DNA of 64,000 bases from the NCBI RefSeq assembly GCF_900116285.1, contig NZ_FPAJ01000001.1, positions 62,001 through 126,000 on the forward strand. The letters are read 5' to 3'. The stretch is from Sulfitobacter marinus. GTDB taxonomy: Bacteria > Pseudomonadota > Alphaproteobacteria > Rhodobacterales > Rhodobacteraceae. Below, one piece after another: positions 1 to 64,000 of this stretch. Each line of letters begins with the position of its first letter. The stretch's first letter is position 1. Under the pieces are notes generated by a model, which made no database searches, was not told the origin of the DNA, and saw only the letters and a program-made list of their open reading frames with translations. The position numbers and the translations under genes were made by a program.

Positions 1-2
1 TG

Positions 3-683
3 CGCGCGAAGGTGTTTTCGAAGATGTCGAAAGAGATCACCGTTGCCGCCAAAATGGGTGACCCCGACCCCGATAAAAACCCGCGTTTGCGTCTGGCGAT
101 TAAAGAGGCCAAATCGGTTTCCGTGCCAAAGGATGTGATTGACCGCGCGATCAAGAAGTCCACTGCGGGCGAGGGCGAAGATTACGAAGAAATCCGCTAT
201 GAGGGCTATGGCCCCAATGGTGTTGCCGTCATCGTTGAGGCGATGACTGATAACCGCAACCGCACGGCCTCCACGGTTCGTTCCACCTTTACCAAAAACG
301 GTGGCAATCTTGGTGAAACCGGCAGCGTCGGGTTCATGTTCGACCGCAAGGGCGAAATCACCTATCCGGCAAGTGTAGGCGATGCCGACACGGTGATGAT
401 GGCCGCAATTGAGGCCGGTGCTGAGGATGTGGAGAGCACGGAAGAGGGCCATGTGATCTGGTGTCTGGATACGGATCTGAATGACGTGGCCACGGCGCTT
501 GAGGCGGAATTGGGCGAATCTGAGAGCACCAAGCTGGTGTGGCGACCCACCACTACCACCGAGATGGATCTGGAAGGCATGGAGAAGCTGATGAAGCTGA
601 TTGATGCGCTGGAAGATGATGATGACGTGCAACGCGTCACTACGAATTTCGAAGCCTCTGACGCGGTTATGGAACAGCTATAG
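3..683 (+). CDS. yebC: YebC/PmpR (TACO1) family protein, 5' truncated
   Basis: The reading frame is open from the first bases of the window and reads [19 protein letters not shown], which is the N-terminal region of YebC/TACO1 proteins. About 20 residues, including the real start, lie outside the window. The 226 visible residues carry the conserved blocks [33 protein letters not shown] and [11 protein letters not shown]. The family was long annotated as transcriptional regulators, and recent work links several members to translation of proline-rich stretches. The gene ends just before a bidirectional terminator. The family assignment is secure; the precise cellular role here is not. Confidence 0.95.
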
Positions 684-725
684 GCCTTCAGGCCGTCATT
701 TCTGACAGTCTTGCGTCACGATGTA

Positions 726-760
726 AAAAGCCGCCCTCCAGCGATGGGGAGCGGCTTTTT
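726..760. terminator. Bidirectional intrinsic terminator
   Basis: The arms AAAAAGCCGC and GCGGCTTTTT flank a 15-base loop, giving a GC stem with an A-run on one side and a T-run on the other. It lies between the convergent yebC gene and the small minus-strand gene ending at 787, so it can serve both. Confidence 0.85.
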
Positions 761-786
761 AGCAACTGGGTGATGCGTATTTGCGT

Positions 787-1032
787 TCAGCCGAACATCC
801 GCGACATGCTAAAAAAGACACCAGGCGCGCGCGTTTTTTTTTCTGCCTTTGGCGTAGGCTTTTGCTGTGTGATCGTGGACAGCGCGCGTTTAACATCATT
901 CAGGCGCGCCAATGCTTTTGCGCCGCCCGCGCTTGCCTGCACGCTGAGTATTTTTGCCTGCGTATGCAGTGCCGATTCAATAAGCGCTAATTCGCTTTGG
1001 CTGATTTCCAGCTTCTGTTTTTCGTCTGGCAT
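787..1032 (-). CDS. Small hypothetical protein (81 aa)
   Basis: I do not recognise a named family. The product has 81 residues and no signal peptide or membrane segment. The N-terminal part (LEISQSELALIESALHTQAKIL) is predicted helical and the C-terminus is basic. A good ribosome-binding site (taaggaaa) lies 8-10 bases before the ATG at 1032, and the gene ends against the bidirectional terminator, which supports it as a true gene. Its first 25 residues resemble the start of the small protein at 57531-57764 (shared pattern L-x-S-x-x-x-L-x-LIE-ALH). The two may therefore be distant members of one small-protein family. That link is my inference from reading the two sequences. Confidence 0.65.
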   Translation of the reverse strand: MPDEKQKLEISQSELALIESALHTQAKILSVQASAGGAKALARLNDVKRALSTITQQKPTPKAEKKTRAPGVFFSMSRMFG

Positions 1033-1231
1033 AACAGTTTTCCTTAAATTGATTATGGTCAGATAGGTACTGTTGCGGGGTTTCGCCAGAGGATACGCGC
1101 GAGATCACGAATTTGTTTCATCCAGTATTTGCGAAAATCCGCCGTCAAGGGGAAAACCCGGTTAAGTAGCTTGCTTGTTTGCCTTTTCTGGCAGCCGTGT
1201 TAGGCAGTTTTATTCTTTCAACGAGGGTTTC

Positions 1232-1828
1232 ATGAACGCTTTTCTGCCCGGCTTTGCCCTGAGTCTCACGTTGATCCTTGCGATTGGGGCGCAAAATGCC
1301 TTTGTTTTGCGGCAAGGTTTACGCAAAAGCCATGTGTTTTGGGTGTGCCTGACCTGTGCTGTGTCGGATGCTGCGTTGATCGCGGCGGGCGTTGCAGGTT
1401 TTGGGGCGTTGGGGCAGGCGGTGCCGTGGTTCGAGCCTGTGATGCGCTATGGCGGGGCGGCATTTCTGATCTGGTATGGTGCGCAAAATGCGCTTTCTGC
1501 CTGGCGCGGAGGAGAGGTACTTGAGGCTGACGGGGCCGGCCCGCTGACCTTGCGCCGGACGCTGTTGACGTTGCTGGCGCTGACCTGGCTGAACCCGCAT
1601 GTGTATCTTGATACGGTGGTTTTGTTGGGGTCGATCTCGGCGCAGTATGACAACCGGCTGGCTTTCGGGGTCGGGGCCGTGACCGCTAGTTTCGTGTTCT
1701 TTTTTAGCCTGGGGTATGGCGCGCGGCTGCTTAGCCCGCTTTTTGCCAAACCCCGTAGCTGGCAAATCCTTGACGGATTGATCGCGCTCACCATGTGGGC
1801 GATTGCGGCCAAGTTGCTGTTGATGTGA
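1232..1828 (+). CDS. LysE/ArgO family amino-acid exporter
   Basis: The product is an inner-membrane exporter of about 198 residues with six hydrophobic segments. It has the LysE/ArgO signature near the N-terminus (GFALSLTLILAIGAQNAFVLRQG) and the second conserved block LTWLNPHVYLDTVVLLG at roughly residues 120-140. Characterised relatives export lysine or arginine; which amino acid this one moves cannot be told. I chose the ATG at 1232 because it has an upstream cgaggg ribosome site and starts directly with the family N-terminus. An upstream TTG at 1175 would add 19 residues that do not look like LysE. The DMT transporter gene follows 37 bases downstream on the same strand. Confidence 0.9.
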   Translation: MNAFLPGFALSLTLILAIGAQNAFVLRQGLRKSHVFWVCLTCAVSDAALIAAGVAGFGALGQAVPWFEPVMRYGGAAFLIWYGAQNALSAWRGGEVLEADGAGPLTLRRTLLTLLALTWLNPHVYLDTVVLLGSISAQYDNRLAFGVGAVTASFVFFFSLGYGARLLSPLFAKPRSWQILDGLIALTMWAIAAKLLLM

Positions 1829-1865
1829 TCTTGTGATCGCCGCGCCATTAAGGAATGTATGGCGC

Positions 1866-2768
1866 ATGGAACCTAAATCCCCACAACGGCCCGTCGTCGG
1901 CATTTTCTGGATGGTCATAACCGGCCTGCTGTTCATTTGTGTTACCGCACTGGTGAAATACATGGGGCCACGTCTGCCCGCAGCCGAGGCCGCCTTTATC
2001 AGATATGGTTTTGGGCTGGTGTTTTTGCTGCCAGCAATCGGTGCCTTACGGGCCGCGCATTTGACCCCTCGTCAATGGGCGTTGTTCAGTGTCCGGGGCG
2101 GGTTACATGGGATCGGCGTGATCTTGTGGTTTTTCGCGATGACCCGCATTTCCATCGCCGAGGTCACTGCCATGAACTATCTCGCGCCGATATATGTCAC
2201 CATCGGTGCGGCGCTGTTTCTGGGGGAAAAGCTGGCATTGCGTCGGATGATCGCCGTTGTTTTGGGGCTGGTCGGTGCCGTCATTATCCTGCGTCCCGGG
2301 TTTCGCGAGCTTGCGATGGGCCATTATGCGATGTTGATCGCGGCGGTGGTGTTTGGCGGGGCGTATTTGTTGGCCAAAGTGTTGGCGGACGAGGTCAAGC
2401 CATCGGTCGTGGTTGCGATGATGTCACTGTTTGTCACGCTGATGCTGGCCCCCTTTGCGCTGCCCGTGTGGATCATGCCGACATGGCAAGAGCTTGGTAT
2501 TTTGGCCGCGGTGGCATGTTTTGCGACAGGGGGGCATTACACGATGACCCTTGCCTTTGCCGCCGCACCGCTGACGGTCACGCAACCGGTTACGTTTTTG
2601 CAGTTGGTCTGGGCGACAGCCCTTGGTGCGTTGGTCTTTGCGGAACCGATTGATATCTGGGTGATCATCGGCGGCTTAGTGATCTTGGGGTCGGTGACCT
2701 TTATCACCTGGCGCGAGGCGATGTTGAACCGGCAGATCACCCCGGCCAGCCCCGCGACCAAGCTTTAG
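1866..2768 (+). CDS. DMT superfamily (EamA) transporter
   Basis: The product has 300 residues and ten predicted membrane segments arranged as two EamA repeats of about 140 residues each. This is the layout of drug/metabolite transporters (RhaT/EamA clan). The first repeat contains the typical TRISIAEVTAMNYLAPIYVTIGAALFLGE stretch near residues 90-120, and the second repeats it as TLAFAAAPLTVTQPVTFLQLVWATALGALVFAEP. The substrate is unknown. I set the start at the ATG at 1866, which has AAGGA 11 bases upstream and begins MEPKSPQRP before the first membrane segment. It probably shares a transcript with the LysE-type gene just upstream. Confidence 0.88.
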   Translation: MEPKSPQRPVVGIFWMVITGLLFICVTALVKYMGPRLPAAEAAFIRYGFGLVFLLPAIGALRAAHLTPRQWALFSVRGGLHGIGVILWFFAMTRISIAEVTAMNYLAPIYVTIGAALFLGEKLALRRMIAVVLGLVGAVIILRPGFRELAMGHYAMLIAAVVFGGAYLLAKVLADEVKPSVVVAMMSLFVTLMLAPFALPVWIMPTWQELGILAAVACFATGGHYTMTLAFAAAPLTVTQPVTFLQLVWATALGALVFAEPIDIWVIIGGLVILGSVTFITWREAMLNRQITPASPATKL

Positions 2769-2824
2769 CTGGCACAAAATTCGGGGCCTGCGGGCCTTGT
2801 GCAAACTGTGATTTTCGCTCGTTA

Positions 2825-2852
2825 TTGACTCGCCGGTCAACAACCCTACATC
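2825..2852 (+). promoter_or_regulatory. Predicted BetI operator overlapping a promoter
   Basis: The sequence TTGACTCGCCGGTCAA (2825-2840) is an inverted repeat of form TTGA-N8-TCAA. The same bases TTGACT can serve as a -35 element, with TACATC (2847-2852) as a weak -10 at 16-base spacing. It stands 60 bases ahead of betI, as expected for autoregulation by a TetR-type repressor that responds to choline. The BetI assignment is inferred from position and symmetry. Confidence 0.55.
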
Positions 2853-2900
2853 TACCCTCGAAACCGGAATCAAACCGACCGGAAACGTTGAGGAACGACA

Positions 2901-3476
2901 ATGCCCAAGCTTGGAATGGAACCGATCCGCCGCGATGCGCTGGTCAAGGCAACGATTGCCGAAATCGGGGCCGCGCAGTCATTGGATGTGACGGTGGATC
3001 AGATCGCGCGACGTGCTGGAATGTCCAAGGCGCTGGCCCATCACTATTTCGGCGGCAAAGATCAGATTTTCCTCGCGGCGATGCGCTACATCCTGTCGGA
3101 ATATTCGGCCGAGGTGCGCCGCGAACTGCGCAAAGCCAGAACACCAGCTGCCCGCGCAGAGGCGATCATCAGGGCCAGCTTTGACGAAAGCTGCTTTGAT
3201 CCTGCGACAGTTAGCGCGTGGATGACGCTGTACGGATCGTCGCGCACCAATGTCGAAACCTACCGTTTGTTGATCGTCTATCAGGCGCGGTTGCGGTCCA
3301 ATCTGACCCACGCGCTGCGGCTTATTTCAACGCAGCCCGAACAAGATGCCGAAACCCTCGCCGCGCTGATTGACGGGCTGTATCTGCGTGCGGCCCTGTC
3401 TGACAGCGGTAGCGCGCCTGCCGCCTGCGCCCAAGCACTGTCCCTTTTGAACACCCTGATCGGAAGCAAGCCATGA
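2901..3476 (+). CDS. betI: TetR-family regulator BetI
   Basis: The protein has 191 residues with an N-terminal TetR helix-turn-helix at about residues 15-62 (VTVDQIARRAGMSKALAHHYFGGKDQIF) and a ligand-binding C-terminal domain. BetI proteins repress choline-to-betaine genes and are relieved by choline. The opening MPKLGMEPIRRDALVKATIAEIG is characteristic of BetI. The ATG at 2901 has a gagga ribosome site. The gene overlaps betC by 4 bases (ATGA), so the two are translationally coupled, and betB and betA follow. The operator-like repeat at 2825-2840 lies just upstream. The order betI-betC-betB-betA strongly supports the name. Confidence 0.92.
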   Translation: MPKLGMEPIRRDALVKATIAEIGAAQSLDVTVDQIARRAGMSKALAHHYFGGKDQIFLAAMRYILSEYSAEVRRELRKARTPAARAEAIIRASFDESCFDPATVSAWMTLYGSSRTNVETYRLLIVYQARLRSNLTHALRLISTQPEQDAETLAALIDGLYLRAALSDSGSAPAACAQALSLLNTLIGSKP

Positions 3477-4981
3477 CCAAACCAAACATCCTGATCCTGA
3501 TGGTCGACCAGTTGAACGGCACGCTTTTCCCTGACGGTCCGGCAGATTGGCTGCATGCCCCGAACCTCAAGAAGCTGGCGGCGCGGTCGACGCGGTTCAA
3601 GAACGCCTATACCGCCAGCCCGCTTTGCGCACCGGGTAGGGCGGCGTTTATGTCGGGCCAATTGCCAAGCGCCACGGGCGTCTATGACAACGCCGCTGAA
3701 TTTCCATCCAGCGTGCCGACTTATGCGCATCACCTGCGCCGTGCGGGCTATCAGACCTGCCTGTCGGGCAAGATGCATTTCGTCGGCCCCGATCAGCTGC
3801 ACGGGTTCGAGGAGCGCCTGACCACTGACATCTATCCCGCCGATTTCGGATGGACGCCGGATTACCGCAAGCCCGGCGAACGGATTGATTGGTGGTATCA
3901 CAACATGGGGTCGGTGACCGGCGCAGGCGTGGCCGAGATCAGCAACCAGATGGAATATGACGACGCCGTCGCATACGAGGCAATGCGCAAGCTGTATGAT
4001 TTGTCGCGCGGGCTTGATGACCGTCCGTGGTGCATGACAGTCAGCTTTACCCACCCGCACGACCCTTACGTGGCGCGCAAGAAATATTGGGACTTGTACA
4101 ACGACTGCGAGCATCTGATGCCGCAGGTCGGTGATCTGGGCTATGACGCCCAAGACGCCCATTCCAAACGTATCTTTGATGCGAATGACTGGCGCAGCTT
4201 TGACATCACCGAGGAGAACATCAAACGGTCCCGCCAAGCGTATTTTGCGAACATCAGCTATCTTGACGACAAGATCGGTGAGATTTTGCAAACGCTTGAG
4301 GATACCCGCCAAGAGGCAATTATCGTGTTTGTGTCGGACCATGGCGATATGCTGGGCGAGCGCGGGTTGTGGTTCAAGATGAGTTTTTTTGAGGGGTCAT
4401 CCCGCGTGCCGATGATGATCGCCGCCCCGCAGATGGAACCCGGTTTGAACGAAACTCCCGTCAGCAATATCGACGTCTGCCCGACCCTTTGTGATCTGGC
4501 GGGCGTGTCGATGGACGAGGTGATGGAATGGACCACGGGCCAGTCGCTGGTGCCCATGGGGCAGGGGGTGGAACGCACCGAACCCGTCGCCATGGAATAC
4601 GCCGCCGAAGCATCCTATGCCCCGATGGTATCGCTGCGCTATGGCAAGTGGAAATACAACCGCTGTGCGCTGGACCCCGATCAACTGTTTGATCTGGACG
4701 CCGACCCGCACGAGTTGACCAATCTGGCCGAGGAACCGGCTCACCAAGGCACGCGCCAGACCTTGCGCGCCAAGGCCGACGCCCGCTGGGATCTGGACGC
4801 CTTTGACGCCGATGTGCGCAAAAGCCAGGCCCGCCGCTGGGTTGTGTACGAGTCTTTGCGCAAGGGCGGCTATTACCCGTGGGATTACCAGCCTCTGCGA
4901 AATGCGTCTGAACAATACATGCGCAACCATATGGACCTGAACGTGCTAGAAGAGAACAAACGCTTCCCGCGCGGCGAATAG
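3473..4981 (+). CDS. betC: Choline-sulfatase
   Basis: This type I sulfatase of 502 residues hydrolyses choline-O-sulfate to choline and sulfate, feeding the betaine pathway encoded downstream. The sulfatase signature C-A-P-G-R starts at Cys52, the residue converted to formylglycine in the mature enzyme. Other metal and substrate ligands are visible: the early D12-Q13 pair, [15 protein letters not shown] near residues 285-300, and SFTHPHDPY. The C-terminal region [16 protein letters not shown] resembles the tail that distinguishes choline-sulfatases from other sulfatases. No signal peptide is present, so it is cytoplasmic. It overlaps betI by 4 bases. No choline or choline-sulfate transporter lies in the window. 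Confidence 0.94.
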
Positions 4982-5024
4982 ACATTTACCGAATAGAACG
5001 GCGCTACCGAAAGGCCAGAACCCT

Positions 5025-6476
5025 ATGCAAACCCAACCTACAGCCAGCCACTTTATCAACGGCGCTTATGTCGAAGACACCAATGGCACGCCCATCGATG
5101 TGATCTATCCCGCGACCGGTGAAAAGATCGCGATGGTTTATGCTGCGACGCCTGCGATTATCGAACAGGCACTTACCGCTGCCCGCGACGCCCAAGCCGC
5201 ATGGGGTGCGATGACCGGCACGGAACGGGGCCGCATCCTGCGCCGCGCCGCCGATATCATGCGCGAACGCAATCACGACCTGTCGATCCTTGAAACCTAT
5301 GACACCGGCAAACCGTATCAGGAAACATCGGTTGCCGATGCCACCAGCGGTGCCGATGCGTTGGAATATTTCGGCGGTATGGCAGCAACGCTGACCGGCG
5401 AACACATCCAACTGGGCGAAGACTGGGTCTATACCCGCCGCGAACCGTTGGGCGTGTGTGTCGGCATCGGCGCGTGGAACTACCCCACGCAAATCGCCTG
5501 CTGGAAGGGCGCGCCTGCGCTGGCTTGCGGCAATTCGATCATCTTTAAACCGTCCGAGACCACGCCGCTATCCGCGCTGAAAGTGGCCGAGATTTTGGTC
5601 CAGGCGGGTCTGCCCGCAGGTTTGTACAACGTTGTGCAAGGCATGGGCGAAGTGGGTGCCGCATTGGTTACCGACCCGCGCGTCGACAAAGTATCGCTAA
5701 CCGGATCGGTGCCCACGGGCCGCAAGGTCTATGCCGCTGCGGCCGACGGGATGAAGCATGTCACGATGGAACTGGGCGGCAAGTCCCCGATCATCGTGTT
5801 CGAAGACGCCGATATCGAAAACGCGGTCAGCGGTGCGATTGTGGGCAACTTCTACAGCTCCGGTCAGGTCTGCTCAAACGGCACACGTGTGTTCGTACAT
5901 ACCGATATCAAAGAGGCGTTTCTGAAACGCTTGGCCGAACGTCTGGACAATGCGGTGATCGGCGATCCGATGGACCCCGACACCAGCTTTGGCCCGATGG
6001 TGTCAAAGCGCCAGCTGGATATCGTGCTGGGCTATATCGACAAGGGCAAGGCCGAAGGCGCGCGTCTGGTCTATGGTGGCAATGCGATTGACGGCAAAGG
6101 CTTCTATATGCAGCCAACCGTTTTTGCCGATGTTACCGACGACATGACCATCGCCCGCGAAGAGATTTTTGGCCCGGTCCTCTCCGTGCTGGATTTCACC
6201 GACGAAGACGACGTGATGGCCCGTGCCAATGACACCGAATTCGGGCTGGCGGCTGGGGTGTTTACCCGCGATCTGTCCCGCGCCCACCGTGTGGCTGCGA
6301 ATTTTCAGGCGGGCACCTGCTATATCAACACCTATAACGACGCGCCCGTAGAGGCCCCGTTTGGCGGGATGAAGAATTCAGGCGTTGGCCGTGAAAATTC
6401 GAAAGCGGCGATTGAACACTACAGCCAGTTGAAATCCGTCTATGTGCGCATGGGCGATATGGAGGCACCTTTCTGA
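5025..6476 (+). CDS. betB: Betaine-aldehyde dehydrogenase
   Basis: The product is a 483-residue NAD(P)+-dependent aldehyde dehydrogenase that oxidises betaine aldehyde to glycine betaine. Family landmarks are the substrate-channel block [23 protein letters not shown] (about 147-170), the catalytic base Glu249 in MELGGKSP, and the nucleophile Cys283 in GQVCSNGTR. Length matches BetB. The gene lies 43 bases after betC and shares one base with the following small membrane gene. The assignment as BetB rather than another aldehyde dehydrogenase rests on sequence blocks plus operon context. Confidence 0.94.
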
Positions 6477-6733
6477 TGGTCGGACTACCAGAGCCAGAAG
6501 CGCAACAGCCGCGCATGAACCGTGTTGATATCTTGAAATGGGTCGCGACAGTCGTCCAGTTGATCGGCTACGGGTTGACAGGGATGGGGCTACAACCGTG
6601 GAACGTGTTCGCATTCTTTGCGGGTATCGTTTTGTGGTTCGCGGTTGGTGTGATGTGGAAAGATCGCGCGATTATGGTGGTGCATGTCGGTGCATTCCTG
6701 TCGCTGCTAATCGGTTATGTGAGCGCGAATTAA
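6476..6733 (+). CDS. Small membrane protein between betB and betA
   Basis: This 85-residue protein has a short polar N-terminus followed by three hydrophobic stretches (around residues 20-40, 43-60 and 65-82), so it is probably an inner-membrane protein. Its start overlaps the betB stop by one base and its stop overlaps the betA start by one base (TAATG). This very tight coupling implies a job tied to betaine synthesis. I recall similar small proteins (possibly DUF6552) at this position in other Rhodobacterales betaine operons, but I cannot confirm the number. A second in-frame ATG at codon 14 (MNRVDILKW) could be the actual start. Function unknown; membrane docking of BetA is one possibility, as a guess. 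Confidence 0.75.
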
Positions 6734-8391
6734 TGCAAGCTGAATTTATCATAGTGGGCGCAGGCAGTGCCGGATGTGCGATGGCGTATCGTTTGGCCAA
6801 GGCCGGGCGCAAGGTGTTGGTCATTGAACATGGCGGCACCGACGCAGGGCCGTTCATCCAGATGCCTGCGGCCCTGTCCTATCCGATGAACATGAAAACC
6901 TATGACTGGGGCTTTTCATCCGAACCCGAACCTCATCTGGGCAACCGCCGTTTGGCGACCCCGCGTGGCAAGGTGATCGGCGGTTCGTCGTCGATCAACG
7001 GCATGGTCTATGTGCGCGGCCACGCTGAGGATTATAACCATTGGGCCGAACAGGGGGCCGATGGCTGGGGTTATGCTGACGTGCTGCCCTATTTCAAACG
7101 GATGGAACATTGGCATGACGGCGGTCATGGCGGCGACGCGCAATGGCGTGGCAAAGACGGCCCGCTGCACGTGTCACGTGGCCCGCGTAAGAACCCGCTG
7201 TTCAAGGCTTTTGTCGAGGCTGGCAAACAGGCCGGCTACGAGGCCACCGAAGACTATAACGGCGAAAAGCAAGAGGGCTTTGGCCCGATGGAGCAGACGG
7301 TTTATGGCGGGCGGCGTTGGTCTGCGGCCAACGCTTATCTGCGGCCTGCCCAAAAGACGGGTAATGTTGAAATCATCCGTGCGCTCGCACAGCGCGTGGT
7401 GATCGAAGATGGCCGCGCGGTCGGTGTCGAAGTGTTGCGCGGCGGCAAGACCGAGGTGCTGCGCGCCAGTGGCGAGGTGATCCTTGCCGCGTCCTCGATC
7501 AACTCGCCCAAGCTGTTGTTGCTGTCTGGCATTGGGCCAGCTGCGCATCTGGCCGAACATGGCATCGACGTCGTCGCAGACCGCGCCGGTGTGGGCCAAA
7601 ACCTGCAAGACCACCTTGAACTCTATATCCAGATGGCCGCGAGCCAGCCCATCACATTGTTCAAGCATTGGAACCTCTTTTCCAAGGCCATGATCGGCGC
7701 GCAATGGTTGTTCACGAAAACCGGTCTGGGCGCATCCAACCAGTTTGAATCGGCCGCGTTCATCCGGTCCAAACCGGGGATCAAATACCCTGATATCCAG
7801 TACCATTTCCTGCCCATTGCCGTGCGCTATGACGGCAAGGCAGCGGCGGAAGGACACGGGTTTCAGGCTCATGTCGGCCCGATGCGGTCGACCTCGCGGG
7901 GGGCGGTTTCGCTCCGGTCGGGTGACCCTGCCGATACGCCGAAAATCGTGTTCAACTATATGTCGCAGGACCGCGATTGGGAGGAATTTCGCAATTGCAT
8001 CCGCCTGACCCGCGAGATTTTTGCCCAAGACGCGTTCAAACCGTTCGTGAAAAGCGAAATTCAGCCCGGTGCCGATGTACAAACGGATGACGAGCTGGAT
8101 GCCTTTATCCGTGAACACGCCGAAAGCGCCTATCACCCCTGTGGCACCTGCCGGATGGGGCGTGCAGACGACCCTGATGCCGTGGTCGACCCTCAAGGTC
8201 GGGTGATTGGTGTGGACGGTCTGCGCGTTGCGGACAGCTCGATTTTCCCACGGATCACCAATGGCAATTTGAACGCGCCGTCGATCATGGTGGGTGAGAA
8301 GATGTCTGATCATATCTTGGGGATCGATCCATTAGCCGCCGCGAATGACGAACCTTGGATCCACCCCGATTGGAAAACCTCGCAGCGCTAG
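6733..8391 (+). CDS. betA: Choline dehydrogenase
   Basis: This FAD-dependent GMC oxidoreductase of 552 residues oxidises choline to betaine aldehyde. The N-terminal dinucleotide motif [17 protein letters not shown] starts near residue 9, followed by the GMC signature block [18 protein letters not shown] (about 80-97). The C-terminal active-site region [10 protein letters not shown] contains the conserved histidine, and [19 protein letters not shown] closes the protein. I chose the ATG at 6733, coupled by one base to the gene before it. A longer frame from 6538 overlaps that gene and adds sequence unlike BetA. It is the last gene of the bet operon and converges with pccR 138 bases away; that gap holds only a small GCGGCA/TGCCGC hairpin near 8500-8519. 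Confidence 0.94.
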
Positions 8392-8529
8392 GACGATAGG
8401 GCGTTAAGGGAAATTTAGCGCACATTAACAAATGCCATTGATTGGGGCGGTCAAACGCTTCAGTCATGGCGCATGTTTTGTTCCGCAAGCGAGGCGCGCG
8501 CGGCAGGCTGGCGTGCCGCACGACGCTGA

Positions 8530-9930
8530 TCATTCCACCTGATAGGGCAGTACATCGCGCAAATCAGGGTCAACAACCAACTGCCGTTCAAGCGGCGGAA
8601 CGGACCGTTGGTGGCAGCCTTTGCGCTCGCAGATGCGGCAGGAAATCCCGATAGGTTCAAAGGCCGATGAGCGGCTGGTATCCATCCCGTCGGCATAGAC
8701 CAACGCGGCCGCATGGCGCACCTCGCAGCCCAGCGAAATCGCATAGCGTCGCACCGGCGCGCCGAACCGTCCGGCGGGCTTCGAGATATCGCGCGCCAAG
8801 GAGATATAGCGCACCCCATCGGGGGTTTCGGCAAGCTGCCGCAGGAAACGCCCCGGTGTCTCGAACGCGCTATGCACATTCCACAGCGGACAGGCCCCGC
8901 CAAAGCGGGCGAATTGCAGCCGCGTGGCCGAATGGCGTTTGGTGATTGTCCCCGCCTGATCGACGCGCACAAAAAAGAACGGAATACCCTTGGAGCCGGG
9001 GCGTTGCATCGTCGACAGACGGTGGGCGACCTGTTCAATCGAGGCACCAAACTGGCCGGCCAAAATTTCCAGATCATGGCGGCAGTCCTGCGCGCTGGTC
9101 AAAAACGTCTGATAGGGCATGAGCGCCGCGCCAGCGAAATAATTGGCCAGCCCGATCTTGGCGATGTCCCGCGCGGCCCCGCTGTGAAACCGCGCCAGAT
9201 CAAGCGTCGCCTCAAGCAGGCTGTTCTGTCGGGTCATGGCGGTCTGGAACAGCAGTTGAAACAGTTGCGTCTCTTGCGGGGCGCGTGACGAGATGTGCAA
9301 AATCCCCGCGTTCGGATCATAGCGGCGCAAGGCGGCCATATCGTCAAAGCTGACCTTGATACCCACTGCCGTCAGTGCCGCAATCGCCGTGGCCTTCAGC
9401 GTTTTGCCATCGCTGTTGGCACGGGCGAAATGTTCGGCGGCGCGGTCAACGGCATCAATGTAGTTATCGCAGTAATGAAAGAAATCGCGCACTTCCTCCC
9501 ATGGGCTGGGGGATGCGCGGGCATCTTCGCGGCCCAATGCCTCGTCCAGATAGGCAAGGCGTTCATGGGTCTGGCGATGGCTTTGGTGCAGTTTGATAAA
9601 GGCCCGCGCCAACCCCGGCGCGTTTGACGCAGCAAGCTGCAGATCCGCCAGCGGCAGGGTATCCCCTTCGAAGAGCGGGTCGGCCAAAATTTCGCGCATG
9701 TCACTGACCAAGCGTTGGCTGTCACCGCTGGACAGTTCGGTCACGTCCATCCCGAATTCGGACGCGAGCGCCAGAACCACCGTCGTACTGACGGGACGGT
9801 TGTTGTTTTCCATCTGGTTCAAATAGGGCAGGGACACGCCCAGCTTGGCGGCGAAATCCTTTTGCGTGCTGCCATTCTTGGTGCGTAATTCGCGCAGTTT
9901 CGCGCCAGCATAGAGCTTTTGGGTCGCCAT
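8530..9930 (-). CDS. pccR: Short-chain fatty acyl-CoA regulator (ScfR family, PccR-like)
   Basis: This 466-residue regulator has an N-terminal XRE helix-turn-helix at about residues 8-65 (LRELRTKNGSTQKDFAAKLGVSLPYLNQMENNNRPVS). A central IrrE/M78-like segment and a C-terminal DUF2083-type region follow, ending with the cysteine motif CRICERKGCHQR. This architecture is that of ScfR proteins (RamB, MccR, PccR), which sense acyl-CoA esters. In Rhodobacter sphaeroides, PccR activates pccB and binds TTTGCAAA boxes; here matching boxes lie 14 bases before this start and in front of pccB. The ATG at 9930 has no clear Shine-Dalgarno sequence. I assign PccR from context; another ScfR name is possible. 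Confidence 0.88.
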   Translation of the reverse strand: MATQKLYAGAKLRELRTKNGSTQKDFAAKLGVSLPYLNQMENNNRPVSTTVVLALASEFGMDVTELSSGDSQRLVSDMREILADPLFEGDTLPLADLQLAASNAPGLARAFIKLHQSHRQTHERLAYLDEALGREDARASPSPWEEVRDFFHYCDNYIDAVDRAAEHFARANSDGKTLKATAIAALTAVGIKVSFDDMAALRRYDPNAGILHISSRAPQETQLFQLLFQTAMTRQNSLLEATLDLARFHSGAARDIAKIGLANYFAGAALMPYQTFLTSAQDCRHDLEILAGQFGASIEQVAHRLSTMQRPGSKGIPFFFVRVDQAGTITKRHSATRLQFARFGGACPLWNVHSAFETPGRFLRQLAETPDGVRYISLARDISKPAGRFGAPVRRYAISLGCEVRHAAALVYADGMDTSRSSAFEPIGISCRICERKGCHQRSVPPLERQLVVDPDLRDVLPYQVE

Positions 9931-9943
9931 CCGGATCAGGGCC

Positions 9944-9982
9944 TTTGCAAATTTGCAGATGCCCCTATGCTAGCTTTGCAAA
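9944..9982 (-). promoter_or_regulatory. Predicted PccR boxes upstream of pccR
   Basis: A perfect TTTGCAAA lies at 9944-9951, directly followed by the partial copy TTTGCAG (9952-9958), and a second perfect TTTGCAAA lies at 9975-9982. The nearest box is only 14 bases from the pccR start codon, which suggests autoregulation. The sites match the motif I recall for PccR of Rhodobacter sphaeroides. They also lie downstream of the 3' end of the Bcr/CflA gene, so they are intergenic. Confidence 0.7.
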
Positions 9983-10020
9983 GTGGCGTCGACAAGGCCC
10001 GCGTCGGCAACTGTGTGTCG

Positions 10021-11238
10021 TCAGCTCAGGCCCAGCATTTTTTCGCGGCGGATCACGACCAAGATCGCCGCGACCCCGGCAACCGCCGTCCCCAGCATGA
10101 TCCACAATAAGGGATATGCACCGGTTTCTTTGCTCAGCAGTGATCCGGCCAGAATGCTAAGGCCTGCACCCCCACCAATCATCACGGCCCCGCCCAGACC
10201 CGATGCCGTGCCCGCAAGATGCGGCCGCACGGACAACAAGCCCGCGGTCGCATTGGGGATGCACAGCCCGTTGCCAAGACCGACCAGCGTCATCATGCCA
10301 AAGAAGGACATGGGGCTGCCGTACCCGGCCAGAAAGATCAGCATCGACACAGCACCACCCACAGCATTGGCCAGACAGCCACATAGTACCAGCGTATTGA
10401 CGCCCCATTTGGTGGCCGTGCGCGCGGTGATAAAGTTGCCCATGAAATATCCGATGGCGGGTGCCCCGAAATACAGGCCAAGCTCGGCAGGCTCCATGCC
10501 AAAGACTTCGCTGCCGACAAAGGGCGCGCCGCCCAGATACGCGAAAAATGCGCCCGAACAACAGGCCGCCGCCATCGAGTATCCCCAAAACCGCGGTGAC
10601 TTTAGCAACTCGGGGTATTCGCGGAATTGCTGGCTCATGGTTTTACCCGACCGAACGGATGTCTCACCCAAGTCATACCAAGTTTGCGCAAAAACAAATG
10701 CGCCCACGGCGAACATGGCCCAGAACGTGGCCTGCCAGCCGAATACCTGATCCAGTATGCCCCCAATCGCGGGGGTTATCATCGGGACCACTGCCATCCC
10801 CATGGTGACATATCCGATCATCGATGCGGCTTTGTCTTGAGTAAACATATCGCGCACGACCGCGCGGCTCAGCACCATGCTGACGGCGATAATGGCTTGT
10901 GCGCAGCGACAGATCAGGAACACCGTGGTCGTGGGGGCATAGATGCAGCCCACCGTGGCGATCATGTAAATGACCAACCCCCACAGCAACACATTACGCC
11001 GTCCCAGGTTGTCGGAGACAGGGCCAATAATCAGCTGCAATCCGGCGCTGAACAGCAGGTACAGAGGCACCGACAGCTGCATAACGCTATAATCGGTCTC
11101 GAAATATTCGGCCATCGAAGGCAGGCTGGGCAGGAACATGTTCATTGCCAGCGCGCCGATACCCGACAATAGGATCAGCGTTGAGACATGCGGCGGGCTC
11201 GTCTTGTCCAGAAACCGGACCTCGTTTTCTCTCATCAT
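10021..11238 (-). CDS. Bcr/CflA-type MFS multidrug exporter
   Basis: This inner-membrane transporter of 405 residues has about twelve hydrophobic segments. The motif GPVSDNLGRRNVLLWGL near residues 75-92 is the MFS motif A between helices 2 and 3, and CRCAQAIIAVSMVLSRAVVRDMF (about 130-150) is typical of the Bcr/CflA drug-resistance branch. The substrate is unknown. It sits between pccR and pccB and is divergent from pccB, so the TTTGCAAA boxes at 11297-11344 could act on it too. Whether it exports an organic acid linked to propionate metabolism or is an unrelated resident cannot be decided. Two adjacent ATGs (11238 and 11235) are possible starts; neither has a strong ribosome site. Confidence 0.87.
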   Translation of the reverse strand: MMRENEVRFLDKTSPPHVSTLILLSGIGALAMNMFLPSLPSMAEYFETDYSVMQLSVPLYLLFSAGLQLIIGPVSDNLGRRNVLLWGLVIYMIATVGCIYAPTTTVFLICRCAQAIIAVSMVLSRAVVRDMFTQDKAASMIGYVTMGMAVVPMITPAIGGILDQVFGWQATFWAMFAVGAFVFAQTWYDLGETSVRSGKTMSQQFREYPELLKSPRFWGYSMAAACCSGAFFAYLGGAPFVGSEVFGMEPAELGLYFGAPAIGYFMGNFITARTATKWGVNTLVLCGCLANAVGGAVSMLIFLAGYGSPMSFFGMMTLVGLGNGLCIPNATAGLLSVRPHLAGTASGLGGAVMIGGGAGLSILAGSLLSKETGAYPLLWIMLGTAVAGVAAILVVIRREKMLGLS

Positions 11239-11296
11239 GTAATGCAGTTAGGCCTGTGGTTGGATATTGTCTATGATCTTCCGTGTGGTTTGCGTA

Positions 11297-11344
11297 TTTG
11301 CAGTTTGCTTAATTGTTGCTGAATAAAATTTGCAAATTTGCAAA
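11297..11344 (+). promoter_or_regulatory. Predicted PccR operator upstream of pccB
   Basis: Two perfect boxes abut at 11329-11344, forming TTTGCAAATTTGCAAA, 62 bases before the pccB ATG. Upstream, TTTGCAG (11297-11303) and TTTGC (11304-11308) form a degenerate second pair with the same 7-8 base period. The arrangement matches the box set in front of pccR and supports joint control by the ScfR protein. Confidence 0.78.
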
Positions 11345-11405
11345 AAGACTCTTTGGTTGCCGCCTCGCACTGGCTAGTATGGCGAAAATCCAAAAGAGGT
11401 GCGTC

Positions 11406-12938
11406 ATGAAAGATATCATAGAACAGCTGGAAGACCGTCGCCAAGAGGCGCGCCTGGGGGGCGGGCAAAAACGCATCGATGCGCAGCATGCCCGTGGCAA
11501 GCTGACTGCTCGCGAACGAATTGATCTGCTGCTGGATGACGGGTCTTTCGAAGAGTTCGACATGTTCGTCACGCACCGCTGCACCGATTTCGGCATGCAG
11601 TCGCAAAAGCCTGCAGGCGACGGTGTTGTCACGGGGTGGGGTACCATCAATGGCCGGCTTGTCTATGTCTTCAGCCAAGACTTTACCGTTTTTGGTGGGT
11701 CGCTTTCTGAGGCGCACGCTCAGAAGATCTGCAAAATTCAGGATATGGCCATTCAAAACGGTGCCCCTGTAATCGGCATCAACGATTCCGGCGGCGCGCG
11801 TATTCAGGAAGGGGTGGCCAGCCTCGCGGGCTATGCCGAAGTGTTCCAGCGCAATATCGAAGCCTCAGGTGTGATCCCGCAGATCAGCGTGATTATGGGG
11901 CCATGCGCGGGCGGCGCGGTCTACTCCCCGGCGATGACCGACTTTATCTTTATGGTCAAAGACACGTCTTATATGTTCGTGACCGGCCCCGATGTGGTGA
12001 AAACCGTGACCAACGAACAGGTCACCGCCGAAGAGCTGGGCGGTGCCTCCACCCACACGCGCAAATCATCTGTCGCAGATGCGGCGTTTGAAAATGATGT
12101 TGAGGCACTGGCCGAAGTGCGCCGCTTGGTTGATTTCCTGCCCGCTAATAACCGTGAAAAACCACCCGTCCGCCCGTTCTTTGACGATCCGAACCGGATT
12201 GAAACGTCGCTCGACACGCTGGTGCCGGTCAACGCCAACACGCCCTATGACATGAAAGAGCTGATCCACAAGCTGGCGGATGAGGGTGACTTTTACGAGA
12301 TCCAAGAAGATTTCGCCAAGAACATCCTGACCGGCTTTATCCGTATCGAAGGACGCACCGTCGGTGTTGTGGCCAACCAGCCCATGGTGCTTGCTGGCTG
12401 TCTGGATATCGACAGCTCGCGCAAGGCGGCGCGCTTCGTGCGTTTCTGCGATGCGTTCGAAATTCCGATCCTGACCTTGGTTGATGTCCCCGGCTTTCTG
12501 CCTGGCACTAGCCAGGAATATGGCGGCGTGATCAAACACGGTGCCAAACTGCTCTTTGCTTACGGCGAGGCGACAGTGCCGATGGTGACCGTGATCACTC
12601 GCAAGGCTTACGGCGGCGCCTATGATGTTATGGCGTCCAAACATCTGCAATCCGACTTTAACTATGCATGGCCCACCGCCGAAATCGCGGTGATGGGGGC
12701 CAAGGGTGCGACCGAAATTATCCACCGCGCCGACCTGAAAGACCCCGAAAAAATCGCGAGCCACACTGCTGACTACGAAGAGCGTTTCGCGAACCCGTTT
12801 GTGGCAGCCGAACGCGGTTTTATCGACGAGGTCATCCAACCCAGCATGACGCGCAAACGCATTGCCCGCGCCTTTGCGTCCCTGCGCAACAAGTCCAAAA
12901 CGATGCCGTGGAAGAAACACGATAACATCCCGCTCTGA
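11406..12938 (+). CDS. pccB: Propionyl-CoA carboxylase beta subunit
   Basis: The carboxyltransferase subunit (510 residues) transfers the carboxyl group from carboxybiotin on PccA to propionyl-CoA, giving methylmalonyl-CoA. It shows the N-terminal block [20 protein letters not shown], the acyl-CoA site [27 protein letters not shown], the oxyanion glycine run [16 protein letters not shown], and the C-terminal [35 protein letters not shown]. The length is typical. The ATG at 11406 follows the ribosome site AAGAGGT and begins [12 protein letters not shown]; an in-frame extension to 11313 would run into the operator. The gene heads a run of small genes that ends at pccA. Confidence 0.96.
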
Positions 12939-12971
12939 CTTCTCTGGCTCTTAAATATCCTCGCCGAAGGC
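12939..12971 (-). repeat. Intergenic repeat, copy 1
   Basis: Immediately after the pccB stop, the minus strand reads gcCTTCGGCGA followed by GGATATTTAAGAGCCAGAGA and ag. The second part is identical over 22 bases to the copy at 30847-30868 downstream of pepT. It belongs to the degenerate repeat set also found at 20569, 25282 and 29424. Confidence 0.7.
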
Positions 12972-13001
12972 ATAGAATCTTTGGCGCGACAGGAGAAACG
13001 C

Positions 13002-13067
13002 GTGAAACCGTTCGCTGATCATAGATCATACCCATTGCGCGCTGCGACGGGGCTGGTGGCCAGATGA
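13002..13067 (+). CDS. Possible 21-residue peptide coupled to the next gene
   Basis: A GTG start at 13002 preceded by AGGAGA opens a frame of 21 codons (VKPFADHRSYPLRAATGLVAR). Its TGA stop overlaps the ATG of the following gene (ATGA at 13064-13067). The good ribosome site and the 4-base overlap suggest either a real micro-peptide or a leader that couples translation to the next gene. I do not recognise the sequence. Conservation in relatives would be needed to call it coding. Confidence 0.4.
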   Translation: MKPFADHRSYPLRAATGLVAR

Positions 13068-13441
13068 AGCTGGCCGCCGCGCTTTTGCTTGCTGCAACGC
13101 CGCTACAGGCGCTTGATGTCCCCTCGGGGCAGCAGGTCGACCTGCAAGAGGTTCTGATCGACCAGATGGGCGATGAGACATGGCTGCGGTTTCGCTTTGT
13201 CGCGCCCGGTATCGCCCGTGACAGCGGCACAATCACGTATGATGTCGCAGCACCTGATATGAAGGCGCTGTGCGACAGGCTGGCCATCCCCTATGCCGCA
13301 CAGTATGCGCTGACGGGCGACGTGATTGTGATTTCGCTGGCGGATCGGGCCGTTGAATTTGGTGCCGTAGACCCAAGCGTAACACAGTTTTTCGAAGCAT
13401 ATCGCCCCGAAAACGACATCTGTATCTGGGAGGCATTATGA
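13064..13441 (+). CDS. Exported hypothetical protein (DUF6497-like)
   Basis: This 125-residue protein starts with a short hydrophobic signal-like stretch (MKLAAALLLAATPLQA), followed by a mature region of about 108 residues beginning LDVPSGQQVDLQEV. It contains two cysteines (near residues 69 and 121) that could form a disulfide in the periplasm. I recall similar proteins next to pccB in Rhodobacterales, some mislabelled as acetolactate synthase and now perhaps DUF6497; this is from memory. Its start overlaps the 21-codon frame upstream. No enzymatic motif is visible. Its place in the pcc cluster suggests co-expression but not necessarily a role in propionate use. Confidence 0.72.
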   Translation: MKLAAALLLAATPLQALDVPSGQQVDLQEVLIDQMGDETWLRFRFVAPGIARDSGTITYDVAAPDMKALCDRLAIPYAAQYALTGDVIVISLADRAVEFGAVDPSVTQFFEAYRPENDICIWEAL

Positions 13442-13655
13442 TGCTACCACAATATCTTGCGCTGACATCTGCACGCACTGGCAGAACTGCGGCTTTGGCG
13501 ACACATTTTCGCCGATTGAACCGGTCCCCGTATGCAATGCGCCGCAACTGCGGTAATATCGCGCCAAGGAATACGCAGGTATCCCTTACTACAAAAGCGG
13601 GGTTTTATGGGCATGAGGCAGTGCCGGGCCCCTTATGCAATCACAGGAGACTACG

Positions 13656-13796
13656 ATGTCAAAGAGCATCACAATGTTGGCCGCATTCGGCCTTGTCGCA
13701 GCTGTTTCAGCATGCGCGCCCAAGCAGGAAGAATATGTTGTTGTCGCACCCGAGCCCATCTCGGTTGAGCCAGTATACACAGGCAAGTACAAGTAA
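13656..13796 (+). CDS. Small lipoprotein (46 aa)
   Basis: A 46-residue frame starts at an ATG (13656) preceded by the strong ribosome site CAGGAGA. The product begins MSKSITMLAAFGLVAAVSAC, a lipoprotein signal with lipobox V-S-A-C at Cys20. Only about 26 residues remain after cleavage, rich in proline and valine and ending YTGKYK. It is therefore a tiny membrane-anchored lipoprotein. I do not recognise a family beyond that. It lies between pccB and pccA with two other small genes, and the 214 bases before it hold no convincing complete gene. Confidence 0.68.
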   Translation: MSKSITMLAAFGLVAAVSACAPKQEEYVVVAPEPISVEPVYTGKYK

Positions 13797-13874
13797 TGCT
13801 TGCCGGGGGCAGGCGGTTGCGCCTGTCCCCACGCAAACACAGCCGCACATGATCCCCGCAGTCTGGGGGGCATC

Positions 13875-14222
13875 ATGCTGAAACATCGCGGTTTTCCGGG
13901 GCGTATGCCCGGTTCAGACTTTCAATTCACCATTCGTCGCGCCAACCCTAAAGGGGTTACGCCGCTGACCCGTCGCGAGCGTCGCTCGGATCGTAAATCC
14001 GTGGACCGGCGGGCGGATACGGCCTTTATGGCGGCACTCTGGGAGGCCTTTGGCACAGAGCCGTTCGAGCGTGGCAATCTGGACGCGGGGCGTTTGTCGT
14101 GGATGTTCGGCCGCGAGGTCGTCGCCGTCGAAGACCCCTTTGATCCCGAAGATTACGAGGCCTTGCTGGTGATCAATGAACCGCTTGCCCGTGCGTCTTT
14201 TCCCGACGCATTCGAGGATTGA
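13875..14222 (+). CDS. Hypothetical protein (115 aa)
   Basis: The ATG at 13875 opens a 115-residue frame without signal peptide or membrane segment. The N-terminal third is basic (TRRERRSDRKSVDRR near residues 33-47) and the C-terminal half is acidic (VEDPFDPEDYEALLVINEPL). It has a plausible soluble-protein composition with tryptophans at expected frequency. I do not recognise the family. A second ATG at 13905 (MPGSDFQF) is an alternative start. It lies in the row of small genes between pccB and pccA. Confidence 0.6.
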   Translation: MLKHRGFPGRMPGSDFQFTIRRANPKGVTPLTRRERRSDRKSVDRRADTAFMAALWEAFGTEPFERGNLDAGRLSWMFGREVVAVEDPFDPEDYEALLVINEPLARASFPDAFED

Positions 14223-14396
14223 ACAGATGCCCGTATGGATCACGTCAGCGGATAACCGCCCCGTGGCCAGCGGGTTTTTGCCCTTTAGCCGACCGCGCCG
14301 TGGCAAAGTTCTGGGTGCGGCGGAACCATTGATCTATCATCGCGTTAAGCCACGTATTCAAAACGTTGCGTTGAGCAGATCAAAAGGACGCCCGCT

Positions 14397-14603
14397 ATGC
14401 AAATCAATAACATCATCCTTACACTCACAGCTTGTGCAGGCCTTGCCGCATGCGGCGACACCATGGGCGAACAAGCCCTTGGCGGCGGTGCCATCGGTGC
14501 CGGTGCTGCAGCCCTCACAGGCGGTGGTTTGCTGCAAGGTGCGGCCATCGGTGCAGGCGCTAACGTGCTTGCCTGCCAGTCGGGTGCCGTGCGCTGCAAC
14601 TAA
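14397..14603 (+). CDS. Small glycine-rich lipoprotein
   Basis: The product has 68 residues. A lipoprotein signal ends with lipobox L-A-A-C at Cys19, and a glycine/alanine-rich stretch follows (GGGAIGAGAAALTGGG, about 29-44) that resembles glycine-zipper repeats of small envelope lipoproteins. The ribosome site AAAAGGA lies ahead of the ATG at 14397. Two cysteines near the C-terminus could form a disulfide. An intrinsic terminator follows at 14657-14690. Likely anchored in the outer or inner membrane; function unknown. Confidence 0.72.
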   Translation: MQINNIILTLTACAGLAACGDTMGEQALGGGAIGAGAAALTGGGLLQGAAIGAGANVLACQSGAVRCN

Positions 14604-14656
14604 ACTAATCCAAGATGCTGCCGTCAAAGGCAGCGCCTCACTATATCACAATACCG

Positions 14657-14690
14657 ACCCCGCTCAGCAAACGCTGATGCGGGGTTTTTC
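14657..14690 (+). terminator. Intrinsic terminator 30 bases before pccA
   Basis: A stem formed by ACCCCGC-TCAGC and GCTGA-TGCGGGGT with an AAAC loop is followed by TTTTTCC. A smaller hairpin (GCTGCC/GGCAGC, 14617-14634) precedes it. It should end the transcript of the lipoprotein gene at 14397. Because pccA starts only 30 bases later, it could also attenuate read-through from the pccB side. Confidence 0.82.
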
Positions 14691-14719
14691 CGTTTCCTCA
14701 AGACCCAAAGGGACAGCCC

Positions 14720-16765
14720 ATGTTCAATAAGATCCTGATCGCCAACCGCGGCGAAATTGCGTGCCGTGTCATCAAGACTGCGAAAAAGATGGGCATCCAG
14801 ACCGTCGCCATCTATTCGGACGCAGACGCCCAAGCGCTGCACGTCCAAATGGCAGACGAGGCGATCCATATCGGCCCGCCCCCTGCGAACCAATCCTATA
14901 TCGTCATCGACAAGGTGATGGCCGCGATCAAGGAATCCGGTGCGCAGGCTGTACACCCCGGTTATGGGTTCTTGTCCGAAAACGCCAAATTCGCCGAAGC
15001 CCTCTCTGCGGCTGGCGTTGCATTCATCGGGCCACCCGTCGGTGCCATTGAGAAAATGGGCGACAAGATCACCTCGAAAAAGATTGCGAAAGAGGCGGGG
15101 GTTTCCACCGTGCCGGGCTACATGGGCCTGATCGCTGACGCGGACGAGGCCGTCAAAATCTCGAACGAAGTCGGCTATCCAGTGATGCTCAAGGCGTCTG
15201 CGGGTGGTGGCGGCAAGGGCATGCGCATTGCATGGAACGACGAAGAGGCCCGCGAAGGGTTTCAGTCCTCCAAGAACGAAGCCGCAAACAGCTTTGGCGA
15301 TGACCGTATCTTTATCGAGAAATTCGTAACCCAGCCACGCCACATCGAAATTCAGGTGCTGTGCGACGCACATGGCAATGGTGTTTATCTTGGCGAGCGG
15401 GAATGTTCGATCCAGCGCCGTAATCAGAAAGTTGTCGAAGAGGCACCATCGCCGTTCCTCGACGAGGCCACGCGCAAAGCCATGGGCGAACAGTCTGTCG
15501 CACTGGCCCAAGCGGTTGGCTATGCCTCGGCGGGCACCGTCGAATTCATCGTGGATGGCGACAAGAATTTTTACTTCCTTGAAATGAACACCCGTTTGCA
15601 GGTGGAGCATCCCGTGACCGAGCTGATCACCGGCGTCGATCTGGTTGAACAGATGATCCGCGTGGCCAATGGCGAAAAGCTGACGATCACTCAAGACGAT
15701 GTAAAGCTGAACGGCTGGGCCATCGAAAATCGCCTTTATGCCGAAGACCCGTATCGTGGTTTCCTGCCCTCCATCGGCCGCTTGACCCGCTACCGTCCGC
15801 CCATGGAAATTGCGGCTGGCCCGCTGCTGACCAATGACAAATGGCAAGGCGACGCGCCCAGCGGTGAGACGGCTGTGCGCAACGATACCGGCGTCTATGA
15901 GGGCGGCGAAATCAGCATGTATTACGATCCGATGATCGCCAAGCTGTGCACATGGGCCCCCACCCGCGATCAAGCAATTGAGGCGATGCGCGTCGCCCTT
16001 GATAGCTTTGAGGTCGAAGGCATCGGGCACAACCTGCCGTTCCTGTCTGCCGTTATGGATCACCCGATCTTTACCGCCGGCGACATGACAACCGCCTTTA
16101 TCGAAGAACAATACCCCGACGGCTTCCAAGGCGTTGAACTGCCCGAGGCCGAGCTACGCCGCATCGCAGCCGCGACGGCCGCCATGCACCGTGTCAGTGA
16201 AATCCGCCGCACCCGTGTGTCTGGCCGGATGGACAACCACGAACGCAAGGTTGGCACCGCGTGGAATGTCGCCATTCAGGGGCAATCCTATGACGTCGAT
16301 ATTGCAGCGGACCATGAAGGCGCGACCGTAACCTTCGAAGATGGTCATGAAATGCGCGTCGCGGGCGACTGGACGCCGGGCGATCATCTGGCGACGATGA
16401 CGGTCGATAATGCACCGCTGATCTTTAAGGTTGGTAAAGTGTCGGGTGGGTTCCGTATTCGTGCCCGTGGCGCTGATCTAAAGGTCCATGTGCGCAATCC
16501 GCGTCAGGCCGAACTGGCCCGCTTGATGCCTGAAAAACTGCCCCCGGACACCTCCAAATTGCTGTTGTGCCCGATGCCGGGACTGGTCGTGAAAATCGAC
16601 GTCGCGGTCGGCGACGAAGTTCAAGAAGGCCAAAGCCTCTGCACAATCGAGGCGATGAAGATGGAAAACATCCTGCGCGCCGAGAAGAAGGGCACCGTGT
16701 CAAAGATCAACGCCAACGCAGGTGACAGCCTTGCCGTTGATGACGTCATTATTGAGTTCGAATAA
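14720..16765 (+). CDS. pccA: Propionyl-CoA carboxylase alpha subunit
   Basis: The biotin-carrying subunit (681 residues) carboxylates its biotin with ATP and bicarbonate. Domains in order: biotin carboxylase N-terminal domain (1-115, FNKILIANRGEIACRVIKTAKKMG), ATP-grasp domain (115-320, with KASAGGGGKGMRI), biotin carboxylase C-terminal domain to about 450, a PccA-type linker (BT) domain, and a biotinyl domain at the end. The biotin site is Lys647 in EAMKMEN, 35 residues from the C-terminus as usual. An intrinsic terminator stands 30 bases upstream, so the gene may depend on its own promoter or on read-through. Confidence 0.96.
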   Translation: MFNKILIANRGEIACRVIKTAKKMGIQTVAIYSDADAQALHVQMADEAIHIGPPPANQSYIVIDKVMAAIKESGAQAVHPGYGFLSENAKFAEALSAAGVAFIGPPVGAIEKMGDKITSKKIAKEAGVSTVPGYMGLIADADEAVKISNEVGYPVMLKASAGGGGKGMRIAWNDEEAREGFQSSKNEAANSFGDDRIFIEKFVTQPRHIEIQVLCDAHGNGVYLGERECSIQRRNQKVVEEAPSPFLDEATRKAMGEQSVALAQAVGYASAGTVEFIVDGDKNFYFLEMNTRLQVEHPVTELITGVDLVEQMIRVANGEKLTITQDDVKLNGWAIENRLYAEDPYRGFLPSIGRLTRYRPPMEIAAGPLLTNDKWQGDAPSGETAVRNDTGVYEGGEISMYYDPMIAKLCTWAPTRDQAIEAMRVALDSFEVEGIGHNLPFLSAVMDHPIFTAGDMTTAFIEEQYPDGFQGVELPEAELRRIAAATAAMHRVSEIRRTRVSGRMDNHERKVGTAWNVAIQGQSYDVDIAADHEGATVTFEDGHEMRVAGDWTPGDHLATMTVDNAPLIFKVGKVSGGFRIRARGADLKVHVRNPRQAELARLMPEKLPPDTSKLLLCPMPGLVVKIDVAVGDEVQEGQSLCTIEAMKMENILRAEKKGTVSKINANAGDSLAVDDVIIEFE

Positions 16766-16862
16766 AGCCAATGCTTGCCAGCCCATGCATCAGCCCCACC
16801 ATCGGATCGGCATCTTTTGCCGCCCCGATCGGCGTGGCGCTGCGTGGGTTTAGATCAGGTCG

Positions 16863-17324
16863 TCAGTCGAACAGCTGCCGCGCATCCTCTTTGGCATCGC
16901 GGATTTCGCGTTGCCGGATGGTCATCTTGTCGATGCTGCGTGTAATTTCACGCACATCCCAAGGGCGCGGTTTGCGCAGCTTGATGCCGCCATCCTTGCC
17001 GACCAGCACCAACATGAACCCGCGGGGGCGCATTTTCAGCCGCAAAGCACTGCGCGCGGTGGGGTCCGTATCGGTCAGCACGATGACATCGCGTTCCAGC
17101 AAATCCTCTTGCTGGGCCATCAGTAAATCCATCTGCGATATGTACGCAGGGTCGTCCGGACTGTCGGCAAAGACTAAAACGGGCCTTTTTTTCCAGTGGA
17201 ATTCACTCAAATCTGCCATATCTGCCGGTGCAAACAGCACTGGGGCGGGTGGTTCTGTGGCGGATTGTGCAGCGGCGAAAGGCGCGAACAATCCAACGAA
17301 AACAAGGGCTATCACTGATTTCAT
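16863..17324 (-). CDS. Exported DUF4174 domain protein
   Basis: This 153-residue protein has a signal peptide (MKSVIALVFVGLFAPFAAAQS) and a mature domain that resembles DUF4174. That domain is thioredoxin-like in fold but carries no CXXC motif here. The core RPVLVFADSPDDPAYISQMDLLMAQ and RDVIVLTDTDP match the family style. The ATG at 17324 has an AGGAG site; an upstream extension to 17396 lacks one. It is antisense to the neighbours pccA and the sulfotransferase-like gene and so breaks the pcc operon. Substrate or partner unknown. Confidence 0.78.
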   Translation of the reverse strand: MKSVIALVFVGLFAPFAAAQSATEPPAPVLFAPADMADLSEFHWKKRPVLVFADSPDDPAYISQMDLLMAQQEDLLERDVIVLTDTDPTARSALRLKMRPRGFMLVLVGKDGGIKLRKPRPWDVREITRSIDKMTIRQREIRDAKEDARQLFD

Positions 17325-17492
17325 TTCTTCTCCTACTGCCTCAGATATAGGGGGTTTCCGCCAGATTGCGATGCGCAATTTATGGCAAACGGCCATTAAG
17401 CTTAACGAAACGGGTCATCGGACATGAATAGGGCAGTTCCCTTGTATGGATCGGTTGGGACGGTTCCCTTGTTACGATTGGGCGAAAAGCTA

Positions 17493-18428
17493 ATGGATAT
17501 TATTATGCACGTCGGCGCGCATAGAACGGCGACGACCAGCTTTCAAAGCTATCTGCGTGCGAACTCTGACGCGATCACAACATCCCAAACCGGCGTTTGG
17601 GGCCCGCTGCGCATCCGTAAGGGGCTGTTTTCAGGAATTTTTCCCAGCCCCAAACTGCCGGGCCGATCCCCCGAGCGGGTAAAAGGGCGGGTCGCGTTGC
17701 AATTGGCGCGTGCCCGCGAGGCCGGGATGGCGCGGCTGGTACTGTCCGAAGAAAATATGATCGGGTCGTCGCGCCACTGCGTGCGCACAGGGTTGCTTTT
17801 CCCGGCGGCAGGCGACCGGATGGCGCGGTACTGCGCGGCGTTTGATGGAAAAATTACCCGGATCATGCTTAACATCCGGTCGCCTGAAACCTGGTGGGCT
17901 TCGGCGGCGTCATATGCCGTTTCGCGCGGCCACGATGTGCCCGACCAGACAAAGCTGGACAAGATCGCCAGCGCACAGCGCAGCTGGCGGGACGTAATCA
18001 CTGATCTGGCTTGCGCCGTACCGAACGCCGAAATCAAGGTCGCCACATTCGAAGAATACGCAGGCCGCCCGGATGCGCTGCTGGCCGAGGCGACGGGCGT
18101 TGCGGCCCCCGTTAACCGAGATCATTTCTGGCTGAACCGTGCGCCGGATCTGCCTGCGCTGCGCACCATCTTGGCCGAGGGCGGCCAAGACCCCGATCTG
18201 CTGCCCGATGCAACCGGTCGATGGAACCCATTTACCGACGCACAAGCGACCGCTTTGCGTGAAACCTATTGTGATGATCTGTTCTGGCTGACCGCCGGGG
18301 CGGATGGTCTGGCCCAACTGACAGAAAATAACGCCCGAGAAAGAGCAGGCACAAGCCAGCCGTCGGGCGACCCCAAAAAAGGACATTCCCATGACAGCCG
18401 ACAAAGATACATGGCGCAATCTGGCTGA
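17493..18428 (+). CDS. Sulfotransferase-like P-loop protein
   Basis: The product has about 311 residues from the ATG at 17493. The opening [21 protein letters not shown] carries the pattern of a sulfotransferase phosphate-binding loop (H-x-G-x-x-x-T-x-T-T), which normally binds [16 protein letters not shown] and [14 protein letters not shown]-like blocks around residues 85 and 130 fit the same fold (3'-phosphate binding region). An in-frame ATG at 17424 would add 23 residues. The last 38 bases overlap the start of the methylmalonyl-CoA mutase gene, which is unusually long for a coupled pair. Its acceptor is unknown, and it has no obvious link to propionyl-CoA metabolism. Confidence 0.65.
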
Positions 18429-20520
18429 GGCCGAGCTGCGCGGACGCCCTGTTGACGATCTCACCTGGCACACGCTGGAAGGCATCGACGTCAAACCGCT
18501 GTACACCGCCGAGGATACCGCCGGTCTGGATCATATGGGCGGCGTTCCCGGTCAGGCCCCCTTTACCCGCGGTGTCAAGGCGACGATGTATGCAGGCCGC
18601 CCTTGGACCATCCGCCAATATGCGGGCTTTTCCACGGCCGAAGAATCCAACGCCTTTTATCGCCGTGCCCTGGCCGCCGGTCAGCAGGGCGTTTCGGTGG
18701 CCTTCGATCTGGCGACACACCGTGGATACGACAGCGATCACCCCCGTGTTGAGGGCGACGTTGGCAAGGCTGGCGTGGCCATCGATAGCGTCGAAGATAT
18801 GAAAATTCTGTTTGATGGCATCCCGCTCGACAAGGTGTCGGTGTCCATGACCATGAACGGCGCGGTGATCCCGATCCTGGCCAATTTCATCGTCGCAGGC
18901 GAAGAGCAGGGCCATGACAAATCGGTACTGGCCGGCACCATTCAGAATGACATTCTGAAAGAGTTCATGGTGCGCAACACCTATATCTATCCGCCAGAAC
19001 CATCGATGAAGATCATCGGTGACATCATCGAATATACCTCTGACCACATGCCGAAATTCAACTCGATCTCGATTTCGGGCTATCACATGCAAGAGGCCGG
19101 TGCGAACCTGGTGCAAGAGCTGGCTTTCACCTTGGCCGATGGTCGGGAATACGTGCGCACCGCCATTGCCGCCGGCATGGACGTGGATAAATTCGCGCCA
19201 CGTCTCAGCTTTTTCTTTTGCATCGGTATGAACTTCTTTATGGAGGCCGCCAAATTGCGCGCCGCCCGTCTGCTGTGGTCGCGGATCATGGATGAATTCA
19301 AGCCGCAAAACCCCAAATCCGCCATGCTGCGCACCCATTGCCAGACTTCGGGCGTGTCGTTGCAGGAACAAGACCCCTATAACAACGTGATCCGCACCGC
19401 CTACGAGGCGATGTCGGCGGTGTTGGGCGGCACCCAATCGCTGCACACCAACGCGTTGGACGAAGCGATTGCCCTCCCGACCGAATTCTCGTCGCGTATT
19501 GCCCGTAACACCCAGTTGATCTTGCAAGAAGAAACCGGCGTGACCAATGTCGTCGATCCGCTGGCTGGCAGCTATTACGTGGAGAAATTGACCAGCGATC
19601 TGGCCGAGGCGGCCTGGAAGCTGATCGAAGAGGTCGAGGAACTGGGCGGCATGACCAAGGCCGTGGCCTCTGGCATGCCCAAACTGCGCATCGAAGAAGC
19701 CGCTGCCACCCGTCAGGCCAAGATCGACCGGGGCACCGATGTGATCGTCGGGGTTAATAAATACCGCCGCGAGACCGAAGACGAGATTGATATCCTGGAT
19801 GTTGATAACGTGGCTGTGCGTGACAGTCAGATCAAGCGCCTGAAAACGGTACGGGATACCCGGGACGAGGCTGCTTGCACCGCCGTGCTGGCGGAATTGA
19901 CCCGTCGGGCAAAAGAGGGCGGTAACTTGCTTGAGGGGGCCGTCGAGGCCGCCCGTGCCCGCGCCACAGTTGGAGAAATTAGCATGGCTATGGAAAGCGA
20001 ATTCGGCCGCCACCGCGCCGAGGTGAAAACATTGGCGGGCGTCTATGGTGCGGCCTATGAGGGCGATAGCGGCTTTGCCGAAATCCAGAAATCCGTCGAA
20101 GACTTTGCTGAGGCCGAAGGCCGCCGCCCACGCATGTTGGTCGTGAAAATGGGCCAAGACGGGCATGACCGCGGGGCTAAAGTCATCGCGACCGCCTTTG
20201 CCGATATCGGGTTTGACGTGGACGTCGGCCCCTTGTTCCAGACACCTGCCGAGGCCGCCCAAGACGCCGTAGACAACGACGTGCATGTCATCGGCATCTC
20301 GTCGCAGGCGGCGGGCCACAAGACCCTAGCGCCGCAATTGATCAAGGCGCTGAAGGACGCGGGGGCCGAGGATATCTTGGTCATCTGCGGCGGCGTGATC
20401 CCGCAGCAGGATTATAAATTCTTGTATGACGCGGGGGTCAAAGCGATATTCGGGCCGGGCACAAACATCCCCAACGCGGCGCAGGATATCTTGAAGTTGA
20501 TCCGTGAGGCGCGCGGCTAA
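18391..20520 (+). CDS. mcmA: Methylmalonyl-CoA mutase
   Basis: This adenosylcobalamin enzyme (709 residues) rearranges (R)-methylmalonyl-CoA to succinyl-CoA, the step after PccAB. The N-terminal barrel includes [20 protein letters not shown] and the substrate block [20 protein letters not shown]. The C-terminal cobalamin domain carries DGHDRGAK with the lower-axial ligand His592. The single-chain length fits the bacterial homodimeric or large-subunit type. No methylmalonyl-CoA epimerase or MeaB/ArgK chaperone gene is seen nearby. The symbols scpA or bhbA are used elsewhere. The start overlaps the upstream gene by 38 bases and has a GGACATTCC region before it. Confidence 0.96.
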
Positions 20521-20568
20521 GGTTGGTTGGGGCTTTCGCGTTCTAGAAGCTCTATTACTTTAAAGAAT

Positions 20569-20626
20569 GAGGGGGCTGTCTGCCCCCTCAAACTCCCCCG
20601 AGGATTTAGACCCATTTGGAAAATGA
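20569..20626 (+). repeat. Intergenic repeat, copy 2, with hairpin
   Basis: A hairpin (GAGGGGGC tgtct GCCCCCTC, 20569-20589) is followed by CTCCCCCGAGGATTTAGACC and CATTTGGAAAATGA (20593-20626). The tail matches the copy at 29424-29462. It lies directly behind the mutase gene and abuts the start of the VOC gene, where the hairpin may stabilise or end the mutase mRNA. Confidence 0.65.
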
Positions 20627-20630
20627 CGTG

Positions 20631-21245
20631 ATGATGGAACTGGATCACATTGCAATCGCCGGGGAGACTTTGTCTGCGGCGGTTTCTTATGTTCAAGAAA
20701 CGTTGGGTGTGGCGATGCAGCCGGGCGGCGAGCACGCAGTATTTCATACCCATAACAAGCTACTCGGATTGCATGATGGGCTGTATCTTGAGGCGATTGC
20801 CGTGAACCCAGCTGCACCAGCTCCGGATCGGGCGCGATGGTTTGATCTGGACCGGTTCAGCGGTCCAGCGCGGCTGACCAACTGGATTTGTCGCTGCGAT
20901 GATCTGGATGCGGCGTTGGAGGTTTTGCCAGACGGGTTCGGCGCGCCGGTGCAGCTGCAGCGCGGTGATCTGCGCTGGCGTATGGCGGTGCCGCAGTCCG
21001 GTGTCCTGCCCTTTGATAATTGCGCCCCGGCGTTGATCGAATGGCAGGGTGATGCGCATCCCGCGCCGCGGCTTGGGGCGGGGGGCTGCCGTTTAGAGAG
21101 GTTAGAGGTGCAGCATCCGGATGCCTTGGTGTTGGCTGAGATGCTGGCACCATTGCTGCAGGACGATCGGGTGTCCTTTGTGCAGGGTGATCCGGGGTTG
21201 AAGGCCGGGTTAGATGTTGCGGGCACAAAGGCTGTGCTAGGATGA
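20631..21245 (+). CDS. VOC superfamily (glyoxalase-like domain) protein
   Basis: This soluble protein of about 204 residues opens MMELDHIAIAGETLSAAVSYVQETLGV, the first beta-alpha-beta unit of a VOC domain. LDGRLYLEAIAV-like and ALIEW segments supply candidate second and third modules. It is longer than methylmalonyl-CoA epimerase (about 135 residues) and reads more like the Glyoxalase_3 group, so despite its place behind the mutase I do not call it an epimerase. Start choice is uncertain among GTG 20628 and ATGs 20631 and 20634, since the upstream bases belong to a repeat. It overlaps the GNAT gene by 4 bases. Confidence 0.8.
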   Translation: MMELDHIAIAGETLSAAVSYVQETLGVAMQPGGEHAVFHTHNKLLGLHDGLYLEAIAVNPAAPAPDRARWFDLDRFSGPARLTNWICRCDDLDAALEVLPDGFGAPVQLQRGDLRWRMAVPQSGVLPFDNCAPALIEWQGDAHPAPRLGAGGCRLERLEVQHPDALVLAEMLAPLLQDDRVSFVQGDPGLKAGLDVAGTKAVLG

Positions 21246-21724
21246 TCCGGGCCGCTGTGGCGCAGGACGCGGCCGAGATTGCCGCGATCTGGAACGCCAT
21301 GATCCGCGATACATTGTTCACCTTTACTACTGAACAGAAGACCAAAGCCGGTATTGTGGCGATGATCGCAGACAGACCGGGGGCCGTTTGGGTCGCTCAG
21401 ACGGATCGGATCGTTGGTTTTGTCACCCATGCGCAGTTTCGAACCGGGCCGGGGTACCGCACCAGTGTTGAGCATAGCATCGTGCTAAGTGATGGCGCGC
21501 GCGGGCAGGGCATGGGGCGCGCGTTGATGGATCAGGCGTGTTTATCTGCGGCGCAGCAGGGGCGGCACATCATGGTCGCGGGCATCAGTTCGGCCAACAT
21601 GGGCGGCGTGGCGTTTCACGCGGCCTTGGGGTTTGAGCATGTCGGCCGGATGCCCGAGATCGCGCGCAAAGACGGGCAATGGCTGGATTTGATTTTGATG
21701 CAGAAAATGCTGACCGCCCCCTGA
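21242..21724 (+). CDS. GNAT family N-acetyltransferase
   Basis: The protein has 160 residues. The opening MIRAAVAQDAAEIAAIWNAMIRDTLFTFTTEQKT resembles phosphinothricin/methionine-sulfone acetyltransferases (Pat/MddA group). The acetyl-CoA pyrophosphate loop is SDGARGQGMGRALMDQA (about residues 83-99), and GISSANMGGVAFHAALGFEHVGRM is the typical C-terminal block. Acceptor unknown; amino acid derivatives are likely. It is coupled by a 4-base overlap to the VOC gene. Confidence 0.88.
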   Translation: MIRAAVAQDAAEIAAIWNAMIRDTLFTFTTEQKTKAGIVAMIADRPGAVWVAQTDRIVGFVTHAQFRTGPGYRTSVEHSIVLSDGARGQGMGRALMDQACLSAAQQGRHIMVAGISSANMGGVAFHAALGFEHVGRMPEIARKDGQWLDLILMQKMLTAP

Positions 21725-21755
21725 CTTCTGCGCTGCGGCGCAGTAGGGTGATGCC

Positions 21756-22436
21756 ATGTCGATTTGGTCACGCATCACCGAAGCTTTGTCAGCACTCACC
21801 GCAGGGGAGGGGCTTGCGTCGGTTTTTGACCGTCTGCGCAGCCCACCAGAGCGGTCGGTTGCCTTTACCATTGCGGTGATCGCTCTTGGCGCAAAGATGG
21901 CTAAGGCGGACGGGCAGGTCACCCGAGACGAGGTAACGGCTTTTCGCGAAGTGTTTCACATCACCGAGGACGATCAGCACGGTGCGGCAAGAGTGTTCAA
22001 CCTTGCGCGGCAGGATGTGACGGGTTTTGAAGACTACGCAAGCCGCATTGCCAGTATGTTCTCGGACCAGCCCGAGATGCTGCGCGACCTGATTGAGGGG
22101 CTGTTTCATATTGCCATGGCCGACGGTACGTATCATCCGAACGAGGATGCGTTTTTGGCCCGTGTGGCCGAGATTTTTGCGATGAACGAGAGCGATTTTG
22201 CGTCGCTGCGCGCGCGGTTTGTGCCGGATACATCACCGCTGCCCCATACGGTTTTGGGGATATCCCCCAATGCGTCGCTGGAGGAAGGCAAGGTCGCGTG
22301 GCGGCGATTGGTGCGTGACAATCACCCCGATGCATTGGTTGCAAGGGGCCTGCCGCCCGAAGCCGTTTCGATGGCGGAAAAGCGGCTGATCGACATCAAC
22401 CGAGCGTGGGAGACATGGTCAGGCAAGGCGCGCTGA
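21756..22436 (+). CDS. TerB-like / DnaJ domain protein (DjlA-like)
   Basis: The product has 226 residues. An N-terminal TerB/DjlA central-type helical domain (about 35-150; IAVIALGAKMAKADGQVTRDEVTAFREVF and HIAMADGTYHPNEDAFLARVAEIF) is followed by a C-terminal J-domain (about 165-222) with the HPD triad in RDNHPDALVARG. HPD stimulates Hsp70 ATP hydrolysis. Unlike Escherichia coli DjlA, no N-terminal membrane segment is visible. It probably works as a cytoplasmic DnaK co-chaperone. Its stop shares one base with the next gene's ATG (TGATG). Confidence 0.88.
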   Translation: MSIWSRITEALSALTAGEGLASVFDRLRSPPERSVAFTIAVIALGAKMAKADGQVTRDEVTAFREVFHITEDDQHGAARVFNLARQDVTGFEDYASRIASMFSDQPEMLRDLIEGLFHIAMADGTYHPNEDAFLARVAEIFAMNESDFASLRARFVPDTSPLPHTVLGISPNASLEEGKVAWRRLVRDNHPDALVARGLPPEAVSMAEKRLIDINRAWETWSGKAR

Positions 22437-23461
22437 TGCGTATTGCGACCTATAATGTCGAATGGTTCACGGGGCTGTTTGACGAGAAAGATCAATTGTT
22501 TGACGATGGCGCATGGTCGGCGCGGCATAATGTGACACGCGCCCAGCAGACCCAAGCCTTGGGCCGTGTGTTTCATGCGCTTGATGCCGATGCGGTGATG
22601 ATCATCGAGGCACCGGATACCAGCCGCAATCACGCGACCGTGGCGGCCTTGCAGAATTTTGCTGCACATTTCGGCCTGCGCACGACCGACGCAATCATGG
22701 GGTTTGCCAATGATACCCAGCAGGAAATTGCATTGCTCTATGACCCGGACAAGCTGACGGTCAGCCATAGCCCGGGCGGCGACGGGACCGGACGAGAAGG
22801 TGCAACCGGCGCACCACGCTTTGACGGTGTCTTGCGGATCGATCTGGATATTGATGCCAAGGAAGATTTGGTCGTTTTCTCAAAGCCGCCGCTGGAGCTG
22901 AACGTTCAGACCAATACGGGGTTTGCGTTCCGAATGATCGGCGCACATCTGAAGTCAAAAGCGCCCCATGGTGCGAAGACTCCCGAAGACGTGCTGCGTT
23001 TGGGCATTGCCAACCGGCGCAAACAATTGGCCCAGGCGATATGGTTGCGCCGGCGGATCGAGACCCATCTTGTGGCAGGCGATGCGATGATGGTGCTGGG
23101 CGATTTGAACGACGGTCCGGGGCTGGATTCCTTTGAGGACCTGTTCGGGCGGTCGTCCGTCGAAATTGTGATGGGGCACCGGGGTGAAAACGCATTGATT
23201 GAACCGCATGCTGAGCGCGCGCTGTCCCAACGCATCGGTGCGACGCCCACGACCTCGCGGTTTTGGATTGCGCCCGAGAACCGGTATTTGCAGGCTTTGC
23301 TGGATTATATCATGGTCAGCCCTGCGTTTGTGCAGCGCAATGCACGTTGGCGCATCTGGCATCCGTTGGACGATCCTGATTGCTGGGCGGATACGGCTTT
23401 GCGCGATGCGTTGATCACCGCATCGGACCACTTTCCGGTGACAATCGAGTTCGACGACTGA
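22436..23461 (+). CDS. Endonuclease/exonuclease/phosphatase family protein
   Basis: The product has 341 residues of the EEP fold. The first strand MRIATYNVEWFTG carries the metal-binding Asn, IIEAPDT supplies the catalytic Glu, MMVLGDLNDGPG holds the D-x-N pair (about residues 220-231), and ASDHFPVTIEF near the end carries the conserved D-H. EEP enzymes cut phosphodiester or phosphate-ester bonds in nucleic acids, lipids or nucleotides; the substrate is not evident. No signal peptide. It begins inside the preceding stop codon and was therefore set at 22436, not at the in-frame GTG-like start at 22406. Confidence 0.88.
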   Translation: MRIATYNVEWFTGLFDEKDQLFDDGAWSARHNVTRAQQTQALGRVFHALDADAVMIIEAPDTSRNHATVAALQNFAAHFGLRTTDAIMGFANDTQQEIALLYDPDKLTVSHSPGGDGTGREGATGAPRFDGVLRIDLDIDAKEDLVVFSKPPLELNVQTNTGFAFRMIGAHLKSKAPHGAKTPEDVLRLGIANRRKQLAQAIWLRRRIETHLVAGDAMMVLGDLNDGPGLDSFEDLFGRSSVEIVMGHRGENALIEPHAERALSQRIGATPTTSRFWIAPENRYLQALLDYIMVSPAFVQRNARWRIWHPLDDPDCWADTALRDALITASDHFPVTIEFDD

Positions 23462-23524
23462 ACGGCAGGGTGCGGCATCTTTTACCGCAGGCCCAATCAC
23501 CTCGCCGCGCGGTGTGCTTGCTAC

Positions 23525-25099
23525 CTAGGACTTGACCGTCTTAAGCTGAACCTCGGCACCCAGAGAGGCGGCAAGGGAGTTCAGGCGCGCCTCGGCGACC
23601 TCGCCAAACAGCGGTAGCATGTCATTGGTTAGCCACAGCTCAAGCTGTTTCTTCTTGGGATACCAACGCAATGTGCCGCGGTCTTCGTCCTTGTTCATCC
23701 ACAGCATCGCGCCAAAGCGCATGGCCTTACCGAGAATTTCAGCCTCAACCCGTGTCTTTTCATCGACCATCTCATAGAGATCTTCAAAGCGGGTATTTTC
23801 GCGTTTGTTGGAATAGCGGTGGAGTAGGGCAAGGCCTAAAAATATCCGCTCGGAATGTTTTAGCCCGCCCAGATTGGCGCGGGTGGCGTTGTCGAAACAG
23901 ACCTCGGCACGGTAATCGGGATGCGCACGCCAGCTGACATCATGGAGCAAACAGGCCGCCTTGACCAAGCGTTTGCGCTGTGGCGGGGCAGATTTATAGA
24001 GCGGTTGAATGAAATCATAGAGCACCTTGCCAAAGCCGGGCATGCGGGCGTCTTTGGCCTCGGCAAAGCGGCAGGCCTCGATCAGTGGGTCGCGGTCGCG
24101 CAGCCGTTGGGGCATCTGCTCGTACAGCATCCCCTCGCGGATACCATAGCTGGAAATGGCGATGTCTTTGGGCTTGAAGGTTTTAACCAAGCGCGACAGA
24201 ACCTCGGCGGCAAAGGGCACCAGTGCCATCCGGCTTGAGGAAACGCCGCTAATCTGGCGCAGCTCTTCGAGGTCGTTATTCTTGATGTATTTGACTGTAT
24301 CGCGTACGGACTTGGCCGTCATGCGGTATTCGTGAAGCACATGCAGCGGATAGCCGCGCCGCATCATATCGATGCGCGCAATCGCCCGCCATGATCCACC
24401 GACCAGAAACAGACGGTCACGTTGCGCGCCCATTTTTTCGGCCAAGCCTTGCATGACCTCTTTGATATGTCCCTGCCGTGCCTTGGCACCGCCTTTGATA
24501 TCGCGCAGTTTCAGCGGCCCAAGCGCGGATGTAACCCGCTTGCCCACGCGGCCAGCGGAAATTTCCGCCAGCTCCATCGACGAGCCACCGATGTCGCAGA
24601 CGAGACCGTAGGCCCCCGGCCAGCCCAAAAGAACACCTTGCGCCGAAAGCCGTGCTTCTTCCTCGCCATCGATGACCCAGATTTTCAAGCCTGTTTCGCG
24701 TTCGACCTCGTCACAAAAGGCGCGGCCGTCGGAGGCATCGCGTACAGCGGCCGTGGCCACGACGGTCAGTTCAGCCAGTTGCATGCCATCGGCAAGTTTC
24801 CTGAACCGTTTCATCGCTGACAAAGCGCGCGCGCGCCCCTGTGGCGACAGATGACCGGTTTCCGCCATGCCAGCACCCAAGGCGCACATGATTTTTTCAT
24901 TGTAGAAATACGCGGGCGATCGTGCAGCCCCGTCAAACACCACCAAGCGGACAGAGTTTGACCCGACGTCGACCACGCCCACCTTGGCCAACGCGCGGGC
25001 TGAGGGATCTTGGAACAGTGGTTTTCCGAAAAGCCCCAGATCGGCCACGCCGGTTTCAGGGACAAGGGAGGGCGGATTGGTGTCTAGCGTATCTGCCAC
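23525..25099 (-). CDS. ppx: Ppx/GppA family exopolyphosphatase
   Basis: The protein has 524 residues. The N-terminal actin-like ATPase fold begins VGVVDVGSNSVRLVVFDG (about 35-52) and continues with CDIGGSSMELAEI (phosphate 2 region, about 168-180), both diagnostic of Ppx/GppA. A C-terminal HD-like helical region follows (CLLHDVSWRAHPDYRAE). The enzyme removes terminal phosphate from polyphosphate or converts pppGpp to ppGpp. It is read from a GTG (25099) with a GGAG site. It lies 221 bases after ppk on the same strand, with a repeat between, so polyphosphate synthesis and breakdown are adjacent. Confidence 0.9.
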   Translation of the reverse strand: MADTLDTNPPSLVPETGVADLGLFGKPLFQDPSARALAKVGVVDVGSNSVRLVVFDGAARSPAYFYNEKIMCALGAGMAETGHLSPQGRARALSAMKRFRKLADGMQLAELTVVATAAVRDASDGRAFCDEVERETGLKIWVIDGEEEARLSAQGVLLGWPGAYGLVCDIGGSSMELAEISAGRVGKRVTSALGPLKLRDIKGGAKARQGHIKEVMQGLAEKMGAQRDRLFLVGGSWRAIARIDMMRRGYPLHVLHEYRMTAKSVRDTVKYIKNNDLEELRQISGVSSSRMALVPFAAEVLSRLVKTFKPKDIAISSYGIREGMLYEQMPQRLRDRDPLIEACRFAEAKDARMPGFGKVLYDFIQPLYKSAPPQRKRLVKAACLLHDVSWRAHPDYRAEVCFDNATRANLGGLKHSERIFLGLALLHRYSNKRENTRFEDLYEMVDEKTRVEAEILGKAMRFGAMLWMNKDEDRGTLRWYPKKKQLELWLTNDMLPLFGEVAEARLNSLAASLGAEVQLKTVKS

Positions 25100-25281
25100 A
25101 AATGCTCCTGCGGGGGCTTTGGTTCATGTCCAAATTGGCCCAGTTGTGGGGGGGAGGTCAATTGTTAACGGTGCGGGGCCTGTTGTAAAAAGGAGAGGGC
25201 CTGCGGCCCTCGTGACATTTTGGCGCGTGGGGGAGGCGTGAGCCCCATATGGCCGCAGACGGGATCGGGGAGGAAAGCTGC

Positions 25282-25317
25282 GCCTTCGGCGAGAGTTTAT
25301 TTGGCAAAATGAAAAGG
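25282..25317 (+). repeat. Intergenic repeat, copy 3
   Basis: GCCTTCGGCGAGAGTTTATT followed by TGGCAAAATGAAAAGG lies between ppx and the end of ppk. The first ten bases equal those of copy 1 (GCCTTCGGCG), and the TTGGcAAAATGAA end recalls copies 2 and 4. No gene is seen in the rest of the 221-base ppx-ppk gap. Confidence 0.6.
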
Positions 25318-25320
25318 GGA

Positions 25321-27495
25321 TCAGTCTTCGGTATGGGTCAGTTTGGGCACGTCCGAGGCACCGGCACTGCCGCGCCCGGAAAGCGACGGGTTTTCCATGA
25401 AGAAGCGGTGGCAGTTGAATGCGAATACGCCTTCTTGCAGGGGCGGGCGGGTAAAGCTCCCATCGGCGGACATGACCCAGCTTTGGGCCACATCCGCAAG
25501 ATTTGCCGCCATAATCTGGCTGGTGATCTGTGCCTTGACGGTGGGGTTTTCGATTTCAACCAGCGTTTCGACGCGGCGGGTCAGGTTGCGGCCCATCCAG
25601 TCGGCGGAGGACATGAAAACGCGGGCCTTTTTATGGGGCAGGCCGTGGCCATTGCCAAAGCACACGATGCGCGAATGTTCCAGAAACCGTCCGACGATGG
25701 ATTTGACGCGGATGTTTTCGGACAGACCTTTGATGCCGGGGCGCAGGCTGCAAATACCGCGCACGACGAGGCTGATTTTAACGCCCGCCTGCGAGGCGGC
25801 ATAAAGCGCGTCGATCACATCGGCATCCACGATGGAGTTCATCTTGGCCCAAATCTCGGCGGGTTTACCGGCGGCGGCATGTTTTGCCTCTGCGGCGATC
25901 ATATCGAGCAGGCGGGGCTTTAGGGTAATCGGTGAGATCGCCAGATTATCCAAGGTCTCGGGCTGGGCATAGCCGGACAGGTAGTTGAACACTTTAGTGG
26001 CGTCGCGCCCCAGCTTTTGATCGCAGGTGAACAGCGAAAGGTCGGTATAAATGCGCGCCGTAATCGGGTGGTAGTTTCCGGTACCGTAGTGTGTGTAGGT
26101 CACCAGTTGATCGCCTTCGCGGCGCACCACTGTCGAGATTTTTGCGTGTGTTTTCAGATCTATAAAGCCGTAAACCACATGGGCGCCGGCCCGTTCGAGC
26201 CTGCGCGATTGGCGGATATTTGCGGCCTCGTCAAAGCGGGCCTTGAGCTCGACCAGTGCGGTGACGGATTTACCGTCTTCGGCGGCTTCGCACAGTGCTT
26301 CGACGATGGGGCTGTCGCGTGAGGTGCGGTAAAGCGTTTGTTTGATCGCCACCACATTGGGATCGCGTGCGGCCTGGGTCAGGAAGCGCACCACCATATC
26401 GAAGGTTTCATAGGGGTGGTGCAGCAGCATATCTTTGGAGCGGATCGCGGCGAACATATCGCCATCATGGTCAGTGACCCGTTCCGGCACGCGTGAGGTA
26501 AACTGCGGCCATAGCAAATCGGGCCGACTGTCGATGACCAGTTCGGACAGGTCAGCAACCCCGATCATCCCGTCGATTTCTATGACGTCTTGGGGGCGCA
26601 CACCGAGTTCGGCCATGACCACGTTTTTCAGCTTTTCAGGTGCACCCGAGGAGTGGGTGAGGCGCACCACCTCGCCGCGGCGACGACGTTTTAGCGCAAC
26701 CTCGAATTCTCGTACCAGATCTTCGGCTTCGTCCTCGACCTCGAGATCGCTGTCACGCAAGACGCGGAACTCAAAGTGGTCTTTCAGTTTGTAGCCGGGG
26801 AACAGGCCCGGGACATTCAGCACCAACAAGTCTTCGAGGGGCAGGAACCTCTGGCAACCTTCTGGCGCGGGGAGTGCGACGAAGCGATCGATCTTGGCCG
26901 GGATCGGCAGCAGCGCCTGTAGGGGGCGTTTATCCGCTGTCCGTTCCAGTTGCAGCGCCAGCGCGTAGCCGGTGTTGGGGATGAAAGGAAAGGGGTGTGC
27001 AGGGTCAATGGCCAATGGGGACAGGACCGCAAATACCTGATTTAGAAACACATCTTCGAGATGGGCCAGATCGGCATTGTCCAGATCGGCGGCGCGTTCG
27101 AGCATGATGTTTTGCGCGTCCATTTCGGCAATCAGATCTACCAGCGTGCTTTGCTGGGTCAGCATCAGCTTGCGGGCGTTCTCATTGATCAACACCAACT
27201 GTTCGGCAGGGGACAGGCCATCGGCGGCGGGAGTTGTGTTGCCCGCTTGGGCCAATTCGCGCAGACCCGCCACGCGGACGGTGTAAAACTCGTCTAGATT
27301 GTTGGCGGAAATCGACAGGAACCGCAGGCGTTCGAGCAACGGGACCCGAGGGTTCTGCGCCTCTTCCAGCACACGCCAATTGAAACCCAGCCAGCTGAGT
27401 TCACGGTTATAGAAACGGCCCGGGCCAGACATATCCAGTTCGGGCAGGGTTTCAGGGTCGGGGAAGGCGGCTTTTAGAAAGTCAGCTTGGTTCAT
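25321..27495 (-). CDS. ppk1: Polyphosphate kinase 1
   Basis: The enzyme (724 residues) polymerises ATP gamma-phosphate into polyphosphate. It has the N-terminal helical domain ([20 protein letters not shown]), a head domain, and two phospholipase-D-like C-terminal domains. The autophosphorylated histidine region reads [17 protein letters not shown] (about residues 440-456), and [23 protein letters not shown] follows. The length is typical. Gene order perM-hdaA-ppk1-ppx on one strand suggests a single transcription unit, with 66 bases between hdaA and ppk1. Confidence 0.95.
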
Positions 27496-27561
27496 AGCGG
27501 CCTTATGGCGTTGGATTACAACAGAATTATGACACGGAAAGTGGTGCGAGTATCGCGCGGG

Positions 27562-28233
27562 TTAGGCGCGATTGTCCAGCACTTGTGCGGCAAGCGTACG
27601 GGTCACAGGCTTTTTCTGCGCAAGGCTGGCTGCGTCAAGGGCAGCAACCAGATCGCCTGCGGCGGCAAAGGACCGGTCCATGCGGGGCAGCAGATAGGGG
27701 ATCAAATCGGGTTTCGGCGTCAGTTGACGGTCTGCCAAAAGCTTGGCCAGCACGGCCGTCAGCAGCATGTCATCGGGGGCCTCAAGTGCGGCCGAACCTG
27801 CGGCACCCATGCGGCTGGTCAGATCCGGTAGGGTCAGGTTCCAACCAGCGACAGGGGGCGTGCCTGTCATCAACAGGCTGTGCCCATCGGCCAGAACCAG
27901 ATTGTGAAGGTGGAACAGGGCCGTTTCGGCAGCTGTATTGCCCGCGATGGCGGGCACGTCTTCGACGGCGATACAGCTTTGCGCCAATTGGGGGATATCG
28001 GCATCGGGCAGATCTGCGGCGCTGATGATCTGCGCCCCTGACATGGCGGCCCACACATGGGTCAGGTGGGTTTTGCCCGATCCGGCGGGGCCGGTCAGCG
28101 CGAGTTTATGGCCCGCCCAGCCTTGCCAGCCGTCAATCATCGCCGCCGCAATCGCGTTCGACGGGGCAACAAAGAAATCGTCGCGCCCCAGTGCGGTGCG
28201 ACTGGGAAGTGCAAGGCCAAGCTGTTTTGCCAT
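27562..28233 (-). CDS. hdaA: DnaA-related regulator HdaA
   Basis: The protein has 223 residues related to the AAA+ domain of DnaA but lacks the DnaA DNA-binding domain, as Hda proteins do. Walker A is GPAGSGKTHL (about 45-54), followed by a Walker B-like segment CIAVEDV and LTGTPP-type sensor (LLMTGTPPV). Hda/HdaA with the sliding clamp stimulates ATP hydrolysis by DnaA and so limits re-initiation. The start MAKQLGLALPSRTALGRDDFF contains the QLxLxLP clamp-binding motif typical of Hda, which fixes the start at 28233 rather than an upstream extension. One base separates it from the perM stop. Confidence 0.9.
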   Translation of the reverse strand: MAKQLGLALPSRTALGRDDFFVAPSNAIAAAMIDGWQGWAGHKLALTGPAGSGKTHLTHVWAAMSGAQIISAADLPDADIPQLAQSCIAVEDVPAIAGNTAAETALFHLHNLVLADGHSLLMTGTPPVAGWNLTLPDLTSRMGAAGSAALEAPDDMLLTAVLAKLLADRQLTPKPDLIPYLLPRMDRSFAAAGDLVAALDAASLAQKKPVTRTLAAQVLDNRA

Positions 28234-28234
28234 A

Positions 28235-29314
28235 TCAGTCGGCCCGTTCGTCCAAGGTGGTTTGATCAACGCCCTTATACAGGACGCTTTCACGATATTG
28301 CTCGGTTGCAAAGCGCGCGATGACCCCAAGGGCCGCAGCGATTGGCACCGCAGCCAGCATGCCCACAAAGCCGAACAGGGAGCCAAAGACGGACAATGCA
28401 AGGATCAGCCAAACAGGGTGCAAACCAACGGAATTCCCGACCAGTTTTGGCGTCAGGAAGTTCCCTTCGAGCATTTGCCCCAGAACGAAGATTGCTGCGA
28501 CCAAACCGATCGATATCCAGTCGCCCCAGAATTGGAACAGGGCCAGGCCGATGGCCAGCACGCCGCCCAGTGCCGCGCCAAGATAGGGGATAAAGGTGAC
28601 CAGCCCTGCGATGAACCCGACGACAAGGCCGAATTGCAACCCGACCAACATCAGCGCGATGGCGTAGTAGGTGCCCAAGATCAGGCAGACAGTTCCCATA
28701 CCGCGGATAAAGCTGGCAAGGGTTTTGTCAATCTCGCGGGCCAGACGGCGGATGACTGGCGCGTGGTCACGGGGCAGCAGGCTGTCAATTTGCGCGACCA
28801 TGCGGTCCCAGTCGAGAAGCAGATAAACGGCTACAACAGGGACGATCACGAACAAGAGCAGGATGTTCAACAATGACGCAGCCGAGGCCAGAGCGGTGTT
28901 CAGCAACTCTCCGCCGCGTTCCTGGATTGTCGCGCCAATGCCTGTGATTGATGTGCGCAGGGTTGATCCCTCGACCAAGAGCGTCGGGAAGCGGTCCGTT
29001 AAGAAATCGGTGAAATTGCGGGTCAGCTCTGGCGCGACTTCGATCAGATTGATCGCTTGACTGACCAAGGTCGGCACCACCAAAAGGGCCATCACGACAA
29101 AGATCAAGAGCGCGAATAACGTGATGACTGCGGTGGCCATGGCGCGGCTAAGGCCCAAGCTTTCAAGCCGGTCCGCAACAGGGTCAAGGAAATACGCAAT
29201 CGCGGCGCCGATCAAAAAGGGCAGCAGGATATCCCCGGTGAACCAAAGGATCACAAGGGCGACTGCGCCCGCAATCCCCCAGTATTTCAATTGATCTCTG
29301 ATAGGCAGTGCCAT
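28235..29314 (-). CDS. AI-2E/PerM family membrane transporter
   Basis: The product is an inner-membrane protein of about 359 residues with several hydrophobic segments. The characteristic AI-2E end part GLVTFIPYLGAALGGVLAIGLALFQF and EGNFLTPKLVGNSVGLHPVWLILALSVFG lies around residues 230-310. The family is described as exporting autoinducer-2 in one case or as sodium/proton antiporters in others, so no substrate is assigned. The ATG at 29314 is preceded by GGAGG and begins MALPIRDQLKYWG; a longer frame up to 29371 is less likely. It heads the perM-hdaA-ppk1 unit. Confidence 0.87.
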   Translation of the reverse strand: MALPIRDQLKYWGIAGAVALVILWFTGDILLPFLIGAAIAYFLDPVADRLESLGLSRAMATAVITLFALLIFVVMALLVVPTLVSQAINLIEVAPELTRNFTDFLTDRFPTLLVEGSTLRTSITGIGATIQERGGELLNTALASAASLLNILLLFVIVPVVAVYLLLDWDRMVAQIDSLLPRDHAPVIRRLAREIDKTLASFIRGMGTVCLILGTYYAIALMLVGLQFGLVVGFIAGLVTFIPYLGAALGGVLAIGLALFQFWGDWISIGLVAAIFVLGQMLEGNFLTPKLVGNSVGLHPVWLILALSVFGSLFGFVGMLAAVPIAAALGVIARFATEQYRESVLYKGVDQTTLDERAD

Positions 29315-29423
29315 GGGCAACCTCCGAAACGCGTTCCATGTTGACATTGCGCACTGGTACCGGATTTTCAAGGGCTGAGCGGCGTGTGAGCACTAAATCA
29401 TGGGCGCATTTGGCGGATGTAGG

Positions 29424-29462
29424 GCCTCCGGCGGGGATTTAAGACCATTTGGAAATTGAAGG
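29424..29462 (+). repeat. Intergenic repeat, copy 4
   Basis: GCCTCCGGCGGGGATTTAAG then ACCATTTGGAAATTGAAGG. It lies in the 233-base divergent region between perM and pepT. It shares the GGATTTA(a)GACCaTTTGGAAA core with copy 2. Confidence 0.65.
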
Positions 29463-29547
29463 TTGCGCTGGGTCGGTGGCTCTTGCTTTGTGCGGCTTGA
29501 CAACAGGGCGATGGCCATTGCCACTGTGGCCAAGAAGGAGACCTGAT

Positions 29548-30789
29548 ATGCGTAGTGATTTTGACCGTGAACTTGAACAGCGTCTGGTGCGCTATGCTGC
29601 GATCGACAGCCAAAGTGATGAGACCAGTCCGACCAGTCCCAGCACCGAGAGGCAGTTGGATATGTCGCGTTTGCTGATGGAAGAGCTGGAGACAATGGGG
29701 GCGGCTGATGTTGAACTGACCGATTATGGCGTGGTTCTGGCCACGGTGCCCGCCACGGTCGATGGTGCGCCTGTTATGGGGTGGTGCGCCCATGTGGATA
29801 CCGCACCGCAATTTAATGCAACCGGGGTCAAGCCGGTCGTGCATCGGGGGTATAACGGCGGCGATATCACCTTTGCAGACGCGCCAGAGTTAAAGCTTTC
29901 ACCGGAAAATTCACCCTTTCTGGCTGAGAAGCAGGGCGACGATATCATCACGGCCAGTGGCACGACATTGCTGGGCGGCGACGATAAGGCGGGTGTGGCG
30001 ATTATCATGACCGCCGCGCGGCATCTGTTGGAAAACCCTGAAGTGGCCCACGGCAAGATCAGGCTGGCCTTTACCCCTGACGAGGAAATCGGTCGGGGTG
30101 TCGATGCGCGTTTGCCTGCCGATATGGCTTGCGACTTTGCCTATACCTTTGACGGATCGAAACCGGGTGAGGTTGAGTTCGAGACGTTTTCGGCGGATGC
30201 GGCGGTGGTGACTGTAACAGGTGTTTCGGCGCATCCGGGTTGGGCCAAGGACAAGATGGTGAACGCATTACATCTGGCGGCCAAGATCCTGATGACCCTG
30301 CCGCATGTTACCATGACACCTGAAACGACCGATGGGCTTGAGGGGTTTATTCACGCCTCAACCATCAAGGGCGGATCATCGGAGGCGGAGATCAAGTTTA
30401 TCCTGCGCGATTTTGAGCGGGAGGGATTGGCCAAGAAGGGCGCATTGCTGCAACAGGTATGTGAAACGGTTCAGGCGACGGAGCCGCGCGCGCAGATCAC
30501 CTGCGAGATCATGCCGCAGTATCGTAATATGCGCTATTGGTTGGAAAATGACATGACGCCGGTGACGCTGGCCCATGATGCGGTGCGCGCGGCAGGGATG
30601 GAGCCGGTATCGATCCCCATTCGGGGTGGCACAGACGGGTCGCGTTTGACCGAGATGGGCCTGCCATGCCCCAATATTTTTACCGGAATGCAGGAAATTC
30701 ATGGGCCGCTTGAATGGATATCGGTTCAGGATATGGCCAAGGCCTTGCGGGTGGCGCTGGAACTGGCCAAGCGGGCGGTGCCGGGCTGA
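29548..30789 (+). CDS. pepT: Peptidase T
   Basis: This zinc tripeptide aminopeptidase of the M20 family has 413 residues and removes the N-terminal residue of tripeptides in the cytoplasm. Visible metal and catalytic sites include the zinc-binding stretch GWCAHVDTAPQFNATGVKP (about 76-94), GGDDKAGVAIIM (Asp near 147), FTPDEEIGRGVD (Glu-Glu near 180), and the C-terminal GTDGSRLTEMGLPCPNIFTGMQEIHG with a histidine ligand. The ATG at 29548 follows AAGGAG; an in-frame start at 29449 lies inside the intergenic repeat. Assigned with high confidence. Confidence 0.93.
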   Translation: MRSDFDRELEQRLVRYAAIDSQSDETSPTSPSTERQLDMSRLLMEELETMGAADVELTDYGVVLATVPATVDGAPVMGWCAHVDTAPQFNATGVKPVVHRGYNGGDITFADAPELKLSPENSPFLAEKQGDDIITASGTTLLGGDDKAGVAIIMTAARHLLENPEVAHGKIRLAFTPDEEIGRGVDARLPADMACDFAYTFDGSKPGEVEFETFSADAAVVTVTGVSAHPGWAKDKMVNALHLAAKILMTLPHVTMTPETTDGLEGFIHASTIKGGSSEAEIKFILRDFEREGLAKKGALLQQVCETVQATEPRAQITCEIMPQYRNMRYWLENDMTPVTLAHDAVRAAGMEPVSIPIRGGTDGSRLTEMGLPCPNIFTGMQEIHGPLEWISVQDMAKALRVALELAKRAVPG

Positions 30790-30825
30790 CGGTTTAGGGG
30801 CGGTGCGTGTGGCATGGGTTCGATT

Positions 30826-30868
30826 GGGGCTCTGCCCCAAACCCCGGGATATTTAAGAGCCAGAGAAG
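30826..30868 (+). repeat. Intergenic repeat, copy 5, with hairpin
   Basis: The hairpin GGGGC tctGCCCC (30826-30838) is followed by aaaccccg and GGATATTTAAGAGCCAGAGA (30847-30866) plus ag. The second part is 22 bases identical to copy 1 downstream of pccB. It lies between pepT and proS. Confidence 0.7.
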
Positions 30869-30942
30869 CGGGGCGGTGTTGGTGATTGTTTCCCTGATGG
30901 CTTTGGCATAATCAGGGCCGAAGCCAGTTTGAGAGGATCATC

Positions 30943-32283
30943 ATGCGTCTGTCCCGTTATTTTCTGCCCGTGCTCAAGGAAAACCCGTCCGAGGCGCAAA
31001 TTGTCAGCCACCGGTTGATGTTGCGGGCGGGCATGATCAAGCAATCAGCTGCCGGGATTTATTCGTGGTTACCGCTGGGCTTTAAGGTGCTGCGCAAGAT
31101 TGAAAATATCGTGCATGAAGAGCAGCAGCGCGCTGGGCATATTCCGATGTTGATGCCGACCTTGCAGCCTGCCGATCTGTGGAAGGAATCCGGACGCTAT
31201 GACGCCTACGGCCCCGAAATGCTGCGCATTAAGGACCGTCAGGACCGTGATATGCTCTATGGTCCCACCAACGAAGAGATGATCACGGATATTTTCCGCA
31301 GCCATGTCGGGTCTTACAAGGATTTGCCGCTGACGCTGTATCACATCCAGTGGAAGTTCCGAGATGAGATCCGCCCGCGTTTCGGTGTGATGCGTGGCCG
31401 CGAGTTTTTGATGAAGGACGGCTATAACTTTGATTTGACCAAGGAAGACGCGCTGCATGCCTATAACCGGCATCTGGTCAGCTATCTGCGCAGCTATGAG
31501 CGGATGGGCCTGCAAGCGATCCCGATGCGTGCGGATTCCGGGCCTATTGGCGGTGACGATACCCATGAGTTTTTGGTGCTGGCCGACACGGGCGAGTCGG
31601 AAGTGTTCTATGACAGCGAGATCACCGATCTGAAATTCGGCGACCGCGAGATTGATTTTGATTCGGTCGATCAGTGTCAGGCCGTGCTGGAAGAATTCAC
31701 CTCGCGCTATGCCCGCACCGACGAAACCCATGACGCCGATCTGTTTGCGCAAGTCCCTGCAGACCGTCAGCGTACCGCGCGCGGCATTGAAGTGGGGCAG
31801 ATATTCTATTTTGGCACCAAATATTCGGAGGCCATGGGCGCGACGGTGCAAGGTCCCGATGGCAAATCGACACCGGTCCATATGGGTAGCCACGGTATTG
31901 GTGTCAGCCGTTTGCTGGGCGCGATCATCGAGGCCAGCCATGACGACAAGGGCATCATCTGGCCCGAAGGTGTCACACCGTTCCATGTGGGGATCGTGAA
32001 CCTCAAACAAGGCGACGAAGAGGCCGACGCAGCCTGTCAGGCGCTCTATGACAGCATCACCGCCTTGGGGCTTGATCCGCTCTATGACGACCGGAATGAG
32101 CGTGCGGGTGGCAAATTCGCGACGATGGATTTGATCGGTTTGCCGTGGCGGATCACGGTCGGCCCGCGCGGATTGAAGAACGGTGTTGTCGAGCTGACCT
32201 CGCGCAAGACCGGCGAAAGCGAAGAGATGACACCAGAAGCGGCCGTCGAAAAGGTCGCAGCGATCTATCGCGCGATTGCCTAA
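30943..32283 (+). CDS. proS: Prolyl-tRNA synthetase
   Basis: This class II synthetase of 446 residues charges tRNA-Pro. It is the short alphaproteobacterial form lacking the editing insertion found in the roughly 570-residue E. coli type. Motif 2 is visible as [29 protein letters not shown] and motif 3 as [16 protein letters not shown]. The anticodon-binding domain occupies the last 110 residues. Upstream a TTGAGAGGATC segment supplies the ribosome site. The lipoprotein exporter genes follow about 120 bases downstream. Confidence 0.95.
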
Positions 32284-32403
32284 GGCAACGTTCCGGCTAA
32301 ATGAATGCAGGCGGCGGCGCGGAATGCTGCCGCCCCTTCACCGCTTGACCCGTCGTGCGCAAACCAGCAGGTTGCCTGCGACCTATCTGACCGGAGCCCT
32401 TTG

Positions 32404-33699
32404 ATGGCGAAACCTGCCCAGACCACCGCGCCCTTTGCCCCGTTTGAATGGATGATCGCATGGCGGTACCTGCGCGCCCGCCGGGCCGAGGGCGGCGTCA
32501 GTGTCATGACATGGATTAGCCTGATCGGGATTACCTTGGCGGTGTTCGCGCTGATTGCCACGCTTTCCGTACGGTCCGGATTTCGGGCGGAATTCGTGGG
32601 CACCATTCTGGGCGCGAATGCCCATGTGACCGTTTATAATTTGGCTACGGTTGATGAAAACGGTGTCAGCCAGACCGGAATACCCGATTACACCGACATG
32701 GCGGCGCGGGTGGCACAGGTGCCCGGTGTGACCCATGTGGCCCCCTTGGTGCGCGGGCAGGTGATGGCCAACAAGGGACAGGCCAACACCGGGATCGAGG
32801 TCTATGGCATTGATGGTGCTAATCTGGCGAACCGTCCGCGTATCGCCAACCCTGAAACGGCGCAGGGCGATCTGGCGAATTTCGATCAGGGCATCGCCAT
32901 CGGGTCTGGCGTGGCGCAGGCGCTGCGGGTCGGGCTTGGCGACCGGATCAAGATTATCTCGCCCAACGGGGTGAAAACCGCCCTTGGGACCAGCCCGCGG
33001 ATCAACGCCTATGACGTCGTCTATATCTTTAGCGCCGGACGCTATGACATCGACCGCACCCGCGCCTATCTGCCCCTGACCGAGGCGCAGTCGTTCTTTA
33101 ACCGCGAAGGGGTGGCGGACGAGCTGGAAGTCATGGTCGAGGACCCCGATAACGTTGACGCCCTAAGCCAGCCCTTGATGGCCGCCGCTGGCGAACGTGC
33201 GATGGTCTGGACATGGCGCGACGCGTCTGGGTCGTTTCTGGATGCGCTGGATATCGAAGACCGCGTGATGTTCGTGATCCTGAGCATCCTTGTGCTGATT
33301 GCCGCGATGAACATTGTCTCAGGTCTGATCATGTTGGTGAAAAACAAGGGCCGCGACATTGGCATTTTGCGCACCATGGGCCTAAGCGAGGGATCGATCC
33401 TGCGGGTGTTTTTCATCTGTGGCGCGTTTACCGGCATCATTGGCACCGCCATGGGCGTGATCCTTGGCTGTTTATTCGCACTGTACGTCGACCAAATCTT
33501 TGGCGTGGTGAACTGGCTGTCAGGCGGAACTGCATGGGACGCATCAGTGCGCGGCATTTATTTCCTGCCGGCCAAGCTGCAATTTGGCGATGTGATGTCG
33601 GCCGTGGTCCTGTCGTTGGGCCTGTCGTTCATCGTGACAATCTTTCCCGCACGCCGTGCCGCGCGGATGAACCCGGTCGAGGCACTGCGCTATGAATGA
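32404..33699 (+). CDS. Lipoprotein-releasing ABC transporter permease (LolC/LolE type)
   Basis: The product is an inner-membrane permease of 431 residues. One N-terminal membrane segment (about 35-60) is followed by a large periplasmic domain of some 210 residues and three C-terminal segments (FtsX/MacB-type permease domain with [20 protein letters not shown]). With LolD it releases outer-membrane lipoproteins from the inner membrane to LolA. Only one permease gene is found beside lolD, so the complex is probably a homodimeric type (often called LolF) rather than LolC+LolE. The start at 32404 ([23 protein letters not shown]) matches family N-termini. It overlaps lolD by 8 bases. Confidence 0.92.
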
Positions 33700-34375
33700 T
33701 CCCGTGTTGCGCCTGTCGGGCATTTCCAAGGCCTATAACGCCGGTCTTCCATCCGAAGTATCGGTTTTGCGCGGCATAGACCTGACCGTCGCCCCGGGCG
33801 AGGTCGTGGCCTTGGTCGCGCCATCTGGTGCAGGTAAATCGACCTTGCTGCATATCGCGGGGCTGCTGGACACGCCGGACAGTGGCACGGTTGAAATCGC
33901 GGGCACAGATATGACGGGCCAGTCCGATCGCAAACGCACGGGCGTGCGGCGGCGCGATGTGGGGTTCATCTATCAGTTCCACCATCTGCTGCCCGAGTTT
34001 TCAGCCGTCGAGAACATCGTGTTGCCGCAACTGGCCAATGGCGTCAGCAAGGCTGCCGCCCAGACCCGCGCGCTGCACTTGCTGGATCAGGTGGGCATCG
34101 CACATCGCGCCAGCCATCGCCCCGCTGAATTGTCGGGCGGTGAACAGCAGCGCGTCGCGTTTTGCCGTGCGCTGGCCAATGAACCGCGCCTTTTGCTGGC
34201 GGATGAACCCACGGGCAATCTGGACCCGGCCACATCGGATCAGGTCTTTGCGGCGTTGATGGAACTGGTGCGCGGCACGGGGCTGTCTGCGGTGATCGCG
34301 ACCCATAACCTTGAACTGGCTGCACGGATGGACCGTCAGATACGGCTGGATGCGGGGCAGTTGGTGCCGCTGTAG
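33692..34375 (+). CDS. lolD: Lipoprotein-releasing ABC transporter ATPase LolD
   Basis: This ABC ATPase of 227 residues has Walker A at residues 43-51 (APSGAGKST), Q-loop [16 protein letters not shown] (about 91-106, the LolD form), signature [19 protein letters not shown], Walker [13 protein letters not shown] and the H-loop [10 protein letters not shown]. It powers lipoprotein release with the permease encoded just upstream; the genes overlap by 8 bases. Assignment follows from the LolD-type Q-loop and the partner gene. Confidence 0.94.
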
Positions 34376-34376
34376 G

Positions 34377-34811
34377 CTATGCCTGCTGGGTCAGCCAGAC
34401 GCCGGCACACATCAGCGCAATGCCCCCCATGCGCGCAGCCCCCAAGGGCGACACCTGCGCGCCGAACAGCCCGAAATGATCAATCGCCGCGGCGCTGATC
34501 AACTGGCCAAGCAAGACAAAGAACACCGCATTGCCGACGCCAAAATGCGGCGCGATAAACGTGATCGATAGCACGTAAAACGCGACGAACAGCCCGGCCA
34601 GAAACAGATGACGGGGCGCTGCGGGCATCTTGGCAAACCCTTGCGGATTGTGAACGAGCGCGACGATCAGACTGGCCCCGAAAGCCACGATAAACAGCAC
34701 CGTGGCCGCCGCGGCTGGCGATCCGATACGCGCGCCCAAGGCCGCGTTCAACCCTGCAAGAATTGGAATGCCGACCCCGGCCAAAAGCATAATGATCGCA
34801 TAGTGGGCCAT
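34377..34811 (-). CDS. YdcZ-family (DUF606) membrane protein
   Basis: This 144-residue inner-membrane protein has five hydrophobic segments and the family pattern GIPILAGLNAALGARIGSPAAAATVLFIVAFGAS in the first third. It ends LGAARMGGIALMCAGVWL. These half-size DMT-related proteins act as dimers or pairs; transport is presumed and the substrate unknown. The ATG at 34811 begins MAHYAIIMLLAG; an upstream ATG at 34823 adds four residues. It converges with lolD, leaving just one base between stops. Confidence 0.82.
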   Translation of the reverse strand: MAHYAIIMLLAGVGIPILAGLNAALGARIGSPAAAATVLFIVAFGASLIVALVHNPQGFAKMPAAPRHLFLAGLFVAFYVLSITFIAPHFGVGNAVFFVLLGQLISAAAIDHFGLFGAQVSPLGAARMGGIALMCAGVWLTQQA

Positions 34812-34906
34812 GGGAGCTCTCAATTTATTCTATCCAATTGACACAGATCATGGCAAAGCATCAGGTGAACGGCAAGGTTTAGTCCCAGCAATAAAAGGAA
34901 ACAAAA

Positions 34907-35311
34907 ATGCGTCTGCCCCTGATCTCGTGTATGTTCGGCCCGCTCGCCCTTGCGGCCTGCGTTGAAACCGGCATGCCGGAACGGCCCGAGGGGGCTGCGT
35001 TTTTTGCTGACAACTGTACTGCTTGCCACGGCACATCCGCACGCGGCGATGGCCCCTTGGCCGGGAACCTGACCACCACGCCGCCCGATCTGACGCTGCT
35101 GTCGCGCAACAATGATGGCCGGTTCCCGCAAACCAAAACGCTGGCCTATATCTATGGCGATCCGCAGGAAAACCACCTGACTCGCGTCATGCCCGACTTT
35201 GGCAAGGAAATGGCGCTGGATCTGGTGCCGGTCGAGCTGGACGGCGCATGGACCCCGACACCGCGCGTGCTGGCCGGGCTGCTGGTCTATCTTGAAAGCA
35301 TCCAGCGCTAG
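34907..35311 (+). CDS. Lipoprotein cytochrome c (monoheme)
   Basis: This 134-residue protein has a lipoprotein signal with lipobox L-A-A-C (Cys18), one haem-binding motif C-T-A-C-H (Cys37-His41), and a likely axial Met in VMPDFGKEM. It is thus a membrane-anchored periplasmic c-type cytochrome, class I in shape but with a short tail. It could pass electrons between membrane complexes or to an unknown partner. Ribosome site AAAAGGAAAC precedes the ATG. The stop overlaps the stop of the convergent HExxH gene by 4 bases. No oxidase or dehydrogenase gene is next to it. Confidence 0.86.
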   Translation: MRLPLISCMFGPLALAACVETGMPERPEGAAFFADNCTACHGTSARGDGPLAGNLTTTPPDLTLLSRNNDGRFPQTKTLAYIYGDPQENHLTRVMPDFGKEMALDLVPVELDGAWTPTPRVLAGLLVYLESIQR

Positions 35312-35988
35312 TCGCAAATCCCGCGTAGTTCGACCCCATTCCACGGCATCCGCACCGCATAGGCGCGGCTTTGGGGCAGGGGGGCGACCGGCATCACCTG
35401 CGAGATCAGCGCATGTAACCGCTTGGTCCGCGACGCCTGCGGGGCGAGCGCCCGGCAACAGACGAATTCCTCGACGATGGCCCCTTGTTGTTCAAAACCA
35501 AAGTCATGGAACTGCGGTTTTGCCGTGAGATCAAACAGATAGGGGTCGGCCATCCCGCCATGTTCAAACGCCGCGCGCAGCGGGGAATAGCCCGTCGTCG
35601 CGCGGTTTTGCCATTGCCACACATGGGTCAGCTCGTGGCTGAACACCATCGCCTCGATCAGGCTGATCTGGTCGGGATAATCGGGCAGATAATCGTCCAG
35701 ATACCAATCCTTGTCGAAGAGCACCGTGTTGAACGCAGCCATCGCGGCGGGCTTGGTCGTGATCACCTCGCCCACTTTTTCAGGGGGCAAAATGCGCTCG
35801 CGACAGGTGGTGCGGGGCCGCGCCTTGCGGGTCATGGTAACGGCCTTGGACGGGGCCCCGTCATGCAGCCGCACCCGCGCGACATTCAGCGTATCGCCCG
35901 TGATGGTCTGCGCAAATGCGCGTTCATTCACCGTCAACGGACGCCCGCAAGAGGCAAGGAGCAGGACAAGGATCAGCGCGCGTTTCAT
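35308..35988 (-). CDS. HExxH lipoprotein (putative zinc metallopeptidase)
   Basis: This 226-residue protein begins MKRALILVLLLASC, a lipoprotein signal with lipobox cysteine at residue 14. The motif H-E-L-T-H at 118-122, preceded by MVFS and followed by VWQWQNR, is a gluzincin-like zinc site. Another acidic residue further on (EEFVCC near 168) could be the third ligand. The RAFAQTITGDTLNVARVRLHDG region forms the first part. I do not recognise a named family; similar proteins are annotated as hypothetical with a peptidase-like motif. Substrate unknown. It converges with the cytochrome c gene (4-base overlap at the stops). Confidence 0.72.
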   Translation of the reverse strand: MKRALILVLLLASCGRPLTVNERAFAQTITGDTLNVARVRLHDGAPSKAVTMTRKARPRTTCRERILPPEKVGEVITTKPAAMAAFNTVLFDKDWYLDDYLPDYPDQISLIEAMVFSHELTHVWQWQNRATTGYSPLRAAFEHGGMADPYLFDLTAKPQFHDFGFEQQGAIVEEFVCCRALAPQASRTKRLHALISQVMPVAPLPQSRAYAVRMPWNGVELRGICD

Positions 35989-36124
35989 GCCCAAACCGTG
36001 GGTGAAAGCCGCGGGACGATCAAGGGGAATTTTCGCGGTGATGGGGGAGGTGCGCGGGGCGCGCGGTGGGTGTGTGCGTGGAGGTTGGGGACGCGTGGGT
36101 CGTGTGCGGTGAGGTCGGTTACGC

Positions 36125-36165
36125 GTGGGTTATCACCCACCCTACGTAGGGTGGGTGCAACCCAC
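36125..36165. repeat. Palindromic GTGGGT element
   Basis: The 22-base perfect palindrome at 36135-36156 is built of ACCCACCCTAC and GTAGGGTGGGT. It is enclosed by a second pair, GTGGGTT (36125-36131) and AACCCAC (36159-36165). The nested symmetry matches a widespread class of bacterial intergenic GTGGGTxxACCCACC elements. No copy elsewhere in the window was noticed. Confidence 0.65.
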
Positions 36166-36239
36166 CAAAGCCCCATCCCCCACAAACCGGATAATTATTG
36201 GATGTAACGACGTACATTCCCCAACCTCTGTTCCGTCGA

Positions 36240-36288
36240 AGCCCCTTCCCCATGGGGGGAAGGGAAGGGGCTATGCGCCAAAGGCGCA
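36240..36288. terminator. Tandem hairpins downstream of the AT-rich gene
   Basis: AGCCCCTTCCC pairs with GGGAAGGGGCT (36240-36250 with 36262-36272), followed by TGCGCC aaa GGCGCA (36274-36288). There is no clear T-run on either side, so these are hairpins rather than proven terminators. Confidence 0.4.
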
Positions 36289-36399
36289 TGGGATACGGTC
36301 AGGGATGTGGTTTGTGGGGTGTCGTCGTGTCGACGTGGTATTATTTGATTCAGCACTCAAAAATTTGCGGTCACTAATGAGTTCTATTTAATAATATAT

Positions 36400-37113
36400 T
36401 CAGGTTTCTCGTAAGGTGATGACATACTTCGCGCGATCACTTTGCTCCACATATTCAATACCGTAAAGTTGACCCGTTATTTCACCATCCCTATCGGTGT
36501 ATTCAATCACTAGATCCAAGATTCCGTCGAATTTCTCGATCTTGCCATAATGGCGGCTATCAAGAGCACCATCATTTTTGAAATGGACGGCTGAAATAGA
36601 GCAAATCTTCTCAGTCCCAGAAACTAAGTTTGCTGAAAAATTTGATACACTTTCACCGGTATTTACAATTCTGAGATCGTGAACGAAGCTATTTTGACCG
36701 TAAGAACCGCCGTTTTGAAAACTAATCTGAAGCGTTGGCTGCAGAGCCTTTTTCCGTTGATTTTCCTTTAAACTAAGTACTTGCCGTTCTTGTTCTAGGG
36801 TCTCACGTGTGACCGAAACTAGCTCTTTCTGCTGGGTCACGGAGTTGGCAAGCTCCTTTGCCTGCAATTCAAGAGTCGCTACACTATTTTGTAATTCCCG
36901 TCCCTGTTGAAAAAAGCCAAGGACAATCCAGAAAATTGCGAGCGGCCCAAACGCCCCAGCAAGTAAATCCCCAAGTTCGTTCAACGAGATTGGCTTAATT
37001 TCAATCGCGCCAAGAGTTCCTAGTAGCGGAACGCCGCCAATAAGAATGATCAAATAGATCCAAGTCGCTGCCAGTCCCCGCTTGGCTAAAATATGTTGTT
37101 CTTTGTCACTCAA
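36400..37113 (-). CDS. AT-rich membrane/coiled-coil protein coupled to parE
   Basis: The 237-residue product has two hydrophobic segments (about 15-35 and 45-68), then a predicted coiled coil (about 70-125, QNSVATLELQAKELANSVTQQKELVSVTRETLEQE), then a beta-rich C-terminal domain. It is strikingly AT-rich relative to its neighbours, so horizontal acquisition is likely. The start is a TTG at 37113 that overlaps the parE stop (TTGA), with a ribosome site GAGGAG inside the last codons of parE. No ATG occurs near the frame start. I do not recognise the family. Similar two-helix plus coiled-coil proteins occur in accessory regions, sometimes near defence genes, but no defence gene is seen here. Confidence 0.7.
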   Translation of the reverse strand: MSDKEQHILAKRGLAATWIYLIILIGGVPLLGTLGAIEIKPISLNELGDLLAGAFGPLAIFWIVLGFFQQGRELQNSVATLELQAKELANSVTQQKELVSVTRETLEQERQVLSLKENQRKKALQPTLQISFQNGGSYGQNSFVHDLRIVNTGESVSNFSANLVSGTEKICSISAVHFKNDGALDSRHYGKIEKFDGILDLVIEYTDRDGEITGQLYGIEYVEQSDRAKYVITLRET

Positions 37114-39071
37114 ACATCCAACTCCTCCACAAACTGCGCGTTATCCTGAATATACTGATAGCGCAGTTCGGGCTTTTTACCCATCAGACGTTCCACCAGA
37201 TCGCCGGTCTCTCCGGGGGTGTCTTCCTGCACGGTCACGCGGATCAGTTTGCGGGTGGTGGGGTCCATGGTGGTTTCTTTCAAATCCTTGGCGTCCATCT
37301 CGCCCAGGCCTTTGAACCGTTGCAGGTCGATCTTGCCTTTGCCACCCAGACCTTTCTCCAGCCACATGTCTTTTTCGATGTCATCCGCCACATAGACGCG
37401 TTTGGCCCCTTGGGTCAGACGGTAGAGCGGCGGGCAGGCGAGGTACAAATGCCCTGCGTCGATCATCGGGCGCATTTGGGTAAAGAAGAATGTCATCAGC
37501 AGGGACGCGATATGCGCCCCGTCGACATCCGCGTCGGTCATGATGATGATTTTATCATAGCGCAGATCGTCCAGATTGAACTTGGTCCCCATCCCGACGC
37601 CAAGCGCTTCGCATAGATCGTTGATCTCGGCGTTGGTGTTCAGCTTGCCAGAGGCCGCGCCCAGCACGTTCAGGATCTTACCTTTCAGCGGCAGCAGCGC
37701 TTGGTTGACCCTGTTGCGGGCACCTTTGCCGGACCCACCGGCGGAGTCCCCCTCCACGATGAACAGCTCGGTGCCTTCGCGGGTTTTGGAGGTACAATCG
37801 GTCAGCTTGCCGGGCAGGCGCAGCTTTTTCGTGGCGGTCTTGCGGGCGGTTTCTTTTTCCTGACGGCGGCGGAGGCGTTCCTCGGCGCGCAGGATAAGGA
37901 AATCAAGGATCGCACCGGCGGATTTCGTATCCGCCGCCAGCCAGTTGTCAAAGTGGTCGCGCACGGCGTTTTCGACCATGCGCTGCGCATCCACTGTGGC
38001 CAGCCGGTCTTTGGTTTGGCCGACGAATTCAGGCTCGCGGATAAAGCAGGACACCAGCGCGCAGCCGCCCGTGATCAGGTCGTCGCGGGTGATGGTGCCG
38101 GCCTTTTTATTGCCGACCAATTCGCCGTAGGCTTTGACGCCTTTCAGGATCGCAGACCAGAAACCGGCCTCGTGGGTACCGCCCTCGGGTGTGGGGATGG
38201 TGTTACAGTAGGACTGGATGAACCCGTCGCGTGACGGGGTCCAGTTGATCGCCCATTCGACCTTGCCGGGGGTGTTGAATTTTTCGCGGAAATCTACGGT
38301 GCCGCCAAAGGGGGCCTCGGCATAGGTGGTTGATCCGCTTAGGGTTTCGTTCAGATAATCGGACAGGCCGCCGGGGAAATGGAACGTTGCTTCAGCAGGG
38401 GTGTCGCCATCGGATTGGCCGCATTTCCAGCGGATTTCAACGCCCGAGAACAGATACGCCTTGGACCGCGCCATCGCAAACAGCCGCGCAGGTTTCAGTT
38501 TCAGCGCGCCAAAGATTTCGGCATCGGGGTGAAAGGTGACTGCGGTGCCGCGGCGGTTCGGGGCAGCCCCGATTTTGGCCAGAGGTCCTTGCGGCCTGCC
38601 GCGCGAAAATTCCATCGCAAACAGTTCGCGGTTGCGCGCAACTTCGACCCGCAGATGGTCGGACAGGGCGTTGACCACGGATGACCCAACACCGTGCAAG
38701 CCGCCCGATGTTTCGTACGAATCGCCCGAGAATTTGCCGCCCGCGTTCAGGGTGCAAAAGATGATCTCAAGCGCGGATTTGCTCGGGTCTTTGGGGTGTG
38801 GATCAATAGGAATACCGCGCCCGTTGTCGCGCACGGTGACATGACCGTTCTCATGCAATTCCAGCTCGATCCAGGTGGCATGCCCTGCAACCGCTTCGTC
38901 CATGGAGTTATCGATGATCTCGGCAACCATGTGATGCAGTGCGCGGTCGTCCTTGCCCCCGATATACATACCCGGGCGCAGGCGGACGTGCTCCATGTCC
39001 TCCAACACCTCGATGGATGATGCGTCATATTCTTTGGCCGCGGGCTGCGTACCGGAAAGAAGATCGGACAT
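37110..39071 (-). CDS. parE: DNA topoisomerase IV subunit B
   Basis: The ATPase subunit (653 residues) of topoisomerase IV decatenates daughter chromosomes with ParC. The N-terminal GHKL domain has IIDNSMDEAVAGHA and the ATP lid block DNGRGIPIDPHPK. The Toprim domain is visible at VEGDSAGGSGKGARNRVNQALLPLKGKILN and the metal motif TDADVDGAH, with the C-terminal KPELRYQYIQDNA at the end. The length is that of ParE, not GyrB (about 800). I use the ATG at 39071, which begins MSDLLSGTQPAAKEYDASSIEVLEDMEHVR; a longer frame to 39125 has an unrelated extension. The AT-rich gene at 36400 is coupled to its end. Confidence 0.94.
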   Translation of the reverse strand: MSDLLSGTQPAAKEYDASSIEVLEDMEHVRLRPGMYIGGKDDRALHHMVAEIIDNSMDEAVAGHATWIELELHENGHVTVRDNGRGIPIDPHPKDPSKSALEIIFCTLNAGGKFSGDSYETSGGLHGVGSSVVNALSDHLRVEVARNRELFAMEFSRGRPQGPLAKIGAAPNRRGTAVTFHPDAEIFGALKLKPARLFAMARSKAYLFSGVEIRWKCGQSDGDTPAEATFHFPGGLSDYLNETLSGSTTYAEAPFGGTVDFREKFNTPGKVEWAINWTPSRDGFIQSYCNTIPTPEGGTHEAGFWSAILKGVKAYGELVGNKKAGTITRDDLITGGCALVSCFIREPEFVGQTKDRLATVDAQRMVENAVRDHFDNWLAADTKSAGAILDFLILRAEERLRRRQEKETARKTATKKLRLPGKLTDCTSKTREGTELFIVEGDSAGGSGKGARNRVNQALLPLKGKILNVLGAASGKLNTNAEINDLCEALGVGMGTKFNLDDLRYDKIIIMTDADVDGAHIASLLMTFFFTQMRPMIDAGHLYLACPPLYRLTQGAKRVYVADDIEKDMWLEKGLGGKGKIDLQRFKGLGEMDAKDLKETTMDPTTRKLIRVTVQEDTPGETGDLVERLMGKKPELRYQYIQDNAQFVEELDV

Positions 39072-39240
39072 AAGGGGGGCCTGCCTGTCTGTTGCTTTTG
39101 TTAGGGTCCTATTATGCCAGAGCACGTAGGGCGGGGGAAGGGCGGATGACGTCGCACGTAGGCGTTTTCCAGCGCTGTGGCGCAGGTTTTGATGGGCGGG
39201 TGCGACGCGGACGGAAGGGTGGTGTCGTTCACACCCCGTT

Positions 39241-40113
39241 TCATAGCCAGTTCAAAATCGCGTCTGCAACCTCGCGCGGTTTTTGGTGGTGCAGCCAGTG
39301 GTCCGCGCCCTTGATCGCAACGCGGGTCAGGTCGGGGGCATAGTCCTCAAGCCCTTGGGTCGATGCGGGCATCAGCGCGGTGTCGTCCTCGCCCCAGACC
39401 AACAGATGCGGGCAGCGCACTTGTAACCGCGCCGGATTAAAGGTCAGCGCATCGTTGATCGCCTCGCCGGTTTGGCCGATCTTGAGCGGTGAGGCGCGGT
39501 ACCAGTTGACCATCCCGCGCAGGCCAGATGCATCCCGCCATGCGGCTTTGTAGCCGGCCAAGGTGTCGCCCTCTAGCCAGCTCATATCCATATGCGCCGA
39601 AAATAGTCCCATCAGCTTGGCAAAATCATCGGCGGCCAGAATGTCCTGTGATCCTTCGCGGCGCAGGAAGTGGATGTATTGTGACGCGTCGGTTTGCGGC
39701 CCGCCTTTGGCAAGTTCGCGCTGGAACGGAGCCGGATGGACGCCGTTCATAATGATCAGTTTCGACACCAGTTCGGGCCGTCCGATGGTCAGCGCATAAG
39801 CCACCGATGCGCCCCAGTCATGACCCAGCAGGATCACCGGCTCATCGCCGATCAGCGCGGCCATGTCCGACACCAGCTGCGCCGTTTTGTAATGTTCGAC
39901 CTCAGCCGGACGCCAGCTTTGGCCATAACCGCGTTGGTCCGGGGCGATGCAGTGGAACCGTGTGGCCAGCAAGGGGGCCACATCATTCCACGCTCCTGAA
40001 TATTCGGGAAACCCGTGCAGCATTAACAGTTTCGGCGCGTTCTTGTCGCCCCAATGGCGCACAAAGAAAGGATGCCCGTTCAGCGTCACTGTTTCTGTCC
40101 AATCGGCTGTCAT
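39241..40113 (-). CDS. Alpha/beta hydrolase, epoxide-hydrolase-like
   Basis: The protein has 290 residues with the oxyanion motif HGFPE (about 34-38) and the nucleophile elbow GHDWGAS (Asp near residue 98), the arrangement of epoxide hydrolases and fluoroacetate dehalogenase relatives. The C-terminal acid sits in VWGEDDTALM and the catalytic His in GADHWLHHQKP. The YxWR-type cap seems present (KAAWRDASGLRGMVNWYRA), which fits epoxide hydrolases. Substrate unknown. It overlaps the following (upstream) hydrolase gene by 4 bases on the same strand. Confidence 0.85.
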   Translation of the reverse strand: MTADWTETVTLNGHPFFVRHWGDKNAPKLLMLHGFPEYSGAWNDVAPLLATRFHCIAPDQRGYGQSWRPAEVEHYKTAQLVSDMAALIGDEPVILLGHDWGASVAYALTIGRPELVSKLIIMNGVHPAPFQRELAKGGPQTDASQYIHFLRREGSQDILAADDFAKLMGLFSAHMDMSWLEGDTLAGYKAAWRDASGLRGMVNWYRASPLKIGQTGEAINDALTFNPARLQVRCPHLLVWGEDDTALMPASTQGLEDYAPDLTRVAIKGADHWLHHQKPREVADAILNWL

Positions 40114-41255
40114 CCGATGTGCCCTCCCCCAAAGGTAATGTTGCGTTGCGTGGCTGGCATATATTCGAGCACAAGACCAGCCGAGGTACCGGGATCAAAG
40201 CCGCGCCAAATGGTGCCATCGAGATAATGCAGCATATCCTCGCCGCGTAAATGGAGACCCAGAAACGCGGCGGCAAAATGCTGGGCAACGTTGTTCATGC
40301 GCAACGTATCCCAAACCGGATCGGCATAGTGAAAAAACGGGGACCAGCCCAACACATCAGACATGGACCAGCTTTCGGCAGGGGCCGGAATGGGCGCGGC
40401 GGCATTATGACCAGCACCCTGAAAGCTTAGCAGATAGCGATCTGCGCTTGCCCCTTCAAAGATGCGGCGCATCGCGCGGTAGTTTGATACCTCGTCAGAT
40501 GTTCCGGCCATCATGAACATGGGGGTGTCCAACTGCGCCAGACAGTCCGCATCCCACATGTTTTGCCCGTTGCCCCAAGGCCCGATTGGTATAATTGCTT
40601 TTAACCGCGGGTCGCGCAGGGCGGCATGGGTATCTGATCCAGCCAGATGCCGGGCCAACATATTATCTTCGCCCGCGCGGGTATGGTTCAGGGCTGTTGG
40701 AGCCAATCCGGCACCGCCAAAGATCAAAGCGCCATAGCCGCCCATCGAATAGCCGATCAGCCCGACCTTTTCGCAATTGACCAATGCACCCAGATCACCG
40801 CCCAGCTGTGCCATCCCATCAATCACACCGCGCTGATCCAGGGGCCGGTGGGCCAAGGTGACGTCAAAAGGCTGCTGATCCTCATAGGTGCTGCCTGCAT
40901 GATCAGGGGCCGCCACAACATATCCCTTGGCGGCAAGGCTTTCGGCTAGATGTGCGAGAAGATACCGATTGCCCGGATAGCCGTGCGAGATGACGACCAG
41001 CGGCGCAATCCCTTGGGCGGGTTCGGCGTTGCGGCTAGCAGAACCGTGCAGAACAGTCGGTGTGACCCCATCGCGGATCAATGTGTGGTAGTCGATGCCG
41101 GACTCTGTATCGGGATGTGCGGGATACCAGATTTCCGTCGTTAATGCGCGGCCTGCATAGACGGTAATCTCGTGAGTTGTGACCCCGACCGGATGTTGCC
41201 CGCGCGCCGCTAGACTGGGCGCATCAGGGCGCACGATATCAATACGGTTATGCAC
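40110..41255 (-). CDS. Alpha/beta hydrolase, dienelactone-hydrolase/PAF-acetylhydrolase-like
   Basis: The product has about 381 residues. VVISHGYPGNRYLLAHLAESLAAKGYVVAAPDHAGSTY (about 110-150) is the oxyanion region, and LIGYSMGGYGALIFGGAGLA (nucleophile Ser in G-Y-S-M-G) follows. Acid and base candidates are in GTSDEVSNYRAM and GAGHNAAAP. It resembles platelet-activating-factor acetylhydrolase and dienelactone-hydrolase related proteins. I chose the GTG at 41255 with a GGGAG site; a longer frame to 41351 lacks one. Substrate unknown. It is coupled by 4 bases with the epoxide-hydrolase-like gene. Confidence 0.78.
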   Translation of the reverse strand: MHNRIDIVRPDAPSLAARGQHPVGVTTHEITVYAGRALTTEIWYPAHPDTESGIDYHTLIRDGVTPTVLHGSASRNAEPAQGIAPLVVISHGYPGNRYLLAHLAESLAAKGYVVAAPDHAGSTYEDQQPFDVTLAHRPLDQRGVIDGMAQLGGDLGALVNCEKVGLIGYSMGGYGALIFGGAGLAPTALNHTRAGEDNMLARHLAGSDTHAALRDPRLKAIIPIGPWGNGQNMWDADCLAQLDTPMFMMAGTSDEVSNYRAMRRIFEGASADRYLLSFQGAGHNAAAPIPAPAESWSMSDVLGWSPFFHYADPVWDTLRMNNVAQHFAAAFLGLHLRGEDMLHYLDGTIWRGFDPGTSAGLVLEYMPATQRNITFGGGHIG

Positions 41256-41462
41256 GGCGCTCCCTTTAGGTAAACCCACTACTACGACGGGAATACTGTG
41301 ACAAGCGCTCTTGGGAAAGCAAAGCAGGGGAGTGTAGTGAAAACGGTCCAAGGCAACAGGTTTTTAAGTGCCGCGCCGCGGCCTTTGGGTTGTGGTGCTT
41401 TGATGCGGGCCCACGCATGCGTGCCTGATTAGAATCTCTTTCCCTTGGGTGATTGCTGGCCT

Positions 41463-42851
41463 ATGTCATCAAGCATGAGTTCAAACATGACATATATTGG
41501 CCACGTTCGCGCAATTACGGTGATGGGGTTGCCGTTGGTTGGCGGCCATCTGGGACAGGTGGCCATCGGTGTGACCGACACGGTCATGATGGGTTGGTAC
41601 AGCGTTGAGGCGCTGGCCGCCGTCACCCTTGCCAGCACATATTTCTTTGTTCTGCTGATTTTCGGCTCTGGCTTTGCTTGGGGCGTGATGCCCATGGTCG
41701 CCGCGTTCGAGGCCGAAGGCGATGAAACCAGCCTGCGCCGCGCCACCCGCATGGGGCTGTGGCTGTCGCTGGGCTTTGCTTGTTTATCCCTGCCGTTGAT
41801 GATCTGGTCACGTCCCGTGATGGCGCTGATGGGGCAGGAACCGGCGCTGGCCGAAATGGTCGGCCAATATCTGGCGATTGCCGGATGGGGTATTATCCCT
41901 GCGTTGCTGGTGATGGTTCTCAAAAGCTATCTGGCCGCGCTGGAGCGGACCCAAGTGGTTTTCTGGATCACCATCCTGTCTGCCATCGCCAATGTTCTGG
42001 CCAATTACGCCTTTATCTTTGGCAATTGGGGCGCGCCGGAACTGGGCATTCGCGGTGCCGCAATCGCGTCGCTTGCGTCTAACTCTGTCGCCTTGCTTGC
42101 GGTGGTTATCTATGTCCTCAAGGCACTGCCAGAGCATCAGATTTTCGTACGTCTGTGGCGGCCCGATTGGGATATGCTTGCGCGGGTGTTCCGTCTGGGC
42201 CTGCCCATCGGCTTTACCGGGCTAAGCGAGGTCGGCCTGTTCGCCGCCTCTGCAGTGATGATGGGCTGGCTTGGCACGGTGGCCCTGGCCGCGCATGGGA
42301 TCGCGCTGCAGCTGGCATCCATGACCTTCATGGTGCATCTGGGCATCAGCAACGTCGCCACAATCCGCGCAGGCAATGCTTACGGTCGCCGCGATCCAGA
42401 ACACCTGGCCAAGGGGGCGATCACCGGCACGACGATGTCGATCTGTATTGCCGCCCTGACAATCGTCGCCTTTGTTGCGTGGCCAGAACCACTGATCAAT
42501 CTGTTCATGCAGAAATCAGAACCGGCGCGGGCGCAAATACTGGCCGTCGGTACCGGGCTTTTGGCGATGGCGGCGCTGTTCCAGCTTGTCGATGGTGCGC
42601 AGGCCGTGGCGCTTGGCCTGCTGCGCGGGGTGCAAGATACCAAGATACCGATGATCCTTGCCGGCATAAGCTATTGGGTGGTGGGCATCCCCGCATCCTA
42701 TCTGCTGGGCTTTACCCTTGGGCTGGACGGCATTGGCGTCTGGCTAGGGCTGGTTGTTGGGCTGGGGGTGGCCGCGATCTTGCTGAACCTGCGGTTCTGG
42801 GGCCCTGCCATGCGGGGCCTGCGCAAGGGCAGCGCGCCGTTGCCCGCCTAG
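41463..42851 (+). CDS. MATE family efflux transporter
   Basis: The product is an inner-membrane multidrug/toxin exporter of about 462 residues with twelve hydrophobic segments. The MATE pattern MGLPLVGGHLGQVAIGVTDTVMMGWYSVEALAAV opens the protein and recurs in the second half (GLPIGFTGLSEVGLFAASAVMMGWLGTVALAAHGIALQL). Substrates and the coupling ion (Na+ or H+) are not predictable. The start is unclear: ATGs at 41463, 41475 and 41487 are in frame, and homologues suggest a start near MTYIGHVRAI (41487). It overlaps the convergent small gene by 4 bases. Confidence 0.9.
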   Translation: MSSSMSSNMTYIGHVRAITVMGLPLVGGHLGQVAIGVTDTVMMGWYSVEALAAVTLASTYFFVLLIFGSGFAWGVMPMVAAFEAEGDETSLRRATRMGLWLSLGFACLSLPLMIWSRPVMALMGQEPALAEMVGQYLAIAGWGIIPALLVMVLKSYLAALERTQVVFWITILSAIANVLANYAFIFGNWGAPELGIRGAAIASLASNSVALLAVVIYVLKALPEHQIFVRLWRPDWDMLARVFRLGLPIGFTGLSEVGLFAASAVMMGWLGTVALAAHGIALQLASMTFMVHLGISNVATIRAGNAYGRRDPEHLAKGAITGTTMSICIAALTIVAFVAWPEPLINLFMQKSEPARAQILAVGTGLLAMAALFQLVDGAQAVALGLLRGVQDTKIPMILAGISYWVVGIPASYLLGFTLGLDGIGVWLGLVVGLGVAAILLNLRFWGPAMRGLRKGSAPLPA

Positions 42852-43243
42852 GGCAAGCGGGAGGATTTCTTGCGTACCAAAGTGCTGCGCAGATCATGCA
42901 TGGCCAGAAGCAGCGCATCGGTGACCTCTTCCAGCTGCTCATCACTGGCCTTGGACTGCACCCATTGCGTGGTCAGGTTCAAGTGATCAATGGCGCGGTG
43001 GATGTCATCCATATCGCGCCGAGCGAGCAACGCGGTACGTTCTTTCATCCACGCCCGGATATGCTTGATATCATCATCCGACAGTTCCCGATCGCCCTGC
43101 GGTTTGATATCGCCGTTGCGGATGTTTGCGACGGCGATCTGATCCATTTCAATGCGGCGCTGACGGTTCGCGGTATCAATCCGAAAAACCGCGGCCCCGT
43201 TTTCCCGGACGCGGAAATAATACTCTGGCAACTCGCTGGTCAT
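42848..43243 (-). CDS. Hypothetical protein (131 aa)
   Basis: The product has 131 residues. The N-terminal strand-rich part (MTSELPEYYFRVRENGAAVFRIDTANRQRRIEMDQIAVANIRNGDIK) is followed by helices with alternating charge (ELSDDDIKHIRAWMKERTALLARRDMDDIHRAIDHLN) and a basic end. No signal peptide or membrane segment. AAGGA precedes the ATG at 43243. I do not recognise a family. The gene converges with the MATE gene (4-base overlap) and lies 87 bases upstream of the aspC 3' end. Confidence 0.65.
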   Translation of the reverse strand: MTSELPEYYFRVRENGAAVFRIDTANRQRRIEMDQIAVANIRNGDIKPQGDRELSDDDIKHIRAWMKERTALLARRDMDDIHRAIDHLNLTTQWVQSKASDEQLEEVTDALLLAMHDLRSTLVRKKSSRLP

Positions 43244-43330
43244 CTCGGTGGTCCTTTTGTCTGGCCTTGGCGCAGCCATAGCTTGTGAATGGCTAATAAA
43301 TGAATACCTTTGGGGCAGGGCAGGCCGGGC

Positions 43331-45013
<1,683 letters not shown>

Positions 45014-45014
45014 C

Positions 45015-45281
45015 ATGGCTGAACCGCGCGAACACAAGGTGAAGCGTCTGCACATGCGATCCATGCGCCGCGGGATCAAAGAGATGGATTTGATCCTGCC
45101 GTCCTATGCGTCCACCCGCCTGGAAAACATGGATGATACCGCGCTTGCGCTGTATGATGACATGTTGGCCGAGAATGATCATGATCTATATCAATGGGTT
45201 ACCGGGCAAAAGCAGCCCCCCGCGGAGTTCGCAGCCTTGATCGCCGATATCCAGACGCATATTGCGGATAACCCACTTTAG
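45015..45281 (+). CDS. sdhE: FAD assembly factor SdhE
   Basis: The small protein (88 residues) attaches FAD to succinate dehydrogenase subunit A, and in some species to fumarate reductase. The family motif R-G-x-x-E is at Arg19-Glu23 (RRGIKEMD), and the acidic helix YDDMLAENDHDLYQWVTG (about 47-64) is typical. One base separates it from the XRE gene stop. No succinate dehydrogenase genes are in the window. Confidence 0.9.
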   Translation: MAEPREHKVKRLHMRSMRRGIKEMDLILPSYASTRLENMDDTALALYDDMLAENDHDLYQWVTGQKQPPAEFAALIADIQTHIADNPL

Positions 45282-45362
45282 GCCGATGGGTTAAGCGTTT
45301 AATTTGCATTCGAAATAAGCATGTAACTGGTTTAACGATATATTTCTCTTTTTTGTTGAGTT

Positions 45363-45387
45363 TCCGACATAGCATTTTTTGTCGGAG
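45363..45387 (+). promoter_or_regulatory. Hairpin that covers the MarR-gene ribosome site
   Basis: TCCGACA (45363-45369) pairs with TGTCGGA (45380-45386), loop TAGCATTTTT. The ribosome site GGAG (45384-45387) sits in the 3' arm, 8 bases before the ATG. As DNA it could be a MarR-type operator; as RNA it would hide the ribosome site. Both readings are inferences from symmetry. Confidence 0.5.
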
Positions 45388-45394
45388 AAAAATT

Positions 45395-45895
45395 ATGAGT
45401 GTCCAAGACCCAATCACCCTACCGGGATCCCAAAAAGGGTTCATGGTGGGTTATCTCGAGGCGCTCAGCCTTGTGGAACGATTGCACCGGCTGTTGCTTG
45501 ATGTGATCAAAGACGAATTCGAACGGGTGGGCGCGCTTGAGATTAATGCCGTACAGGCGTTGTTGCTGTTCAACATTGGCGACAACGAGGTCACCGCCGG
45601 AGAGTTGAAAACCCGCGGATATTATCAGGGCAGCAACGTCAGCTATAACCTGAAAAAACTGGTTGATATGGGCTATATGCACCATCAGCGGTGCGAGATT
45701 GATCGCCGGTCGGTGCGCGTGCGTCTTACCGAAAAAGGGCGCAATATCAGTACCATCGTATCTGAGTTGTTTGCACGCCATGCTCTTGGGTTGGAAAGCA
45801 AGGGCGTGTTGGGCCCTGAAGGGATCGAAGACATCACCCATTCGCTAAAGCGGGTCGAACGCTATTGGTCCGATCAGATCAGATACATCTACTGA
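45395..45895 (+). CDS. MarR-family winged-helix regulator
   Basis: The 166-residue protein carries a winged helix (about 40-115; INAVQALLLFNIGDNEVTAGELKTRGYYQGSNVSYNLKKLVDMGYMHHQRCEIDRRSVRVRLTEKG), flanked by helices for dimerisation. GYYQGSNVSYNLKKL is the recognition helix region. It resembles a roseobacter subgroup of MarR regulators sometimes compared with LdtR; that comparison is from memory. The ribosome site GGAG lies in a hairpin (45363-45386), a likely autoregulatory feature. The PhzF gene follows on the same strand about 115 bases later and may or may not be its target. Confidence 0.84.
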   Translation: MSVQDPITLPGSQKGFMVGYLEALSLVERLHRLLLDVIKDEFERVGALEINAVQALLLFNIGDNEVTAGELKTRGYYQGSNVSYNLKKLVDMGYMHHQRCEIDRRSVRVRLTEKGRNISTIVSELFARHALGLESKGVLGPEGIEDITHSLKRVERYWSDQIRYIY

Positions 45896-45979
45896 TCAAT
45901 TATTGTGCGGTGATAGCGATCAAATCGTCATGACCGATTGGGGACATATCTCTGGTCTCCCCGACATATTCACGACACC

Positions 45980-46007
45980 ATGATCCCGTCATTCATTCTG
46001 GGATCAT
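45980..46007 (+). promoter_or_regulatory. Perfect 8-base dyad just before the PhzF gene
   Basis: ATGATCCC (45980-45987) pairs with GGGATCAT (46000-46007), spacer GTCATTCATTCT. The second arm ends 3 bases before the ATG and includes the only candidate ribosome site (GGGA). The region just upstream has a short direct repeat GACATAT (45946 and 45963 area). A protein operator or an RNA switch are both possible. Confidence 0.5.
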
Positions 46008-46010
46008 ACT

Positions 46011-46838
46011 ATGCAACTACTTCGTCTCGCCTCCTTTTCCACCGACAACAAAGGTGGCAACCCCGCAGGCGTCATGATTGCGCCGCAGCTTCCTTCGGAC
46101 AATCAAATGCGCCAGATTGCCGCCGATCTTGGCTATTCCGAAACCGCCTTTGCCAGTCCGCAAGATGATGCATGGCGCGTCCGCTATTTCGCCCCGGAAA
46201 GTGAAGTCCCCTTTTGCGGCCATGCCACCGTGGCCTTGGGCGCGGCACTTGCGGCCCAGCATGACAATGGCGTCTACACGCTGGTTCTGAACGATACGAC
46301 CATCACCGTCGAAGGGCACAGCGAAAACGGCCAGATGCGCGCGGCGCTGCAATCCCCCGCCACGCATAGCAACCCCGCCGCCCCGGACTTAACCGCCGGA
46401 GCACTTGCCCTGCTGGGGCTTGTCCCCGACGATCTGGACCCCCGCATCGCCCCCCGTTTTGCAGGGGCAGGGGCTACGCATCTTATCCTTGCCCTGAACA
46501 GCCGCGATAGGCTGGCGGCAATGTCCTATGATCTGGATGCCGGGCGCGATCTAATGCGGGAACATGGCCTTGTCACAATCATGCTGGTCTGGATCGAAAA
46601 CGATCAGCTGTTCCACGCGCGCAATGCGTTTGCCTCTGGCGGTGTGCTTGAAGACCCCGCAACCGGTGCCGCCGCCGCTGCGTTTTCAGGGTATCTGCGC
46701 GATATCTCATGGCCGCATGGCGGCAAAATCACCATCATCCAAGGCGAGGACATGGGGGTGAAATCCATCATCACCGCTGAAATCCCCGATGAAAAAGGGG
46801 CGTCGATCCGTGTGTCGGGCGAGGTGCGTGAAATCTAG
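46011..46838 (+). CDS. PhzF family epimerase/isomerase-like protein
   Basis: The protein has 275 residues in two similar halves, as in the PhzF/diaminopimelate-epimerase fold. Recognisable blocks are LASFSTDNKGGNPAGVMI (start), the conserved EPFCGHATVALGAAL-type motif (PFCGHATVALGAALAAQH, about 66-83), and DPATGAAAAAFSGYL (about 217-232). The family includes the phenazine enzyme PhzF, but most members are uncharacterised, so no reaction is claimed. Ends four bases into the convergent DUF1194 gene. A perfect dyad covers its start region. Confidence 0.85.
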   Translation: MQLLRLASFSTDNKGGNPAGVMIAPQLPSDNQMRQIAADLGYSETAFASPQDDAWRVRYFAPESEVPFCGHATVALGAALAAQHDNGVYTLVLNDTTITVEGHSENGQMRAALQSPATHSNPAAPDLTAGALALLGLVPDDLDPRIAPRFAGAGATHLILALNSRDRLAAMSYDLDAGRDLMREHGLVTIMLVWIENDQLFHARNAFASGGVLEDPATGAAAAAFSGYLRDISWPHGGKITIIQGEDMGVKSIITAEIPDEKGASIRVSGEVREI

Positions 46839-47542
46839 TCGGCCACCAACTCTGACACTGCCAGCACCTCCAGCTCGCGCAGCAGTTTGCGGGTCATTGC
46901 GGCCTCATAATCTTCAAAACCCAATGCTGTCTCTACGAATGCATCGGGGCCGGTGATCACCTCGGCCCTGAAGTACGAGGGCAGCGCGTTGCTCTCAGAT
47001 GGGTCCGCCACGGTGGCATCTGCCCCGATCACCAGCGCATTCACCGTGATACCCCGCGCGCCAATCGCGTCTTTCACATCGCGGGGACGCGGGCCAAGGT
47101 TCGACATCCCGTCGCCCGAGATATCCAAGGTGCGTTTCCAGCATCCGGGCTGCTGATCCAGATAGTGCGCGCCCAGGGTTATCGCGGTACCCAAGGCTGT
47201 CCCCGGCGATACGTCACGCCGGGTGGTTTGTAACAACGTCTCGATCAATCCGTTCAAAGTCGCGGCATTCTCGATCACAGCCCATGGCGCGATCACCGCC
47301 TGATCAGATGGGCCGCTCCATTCATAAACCATGACCGACACCGGCACGCCGGGCGACGATAGCAGCGCATCGCGCACCGCGATATTGTCCAGTGCTGCCG
47401 CCAGTCCGTTGATCTGCAACCGGTATTCCCGCGCATCGACGGAACCTGATACATCCAACCCAAGCGCCAGCGCCTGACGGCAAGCCGCATCGGCCGCCCC
47501 GCCAAGCGCAAGCGCCAGAACACAGGCCAGTGCACGTATCAT
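46835..47542 (-). CDS. DUF1194 (von Willebrand A-like) secreted protein
   Basis: The product has 235 residues. A signal peptide (MIRALACVLALALGGAADAA) is followed by a VWA-like domain with the MIDAS motif D-V-S-G-S at Asp30-Ser34 and the block VYEWSGPSDQ. The core matches the DUF1194 family: secreted alphaproteobacterial proteins of unknown function that probably bind a divalent ion and a partner. TLDISGDGMSNLGPRPRDV provides another ion-binding strand. The gene lies immediately downstream of a paralogue (4-base overlap, 47539-47542), so the two likely act as a pair. Confidence 0.86.
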   Translation of the reverse strand: MIRALACVLALALGGAADAACRQALALGLDVSGSVDAREYRLQINGLAAALDNIAVRDALLSSPGVPVSVMVYEWSGPSDQAVIAPWAVIENAATLNGLIETLLQTTRRDVSPGTALGTAITLGAHYLDQQPGCWKRTLDISGDGMSNLGPRPRDVKDAIGARGITVNALVIGADATVADPSESNALPSYFRAEVITGPDAFVETALGFEDYEAAMTRKLLRELEVLAVSELVAD

Positions 47543-48291
47543 CCCGCGTCCACCGGTGCGGACAGCATGCCAATCGCGGGGGGTGTAAGCTCGCGTTCCA
47601 GCTTGATCCGCATGGCGCGCTCGTAATCCTCGAACCCGTTGGCCACGACCAAAAACGCGCCCGGCCCGTGCAACACCTCGGACCGGTAAAAGGCGATCAA
47701 TCCGACTTCGGCCTCGTAGTCGGCGGCATTCACCACCAACCCGTTCACGGTGACCCCCTCAAAGGGAAACGCATCATACGCGTGATGCGGTCCGAAGCCT
47801 TCGTTGTTCTGGCCATCTCCGGCTATATCCAGCATCTTGTACAAACAGCGCGGTGCGCGGTCCAACAGACCCGCGCCATAGCCCAACCCATAGCCCATCG
47901 CCGTGGGGAAATCATTGTGGCTGCGTGTGCTGCGGGCGACGGTCTCCGCGGCGCTCAGCAAATCGGCCTGCGTGTCAATTGACGTCCAATCCAGGATTAG
48001 TTGCTGATTGTAGCGCCCCGACCATTCGTAAACCGCCAATGCCACAGGCAGATCGCTGGCGAAAAACGCCTGCGCCACGGCGTCTGACACCAGCGCCGAC
48101 GCCATGCCGCCGCGCTGCAACCGGTCCTCTGCCGCATCGACAGAGCTGGACACATCCATGGCAAGGACCAAGGCCAGACGGCACTGCGCCGCTGCCGCAG
48201 CGGCGGGGGCCAAAAGACCCGCCGCCGTGCAAACCGCAAGCGCAGCCCGCACGGGCCCTACCAGTGGCCGATGTTTTCCATGCTTGTCCAT
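47539..48291 (-). CDS. DUF1194 (von Willebrand A-like) secreted protein, paralogue
   Basis: The product has 250 residues with an N-terminal hydrophobic stretch (about 12-36, AALAVCTAAGLLAPAAAAAA) and the MIDAS motif D-V-S-S-S at Asp46-Ser50. VYEWSGRYNQQLILDWTSIDTQADL, KMLDIAGDGQNNEGFGPHHA and NGLVVNAADYEAEVGLIAFYR repeat the blocks of the neighbouring DUF1194 protein at about half identity by eye. It is exported and of unknown function. It overlaps the gloA gene upstream by 34 bases at its start and the downstream paralogue by 4 bases. Confidence 0.86.
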   Translation of the reverse strand: MDKHGKHRPLVGPVRAALAVCTAAGLLAPAAAAAAQCRLALVLAMDVSSSVDAAEDRLQRGGMASALVSDAVAQAFFASDLPVALAVYEWSGRYNQQLILDWTSIDTQADLLSAAETVARSTRSHNDFPTAMGYGLGYGAGLLDRAPRCLYKMLDIAGDGQNNEGFGPHHAYDAFPFEGVTVNGLVVNAADYEAEVGLIAFYRSEVLHGPGAFLVVANGFEDYERAMRIKLERELTPPAIGMLSAPVDAG

Positions 48292-48692
48292 GGCTCTGCC
48301 GGTTCCAGCGCATCACCTTCTTGCAGCAGCTCGACCGAGATATTGTCGGGCGACCGGATAAACGCCATGCGCCCGTCGCGGGGCGGGCGGTTGATCACGA
48401 TACCGTTGTCTTGCAGCATTTTGCAGGTGTCATAAATATTCTCGACCGTATAGGCGAGATGTCCGAAATGGCGGCTGTCATCAGGCAATGCGTCGTCACC
48501 ATCCCAGTTATAGGTCAGCTCAAGGTCCGCATGACCATCGTCCTGACCGGGCGCGCAGAGATAGACCAGCGTAAACCGCCCGCCTTCGTGGTCCATGCGG
48601 CGGCGCTCTTGCAGGCCGAGCAATTCGTAAAAGGCCATGGATTTTTCCAAATCCTTAACGCGCACCATCGTGTGAAGATATTTGATCGGCAT
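48258..48692 (-). CDS. gloA: Lactoylglutathione lyase (glyoxalase I, VOC)
   Basis: The protein has 144 residues. It isomerises the methylglyoxal-glutathione hemithioacetal to S-lactoylglutathione. Metal ligands expected for GloA are in place: His7, Glu58, His78 and Glu121 (in HTMVR, LELTYNW, HFGHLAY, SVELL). The overall length fits GloA. The 3' end overlaps the start of the DUF1194 gene by 34 bases. Since other VOC enzymes share these features, the gloA name is likely but not absolute. Confidence 0.85.
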   Translation of the reverse strand: MPIKYLHTMVRVKDLEKSMAFYELLGLQERRRMDHEGGRFTLVYLCAPGQDDGHADLELTYNWDGDDALPDDSRHFGHLAYTVENIYDTCKMLQDNGIVINRPPRDGRMAFIRSPDNISVELLQEGDALEPAEPWTSMENIGHW

Positions 48693-49009
48693 GGGGGTCC
48701 TTCTTTCTGGTCTTTTTGTGGAAGGCGAAAGGGATCGTGCCCCATGTCGCAGTCCAGGATTTCCGGTCTCAAAACGGGGGGCGGTGAATATGTCTGGCTC
48801 GCCTTAGCAGTGAATTTAGACGCAAAGCCGCGCGTGTCAAAAACTACCATCATATTGAATGCAAAAACGCCCGGTTTTGCGTGGCTTCGGGGCATCTTTC
48901 CCATAAAGGGCGGCCCGAGATCAACACTACATATGGCGGTCGCCGCATGAATTGCGCTATAGCTTGGGAGGTAAACAGCAGTGCGGCAATGTAATAAGGC
49001 GGGGTAACG
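48693..49009. other. Region between gloA and thyA (317 bases)
   Basis: The gap carries divergent start regions for gloA and thyA. A plus-strand frame of 68 codons (48745-48950, starting MSQSRISGLKTGG) is open but has no convincing ribosome site, so it is not called. A small hairpin GCAAAA...TTTTGC lies near 48861-48880. Nothing else is evident. Confidence 0.5.
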
Positions 49010-49843
49010 ATGCAGCAATACCATGATGCGTTGAAAATGATTTTGGAACAGGGCGACGAGTCGACCGACCGTACAGGCACTGGAACGCGGTCCTATTTCG
49101 GCATGCAATCGCGCTATCCCCTTGCCGATGGGTTTCCGTTGGTTACCACGAAAAAACTGCACCTAAGATCAATCATTCACGAGCTGCTGTGGTTTTTATC
49201 CGGCGATACCAACGTTAAATACCTTAAGGATAACGGTGTTTCGATCTGGGATGAATGGGCCGACGAGAATGGCGATCTTGGCCCGGTTTATGGCTATCAA
49301 TGGCGTAATTTTCCGACGCTGAAAGCCACGGACCAGACCCAGGACGGCACGCCGCTTTATACCCGCGGCAGCATTGACCAAATCGCGCAACTGGTTGAGA
49401 TGATTAAAACAACACCCGACAGCCGCCGTTTGATCGTGACCGCATGGAACCCTGCCGATGTGCCGCTGATGGCGCTGCCGCCCTGTCATACGATGTGGCA
49501 GGTCCGGATCGCCAATAACAAGCTGCATCTGCAGCTTTACCAACGCTCAGCGGACATGTTTTTGGGCGTGCCTTTTAACATCGCATCCTACGCGTTGCTT
49601 CAGGTCATGTTGGCGCACGTGACCGGCTATACGCCGGGCGATTTTGTGCACACGCTGGGCGACGCACATATCTATTCGAACCATATGGAACAGGTGGAAT
49701 TGCAATTGTCCCGAACGCCAAAGCCGCTGCCGACGGTGCGGATAAAACGCGATGTGACGTCGATTTTTGACTTTAAATACGAGGACTTTGAGATCGAGGG
49801 CTATGACCCTGATCCGCTGATCCGCGCACCCGTGGCGGTCTGA
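49010..49843 (+). CDS. thyA: Thymidylate synthase
   Basis: The enzyme (277 residues) methylates dUMP to dTMP with methylenetetrahydrofolate. The catalytic Cys159 lies in [21 protein letters not shown] and [23 protein letters not shown] supply other active-site residues (Arg21 area, Arg, Ser), and [12 protein letters not shown] follows. The length is typical of ThyA. Two bases separate it from folA, which regenerates tetrahydrofolate, so the pair forms an operon. Confidence 0.96.
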
Positions 49844-49845
49844 TC

Positions 49846-50325
49846 ATGATTACCTTGATCGTTGCCAAAGCAGTGAACGGTGCCATCGGGCGGGACGGTA
49901 CGATCCCTTGGCACGTGCCCGAAGACCTCAAATCTTTTCAGCGCGAAACCCTTGGCGGTGCGCTGATCATGGGGCGCAACACGTGGGATAGCCTGCCGTT
50001 CAAACCGCTGCCCAAGCGTTTGAACATCGTCGTGTCTTCACGGCCCGATGCCGCGGAGATCGTCGTGCCGTCGGTGGCCGAGGCGATCAAAATGGCATCG
50101 TCACAGGGTTATGACCGCGTCTATGGAATTGGCGGGGCAGGCATTTACCAAGAGATGCTAGGGCTTTCCGACCGGTTGCTGATCTCTGAAGTCGACGTAG
50201 AGATTAAGGATGCGGACACGTTTTTCCCGGCCTTTGATCCCGCAAAATGGCGCGTCGTCAACGACCGCGTGCTGCGCGAAGCGGTGCCAAGATGCACCGT
50301 GCGCGAGTATCTGCGGGCAGTGTAA
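49846..50325 (+). CDS. folA: Dihydrofolate reductase
   Basis: The enzyme (159 residues) reduces dihydrofolate with NADPH. VNGAIGRDGTIPWHVPEDLKSF carries the conserved W-x-x-P-x-D/E-type site (PWHVPEDL, about 20-27). GGALIMGRNTWDSLPFKPLPKRLNIVVSS is the adenosine-binding part, and GIGGAGIYQEML is the conserved GG region. It closes the DHF-recycling loop with thyA two bases upstream. Confidence 0.95.
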   Translation: MITLIVAKAVNGAIGRDGTIPWHVPEDLKSFQRETLGGALIMGRNTWDSLPFKPLPKRLNIVVSSRPDAAEIVVPSVAEAIKMASSQGYDRVYGIGGAGIYQEMLGLSDRLLISEVDVEIKDADTFFPAFDPAKWRVVNDRVLREAVPRCTVREYLRAV

Positions 50326-50559
50326 TAGCCGGGCTTGGTATGATGGACGCGCGCTTTGCGTTTGGGGTTCAAGCCTCTGTTGGAAAACAGATTTTCTCGT
50401 ACCCGTGCACGTTAATTATTGCCCAGCCGAGGTCCATCCGATCACCATGCTGGGTGATCCGTTGTGTTACGCCAACCCGGTCCATGCCGCTTGCGCAGGT
50501 CATGGCACCTCCGGTCGACTAGACGCGTTGCCGAGCCGGGTCTTCCGTGCATTTCAGGT
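50326..50559. other. Region downstream of folA (234 bases)
   Basis: No supported gene or RNA. It lies between the folA stop and the terminator of the minus-strand cold-shock gene. No hairpin of note is seen apart from that terminator. Confidence 0.45.
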
Positions 50560-50589
50560 GAAAAAGGCTGCAGCTAAAACCGCAGCCTT
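50560..50589 (-). terminator. Intrinsic terminator of the cold-shock gene
   Basis: On the minus strand AAGGCTGC pairs with GCAGCCTT (50582-50589 and 50564-50571), followed by a TTTTT run at 50561-50565. It lies 41 bases after the csp stop codon. Confidence 0.8.
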
Positions 50590-50629
50590 ACGTGTATAAT
50601 GATCCGATGCAGACACATCGGGTACGGGC

Positions 50630-50836
50630 CTACAAAAGGCTTAGGTTCGTTGCCATCTGGCGTCCATCGCGGCCCTCTGACAATTCAAATGAAACTTTCT
50701 GATTGTCTGCAAGACCGGTCAAACCCGATCCTTCAACGGCCGAGATGTGCACAAACACATCGCTGCCGCCATCTTCTGGTGCGATAAATCCATACCCTTT
50801 GGTCGTGTTAAACCATTTAACGGTTCCTGTTGGCAT
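50630..50836 (-). CDS. Cold-shock domain protein
   Basis: The small protein (68 residues) forms one five-strand OB-fold cold-shock domain. The RNA-binding motifs K-W-F-N ([18 protein letters not shown]1-like) and DVFVHISAV (RNP2) are intact. It binds single-stranded RNA and acts as an RNA chaperone. The start is the ATG at 50836 after AAGGA. A long upstream leader (about 100 bases) may fold in the cold, as in cspA, but I cannot show it. Confidence 0.93.
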
Positions 50837-51002
50837 GTCCTTCGGTGCCTCCTGTTGAGTAGTACTTAGTGCCGTAGTAATGAGACCCAACCAACGTTCA
50901 TTGGCTGAGTACATTAAAACATCGTCTGCTTTGGGCAAAAATCAAGGAAATTCCCGGCCTAGTGGTGCTGCGGGGGTGAAAATCTTAGGGAAATCACAAG
51001 AT

Positions 51003-51317
51003 ATGATCATTTACGGGCTGAAAAACTGCGATACTTGCCGCAAGGCTGTCAAAGCGTTGCCTGATGCGCAATTGGTTGATGTGCGGGCAGATGGTGTTTC
51101 GGATGACGTAATGCAGCGGGCATTTGCGCAGTTTGGCATGGCCTTGCTCAATACACGGTCGACCACATGGCGGGGCCTGGACGCGGGCGAACGGGACAAC
51201 GATCCGCTGGTGTTGATCGCGCAGCACCCCACGTTGATGAAACGGCCGTTGATTGACGACGCGGGCACCTTGCATCTGGGCTGGACCAAAGAGGTACAGA
51301 GCGCCCTTGGCGTTTAG
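51003..51317 (+). CDS. ArsC/Spx family thiol protein
   Basis: The 104-residue protein opens MIIYGLKNCDTCRK with Cys9-x-x-Cys12, the thioredoxin-like arsenate reductase/Spx (YffB) pattern. The segment DAGERDNDPLVLIAQHPTLMKRPLIDD follows the family (catalytic region K-R-P). Members include arsenate reductases and YffB-like proteins of unknown function; the C-x-x-C form favours the YffB/Spx side. It converges with the doxX gene with a 4-base overlap (51314-51317). Arsenic resistance is not supported by the context. Confidence 0.84.
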   Translation: MIIYGLKNCDTCRKAVKALPDAQLVDVRADGVSDDVMQRAFAQFGMALLNTRSTTWRGLDAGERDNDPLVLIAQHPTLMKRPLIDDAGTLHLGWTKEVQSALGV

Positions 51318-51856
51318 CGGCGCAGCATCAGCAACAGTTTATCAAGGGACAGCGGCCCCGCGCCTTTGACCAAAAGTGTGATCAGTAACAGCAGCCACAA
51401 TGCGCGTTGATCCATAATGGCCGCATCGGGGATGTGATCGAACCAGCGGCCCAAGGCGTCGTATTGCCCGTGGCCAATGATGTCGGTCGCCGATTGAAGC
51501 AGCACGAAACCGATCATGCCCAACGCAGCCAATCGGGTGAAAAGACCCATCAGTATCAGCACGGGCAACAGGAACTCGGCGCTGGTTCCCGCGATAACAA
51601 TCGCATGGTGAAACAGCCCAAGCGCCGTGCTGTCATAGCCCGCATTGGCAAAGGCGCGGGGGAATATCTGGATATAGGCACCGGCGCTTGGGTTCAGCAC
51701 GCCAAGGGGACCGTCACCCAATTTGGTAACACCGGAATTCAGGAAGTATACGGCCAGTACGGCTGCAAACACCAGCCGGGCAAGGGTGGCCAGCAGCCAG
51801 TCCTGACGTGACAGGGTGGCAGCGATGCGGTCATAACGATCAAGAAGTTGTTGCAT
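51314..51856 (-). CDS. DoxX-family membrane protein of the bufferin operon
   Basis: The product is an inner-membrane protein of about 180 residues with four hydrophobic segments. The early block LARLVFAAVLAVYFLNSGVTKLGDG (about 30-55) is the DoxX signature. It is the last gene of bufA1-bufB-bufC-doxX. DoxX proteins frequently accompany bufferin genes and may take part in redox or copper handling, though the role is unproven. The start overlaps bufC by 17 bases; an upstream ATG at 51871 is an alternative. A 4-base overlap with the ArsC/Spx gene marks the 3' end. Confidence 0.88.
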   Translation of the reverse strand: MQQLLDRYDRIAATLSRQDWLLATLARLVFAAVLAVYFLNSGVTKLGDGPLGVLNPSAGAYIQIFPRAFANAGYDSTALGLFHHAIVIAGTSAEFLLPVLILMGLFTRLAALGMIGFVLLQSATDIIGHGQYDALGRWFDHIPDAAIMDQRALWLLLLITLLVKGAGPLSLDKLLLMLRR

Positions 51857-52607
51857 CCGAGGCCCTTTCATTTGCGCAAAAAGCTTGGCTGGTAAATGTG
51901 ATGGTCAATGCGGCGGCCAGATCGAATTCGGGGGTCGTTGCCGCCGTTGCCTCATAGGCTGCGACCAAGGTTTCGTTCTGACCCAGATGCGCCAGCCAAT
52001 CCGCAGCACCCGGTGGCAGCAGGTTTGGCTCAGGGTCGAAATCCGGCCTTGTGATCAGCACATCCTGCGGCTGCATGACGGGTTTCGGCGCATCTTTGAT
52101 CATGTTGAAACGCCAGATATCAAAAAGCGGCCAAGAAGAGGTTAAGACCCGCGTTGCAGGGGCGAGGGTGAGTGTCTGCGACATCATCGCTTCCTGCGGC
52201 AACTGCTGGAACCCGGTCAAATCAAAGGCGGGGGCGTCCGCAGCATGATAAGACGCCCGCATCGCCAGATCCAACCGCGCGCAATCGGGCAGATATCCGA
52301 GCTTTTCGAGCTGTGGCAACTGGCTAAGGAAGTCCGGGAACGCATCGCCATAATGCATTATCAATGGCGATTTGGGCGGATGCGCGCGGACATAAATCGG
52401 TGCAAGGCTGTTGAAATTTTGCCTACCCAGAATTTTACGTACCAAGGGAAAGGCCGTTTGTAGTGCTGCGATCAGCGAATGGGTGACATTGTTGCGATAG
52501 ACATCATATCGCTTGCCCGCAGGGGTGCCATCGCCGCTTTCCAGCCCGTCCGGAACGGCGGCGGACGGGTCAAGCAGGCCGGCGCGGAAATCGGATTGAC
52601 CTGTCAT
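51840..52607 (-). CDS. bufC: BufC-like DUF2063 protein
   Basis: The 255-residue protein of the DUF2063 family carries the N-terminal domain motif [29 protein letters not shown] (about 33-62), found in BufC/MbnC-like proteins. Such proteins bind the precursor peptide and assist the DUF692 enzyme in modifying cysteines. The start at 52607 overlaps the bufB stop by 4 bases. No catalytic residues are expected in this partner. The name rests on the DUF692 neighbour and the order bufA1-B-C; alone, DUF2063 would be only a putative DNA-binding or peptide-recognition family. Confidence 0.86.
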
Positions 52608-53452
52608 GCGGCAAGCGCATGGGCCGCGCGCTGCGCCTCGGCCCGCAGGGTGAGCCAATCCGGCACATCATTGTCCCACTCAACCAAAACCGGTTTGGGG
52701 CCAGTCCGTGCAAGGGTGTAATCCAGCAAGGCCCAGACGGGATCAATCACGGGTTTGCCATGGCTGTCGATCAGCAAGGGCGCACCCGTGTCATCGGTGT
52801 CTTCGTCATGGCCGCCGACATGGATTTCGCCGACATGCGCCAGCGGATAGGCATCGATATATTGCTGGGCGGATAGGCCCAGATTGGTGGCGGATATAAA
52901 GACGTTATTGACGTCCAGCAGCAGGCCGCAGCCGGTTTTGCGCACAAGTTCGGCCAGAAACTCGGTCTCGGATAGTGTGGATTCAGCAAAGGCGAGGTAG
53001 CTGGACGGGTTTTCAAGCAGCATCTGACGGCCAAGGGTGTCTTGGACCTGGCTGATGTGGCTGGCGACGCGGTTCAATGTGGCGTCGGTATAGGGCAGGG
53101 GCAGCAGATCGTTCAGGAACTCGGCCCCGTGGGTCGACCATGCAAGATGTTCGGAAAAGCTGGCAGGTTGCGCCCAATCACAAAGCTTTTTCAAGCGGTT
53201 CAGGTGGTCGCGGTCCAGCGGGGTTTCGCCCCCGATGCTCAGGCCCACGCCATGAACGGACAGCGCAAAACGTTGCGAAAGCGCGCGAAGCTGGGCAAGG
53301 GGACGACCGCCGTCCCCCATATAGTTTTCTGCGTGGATTTCGATCCATTTCACCGGACCGGGATCGCCGAGGATGTCGTTGAAATGTTGGAGCTTATAGC
53401 CAACCCCCGGGCTGGCGGGCAGTCGGTCAAAGCGGCGTTGACTGTCCAGCAT
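52604..53452 (-). CDS. bufB: BufB-like DUF692 multinuclear iron enzyme
   Basis: The product has 282 residues with a DUF692 TIM-barrel. Strands carry the expected metal ligands: EIHAENYMG (about 38-46), [11 protein letters not shown] (64-74), SEHLAWS (98-104), [13 protein letters not shown] (175-187), and [10 protein letters not shown] (206-215) with LIDSHG. Relatives such as MbnB and TglH use two or three iron ions and oxygen to convert precursor cysteines to heterocycles. In bufferins, central cysteines become thiooxazoles. A GGGAG site precedes the ATG at 53452. It is coupled by 4 bases with bufC. Confidence 0.9.
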
Positions 53453-53489
53453 GACGCGCGCTCCCTTTGGGGGTTCAGGTGTAAGAAAC

Positions 53490-53514
53490 GCAGGCGGTGA
53501 TTGCCACCGCCTGC
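53490..53514 (-). promoter_or_regulatory. Hairpin between bufA1 and bufB
   Basis: GCAGGCGGTG (53490-53499) and CACCGCCTGC (53505-53514) form a perfect 10-base stem with a 5-base loop. In the direction of transcription the stem is followed by GTTTCTTAC, a poor T-run. It lies 38 bases before the bufB ATG and could stop part of the transcription or protect the bufA1 mRNA. Confidence 0.7.
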
Positions 53515-53527
53515 GCCTGATCTAGAA

Positions 53528-53830
53528 TTATGCGGGCAGGTCGCGATCAAGTGGCTCAAGCGAGCCTTTGCGCGCGGAACCGTCTGCCATTTCGGGCAAT
53601 TCCATGGATTCGCATGTGCCTGCGTCAACCAGTTTCCACGAATTACCCTGGTAATCGGTCACGGATGAACCAGCGCATGTGGTGCCCGGACCGGCGGCGC
53701 AATCATTGGCACCGGCCAGCGCCACACCATAGCATTTTTCTTTGGCGGCAGCGTCGGCGGGCGTGCTGTGCGCGGCCATGGCTGCGGCAACGGCACCGGC
53801 GACGGCGAATGTTTTCATTGTGTTGGACAT
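53528..53830 (-). CDS. bufA1: BufA1-type bufferin precursor (DUF2282)
   Basis: The small protein (100 residues) has a signal peptide (about 1-28) and a mature part with four cysteines: Cys33, Cys44, Cys52 and Cys73. The pattern [20 protein letters not shown] and G-T-C-E is that of DUF2282/BufA1 peptides. Bufferins are periplasmic copper-binding ribosomally made peptides; in studied cases some of the cysteines are turned into thiooxazoles by BufB with BufC and the others form a disulfide. This is family knowledge applied here. AGGAGG precedes the ATG at 53830. It heads the operon and is followed by a strong hairpin. Confidence 0.9.
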
Positions 53831-53889
53831 TGTATGTTCCTCCTGATGGTCTGATTGGTAATTCTTATTCGTATCCTAATTAAGCCCAT

Positions 53890-53933
53890 GTTGATGTGAC
53901 AAATCTATTCACGTCAAAGTGTCTCACATCAAC
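53890..53933. promoter_or_regulatory. Long inverted repeat upstream of bufA1
   Basis: GTTGATGTGA (53890-53899) and TCACATCAAC (53924-53933) are perfect 10-base inverted arms 24 bases apart. On the gene strand TTGATG (in the distal arm) with ATAGAT 18 bases further gives a candidate sigma-70 promoter. The dyad lies 60-103 bases before the bufA1 start. A metal- or stress-responsive regulator is likely, but none is encoded beside it. Confidence 0.55.
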
Positions 53934-53970
53934 GTCAGGAAAACCGCTGTTTTTTTGTAATATTTGGCAG

Positions 53971-53995
53971 AAAAACCCCGAAAACGGGTTTTTCG
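53971..53995 (-). terminator. Intrinsic terminator of thrS
   Basis: On the minus strand AAAAACCCG and CGGGGTTTTT pair around a TTTT loop. It lies 66 bases after the thrS stop codon and its 3' side ends in a T-run, so it fits thrS. Confidence 0.75.
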
Positions 53996-54060
53996 TTGAA
54001 ACAAACGGTCACATCCGGGCAGATTTTTTTGGCCGCCCGGATGGGTTTGTTACAATATAG

Positions 54061-56007
54061 TTAGCGCAGATCGGGCGGAGTTGCCTCGACCCCGAGGGCC
54101 GCTGCGACGTCCGCAAGGGATTGGACAGAAGTCTGTTTTTCCCCAAGACGGCGCACCGATACGGTTTTTTCTTCGACCTCGCGGGCCCCCACGGCAAGGA
54201 TGACTGGCACCTTTCCAACCGAATGTTCGCGGACCTTATAGTTGATCTTTTCGTTGCGTGTGTCAGCTTCAGCGCGGACACCGGCGGCGGTCAGGGTCTC
54301 GATGACCTCGCGCACATATTCATCCGCCTCTGAGGTGATGGAGGCCACAACGACCTGACGCGGGGCCAGCCAAAATGGCAGTTTCCCTGCGTGTTCTTCG
54401 ATCAGGATGCCGATGAAACGTTCAAACGACCCCAATGTTGCGCGGTGCAGCATGACGGGGCGGTGTTTCGCGCCATCCGACCCGACAAAGGTCGCATCAA
54501 GCCGTTCGGGTAGTACGAAGTCAACCTGATGGGTGCCACATTGCCAGTCGCGCCCAATCGCATCGGTCAGCACGAATTCCAGTTTGGGGCCGTAAAACGC
54601 ACCTTCGCCTGGGTTAATCTCAGGCTCGATCCCGGCTTTGCGGGTCGCTGACAGCAGGGCTGCTTCGGCTTTGTCCCATACCTCGTCCGATCCGGCGCGG
54701 GTTTCGGGGCGATCCGAGAACTTGACCTTAAAGTTCTCGAACCCAAGGTCTTTGTAGATGGCGGACAGGAATTCGATGTAGATCAGGGTCTCTTCTTCGA
54801 TCTGGTCCTCGCGGCAGAAGATGTGGCCGTCGTCTTGGGTAAAGCCCCGTACACGCATGATACCGTGCAGCGCGCCCGAGGGTTCATAGCGGTTACACGA
54901 GCCGAATTCGGCCATGCGCAACGGCAGGTCGCGGTAGGATTTCATGCCTTGGTTAAAGATCTGCACGTGGCAGGGGCAGTTCATCGGTTTCAGCGCGTTG
55001 ACTGATTTCTCGCGGGCGTGTTCCTCGTCAACTTCAACGATGAACATGTGCTCTTGGTACTTTTCCCAGTGGCCCGATGCTTCCCATAGTTTGCGGTCAA
55101 CGACCTGCGGGGTGTTCACCTCGACATAGCCGCCAGCGCGTTGTTTGCGGCGCATGTAGTCTTGAAGCTGGGTGTAAATCAGCCAGCCGTTGGCGTGCCA
55201 GAACACTTGGCCGGGGGCTTCTTCTTGCATGTGGAACAGGTCCATCTCGCGGCCCAGCTTGCGGTGGTCACGTTTGGCGGCCTCTTCGAGCATGTTCAGA
55301 TGCGCGCGCAGCTTTTCCTTGCCGGTGAAGGCCACGCCATAGATACGTTGCAGCATGGCACGGTCGCTATCACCGCGCCAATAAGCACCGGCGATGGACA
55401 TCAATTTGAACGCGTCGCCGGGCACTTGGCCGGTGTGTTGCAGGTGCGGGCCACGGCACAGGTCTTGCCAGTCGCCATGCCAATACATGCGCAAGGGTTC
55501 ATCGCCGGGGATGCTTTCGATCAGCTCGACCTTATAGGGCTCGTTCAGATCCTCGTAATGCTTGATCGCGCGGGGACGGTCCCAGACCTCGGTCCGGACG
55601 GGATCACGCTTGTTGATGATTTCCTTCATCTTCTTTTCGATCGCGCCAAGGTCTTCGGGGGTGAAGGGTTCGGCGCGGTCAAAGTCATAATACCAGCCGT
55701 CTTTGATCACCGGGCCGATGGTGACCTTCGTGTCGGGCCAGATTTCCTGAACGGCGCGAGCCATGATGTGGGCAAGGTCGTGACGGACCAATTCGTTGGC
55801 TTGTTCTTCGTCAGCCATGGTGTGGATCGCGATGTTGGCATCGGCGTCAATCGGCCAGGCCAGATCGTAATGCGCACCGTTCACGGTGGCGCTGATCGCC
55901 TTCTTGCCAAGGGACTTTGAGATGTCGCTGGCCACGTCGCCCGCAGTGATACCTGCGCCGTACTGCCGTGCATTGCCATCGGGAAGGGTGAGAGTGATCT
56001 GGGCCAT
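54061..56007 (-). CDS. thrS: Threonyl-tRNA synthetase
   Basis: The class II synthetase (648 residues) charges tRNA-Thr. Domains: TGS (1-60, starts [31 protein letters not shown]), the editing/second-additional domain with [26 protein letters not shown] (His-rich editing site), then the catalytic core (motif 2: [31 protein letters not shown]), and the C-terminal anticodon-binding domain. GGAGG precedes the ATG at 56007. Assignment is very secure. Confidence 0.97.
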
Positions 56008-56188
56008 TTGGGCCTCCTCGTCGGTTTGGCGCCTACGAGACGCCCGGTTGCGGGTTATGTGCCTGCGCTAGATGGCGGCGCGCGGCGGGGTTGTCAATAA
56101 CTGCGGCGTTTTTCGAAACCTCTTTGGGTGTTTGTGCGTTGCGTTATGATGACGCCGCAAAAAAATCAGCACGATGGGAAACGACAGG

Positions 56189-57469
56189 ATGCAGGACGGA
56201 TGGACACGCAAGGCTTTTGAGAAACTGTCAGGGGCCGAGGGCGACGCCGACGACCTGACCGGGGGCGCACAAAACGCCGAAGCGCCAAACGCCTTACGCC
56301 ATGTTGCCAGCCTGTCGATGACTAAGGTGGCGGATGGGCTGATTGATCCCAAACTAATGTTGTCATGGTTGCTGACGTCGCTTGGTGCGCCCGCCGTGTT
56401 TGCCGGTGCACTGGTGCCGATCCGCGAAAGTGGCGCTTTGCTGCCGCAGATGTTGCTGGCGTCTTGGGTGCAGGCGATGCAGCGGCGCAAATGGGCATGG
56501 GTGCTGGGCAGCGCGGGGCAGGGGATATTCGCCGCGTTGATCGTGCTTGCTGCGCTCACCCTCGAAGGGGCCGCCGCCGGGTTTGCCATCTGCGCGGCCC
56601 TTGGCGGGCTGGCGCTGTGTCGTGCGGCCTGTTCGGTGTCGTACAAAGATATCTTGGGCAAGACCGTCGGTAAATCGCGGCGCGGGTCGATCACCGGGCT
56701 GGCGGGATCGGTGTCATCTGTAGGTGTGGTCATCTTGGCGCTGCTGCTGATGTCGGGCCTGTTTGAAAGCACCGGCATTGTTATTGCCGCCATCGCTTTG
56801 GGTGCCTGCCTGTGGGGCGCGGCCGCACTGCTGTTTTCCACATTGAAAGAAATGAAAAGCGACCCGTCCAAGGCAGAAGGGGCCGATTTCAGTATATTGA
56901 AACAAGACGCGAACCTGCGACGTTTTATTCTGGTGCGGGGATTGCTGGCCTCGACCGCGTTGGCCCCGCCGTATTTTGTGGTGTTGGCGGGGGGAGAGGA
57001 ACAATCCGCCCTTGGCCAATTGGGCGCTTTGGTGCTGGCATCGGCGCTGGCATCTTTCCTAAGCTCTTATATCTGGGGTCGTCTGTCGGATCAGTCCAGC
57101 CGCAAGGTGTTGATGTTAACAGGTATCGTCGGGGCCTGTGCGATGCTGGGGGCTGTGGCGCTTAGCCTGTTGGGGTTGGCCACGCAAATCTGGGCGATGC
57201 CGCTGGTGCTGTTCATCCTGATGATCGCCTATCACGGGGTGCGGCAGGGGCGGTCGACCTATCTGGTGGATATGTCGCCCAAGGATCAGCGGTCGGCCTA
57301 TGCCGCGGTTTCCAACACGGTGATCGGTGTCTTGTTGTTGATTGCGGGATTTGCCGGGGGCGGTGCGGCGCTGTTCGGGCCAAATGCAACGCTGGTTTTG
57401 TTTGCGCTTATGGCCGTGGGCGCGGCGGTTGTGGCCTTTGGCCTCAGCGAGGTCGACGCAGTGGATTGA
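56189..57469 (+). CDS. MFS-type membrane protein
   Basis: The product has about 426 residues and some twelve hydrophobic segments. The first 35 residues are polar (WTRKAFEKLSGAEGDADDLTGG). A weak MFS motif (YIWGRLSDQSSRKVLMLTG, about 285-303) sits between later helices, and the early part lacks the classical motif A. It resembles membrane proteins of unknown substrate in Rhodobacterales. The start may be ATG 56174 or 56189; I favour the second because of the MQDGWTRKAF opening. The 181 bases before it separate it from divergent thrS. Confidence 0.75.
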   Translation: MQDGWTRKAFEKLSGAEGDADDLTGGAQNAEAPNALRHVASLSMTKVADGLIDPKLMLSWLLTSLGAPAVFAGALVPIRESGALLPQMLLASWVQAMQRRKWAWVLGSAGQGIFAALIVLAALTLEGAAAGFAICAALGGLALCRAACSVSYKDILGKTVGKSRRGSITGLAGSVSSVGVVILALLLMSGLFESTGIVIAAIALGACLWGAAALLFSTLKEMKSDPSKAEGADFSILKQDANLRRFILVRGLLASTALAPPYFVVLAGGEEQSALGQLGALVLASALASFLSSYIWGRLSDQSSRKVLMLTGIVGACAMLGAVALSLLGLATQIWAMPLVLFILMIAYHGVRQGRSTYLVDMSPKDQRSAYAAVSNTVIGVLLLIAGFAGGGAALFGPNATLVLFALMAVGAAVVAFGLSEVDAVD

Positions 57470-57530
57470 ACGTCGGCGCGCATGGTTTTATGACATGGGG
57501 GACGGTACACGCATTCAAAAGGATGGCGAG

Positions 57531-57764
57531 ATGTCCAAACACAACCGCAACTTCGAACTGACAGTCAGCGATATCGACCTGATCGAGGCCGCCCTGCATA
57601 TCACCAAGCGTGATCTATCAGCGGACGTCTATAACGGCACCCAAGAGATGCTGCCCGCCGATAAGACCGTGGATTCCCTGCGCAAGATCGACGACTTGCT
57701 GGGGCGTCTGCACAATCAAAAGATATTCTATCGCCCCGCCAAGGGCACCTATTTGGGCGGATGA
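57531..57764 (+). CDS. Small hypothetical protein (77 aa)
   Basis: The 77-residue soluble protein opens MSKHNRNFELTVSDIDLIEAALHITKRDLS and is mostly helical. Its stop overlaps the next gene's ATG by 4 bases (ATGA at 57761), so it is clearly expressed with the hydrolase. The N-terminal pattern L-x-S-x-x-x-x-LIE-ALH resembles the small protein at 787-1032. Function unknown. The ATG at 57531 follows a GGCGAG segment; earlier in-frame starts run through the preceding gene. Confidence 0.68.
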   Translation: MSKHNRNFELTVSDIDLIEAALHITKRDLSADVYNGTQEMLPADKTVDSLRKIDDLLGRLHNQKIFYRPAKGTYLGG

Positions 57765-58519
57765 CCATGGCGCAAACCCTAAAGACGCCACAAGGCCGGA
57801 CGCTGGCCTATCATCTGACGCATGGGCGCGGGCCTTGCGTGGTCTTCTTGGGCGGGCTGAAATCCGACATGCAAGGCACCAAGGCGGTGTTTCTTGAGGA
57901 ATGGGCCCGCCGCGAGGGCCGCGCCTTTTTGCGGTTTGATTATTCGGGTCATGGTGAATCCTCGGGCGATTTCACCGATGGCTGTATTGGCGATTGGGCG
58001 CAGGATACGCTGGCCGCCGTGACCGCGTTGACCAAGGGCAAGATCGTGCCAGTGGGGTCGTCCATGGGTGGCTGGCAATCGCTGCTGCTGTGCCGCGCGA
58101 TGCCTGAGCGGATTGCTGGGCTGGTCACCATCGCGGCAGCGCCGGATTTTACCGAAGACGGGTATTGGGCCAGCTTTACCGACGCGCAAAAGCAGCGGTT
58201 GGAAACCGAAGGCCGCGTTGAACTGCCGTCGGATTATATGGAGCCTTACATCATCACGCGCCGGATGATCGAGGACGGGCGCGAGCAGTTGGTGCTGCGG
58301 TCTGCGTTGGACCTGCCGTTTCCGGTGCGGTTTTTGCAAGGCACGGCGGATACAGCGGTAAGCGTCGCAACAGCGGTGAAACTGCTGGAACATGCCACGG
58401 GGCCGGACATGCAGTTACAACTGGTCAAAGATGCCGATCACCGCTTTTCCGACGACCGCTGTCTGGGGCTGATGCAAGCGTCGTTGCAAGAGGTGTTGGA
58501 TAAGGCCGCGGATGCGTAA
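57761..58519 (+). CDS. Alpha/beta hydrolase
   Basis: The product has 252 residues. GGLKSDMQGTKA (oxyanion region), RFDYSGHGESSGDFTDGCIGDW (about 60-80), and the nucleophile elbow VGSSMGGWQSL (Ser in G-S-S-M-G, about residue 108) fit an esterase/aminopeptidase-type fold. The acid and base are likely in QGTADTAVSV and DADHRFSDDRC. It is cytoplasmic and the substrate is unknown. It is coupled by 4 bases to the small protein upstream and overlaps the M15-like gene by 8 bases. Confidence 0.85.
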   Translation: MTMAQTLKTPQGRTLAYHLTHGRGPCVVFLGGLKSDMQGTKAVFLEEWARREGRAFLRFDYSGHGESSGDFTDGCIGDWAQDTLAAVTALTKGKIVPVGSSMGGWQSLLLCRAMPERIAGLVTIAAAPDFTEDGYWASFTDAQKQRLETEGRVELPSDYMEPYIITRRMIEDGREQLVLRSALDLPFPVRFLQGTADTAVSVATAVKLLEHATGPDMQLQLVKDADHRFSDDRCLGLMQASLQEVLDKAADA

Positions 58520-59147
58520 ACCCGCCAGCATGTGGAGCCTTGAAACCGTCGGGCGGGTACGTCTGTCGAAACATTTCTACATGCGCGATTTTCTGTATTC
58601 CGAGATCAACGGCTTTCACGGCGTCCCGAACATTCCCGACAATCCCGATCTGGCGATCGAAAACGGGCGGGCGTTTTGTATCGCGCTACTGGACCCGCTT
58701 GAGGAAACATTCGGCCGGGTCGCGGTGCGGTCGGGCTATCGGTCGCGGGCGTTGAATGATTACGGCAACGCCAACAAGCTGAACTGCGCGTCCAGCGGCA
58801 ACCCCCTCGAATGCCACATCTGGGACCGGGACGCGGGTGATGCGGCCATTGCAGGGGCGTCTATCGTGATCCCATGGTTTGCGGATCAATATGATCAGGG
58901 CCGCGATTGGCGCGATCTGGCGTGGTGGGTACACGACCATCTGCCTTATTCCGAGATGTGGTTTTTTCCCAAACTGGCGGCGTTCAATCTGGTCTGGCGG
59001 CCCAGGCCTTTGCGCACGATCTCAAGCTACATCGCGCCTAGGGGCATGTTGCTGCGCGCCGGGAACACACCGGCCGAGGAGGCCGCGCAGCGCCGTGCGC
59101 GATATGCCGATTTCCCGCCCTTGCGCGGCATTACCTATCCTGAATGA
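58512..59147 (+). CDS. Peptidase M15-like protein
   Basis: The product has 211 residues. VAVRSGYRSRALNDYGNAN (about 70-88) resembles the SGYRS...N strand of M15/Hedgehog-type zinc DD-peptidases. HIWDRDAGD (from His102) and WWVHDHLPYSEMWF (about 137-150) offer zinc ligands, but the spacing departs from the classical H-x6-D. It may be a peptidase-like protein with altered or lost activity. No signal peptide is seen. It overlaps the upstream hydrolase by 8 bases, completing a three-gene unit. I place it in M15 only by pattern. Confidence 0.6.
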   Translation: MRKPASMWSLETVGRVRLSKHFYMRDFLYSEINGFHGVPNIPDNPDLAIENGRAFCIALLDPLEETFGRVAVRSGYRSRALNDYGNANKLNCASSGNPLECHIWDRDAGDAAIAGASIVIPWFADQYDQGRDWRDLAWWVHDHLPYSEMWFFPKLAAFNLVWRPRPLRTISSYIAPRGMLLRAGNTPAEEAAQRRARYADFPPLRGITYPE

Positions 59148-59171
59148 TCGGTGCAGGGCGGACCTGCGCGC

Positions 59172-59756
59172 TTAACTAAGCTGCGCGTTGATTTCGCGGC
59201 GTTTGTCCTTGGGCACCACATAAACATCGCGCACGGGCTTCAGGCTGTCTGTGTCGAAAAATGGCGTGTCTTTCCAACGGCCCGTTATCCGTGCTGCCAG
59301 TCCGCGGCTGAGCACGCCCCAGACGAAACGGCCCATGCCCTTGTGCTTGGGCTTGTCGCCAGGGGCGTGCAAATTCGCCTTGGTGGCGACGCGGCCAATG
59401 GCATCGGGGTCTGTCAGGATCGTGGTGCGGATGCTGGAAAATGCGATCTTGGGATTGCGCAGGGTGTTGCCGATCACGGAACCGCAACATTTTGCATGCC
59501 ACCGCAGTACGTTTTTCTCGCCAAAGGAAAAGACCGCCACTTGGTCGAACCCCTGGTCAAATTTGATCCGGTTCGGTGTGGTCTGGAACAGGGCCACCGA
59601 TGGGGTGTCGGGTTGGCCTGAAAAAACCTCGGCCGCGCGGCAATCTTTGCAAAAGCATTCAAGATGCGTGCCGACGGCAGGCGATGCGCCTAGCAACGTG
59701 CCAGTGACGGTGCCACAGCTGCAGAAAAAGGCGACATCTTTAGGCTTTTTGAACAT
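59172..59756 (-). CDS. Cysteine-rich GFA-like protein (DUF6151-like)
   Basis: The product has 194 residues. C-x-C near residues 12-14 (FFCSCGTVTG), the cluster ECFCKDCRAAEV (about 34-45) and HAKCCGSVIG (about 86-95) form the zinc-binding shape of GFA/CENP-V proteins (glutathione-dependent formaldehyde activators). The C-terminal half has no known motif. I recall the designation DUF6151 for such Rhodobacterales proteins, but am not certain. It starts one base inside the phaZ stop codon and so is probably transcribed with phaZ. Confidence 0.75.
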   Translation of the reverse strand: MFKKPKDVAFFCSCGTVTGTLLGASPAVGTHLECFCKDCRAAEVFSGQPDTPSVALFQTTPNRIKFDQGFDQVAVFSFGEKNVLRWHAKCCGSVIGNTLRNPKIAFSSIRTTILTDPDAIGRVATKANLHAPGDKPKHKGMGRFVWGVLSRGLAARITGRWKDTPFFDTDSLKPVRDVYVVPKDKRREINAQLS

Positions 59757-61045
59757 CAGGCAGCTGCGTTATCATTGGCCGGTTTCTTGGCTTTTGCTTT
59801 TGGCTTTTCGGCGTCACGTGGGTTTGCATCAATGAATTGCAGCACCAGCGGGCGGATATTATTGCGCCAGCTTTTGCCAGCGAAGATACCGTAATGCCCA
59901 GCACCGTCTTCTAGGTGGCTGGCCTTTTTACTGTCGGGCAGGCCGGTGCACAGATCAAGCGCCGCAATACATTGACCGGGTGCTGAAATGTCATCCTTGG
60001 TGCCTTCGACCGTTTTAACGGCGACGGTTGTGATCTTGCCAATATCGACCTTTTTACCCGCAATGGTAAAATTGTTCTTGCCGATTTCGTTGTTTTTAAA
60101 GATCCGCTCGACAGTGGAGAGATAGAATTCGGCGGGCATATCCATGACGGCCAGATATTCGTCATAGAATTTGTTGTGTTTGTCGTGATCGCCAGCCTCG
60201 CCTTGGGCGACGCGCATGATCTGATCGCGGAATGCTTTGGCATGGGTTTCGCTGTTCATCGAGATAAAGGAATTGAGCTGCAACAGCCCCGGATAAACCT
60301 TGCGTCCCACGCCGGGGTATTTGAAGCCCACACGCTGGATCGACATTTCCTGAAGATGCCCCATGTGGACACGGTCGCCAAAATCGGTGACCTCGGTCGG
60401 GGCGGCGTCGGGATCAATCGGGCCGCCGATCAGGGTCAGGGAGCTGGGTTGCGCGCTTGGTTCTTCCTCGGCCAGATAAGCGGTGGCGGCAAGTGCAAGC
60501 GGCGCAGGTTGGCACACGGCAATAATATGAACGTCCGGGCCAAGATGGCGCATGTATTCGACCAGATGCAGGGTGTAATCTTCGACGTCGAACTTGCCCG
60601 CGCTGACGGGAATTTCGCGGGCATTGTGCCAATCGGTGATGTACAAATCTGTGTCGGGGATCAGGCTGATCACGGTTGACCGCAGCAATGTGGCATAGTG
60701 GCCTGACATAGGGGCGACCAACAGCACCTTGCGCTTTGGCGCTGGACGGTTCTGAACCACGAAATGCAAAAGATCGCCAAACGCACCTTTGATTTCTTTC
60801 TCGATTTCTACTTGGTGGTCTGCCTCGTCTTCGCCAACGACGGCGGGCAGGTTCCAATCGGGTTTGGCAACCATCCGTGCAAAGCTGCGTTCGGTGACTT
60901 CGCCCCAAGCGGCCATCCAATCCATCGCGGGATTGGGGAAGGCGGAAAATACAGGATATGACGCAAACGCCTGCGCTGTAGCACCAAGCCACTGATTGGT
61001 GTTACGCATTGTTTCCATTAAATCATAAGATGCCATATACTTCAT
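59756..61045 (-). CDS. phaZ: Intracellular polyhydroxyalkanoate depolymerase
   Basis: The enzyme (429 residues) breaks down stored polyhydroxybutyrate inside the cell. The alpha/beta-hydrolase nucleophile is the cysteine of AVCQPAPLA (about residue 178), as in the PhaZ group that uses Cys. The acid and His are expected in LDLCTGLPDSKKASHLEDGAGHYGIFAG; SGHYATLLRSTV also matches the family. It is divergent to phaC, which makes the polymer. The ATG at 61045 follows AGGAG. The GFA-like gene begins in its stop codon. Confidence 0.92.
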   Translation of the reverse strand: MKYMASYDLMETMRNTNQWLGATAQAFASYPVFSAFPNPAMDWMAAWGEVTERSFARMVAKPDWNLPAVVGEDEADHQVEIEKEIKGAFGDLLHFVVQNRPAPKRKVLLVAPMSGHYATLLRSTVISLIPDTDLYITDWHNAREIPVSAGKFDVEDYTLHLVEYMRHLGPDVHIIAVCQPAPLALAATAYLAEEEPSAQPSSLTLIGGPIDPDAAPTEVTDFGDRVHMGHLQEMSIQRVGFKYPGVGRKVYPGLLQLNSFISMNSETHAKAFRDQIMRVAQGEAGDHDKHNKFYDEYLAVMDMPAEFYLSTVERIFKNNEIGKNNFTIAGKKVDIGKITTVAVKTVEGTKDDISAPGQCIAALDLCTGLPDSKKASHLEDGAGHYGIFAGKSWRNNIRPLVLQFIDANPRDAEKPKAKAKKPANDNAAA

Positions 61046-61151
61046 GAGGGGTCTCCTGTTGGTTGGCCCTTGTGCTTGGGCGCTCCGCCGGTCCCCTCCC
61101 AGATAGGACGGCGCGATGCTGCAAGTGCAAACATAGGGAGGAACCGTTAAG

Positions 61152-62957
61152 ATGACAACAAAAACGAATGAGCCCTTGGAACCTGATGCAGCCGCGCTGG
61201 CGCGGATGACAGAGAATATGAATAAAGTTGAAGCGTTGGGCGCGCGATTATCTCAGATTATGGTGAACCGGGAGGGGCATCAGGCCGCCCTGGACGGGCC
61301 GAATCAGGAATTATTCGCCAAGGCTGCGCATTCCTATTGGAACGAAGCGGTACAAAACCCAGCCAAGCTGATCGAACAACAGGTCTCATTCTGGACCAAA
61401 TCGGTGTCGCATTTTGTCGAGGCTCAAAAGGCATTGGCCAAGGGCAAGCTGGAAGCGCCGGCTGATACCACGCCCAAGGACAGACGTTTTGCCAACCCGT
61501 TGTGGGAAAGCCACCCCTATTTCAACTATGTCAAACAGCAGTATCTGATCAACGCCGAAACGCTGCACCAGGCGATTGCAGATGTGTCCGACCTTGAACC
61601 GCGCGAGAAACAACGGCTGGAATATTTCAGCCGCCAGATCATCGACCTGATGAGCCCGACTAATTTTCTGGCAACCAATCCCGATGCGCTGGAGCGTGCG
61701 GTTGCCACCGAAGGCGAAAGCCTGATCAAAGGGCTTGAGAACCTGATCGCCGACCTTGAGGCCAACAACGGCGAGATGATCGTGCGGCTGGCCGATGAAA
61801 CCGCGTTCGAGCTGGGCCGCAACATTGCCACGTCACCGGGCAAGGTGGTGTTTCGCAACCACATGTTCGAGCTGATCCAATATGCCCCGACCACCGAAAC
61901 GGTACATGAAACACCGATCGTGATCTTTCCGCCGTGGATCAACAAATTCTACATTCTGGACCTGAAGGAACAGAACAGTCTGGTGAAATGGGTCGTCGAT
62001 CAGGGACACACGTTGTTCATGGTGTCCTGGATCAACCCCGATAGCAGCTACCGCGATGTCGGCATGGGCGACTATATCGAGGATGGGTTCGTCGCGGCCA
62101 TTGAAGAGGTCAAAAACATCACCGGTCAGGATCAGGTCAACGCTGTGGGCTATTGTATTGCGGGCACCACGCTGTCGCTGACACTGTCCTTACTAAAGCA
62201 GCGCGGCGACCCATCGGTAAAATCGGCGACGTTCTTTACCGCGCTGACCGATTTTTCGGATCAGGGGGAATTCCAGCCCTTCCTGACCGATGATTTCATC
62301 GACGGGATCGAAGCGGAGACCAAGGACAAAGGCATACTGCCATCGGTGATCATGGCGCGGACGTTTTCGTTCCTGCGCTCAAACGATCTGGTCTATGGCC
62401 CTGCGATCAAAAGCTATATGTTGGGCGATACGCCGCCTGCGTTTGACTTGCTGTATTGGAACGGGGACGGGGCGAACTTGCCTGAACGTATGGCGATGGA
62501 ATACCTGCGCGGGCTGTGCCAACAAAACAAACTGGCCGAGGGCGGGTTTGATCTGATGGGGCACCACCTTGAGTTGGGCGATATCGACGTGCCGCTGATC
62601 GCCATCGGGTGCGAAACGGACCACATTGCACCGTGGAAAGACAGCTACCGCGGCGTCCAGCAGATGGGCAGTAAGGACAAAACATTCATCATGACCCAGT
62701 CGGGCCATATCGCGGGCATCGTTAATCCGCCCAGCAAAGGCAAGTATGGCCATTATACGAACGCTGATATGTCGCTGGAATACCAAGACTGGCTGGACGG
62801 TGCCAAGTTCCACAAAGGGTCATGGTGGCCCCGTTGGGGCAAGTGGCTTGAGAATCACTCTGGCGGGCTGATCGAGGCACGTGTGCCGGGCGCGGACGGT
62901 CGTGAAATACTGGGTGATGCCCCCGGAACCTATGTCACACGCAAAGCAAGAGACTGA
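61152..62957 (+). CDS. phaC: Class I polyhydroxyalkanoate synthase
   Basis: The enzyme (601 residues) polymerises hydroxyacyl-CoA. The lipase-like box GYCIAG contains the catalytic Cys335. His and Asp of the triad are expected in GCETDHIAPWKDS (about 485) and SGHIAGIVNPPSK (about 515). The length and N-terminal domain are class I, working without a PhaE partner. GGGAGGAAC precedes the ATG. In the 106-base divergent region, CTGC-AAG-TGCA at 61119-61129 may be a degenerate PhaR half-site. The phasin gene follows 141 bases later. Confidence 0.95.
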   Translation: MTTKTNEPLEPDAAALARMTENMNKVEALGARLSQIMVNREGHQAALDGPNQELFAKAAHSYWNEAVQNPAKLIEQQVSFWTKSVSHFVEAQKALAKGKLEAPADTTPKDRRFANPLWESHPYFNYVKQQYLINAETLHQAIADVSDLEPREKQRLEYFSRQIIDLMSPTNFLATNPDALERAVATEGESLIKGLENLIADLEANNGEMIVRLADETAFELGRNIATSPGKVVFRNHMFELIQYAPTTETVHETPIVIFPPWINKFYILDLKEQNSLVKWVVDQGHTLFMVSWINPDSSYRDVGMGDYIEDGFVAAIEEVKNITGQDQVNAVGYCIAGTTLSLTLSLLKQRGDPSVKSATFFTALTDFSDQGEFQPFLTDDFIDGIEAETKDKGILPSVIMARTFSFLRSNDLVYGPAIKSYMLGDTPPAFDLLYWNGDGANLPERMAMEYLRGLCQQNKLAEGGFDLMGHHLELGDIDVPLIAIGCETDHIAPWKDSYRGVQQMGSKDKTFIMTQSGHIAGIVNPPSKGKYGHYTNADMSLEYQDWLDGAKFHKGSWWPRWGKWLENHSGGLIEARVPGADGREILGDAPGTYVTRKARD

Positions 62958-62994
62958 TCTGATTAATCTTTTCCCCTAGGTCAACTTTCACATG

Positions 62995-63031
62995 CTGCAG
63001 TGCAGAATATACTTGAAATGCCGCGCCGCAG
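62995..63031 (+). promoter_or_regulatory. Predicted PhaR sites upstream of phaP
   Basis: CTGC-AGT-GCAG lies at 62995-63005, and a one-mismatch copy CCGC-GCC-GCAG lies at 63021-63031, 15 bases apart. They sit 70-100 bases before the phaP start. The motif CTGC-N3-GCAG is the one I recall for PhaR of Rhodobacter sphaeroides, which represses phaP. Confidence 0.75.
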
Positions 63032-63098
63032 CATGTAGGTGTCTCCTATACCAGAACGAGTAGGCTGTTGCCGCTCTCAACTGAAAGAGGAAGAGACT

Positions 63099-63542
63099 AT
63101 GACAAAGACACCTGATATCTCCGCCATGATGAAAGACGTTATGGGCGCATTCCCAGTTGATACAACTGCGCTGAACGATGCGTTCAAAACAACAGCAACA
63201 CTGAATGAAAAACTGTCCGGCGTTGCACTGACAGCTGCCGAGAAATCCGCCGAGATTTCCAACAAATGGCAAAAAGAAACACTCAACAAGCTGGCCGAAA
63301 TGTCCAAAGCCAAGTCCGAGCCTGCTGACTATGCAAAAGCGATGACAGATTTCACATCTGCCTCTGCCGAAGTTGCAGCCGAGCACATGGCCGCATTCGC
63401 TGAAATCGCAAAATCCGTTCAAATGGACACTGTTGAACTGATGATGGCTGCGGGCAAAGACATGTCCGAGGAAGCAACAGCTGCCGTGAAAAAAGCCACA
63501 GCTGAAGCCACAAAAGCCACGAAAAAAGCGACTGCAAAGTAA
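63099..63542 (+). CDS. phaP: Phasin
   Basis: This granule-coating protein of 147 residues is lysine- and alanine-rich and helical, with an amphipathic central part (about 25-130) and a C-terminal KKATAEATKATKKATAK tail. Phasins bind polyhydroxyalkanoate granules and control their size. AGAGGAAGAG precedes the ATG at 63099. PhaR sites lie upstream and phaR follows, as usual in Rhodobacterales. A terminator at 63577-63608 separates it from phaR. Confidence 0.92.
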   Translation: MTKTPDISAMMKDVMGAFPVDTTALNDAFKTTATLNEKLSGVALTAAEKSAEISNKWQKETLNKLAEMSKAKSEPADYAKAMTDFTSASAEVAAEHMAAFAEIAKSVQMDTVELMMAAGKDMSEEATAAVKKATAEATKATKKATAK

Positions 63543-63576
63543 CGCGCCGCACGGCAAAACCACTTTCATGAGTGAG

Positions 63577-63608
63577 GGGGCAGGCTTGAGAAAGTCTGCC
63601 CTTTCTTT
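63577..63608 (+). terminator. Intrinsic terminator after phaP
   Basis: GGGCAGGCTT (63578-63587) pairs with AAGTCTGCCC (63592-63601) around GAGA, with one G-T pair, followed by TTTCTTTG. It lies 35 bases after the phaP stop. Confidence 0.8.
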
Positions 63609-63647
63609 GTTGCGAGGCCCTTTCTTTTTGAAACGTGCTACCCTAAG

Positions 63648-63658
63648 CTGCAATGCAG
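63648..63658 (+). promoter_or_regulatory. Predicted PhaR site upstream of phaR
   Basis: CTGC-AAT-GCAG is a perfect match to the motif seen before phaP and lies 24 bases before the phaR start codon, consistent with negative autoregulation. Confidence 0.75.
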
Positions 63659-63682
63659 CACGCACTTTGGGAAGGATCCACC

Positions 63683-64000
63683 GTGGCCGACACAGACAAG
63701 CCTCTGCTTATCAAGCGCTACGCCAGCCGGCGGCTTTATAATACGGAAACAAGCGATTACGTGACGCTTGAGGATATCTCGGGGTTTATCCGGGATGGGC
63801 GCGAAGTCCAGATTCTGGATTTGAAATCCGGTGATGATCTGACCCGTCAGTATCTGCTGCAGATCATTGCAGATCACGAAAGCCGTGGTGAATCAGTTTT
63901 GCCCGTAGATGTGCTGAACGATCTGGTGCGCAGTTACATGTCGCCTGGCGCAAGCGTTGTGCCGCAGTTTTTGAAAGCGTCCTTTGACATGCTGCGCGAT
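63683..64000 (+). CDS. phaR: PHA synthesis repressor PhaR, 3' truncated
   Basis: The frame opens at GTG 63683 after GGAAGGA and runs to the window end (106 codons seen). ADTDKPLLIKRYASRRLYNTETSDYVTLEDISGFIRDGREVQILDLKSGDDLTR is the PHB accumulation regulator DNA-binding domain (PHB_acc_N), and LLQIIADHESRGESVLPVDVLNDLVRSY begins the second domain. PhaR binds DNA and PHB granules and represses phasin genes. A full-length protein would be roughly 180-200 residues, so about half is missing. Confidence 0.94.
   Translation, partial: MADTDKPLLIKRYASRRLYNTETSDYVTLEDISGFIRDGREVQILDLKSGDDLTRQYLLQIIADHESRGESVLPVDVLNDLVRSYMSPGASVVPQFLKASFDMLRD

Follow-up and report, generated by a model that had tools for sequence, protein, structure and literature searches.

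The DNA analysed here, a window of 64,000 nucleotides from Sulfitobacter marinus, carries a Buf1 bufferin operon that is probably activated by CenR, by way of tandem palindromes and a housekeeping-type promoter and without SigF/NrsF. Bufferins, exported peptides that bind copper, form a large class which was described only recently, and the best-studied of their operons is coupled to an ECF sigma factor answering heavy-metal stress. Because NrsF was absent from 71 of the 85 bufferin-bearing genomes sampled in the family, it had been an open question how such operons are switched on. In the window, bufA1, bufB, bufC and doxX form a single operon on the minus strand (53830 down to 51314):

53528..53830, minus strand: bufA1, Buf1 bufferin precursor of 100 aa (PF10048, DUF2282; 84 bits, cut-off 22.4)
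52604..53452, minus strand: bufB, MNIO bufferin maturase (PF05114; 346 bits)
51840..52607, minus strand: bufC, DUF2063 partner of the MNIO enzyme, PME type 1 (PF09836; 85.9 bits, cut-off 27.2)
51314..51856 or 51871 (two possible starts), minus strand: doxX, bufferin-cluster membrane protein (PF07681; 30.1 bits, cut-off 23.6)
53489..53515, minus strand: 11-bp hairpin between bufA1 and bufB, a possible partial terminator or processing site

An earlier note on this DNA had described the four genes as a tightly coupled operon, and this was borne out by their arrangement: an ATGA overlap joins bufB and bufC, bufC and doxX also overlap, and the gap between bufA1 and bufB is 75 nt. The profile searches agreed with the families named there, placing the 53528 protein inside DUF2282, BufB inside DUF692 (MNIO), BufC in DUF2063 and the last protein in DoxX. 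Among the NCBIfam models MNIO_BufB (NF050167) matched BufB with 372 bits, above its cut-off of 310. BufC reached 41 bits with HvfC and DoxX 27 bits with HvfX, under the cut-offs of 142 and 80, respectively, and bufA1 matched none of these models. A solved relative was found for BufB (3bww, E 6e-44), and a sequence search for solved structures returned no relative of BufC. According to the available part of PMC12452194 the core Buf1 set consists of a precursor, an MNIO enzyme, a DUF2063 protein and DoxX, so that a cluster free of a sigma factor is not unusual. DoxX, a common, optional member of Buf1 clusters, is present here. The assignment of the four proteins to the standard Buf1 set is supported by these family matches. 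The hairpin between bufA1 and bufB recurred with a stem of at least 7 in 58/80 loci, compared with 4/80 mononucleotide-shuffled ones. It probably holds the level of the precursor mRNA above that of the enzyme mRNA.

The four cysteines of BufA1 are located at positions 33, 44, 52 and 73, as had been claimed, and their number and spacing (11-8-21) were identical in all 80 related loci. In Buf1 peptides the two central cysteines are modified and the outer two joined in a disulphide (available part of PMC12452194). By analogy, the modified pair of BufA1 would be Cys44 and Cys52, with the outer two disulphide-bonded. The N-terminus looks like a signal peptide by eye (a positive residue, a hydrophobic stretch and small residues before about residue 28). 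As in the characterised family, BufA1 would carry a signal peptide of the Sec type, BufB and BufC would oxidise the central cysteines, probably to thiooxazoles, and the modified peptide would be exported to buffer copper in the periplasm, with DoxX as a presumed accessory membrane protein. The earlier suggestion that maturation or metal use may differ in this copy finds little support, since nothing departs from the standard in the number and spacing of the cysteines, in the MNIO family or in the DUF2063 partner. The sole precursor difference observed was a conserved C-terminal tail, RD[LIMV][PA], which was found within the last 12 residues in 79/80 related loci (RDLPA here) and is missing from several ECF-type precursors. 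Apart from this tail there was no sign of a different maturation or metal use.

The flanking genes in the Pfam scan comprised an ArsC-family reductase, a cold-shock protein, an MFS protein, a hydrolase and PHB genes, some others being without a match; thrS, identified from its translation only, lies upstream of the operon. No sigma factor, anti-sigma factor or known copper exporter occurred among the Pfam-scanned neighbours, and in the whole genome, which is 95% complete, NrsF gave 0 matches. To this extent the earlier statement that no ECF sigma factor, anti-sigma factor or copper exporter is adjacent holds. DUF2282 had a single match in the genome, and a second precursor of this family was not found there. 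Within the genus the operon is near-universal and single-copy (34/35 relatives).

The control region, at about 53871-53937, lies beyond the segment described earlier. Upstream of bufA1 it contains a palindrome of the form TnACR-N4-YGTGA in two tandem copies, followed by a candidate -10 box:

53924..53937, minus strand: CenR-like unit 1, TGACGTTGATGTGA, family-conserved in alignments
53909..53922, minus strand: CenR-like unit 2, ACACTTTGACGTGA, offset by 15 bp from unit 1, family-conserved in alignments
53878..53883, minus strand: candidate -10 box, TTAATT, 25 nt past unit 2

An alignment of 24 loci from the genus (of its 35 matches, those with a locus, the window's own counted) showed the tandem element to be conserved. 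The exact pattern was present in 20/24 genus loci and in 60 of the 80 named Rhodobacteraceae loci. With relaxed placement, that is a best-match search allowing 2 substitutions, it was found in 80/80; the pattern for this search excluded the conserved flanking columns (TnAC before, T after) and the -10 box. The nearly 30 bp above the -35 region contain columns which are better conserved than the -10 box itself and which lie in the two palindromes. When 120 family genomes, the window's own included, were scanned with at most 1 mismatch, 50 matches were obtained. Forty-six were on the same strand, 151-228 nt ahead of a DUF2282 domain, 2 were opposite-strand readings of such sites and 2 lay elsewhere; the reversed pattern gave 0 matches in the same genomes. 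An RNA element was also considered. As judged by eye from the alignment, the YGTG and CACR arms pair inconsistently, and a protein-binding palindrome therefore fits better.

The sequence TAnnnT stood at offset 24 or 25 in 48/66 dereplicated loci (summed from the offset table). The -10 box of the window, TTAATT, deviates from TAnnnT, and a consensus scan returned a rival promoter pair, TTGTCA-18-TAGGAT, at 53902-53873. Reckoned from the fixed -10 box, the centre of unit 2 would be at about -44.

Both the sequence of the element and its distance to the -35 region fit closely the published CenR sites of two species. A position weight matrix (PWM) was built from 31 published CenR sites of Rhodobacter sphaeroides. 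Unit 1 ranked 2 among about 128,000 positions of the window, rank 1 falling inside bufB, and unit 2 alone ranked only 153rd. Over all loci the median rank of unit 1 was 2 of at most about 25,600 positions per locus, and it was among the top five in 64/80. The mean best score was 12.08, compared with 5.27 (sd 0.62) for permuted columns, and 0/500 permutations reached 12.08. The best match was unit 1 in 57/66 loci and unit 2 in 6/66. Because the site is a palindrome, the reverse-complement matrix scored nearly as well (11.24), so that the co-directional orientation lends no independent support. In R. sphaeroides the CenKR regulon shares the site TGACR-N4-YGTGA directly above the -35 region, and most of the proteins under its control are exported or located in the envelope (PMC9275681 Table 1). 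The published table of CenR sites names no bufferin, however, and DUF2282 and DUF692 are absent from the main text (PMC9275681); the two tandem units of bufA1 are a further difference. In Sinorhizobium meliloti the binding site of CenR is AGTCAC-N6-GTGACT, with its centre at -42 next to the -35 region; EMSA, in which cold competitors were used, and reporter mutations established this (PMC9561847). The srlA promoter of this species has the inverted repeat TCAC-N6-GTGA at that position and is of the class II type, but it carries a single unit and its target is a thioredoxin-fold protein and no bufferin (PMC9561847). A TGA-N8-TGA (TCAC-N6-GTGA) site likewise lies beside the -35 region of bufA1, its palindromic form making the orientation indecisive. 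Phosphorylated CenR, of the conserved envelope two-component system CenKR, would bind both palindromes and act as a class II activator of a housekeeping-type promoter, and operon expression would be independent of the SigF/NrsF ECF system.

The genome contains a candidate for this regulator at L179:1048-1731, which carries the published residues D11-D13, D51 and D56; no NCBIfam CenR model was among its best 25 matches. GTGA-type sites of 10.2, 8.2 and 5.5 bits lie upstream of it, the first two overlapping. A match to the candidate at 75-100% identity was obtained in 57/61 family genomes of the sample, counting the window's own genome, and of the 4 genomes without it the 2 having DUF2282 (G073, G117) were without a normal site. 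Upstream of tolQ, a CenR target elsewhere, no good site was found in this genome (best 6.3 bits). Reconstruction of a genome-wide CenR regulon from single units was abandoned because TGACRNNNNYGTGA had 25 matches against 14 for the reversed control, only 2 of them clearly intergenic, one being bufA1 itself. In relatives, CenR itself is essential (PMC9275681, PMC9561847).

The distribution of the element within the family is informative. Among the 85 bufferin-bearing genomes the tandem element was present in 46 and NrsF in 14, and 0 had both. A SigF-type promoter (at most 1 mismatch) was detected in 9/14 NrsF-bearing loci and in 0/24 NrsF-less loci, and nrsF was at most 3 kb from the bufferin operon in 12/14 NrsF loci. 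All 9 SigF-type promoters have one CenR-like palindrome directly upstream, the distance from its start to GTAAC being 19-20 nt in 8/9 loci and 29 in the ninth; the NrsF loci L205 and L208 have no palindrome. Since a single TCAC-N6-GTGA-type site with at most 1 mismatch is expected by chance in an estimated one quarter of 270-nt regions, single-site counts at the NrsF loci are weak, and it is the fixed distance to GTAAC that carries weight. The NrsF-type operons of other Rhodobacteraceae genera (such as L188, L189 and L192) share the DUF2282 precursor, BufB and a like-placed palindrome with the operon studied here, but they have one palindrome and, in the 9 loci just described, a SigF-type promoter. 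On a BufB tree, built with every other one of the 66 dereplicated loci, ECF-type operons required only 4 changes, so that the mutual exclusion represents few events; L226 was placed with the roseobacter type (no NrsF test), yet it has a promoter of the composite kind. When the CenR and SigF composite was sought across the class (at most 1 mismatch), 17 matches were obtained in 15/337 genomes against 12 for the reversed pattern, and these are therefore mostly chance. Twelve composite loci were returned. L226 is a clear bufferin promoter with 0 mismatches, L224, also with 0 mismatches, precedes another apparent secreted protein, and at L230 a bufferin gene lies some 0.7 kb off; the others returned have none. 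From these sequence comparisons we infer that CenR may be an activator common to both operon types, and that roseobacters may have swapped SigF for a housekeeping promoter with an additional CenR site.

Caulobacter crescentus CC3254-CC3257, which we regard as the C. vibrioides Buf1 operon, offers a useful comparison. It has the same four families in the same order, DUF2282, DUF692, DUF2063 and DoxX (available part of PMC3511200), and is likewise of the Buf1 type with four cysteines (available part of PMC12452194). By the available text of PMC3511200, it is numbered next to sigF and a DUF1109 regulator and depends on SigF through GTAACC-N16-CGAA. In contrast, the genome of the window is without NrsF and its operon has the tandem CenR-type element and a sigma70-like -10 box. 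The idea that this copy could be under other control is thereby strengthened, a CenR-type element and a sigma70-like -10 box taking the place of the SigF-type promoter of other genera.

It might be argued that an unlinked SigF-like ECF factor is still in control, as Caulobacter SigF also governs a second, unlinked DUF2282-DUF692-DUF2063 operon (available part of PMC3511200). Given the lack of NrsF in the genome and of SigF-type promoters at the NrsF-less loci, this is highly improbable. GTAACC-N16-CGAA was found in 2/185 loci (L028, L068), and the window's own locus (L001) was not among them. The one occurrence in the 80 related loci runs into the start codon and is therefore probably chance. 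A plain constitutive or housekeeping cluster, whose conserved DNA is a strong promoter or structural element without signal input, is only slightly more credible and still improbable. The constant distance of the -10 box and the near-universal single copy in the genus would suit it, but housekeeping promoters have no need of columns above the -35 region that outconserve the -10 box, and a like palindrome precedes the SigF-type promoters of other genera.

Binding of the element by another regulator, either a dedicated copper-responsive response regulator or one of the TetR/MarR type with a similar palindrome, is the least unlikely of these alternatives, although we consider it doubtful. The near-exclusive occurrence of the double element at bufA1 (46/50) would suit a dedicated regulator, and the genome offers 9 OmpR-type regulators as candidates. 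Against it stand the close fit to the CenR sites of two species and the lack of any regulator among the Pfam-scanned near neighbours in the window. Of other known regulators, ChvI was rejected because its published Caulobacter motif, TTGC-N3-GCAA, is unlike the element, and the Brucella BvrR boxes, in the available part of their description, are not the bufA1 palindrome. We know of no evidence for copper as a signal of CenK.

What is new here is the promoter: its operator is conserved and a candidate regulator can be named for it, so that the question of how such operons are switched on becomes directly testable. If activation by CenR is true, copper buffering would belong to the CenKR envelope response. 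For the Rhodobacteraceae as a whole we lean, by a modest margin, towards CenKR being the basic bufferin switch and SigF/NrsF an optional layer, absent from the roseobacters, where the CenR site is doubled and the promoter of the housekeeping type; the bufferin would then be part of a general envelope response rather than a dedicated metal response.

Profile matches bear out the earlier note's proposal of a four-gene bufferin operon: all four genes are real and are as it described them.

53528-53830, minus strand: bufA1, Buf1 precursor (DUF2282, 84 bits)
52604-53452, minus strand: bufB, MNIO enzyme (above the NCBI bufferin-maturase cut-off, 372 versus 310)
51840-52607, minus strand: bufC (DUF2063)
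51314 to 51856 or 51871, minus strand: doxX (DoxX)

The last three genes overlap one another, and 75 nt separate bufA1 from bufB. The source genome (95% complete) encodes a single DUF2282 protein, and no gene for NrsF, the anti-sigma partner of the ECF factor SigF, was found in it. An ArsC-family reductase gene (50880-51317, plus strand) converges with doxX, their 3' ends overlapping by 4 nt, and two DUF1194 genes of unassigned function lie side by side at 46835-48291 (minus strand).

As a gene cluster the operon is ordinary. DUF2282 was present in 34 of 35 genomes of the genus (the sole miss is 84% complete) and, counting the source genome, in 85 of 120 sampled genomes of the family; the nearest BufB match (92%) is in a Sulfitobacter genome. 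In all of the best 80 related loci the Buf1 precursor gene lies directly 5' of bufB and the four precursor cysteines are identically spaced. Buf1 peptides are described as modified on the central cysteines, with a disulphide between the outer two (PMC12452194, Fig. 3 legend). The Buf1 core set is given as precursor, MNIO, DUF2063 and DoxX, and sigma factor genes occur in Buf1 clusters outside this set (PMC12452194), so the lack of an ECF factor beside the operon is not odd in itself. Two sampled genomes (G066:C18 and G158:C45) each carry two DUF2282 genes close to one another.

Within the operon, a strong 11-bp hairpin lies between bufA1 and bufB (53489-53515, minus strand) and perhaps sets precursor excess; related loci show a stem of at least 7 bp after bufA1 in 58 of 80 cases, shuffled ones in 4 of 80. 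The precursor ends in an RD[LIMV][PA] tail (53531-53545), outside the matched DUF2282 stretch, which recurs in 79 of 80 related precursors.

The thrS-bufA1 interval contains one strongly conserved block, as seen in an alignment of the 24 loci (the window's own included) available from 35 genus matches. The consensus comprises a 14-bp palindrome, TnACR-N4-YGTGA, repeated at an offset of 15 bp; in the window the two copies are unit 1 (53924-53937) and unit 2 (53909-53922). The tandem pattern matches the window once, without mismatch (53907-53937), where 0.24 matches would be expected by chance even at up to three mismatches. The block could be placed in all 80 named loci by relaxed best match and was exact in 60. 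When up to one mismatch was allowed, the 120 family genomes gave 50 hits in 48 genomes, the reversed pattern none. On the same strand and 151-228 nt 5' of a DUF2282 domain lay 46 of these hits; two others were reverse readings of such sites and two lay elsewhere. The geometry is conserved as well: among the 66 loci kept once near-copies were removed, a TAnnnT box started 24 or 25 nt past the block in 48, any other offset occurring in at most seven. If this box is the -10 element, the palindromes would be centred near -44 and -59, the position of a class II activator. A perfect 10-nt inverted repeat, GTTGATGTGA/TCACATCAAC (53890-53933, minus strand), combines a half-site of unit 1 with a further TCAC half-site near -35; it is imperfect in the nearest relative, L031.

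Both published types of site for CenR, the response regulator of the envelope two-component system CenKR, resemble this palindrome. The Rhodobacter sphaeroides protein binds TGA-N8-TGA, with 28 of 31 sites co-directional and just upstream of -35 (PMC9275681), and for the Sinorhizobium meliloti protein gel shift and mutation established binding to AGTCAC-N6-GTGACT with its centre at -42 (PMC9561847). With a weight matrix built from the 31 R. sphaeroides sites, unit 1 ranked second over all window positions, the first lying inside bufB. Per locus its median rank was 2 (top five in 64 of 80 loci), that of unit 2 being 18. The mean best score over 66 upstream regions was 12.08, whereas matrices with permuted columns averaged 5.27 (sd 0.62), none of 500 reaching 12.08; unit 1 gave the best hit in 57 regions and unit 2 in another 6. 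With the matrix reverse-complemented the score was 11.24, as a palindrome would predict, so orientation adds nothing. ChvI, another envelope regulator, was rejected because its published Caulobacter motif differs (PMC9731502). Among the matches listed from the open-licence literature, no paper joined CenR or CenKR to a bufferin, DUF or MNIO term.

Among the nine OmpR-type regulators encoded in the source genome, a CenR candidate (locus L179, 1048-1731) has the CenR aspartates D11-D13, D51 and D56 and GTGA-type sites upstream of its own gene; no kinase gene was recognised within the 3.2-kb locus. Of 61 sampled family genomes, the source genome counted, 57 contain a single match to it each (identity at least 75%). 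Of the four without a match, two possess DUF2282: in G117 the palindrome is absent upstream of bufA1, and in G073 just a one-mismatch site occurs, at an unusual distance. These two are sisters on the BufB tree and therefore count as one event.

Other observations speak against CenR. Across the whole genome, single units show a slight enrichment only (25 matches versus 14 for the reversed control); two of the 25 are clearly intergenic, one being that of bufA1. No convincing CenR site was found at tolQ of the source genome. Bufferin is absent among the genes named in the R. sphaeroides CenR regulon table.

NrsF was found in 17 of the 120 family genomes. Fourteen of these also have DUF2282, within 3 kb of NrsF in 12 as read from coordinates. 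The tandem element (46 genomes) and NrsF never occurred together among the 85 DUF2282 genomes (Fisher p 4e-6, kinship ignored). Thirty-eight of the 39 DUF2282 genomes without the element at up to one mismatch were compared, G156, which begins at a contig end, being left out. A SigF-type promoter, GTAAC-N17-CGAA (up to one mismatch), occurred in 9 of 14 NrsF loci versus 0 of 24 others. In eight of the nine a TCAC-N6-GTGA-type palindrome (up to one mismatch) starts 19-20 nt 5' of GTAAC; in the ninth the distance is 29 nt, longer by one helical turn. Neither promoter nor palindrome was seen in the NrsF loci L205 and L208. The 24 loci without NrsF had the palindrome in 23 cases at up to one mismatch and exactly in 9, a count that is weak alone. 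Palindrome and SigF-type promoter in this combination also precede a bufferin gene in a different family within the class (L226). An exact composite of CenR-type palindrome and SigF-type promoter also occurs near position 1500 of L224 (genome G334), where the downstream gene encodes an apparent secreted protein, not a bufferin. Several precursors of ECF-type loci, those with NrsF, lack the RD[LIMV][PA] tail.

On a quick BufB tree (73 rows, weak support at many forks) ECF-type loci require four changes, and 12 of 14 fall in one part; L192, within the other part, has its own SigF-type promoter. NrsF gene and promoter type thus appear to have switched jointly on more than one occasion, though not often.

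Both promoter types share the palindrome and differ in their sigma input: SigF with one palindrome versus two together with a housekeeping-like -10. The simplest account would place a CenR-type activator at every one of these bufferin operons. What the data show is that the tandem element is conserved and regular in geometry, that it matches published CenR sites and that it does not co-occur with NrsF; that CenR is the bound protein, that it activates and which signal counts we infer. In operons of the roseobacter type, with the tandem element and housekeeping-like promoter, the ECF layer would have been lost, or never gained.
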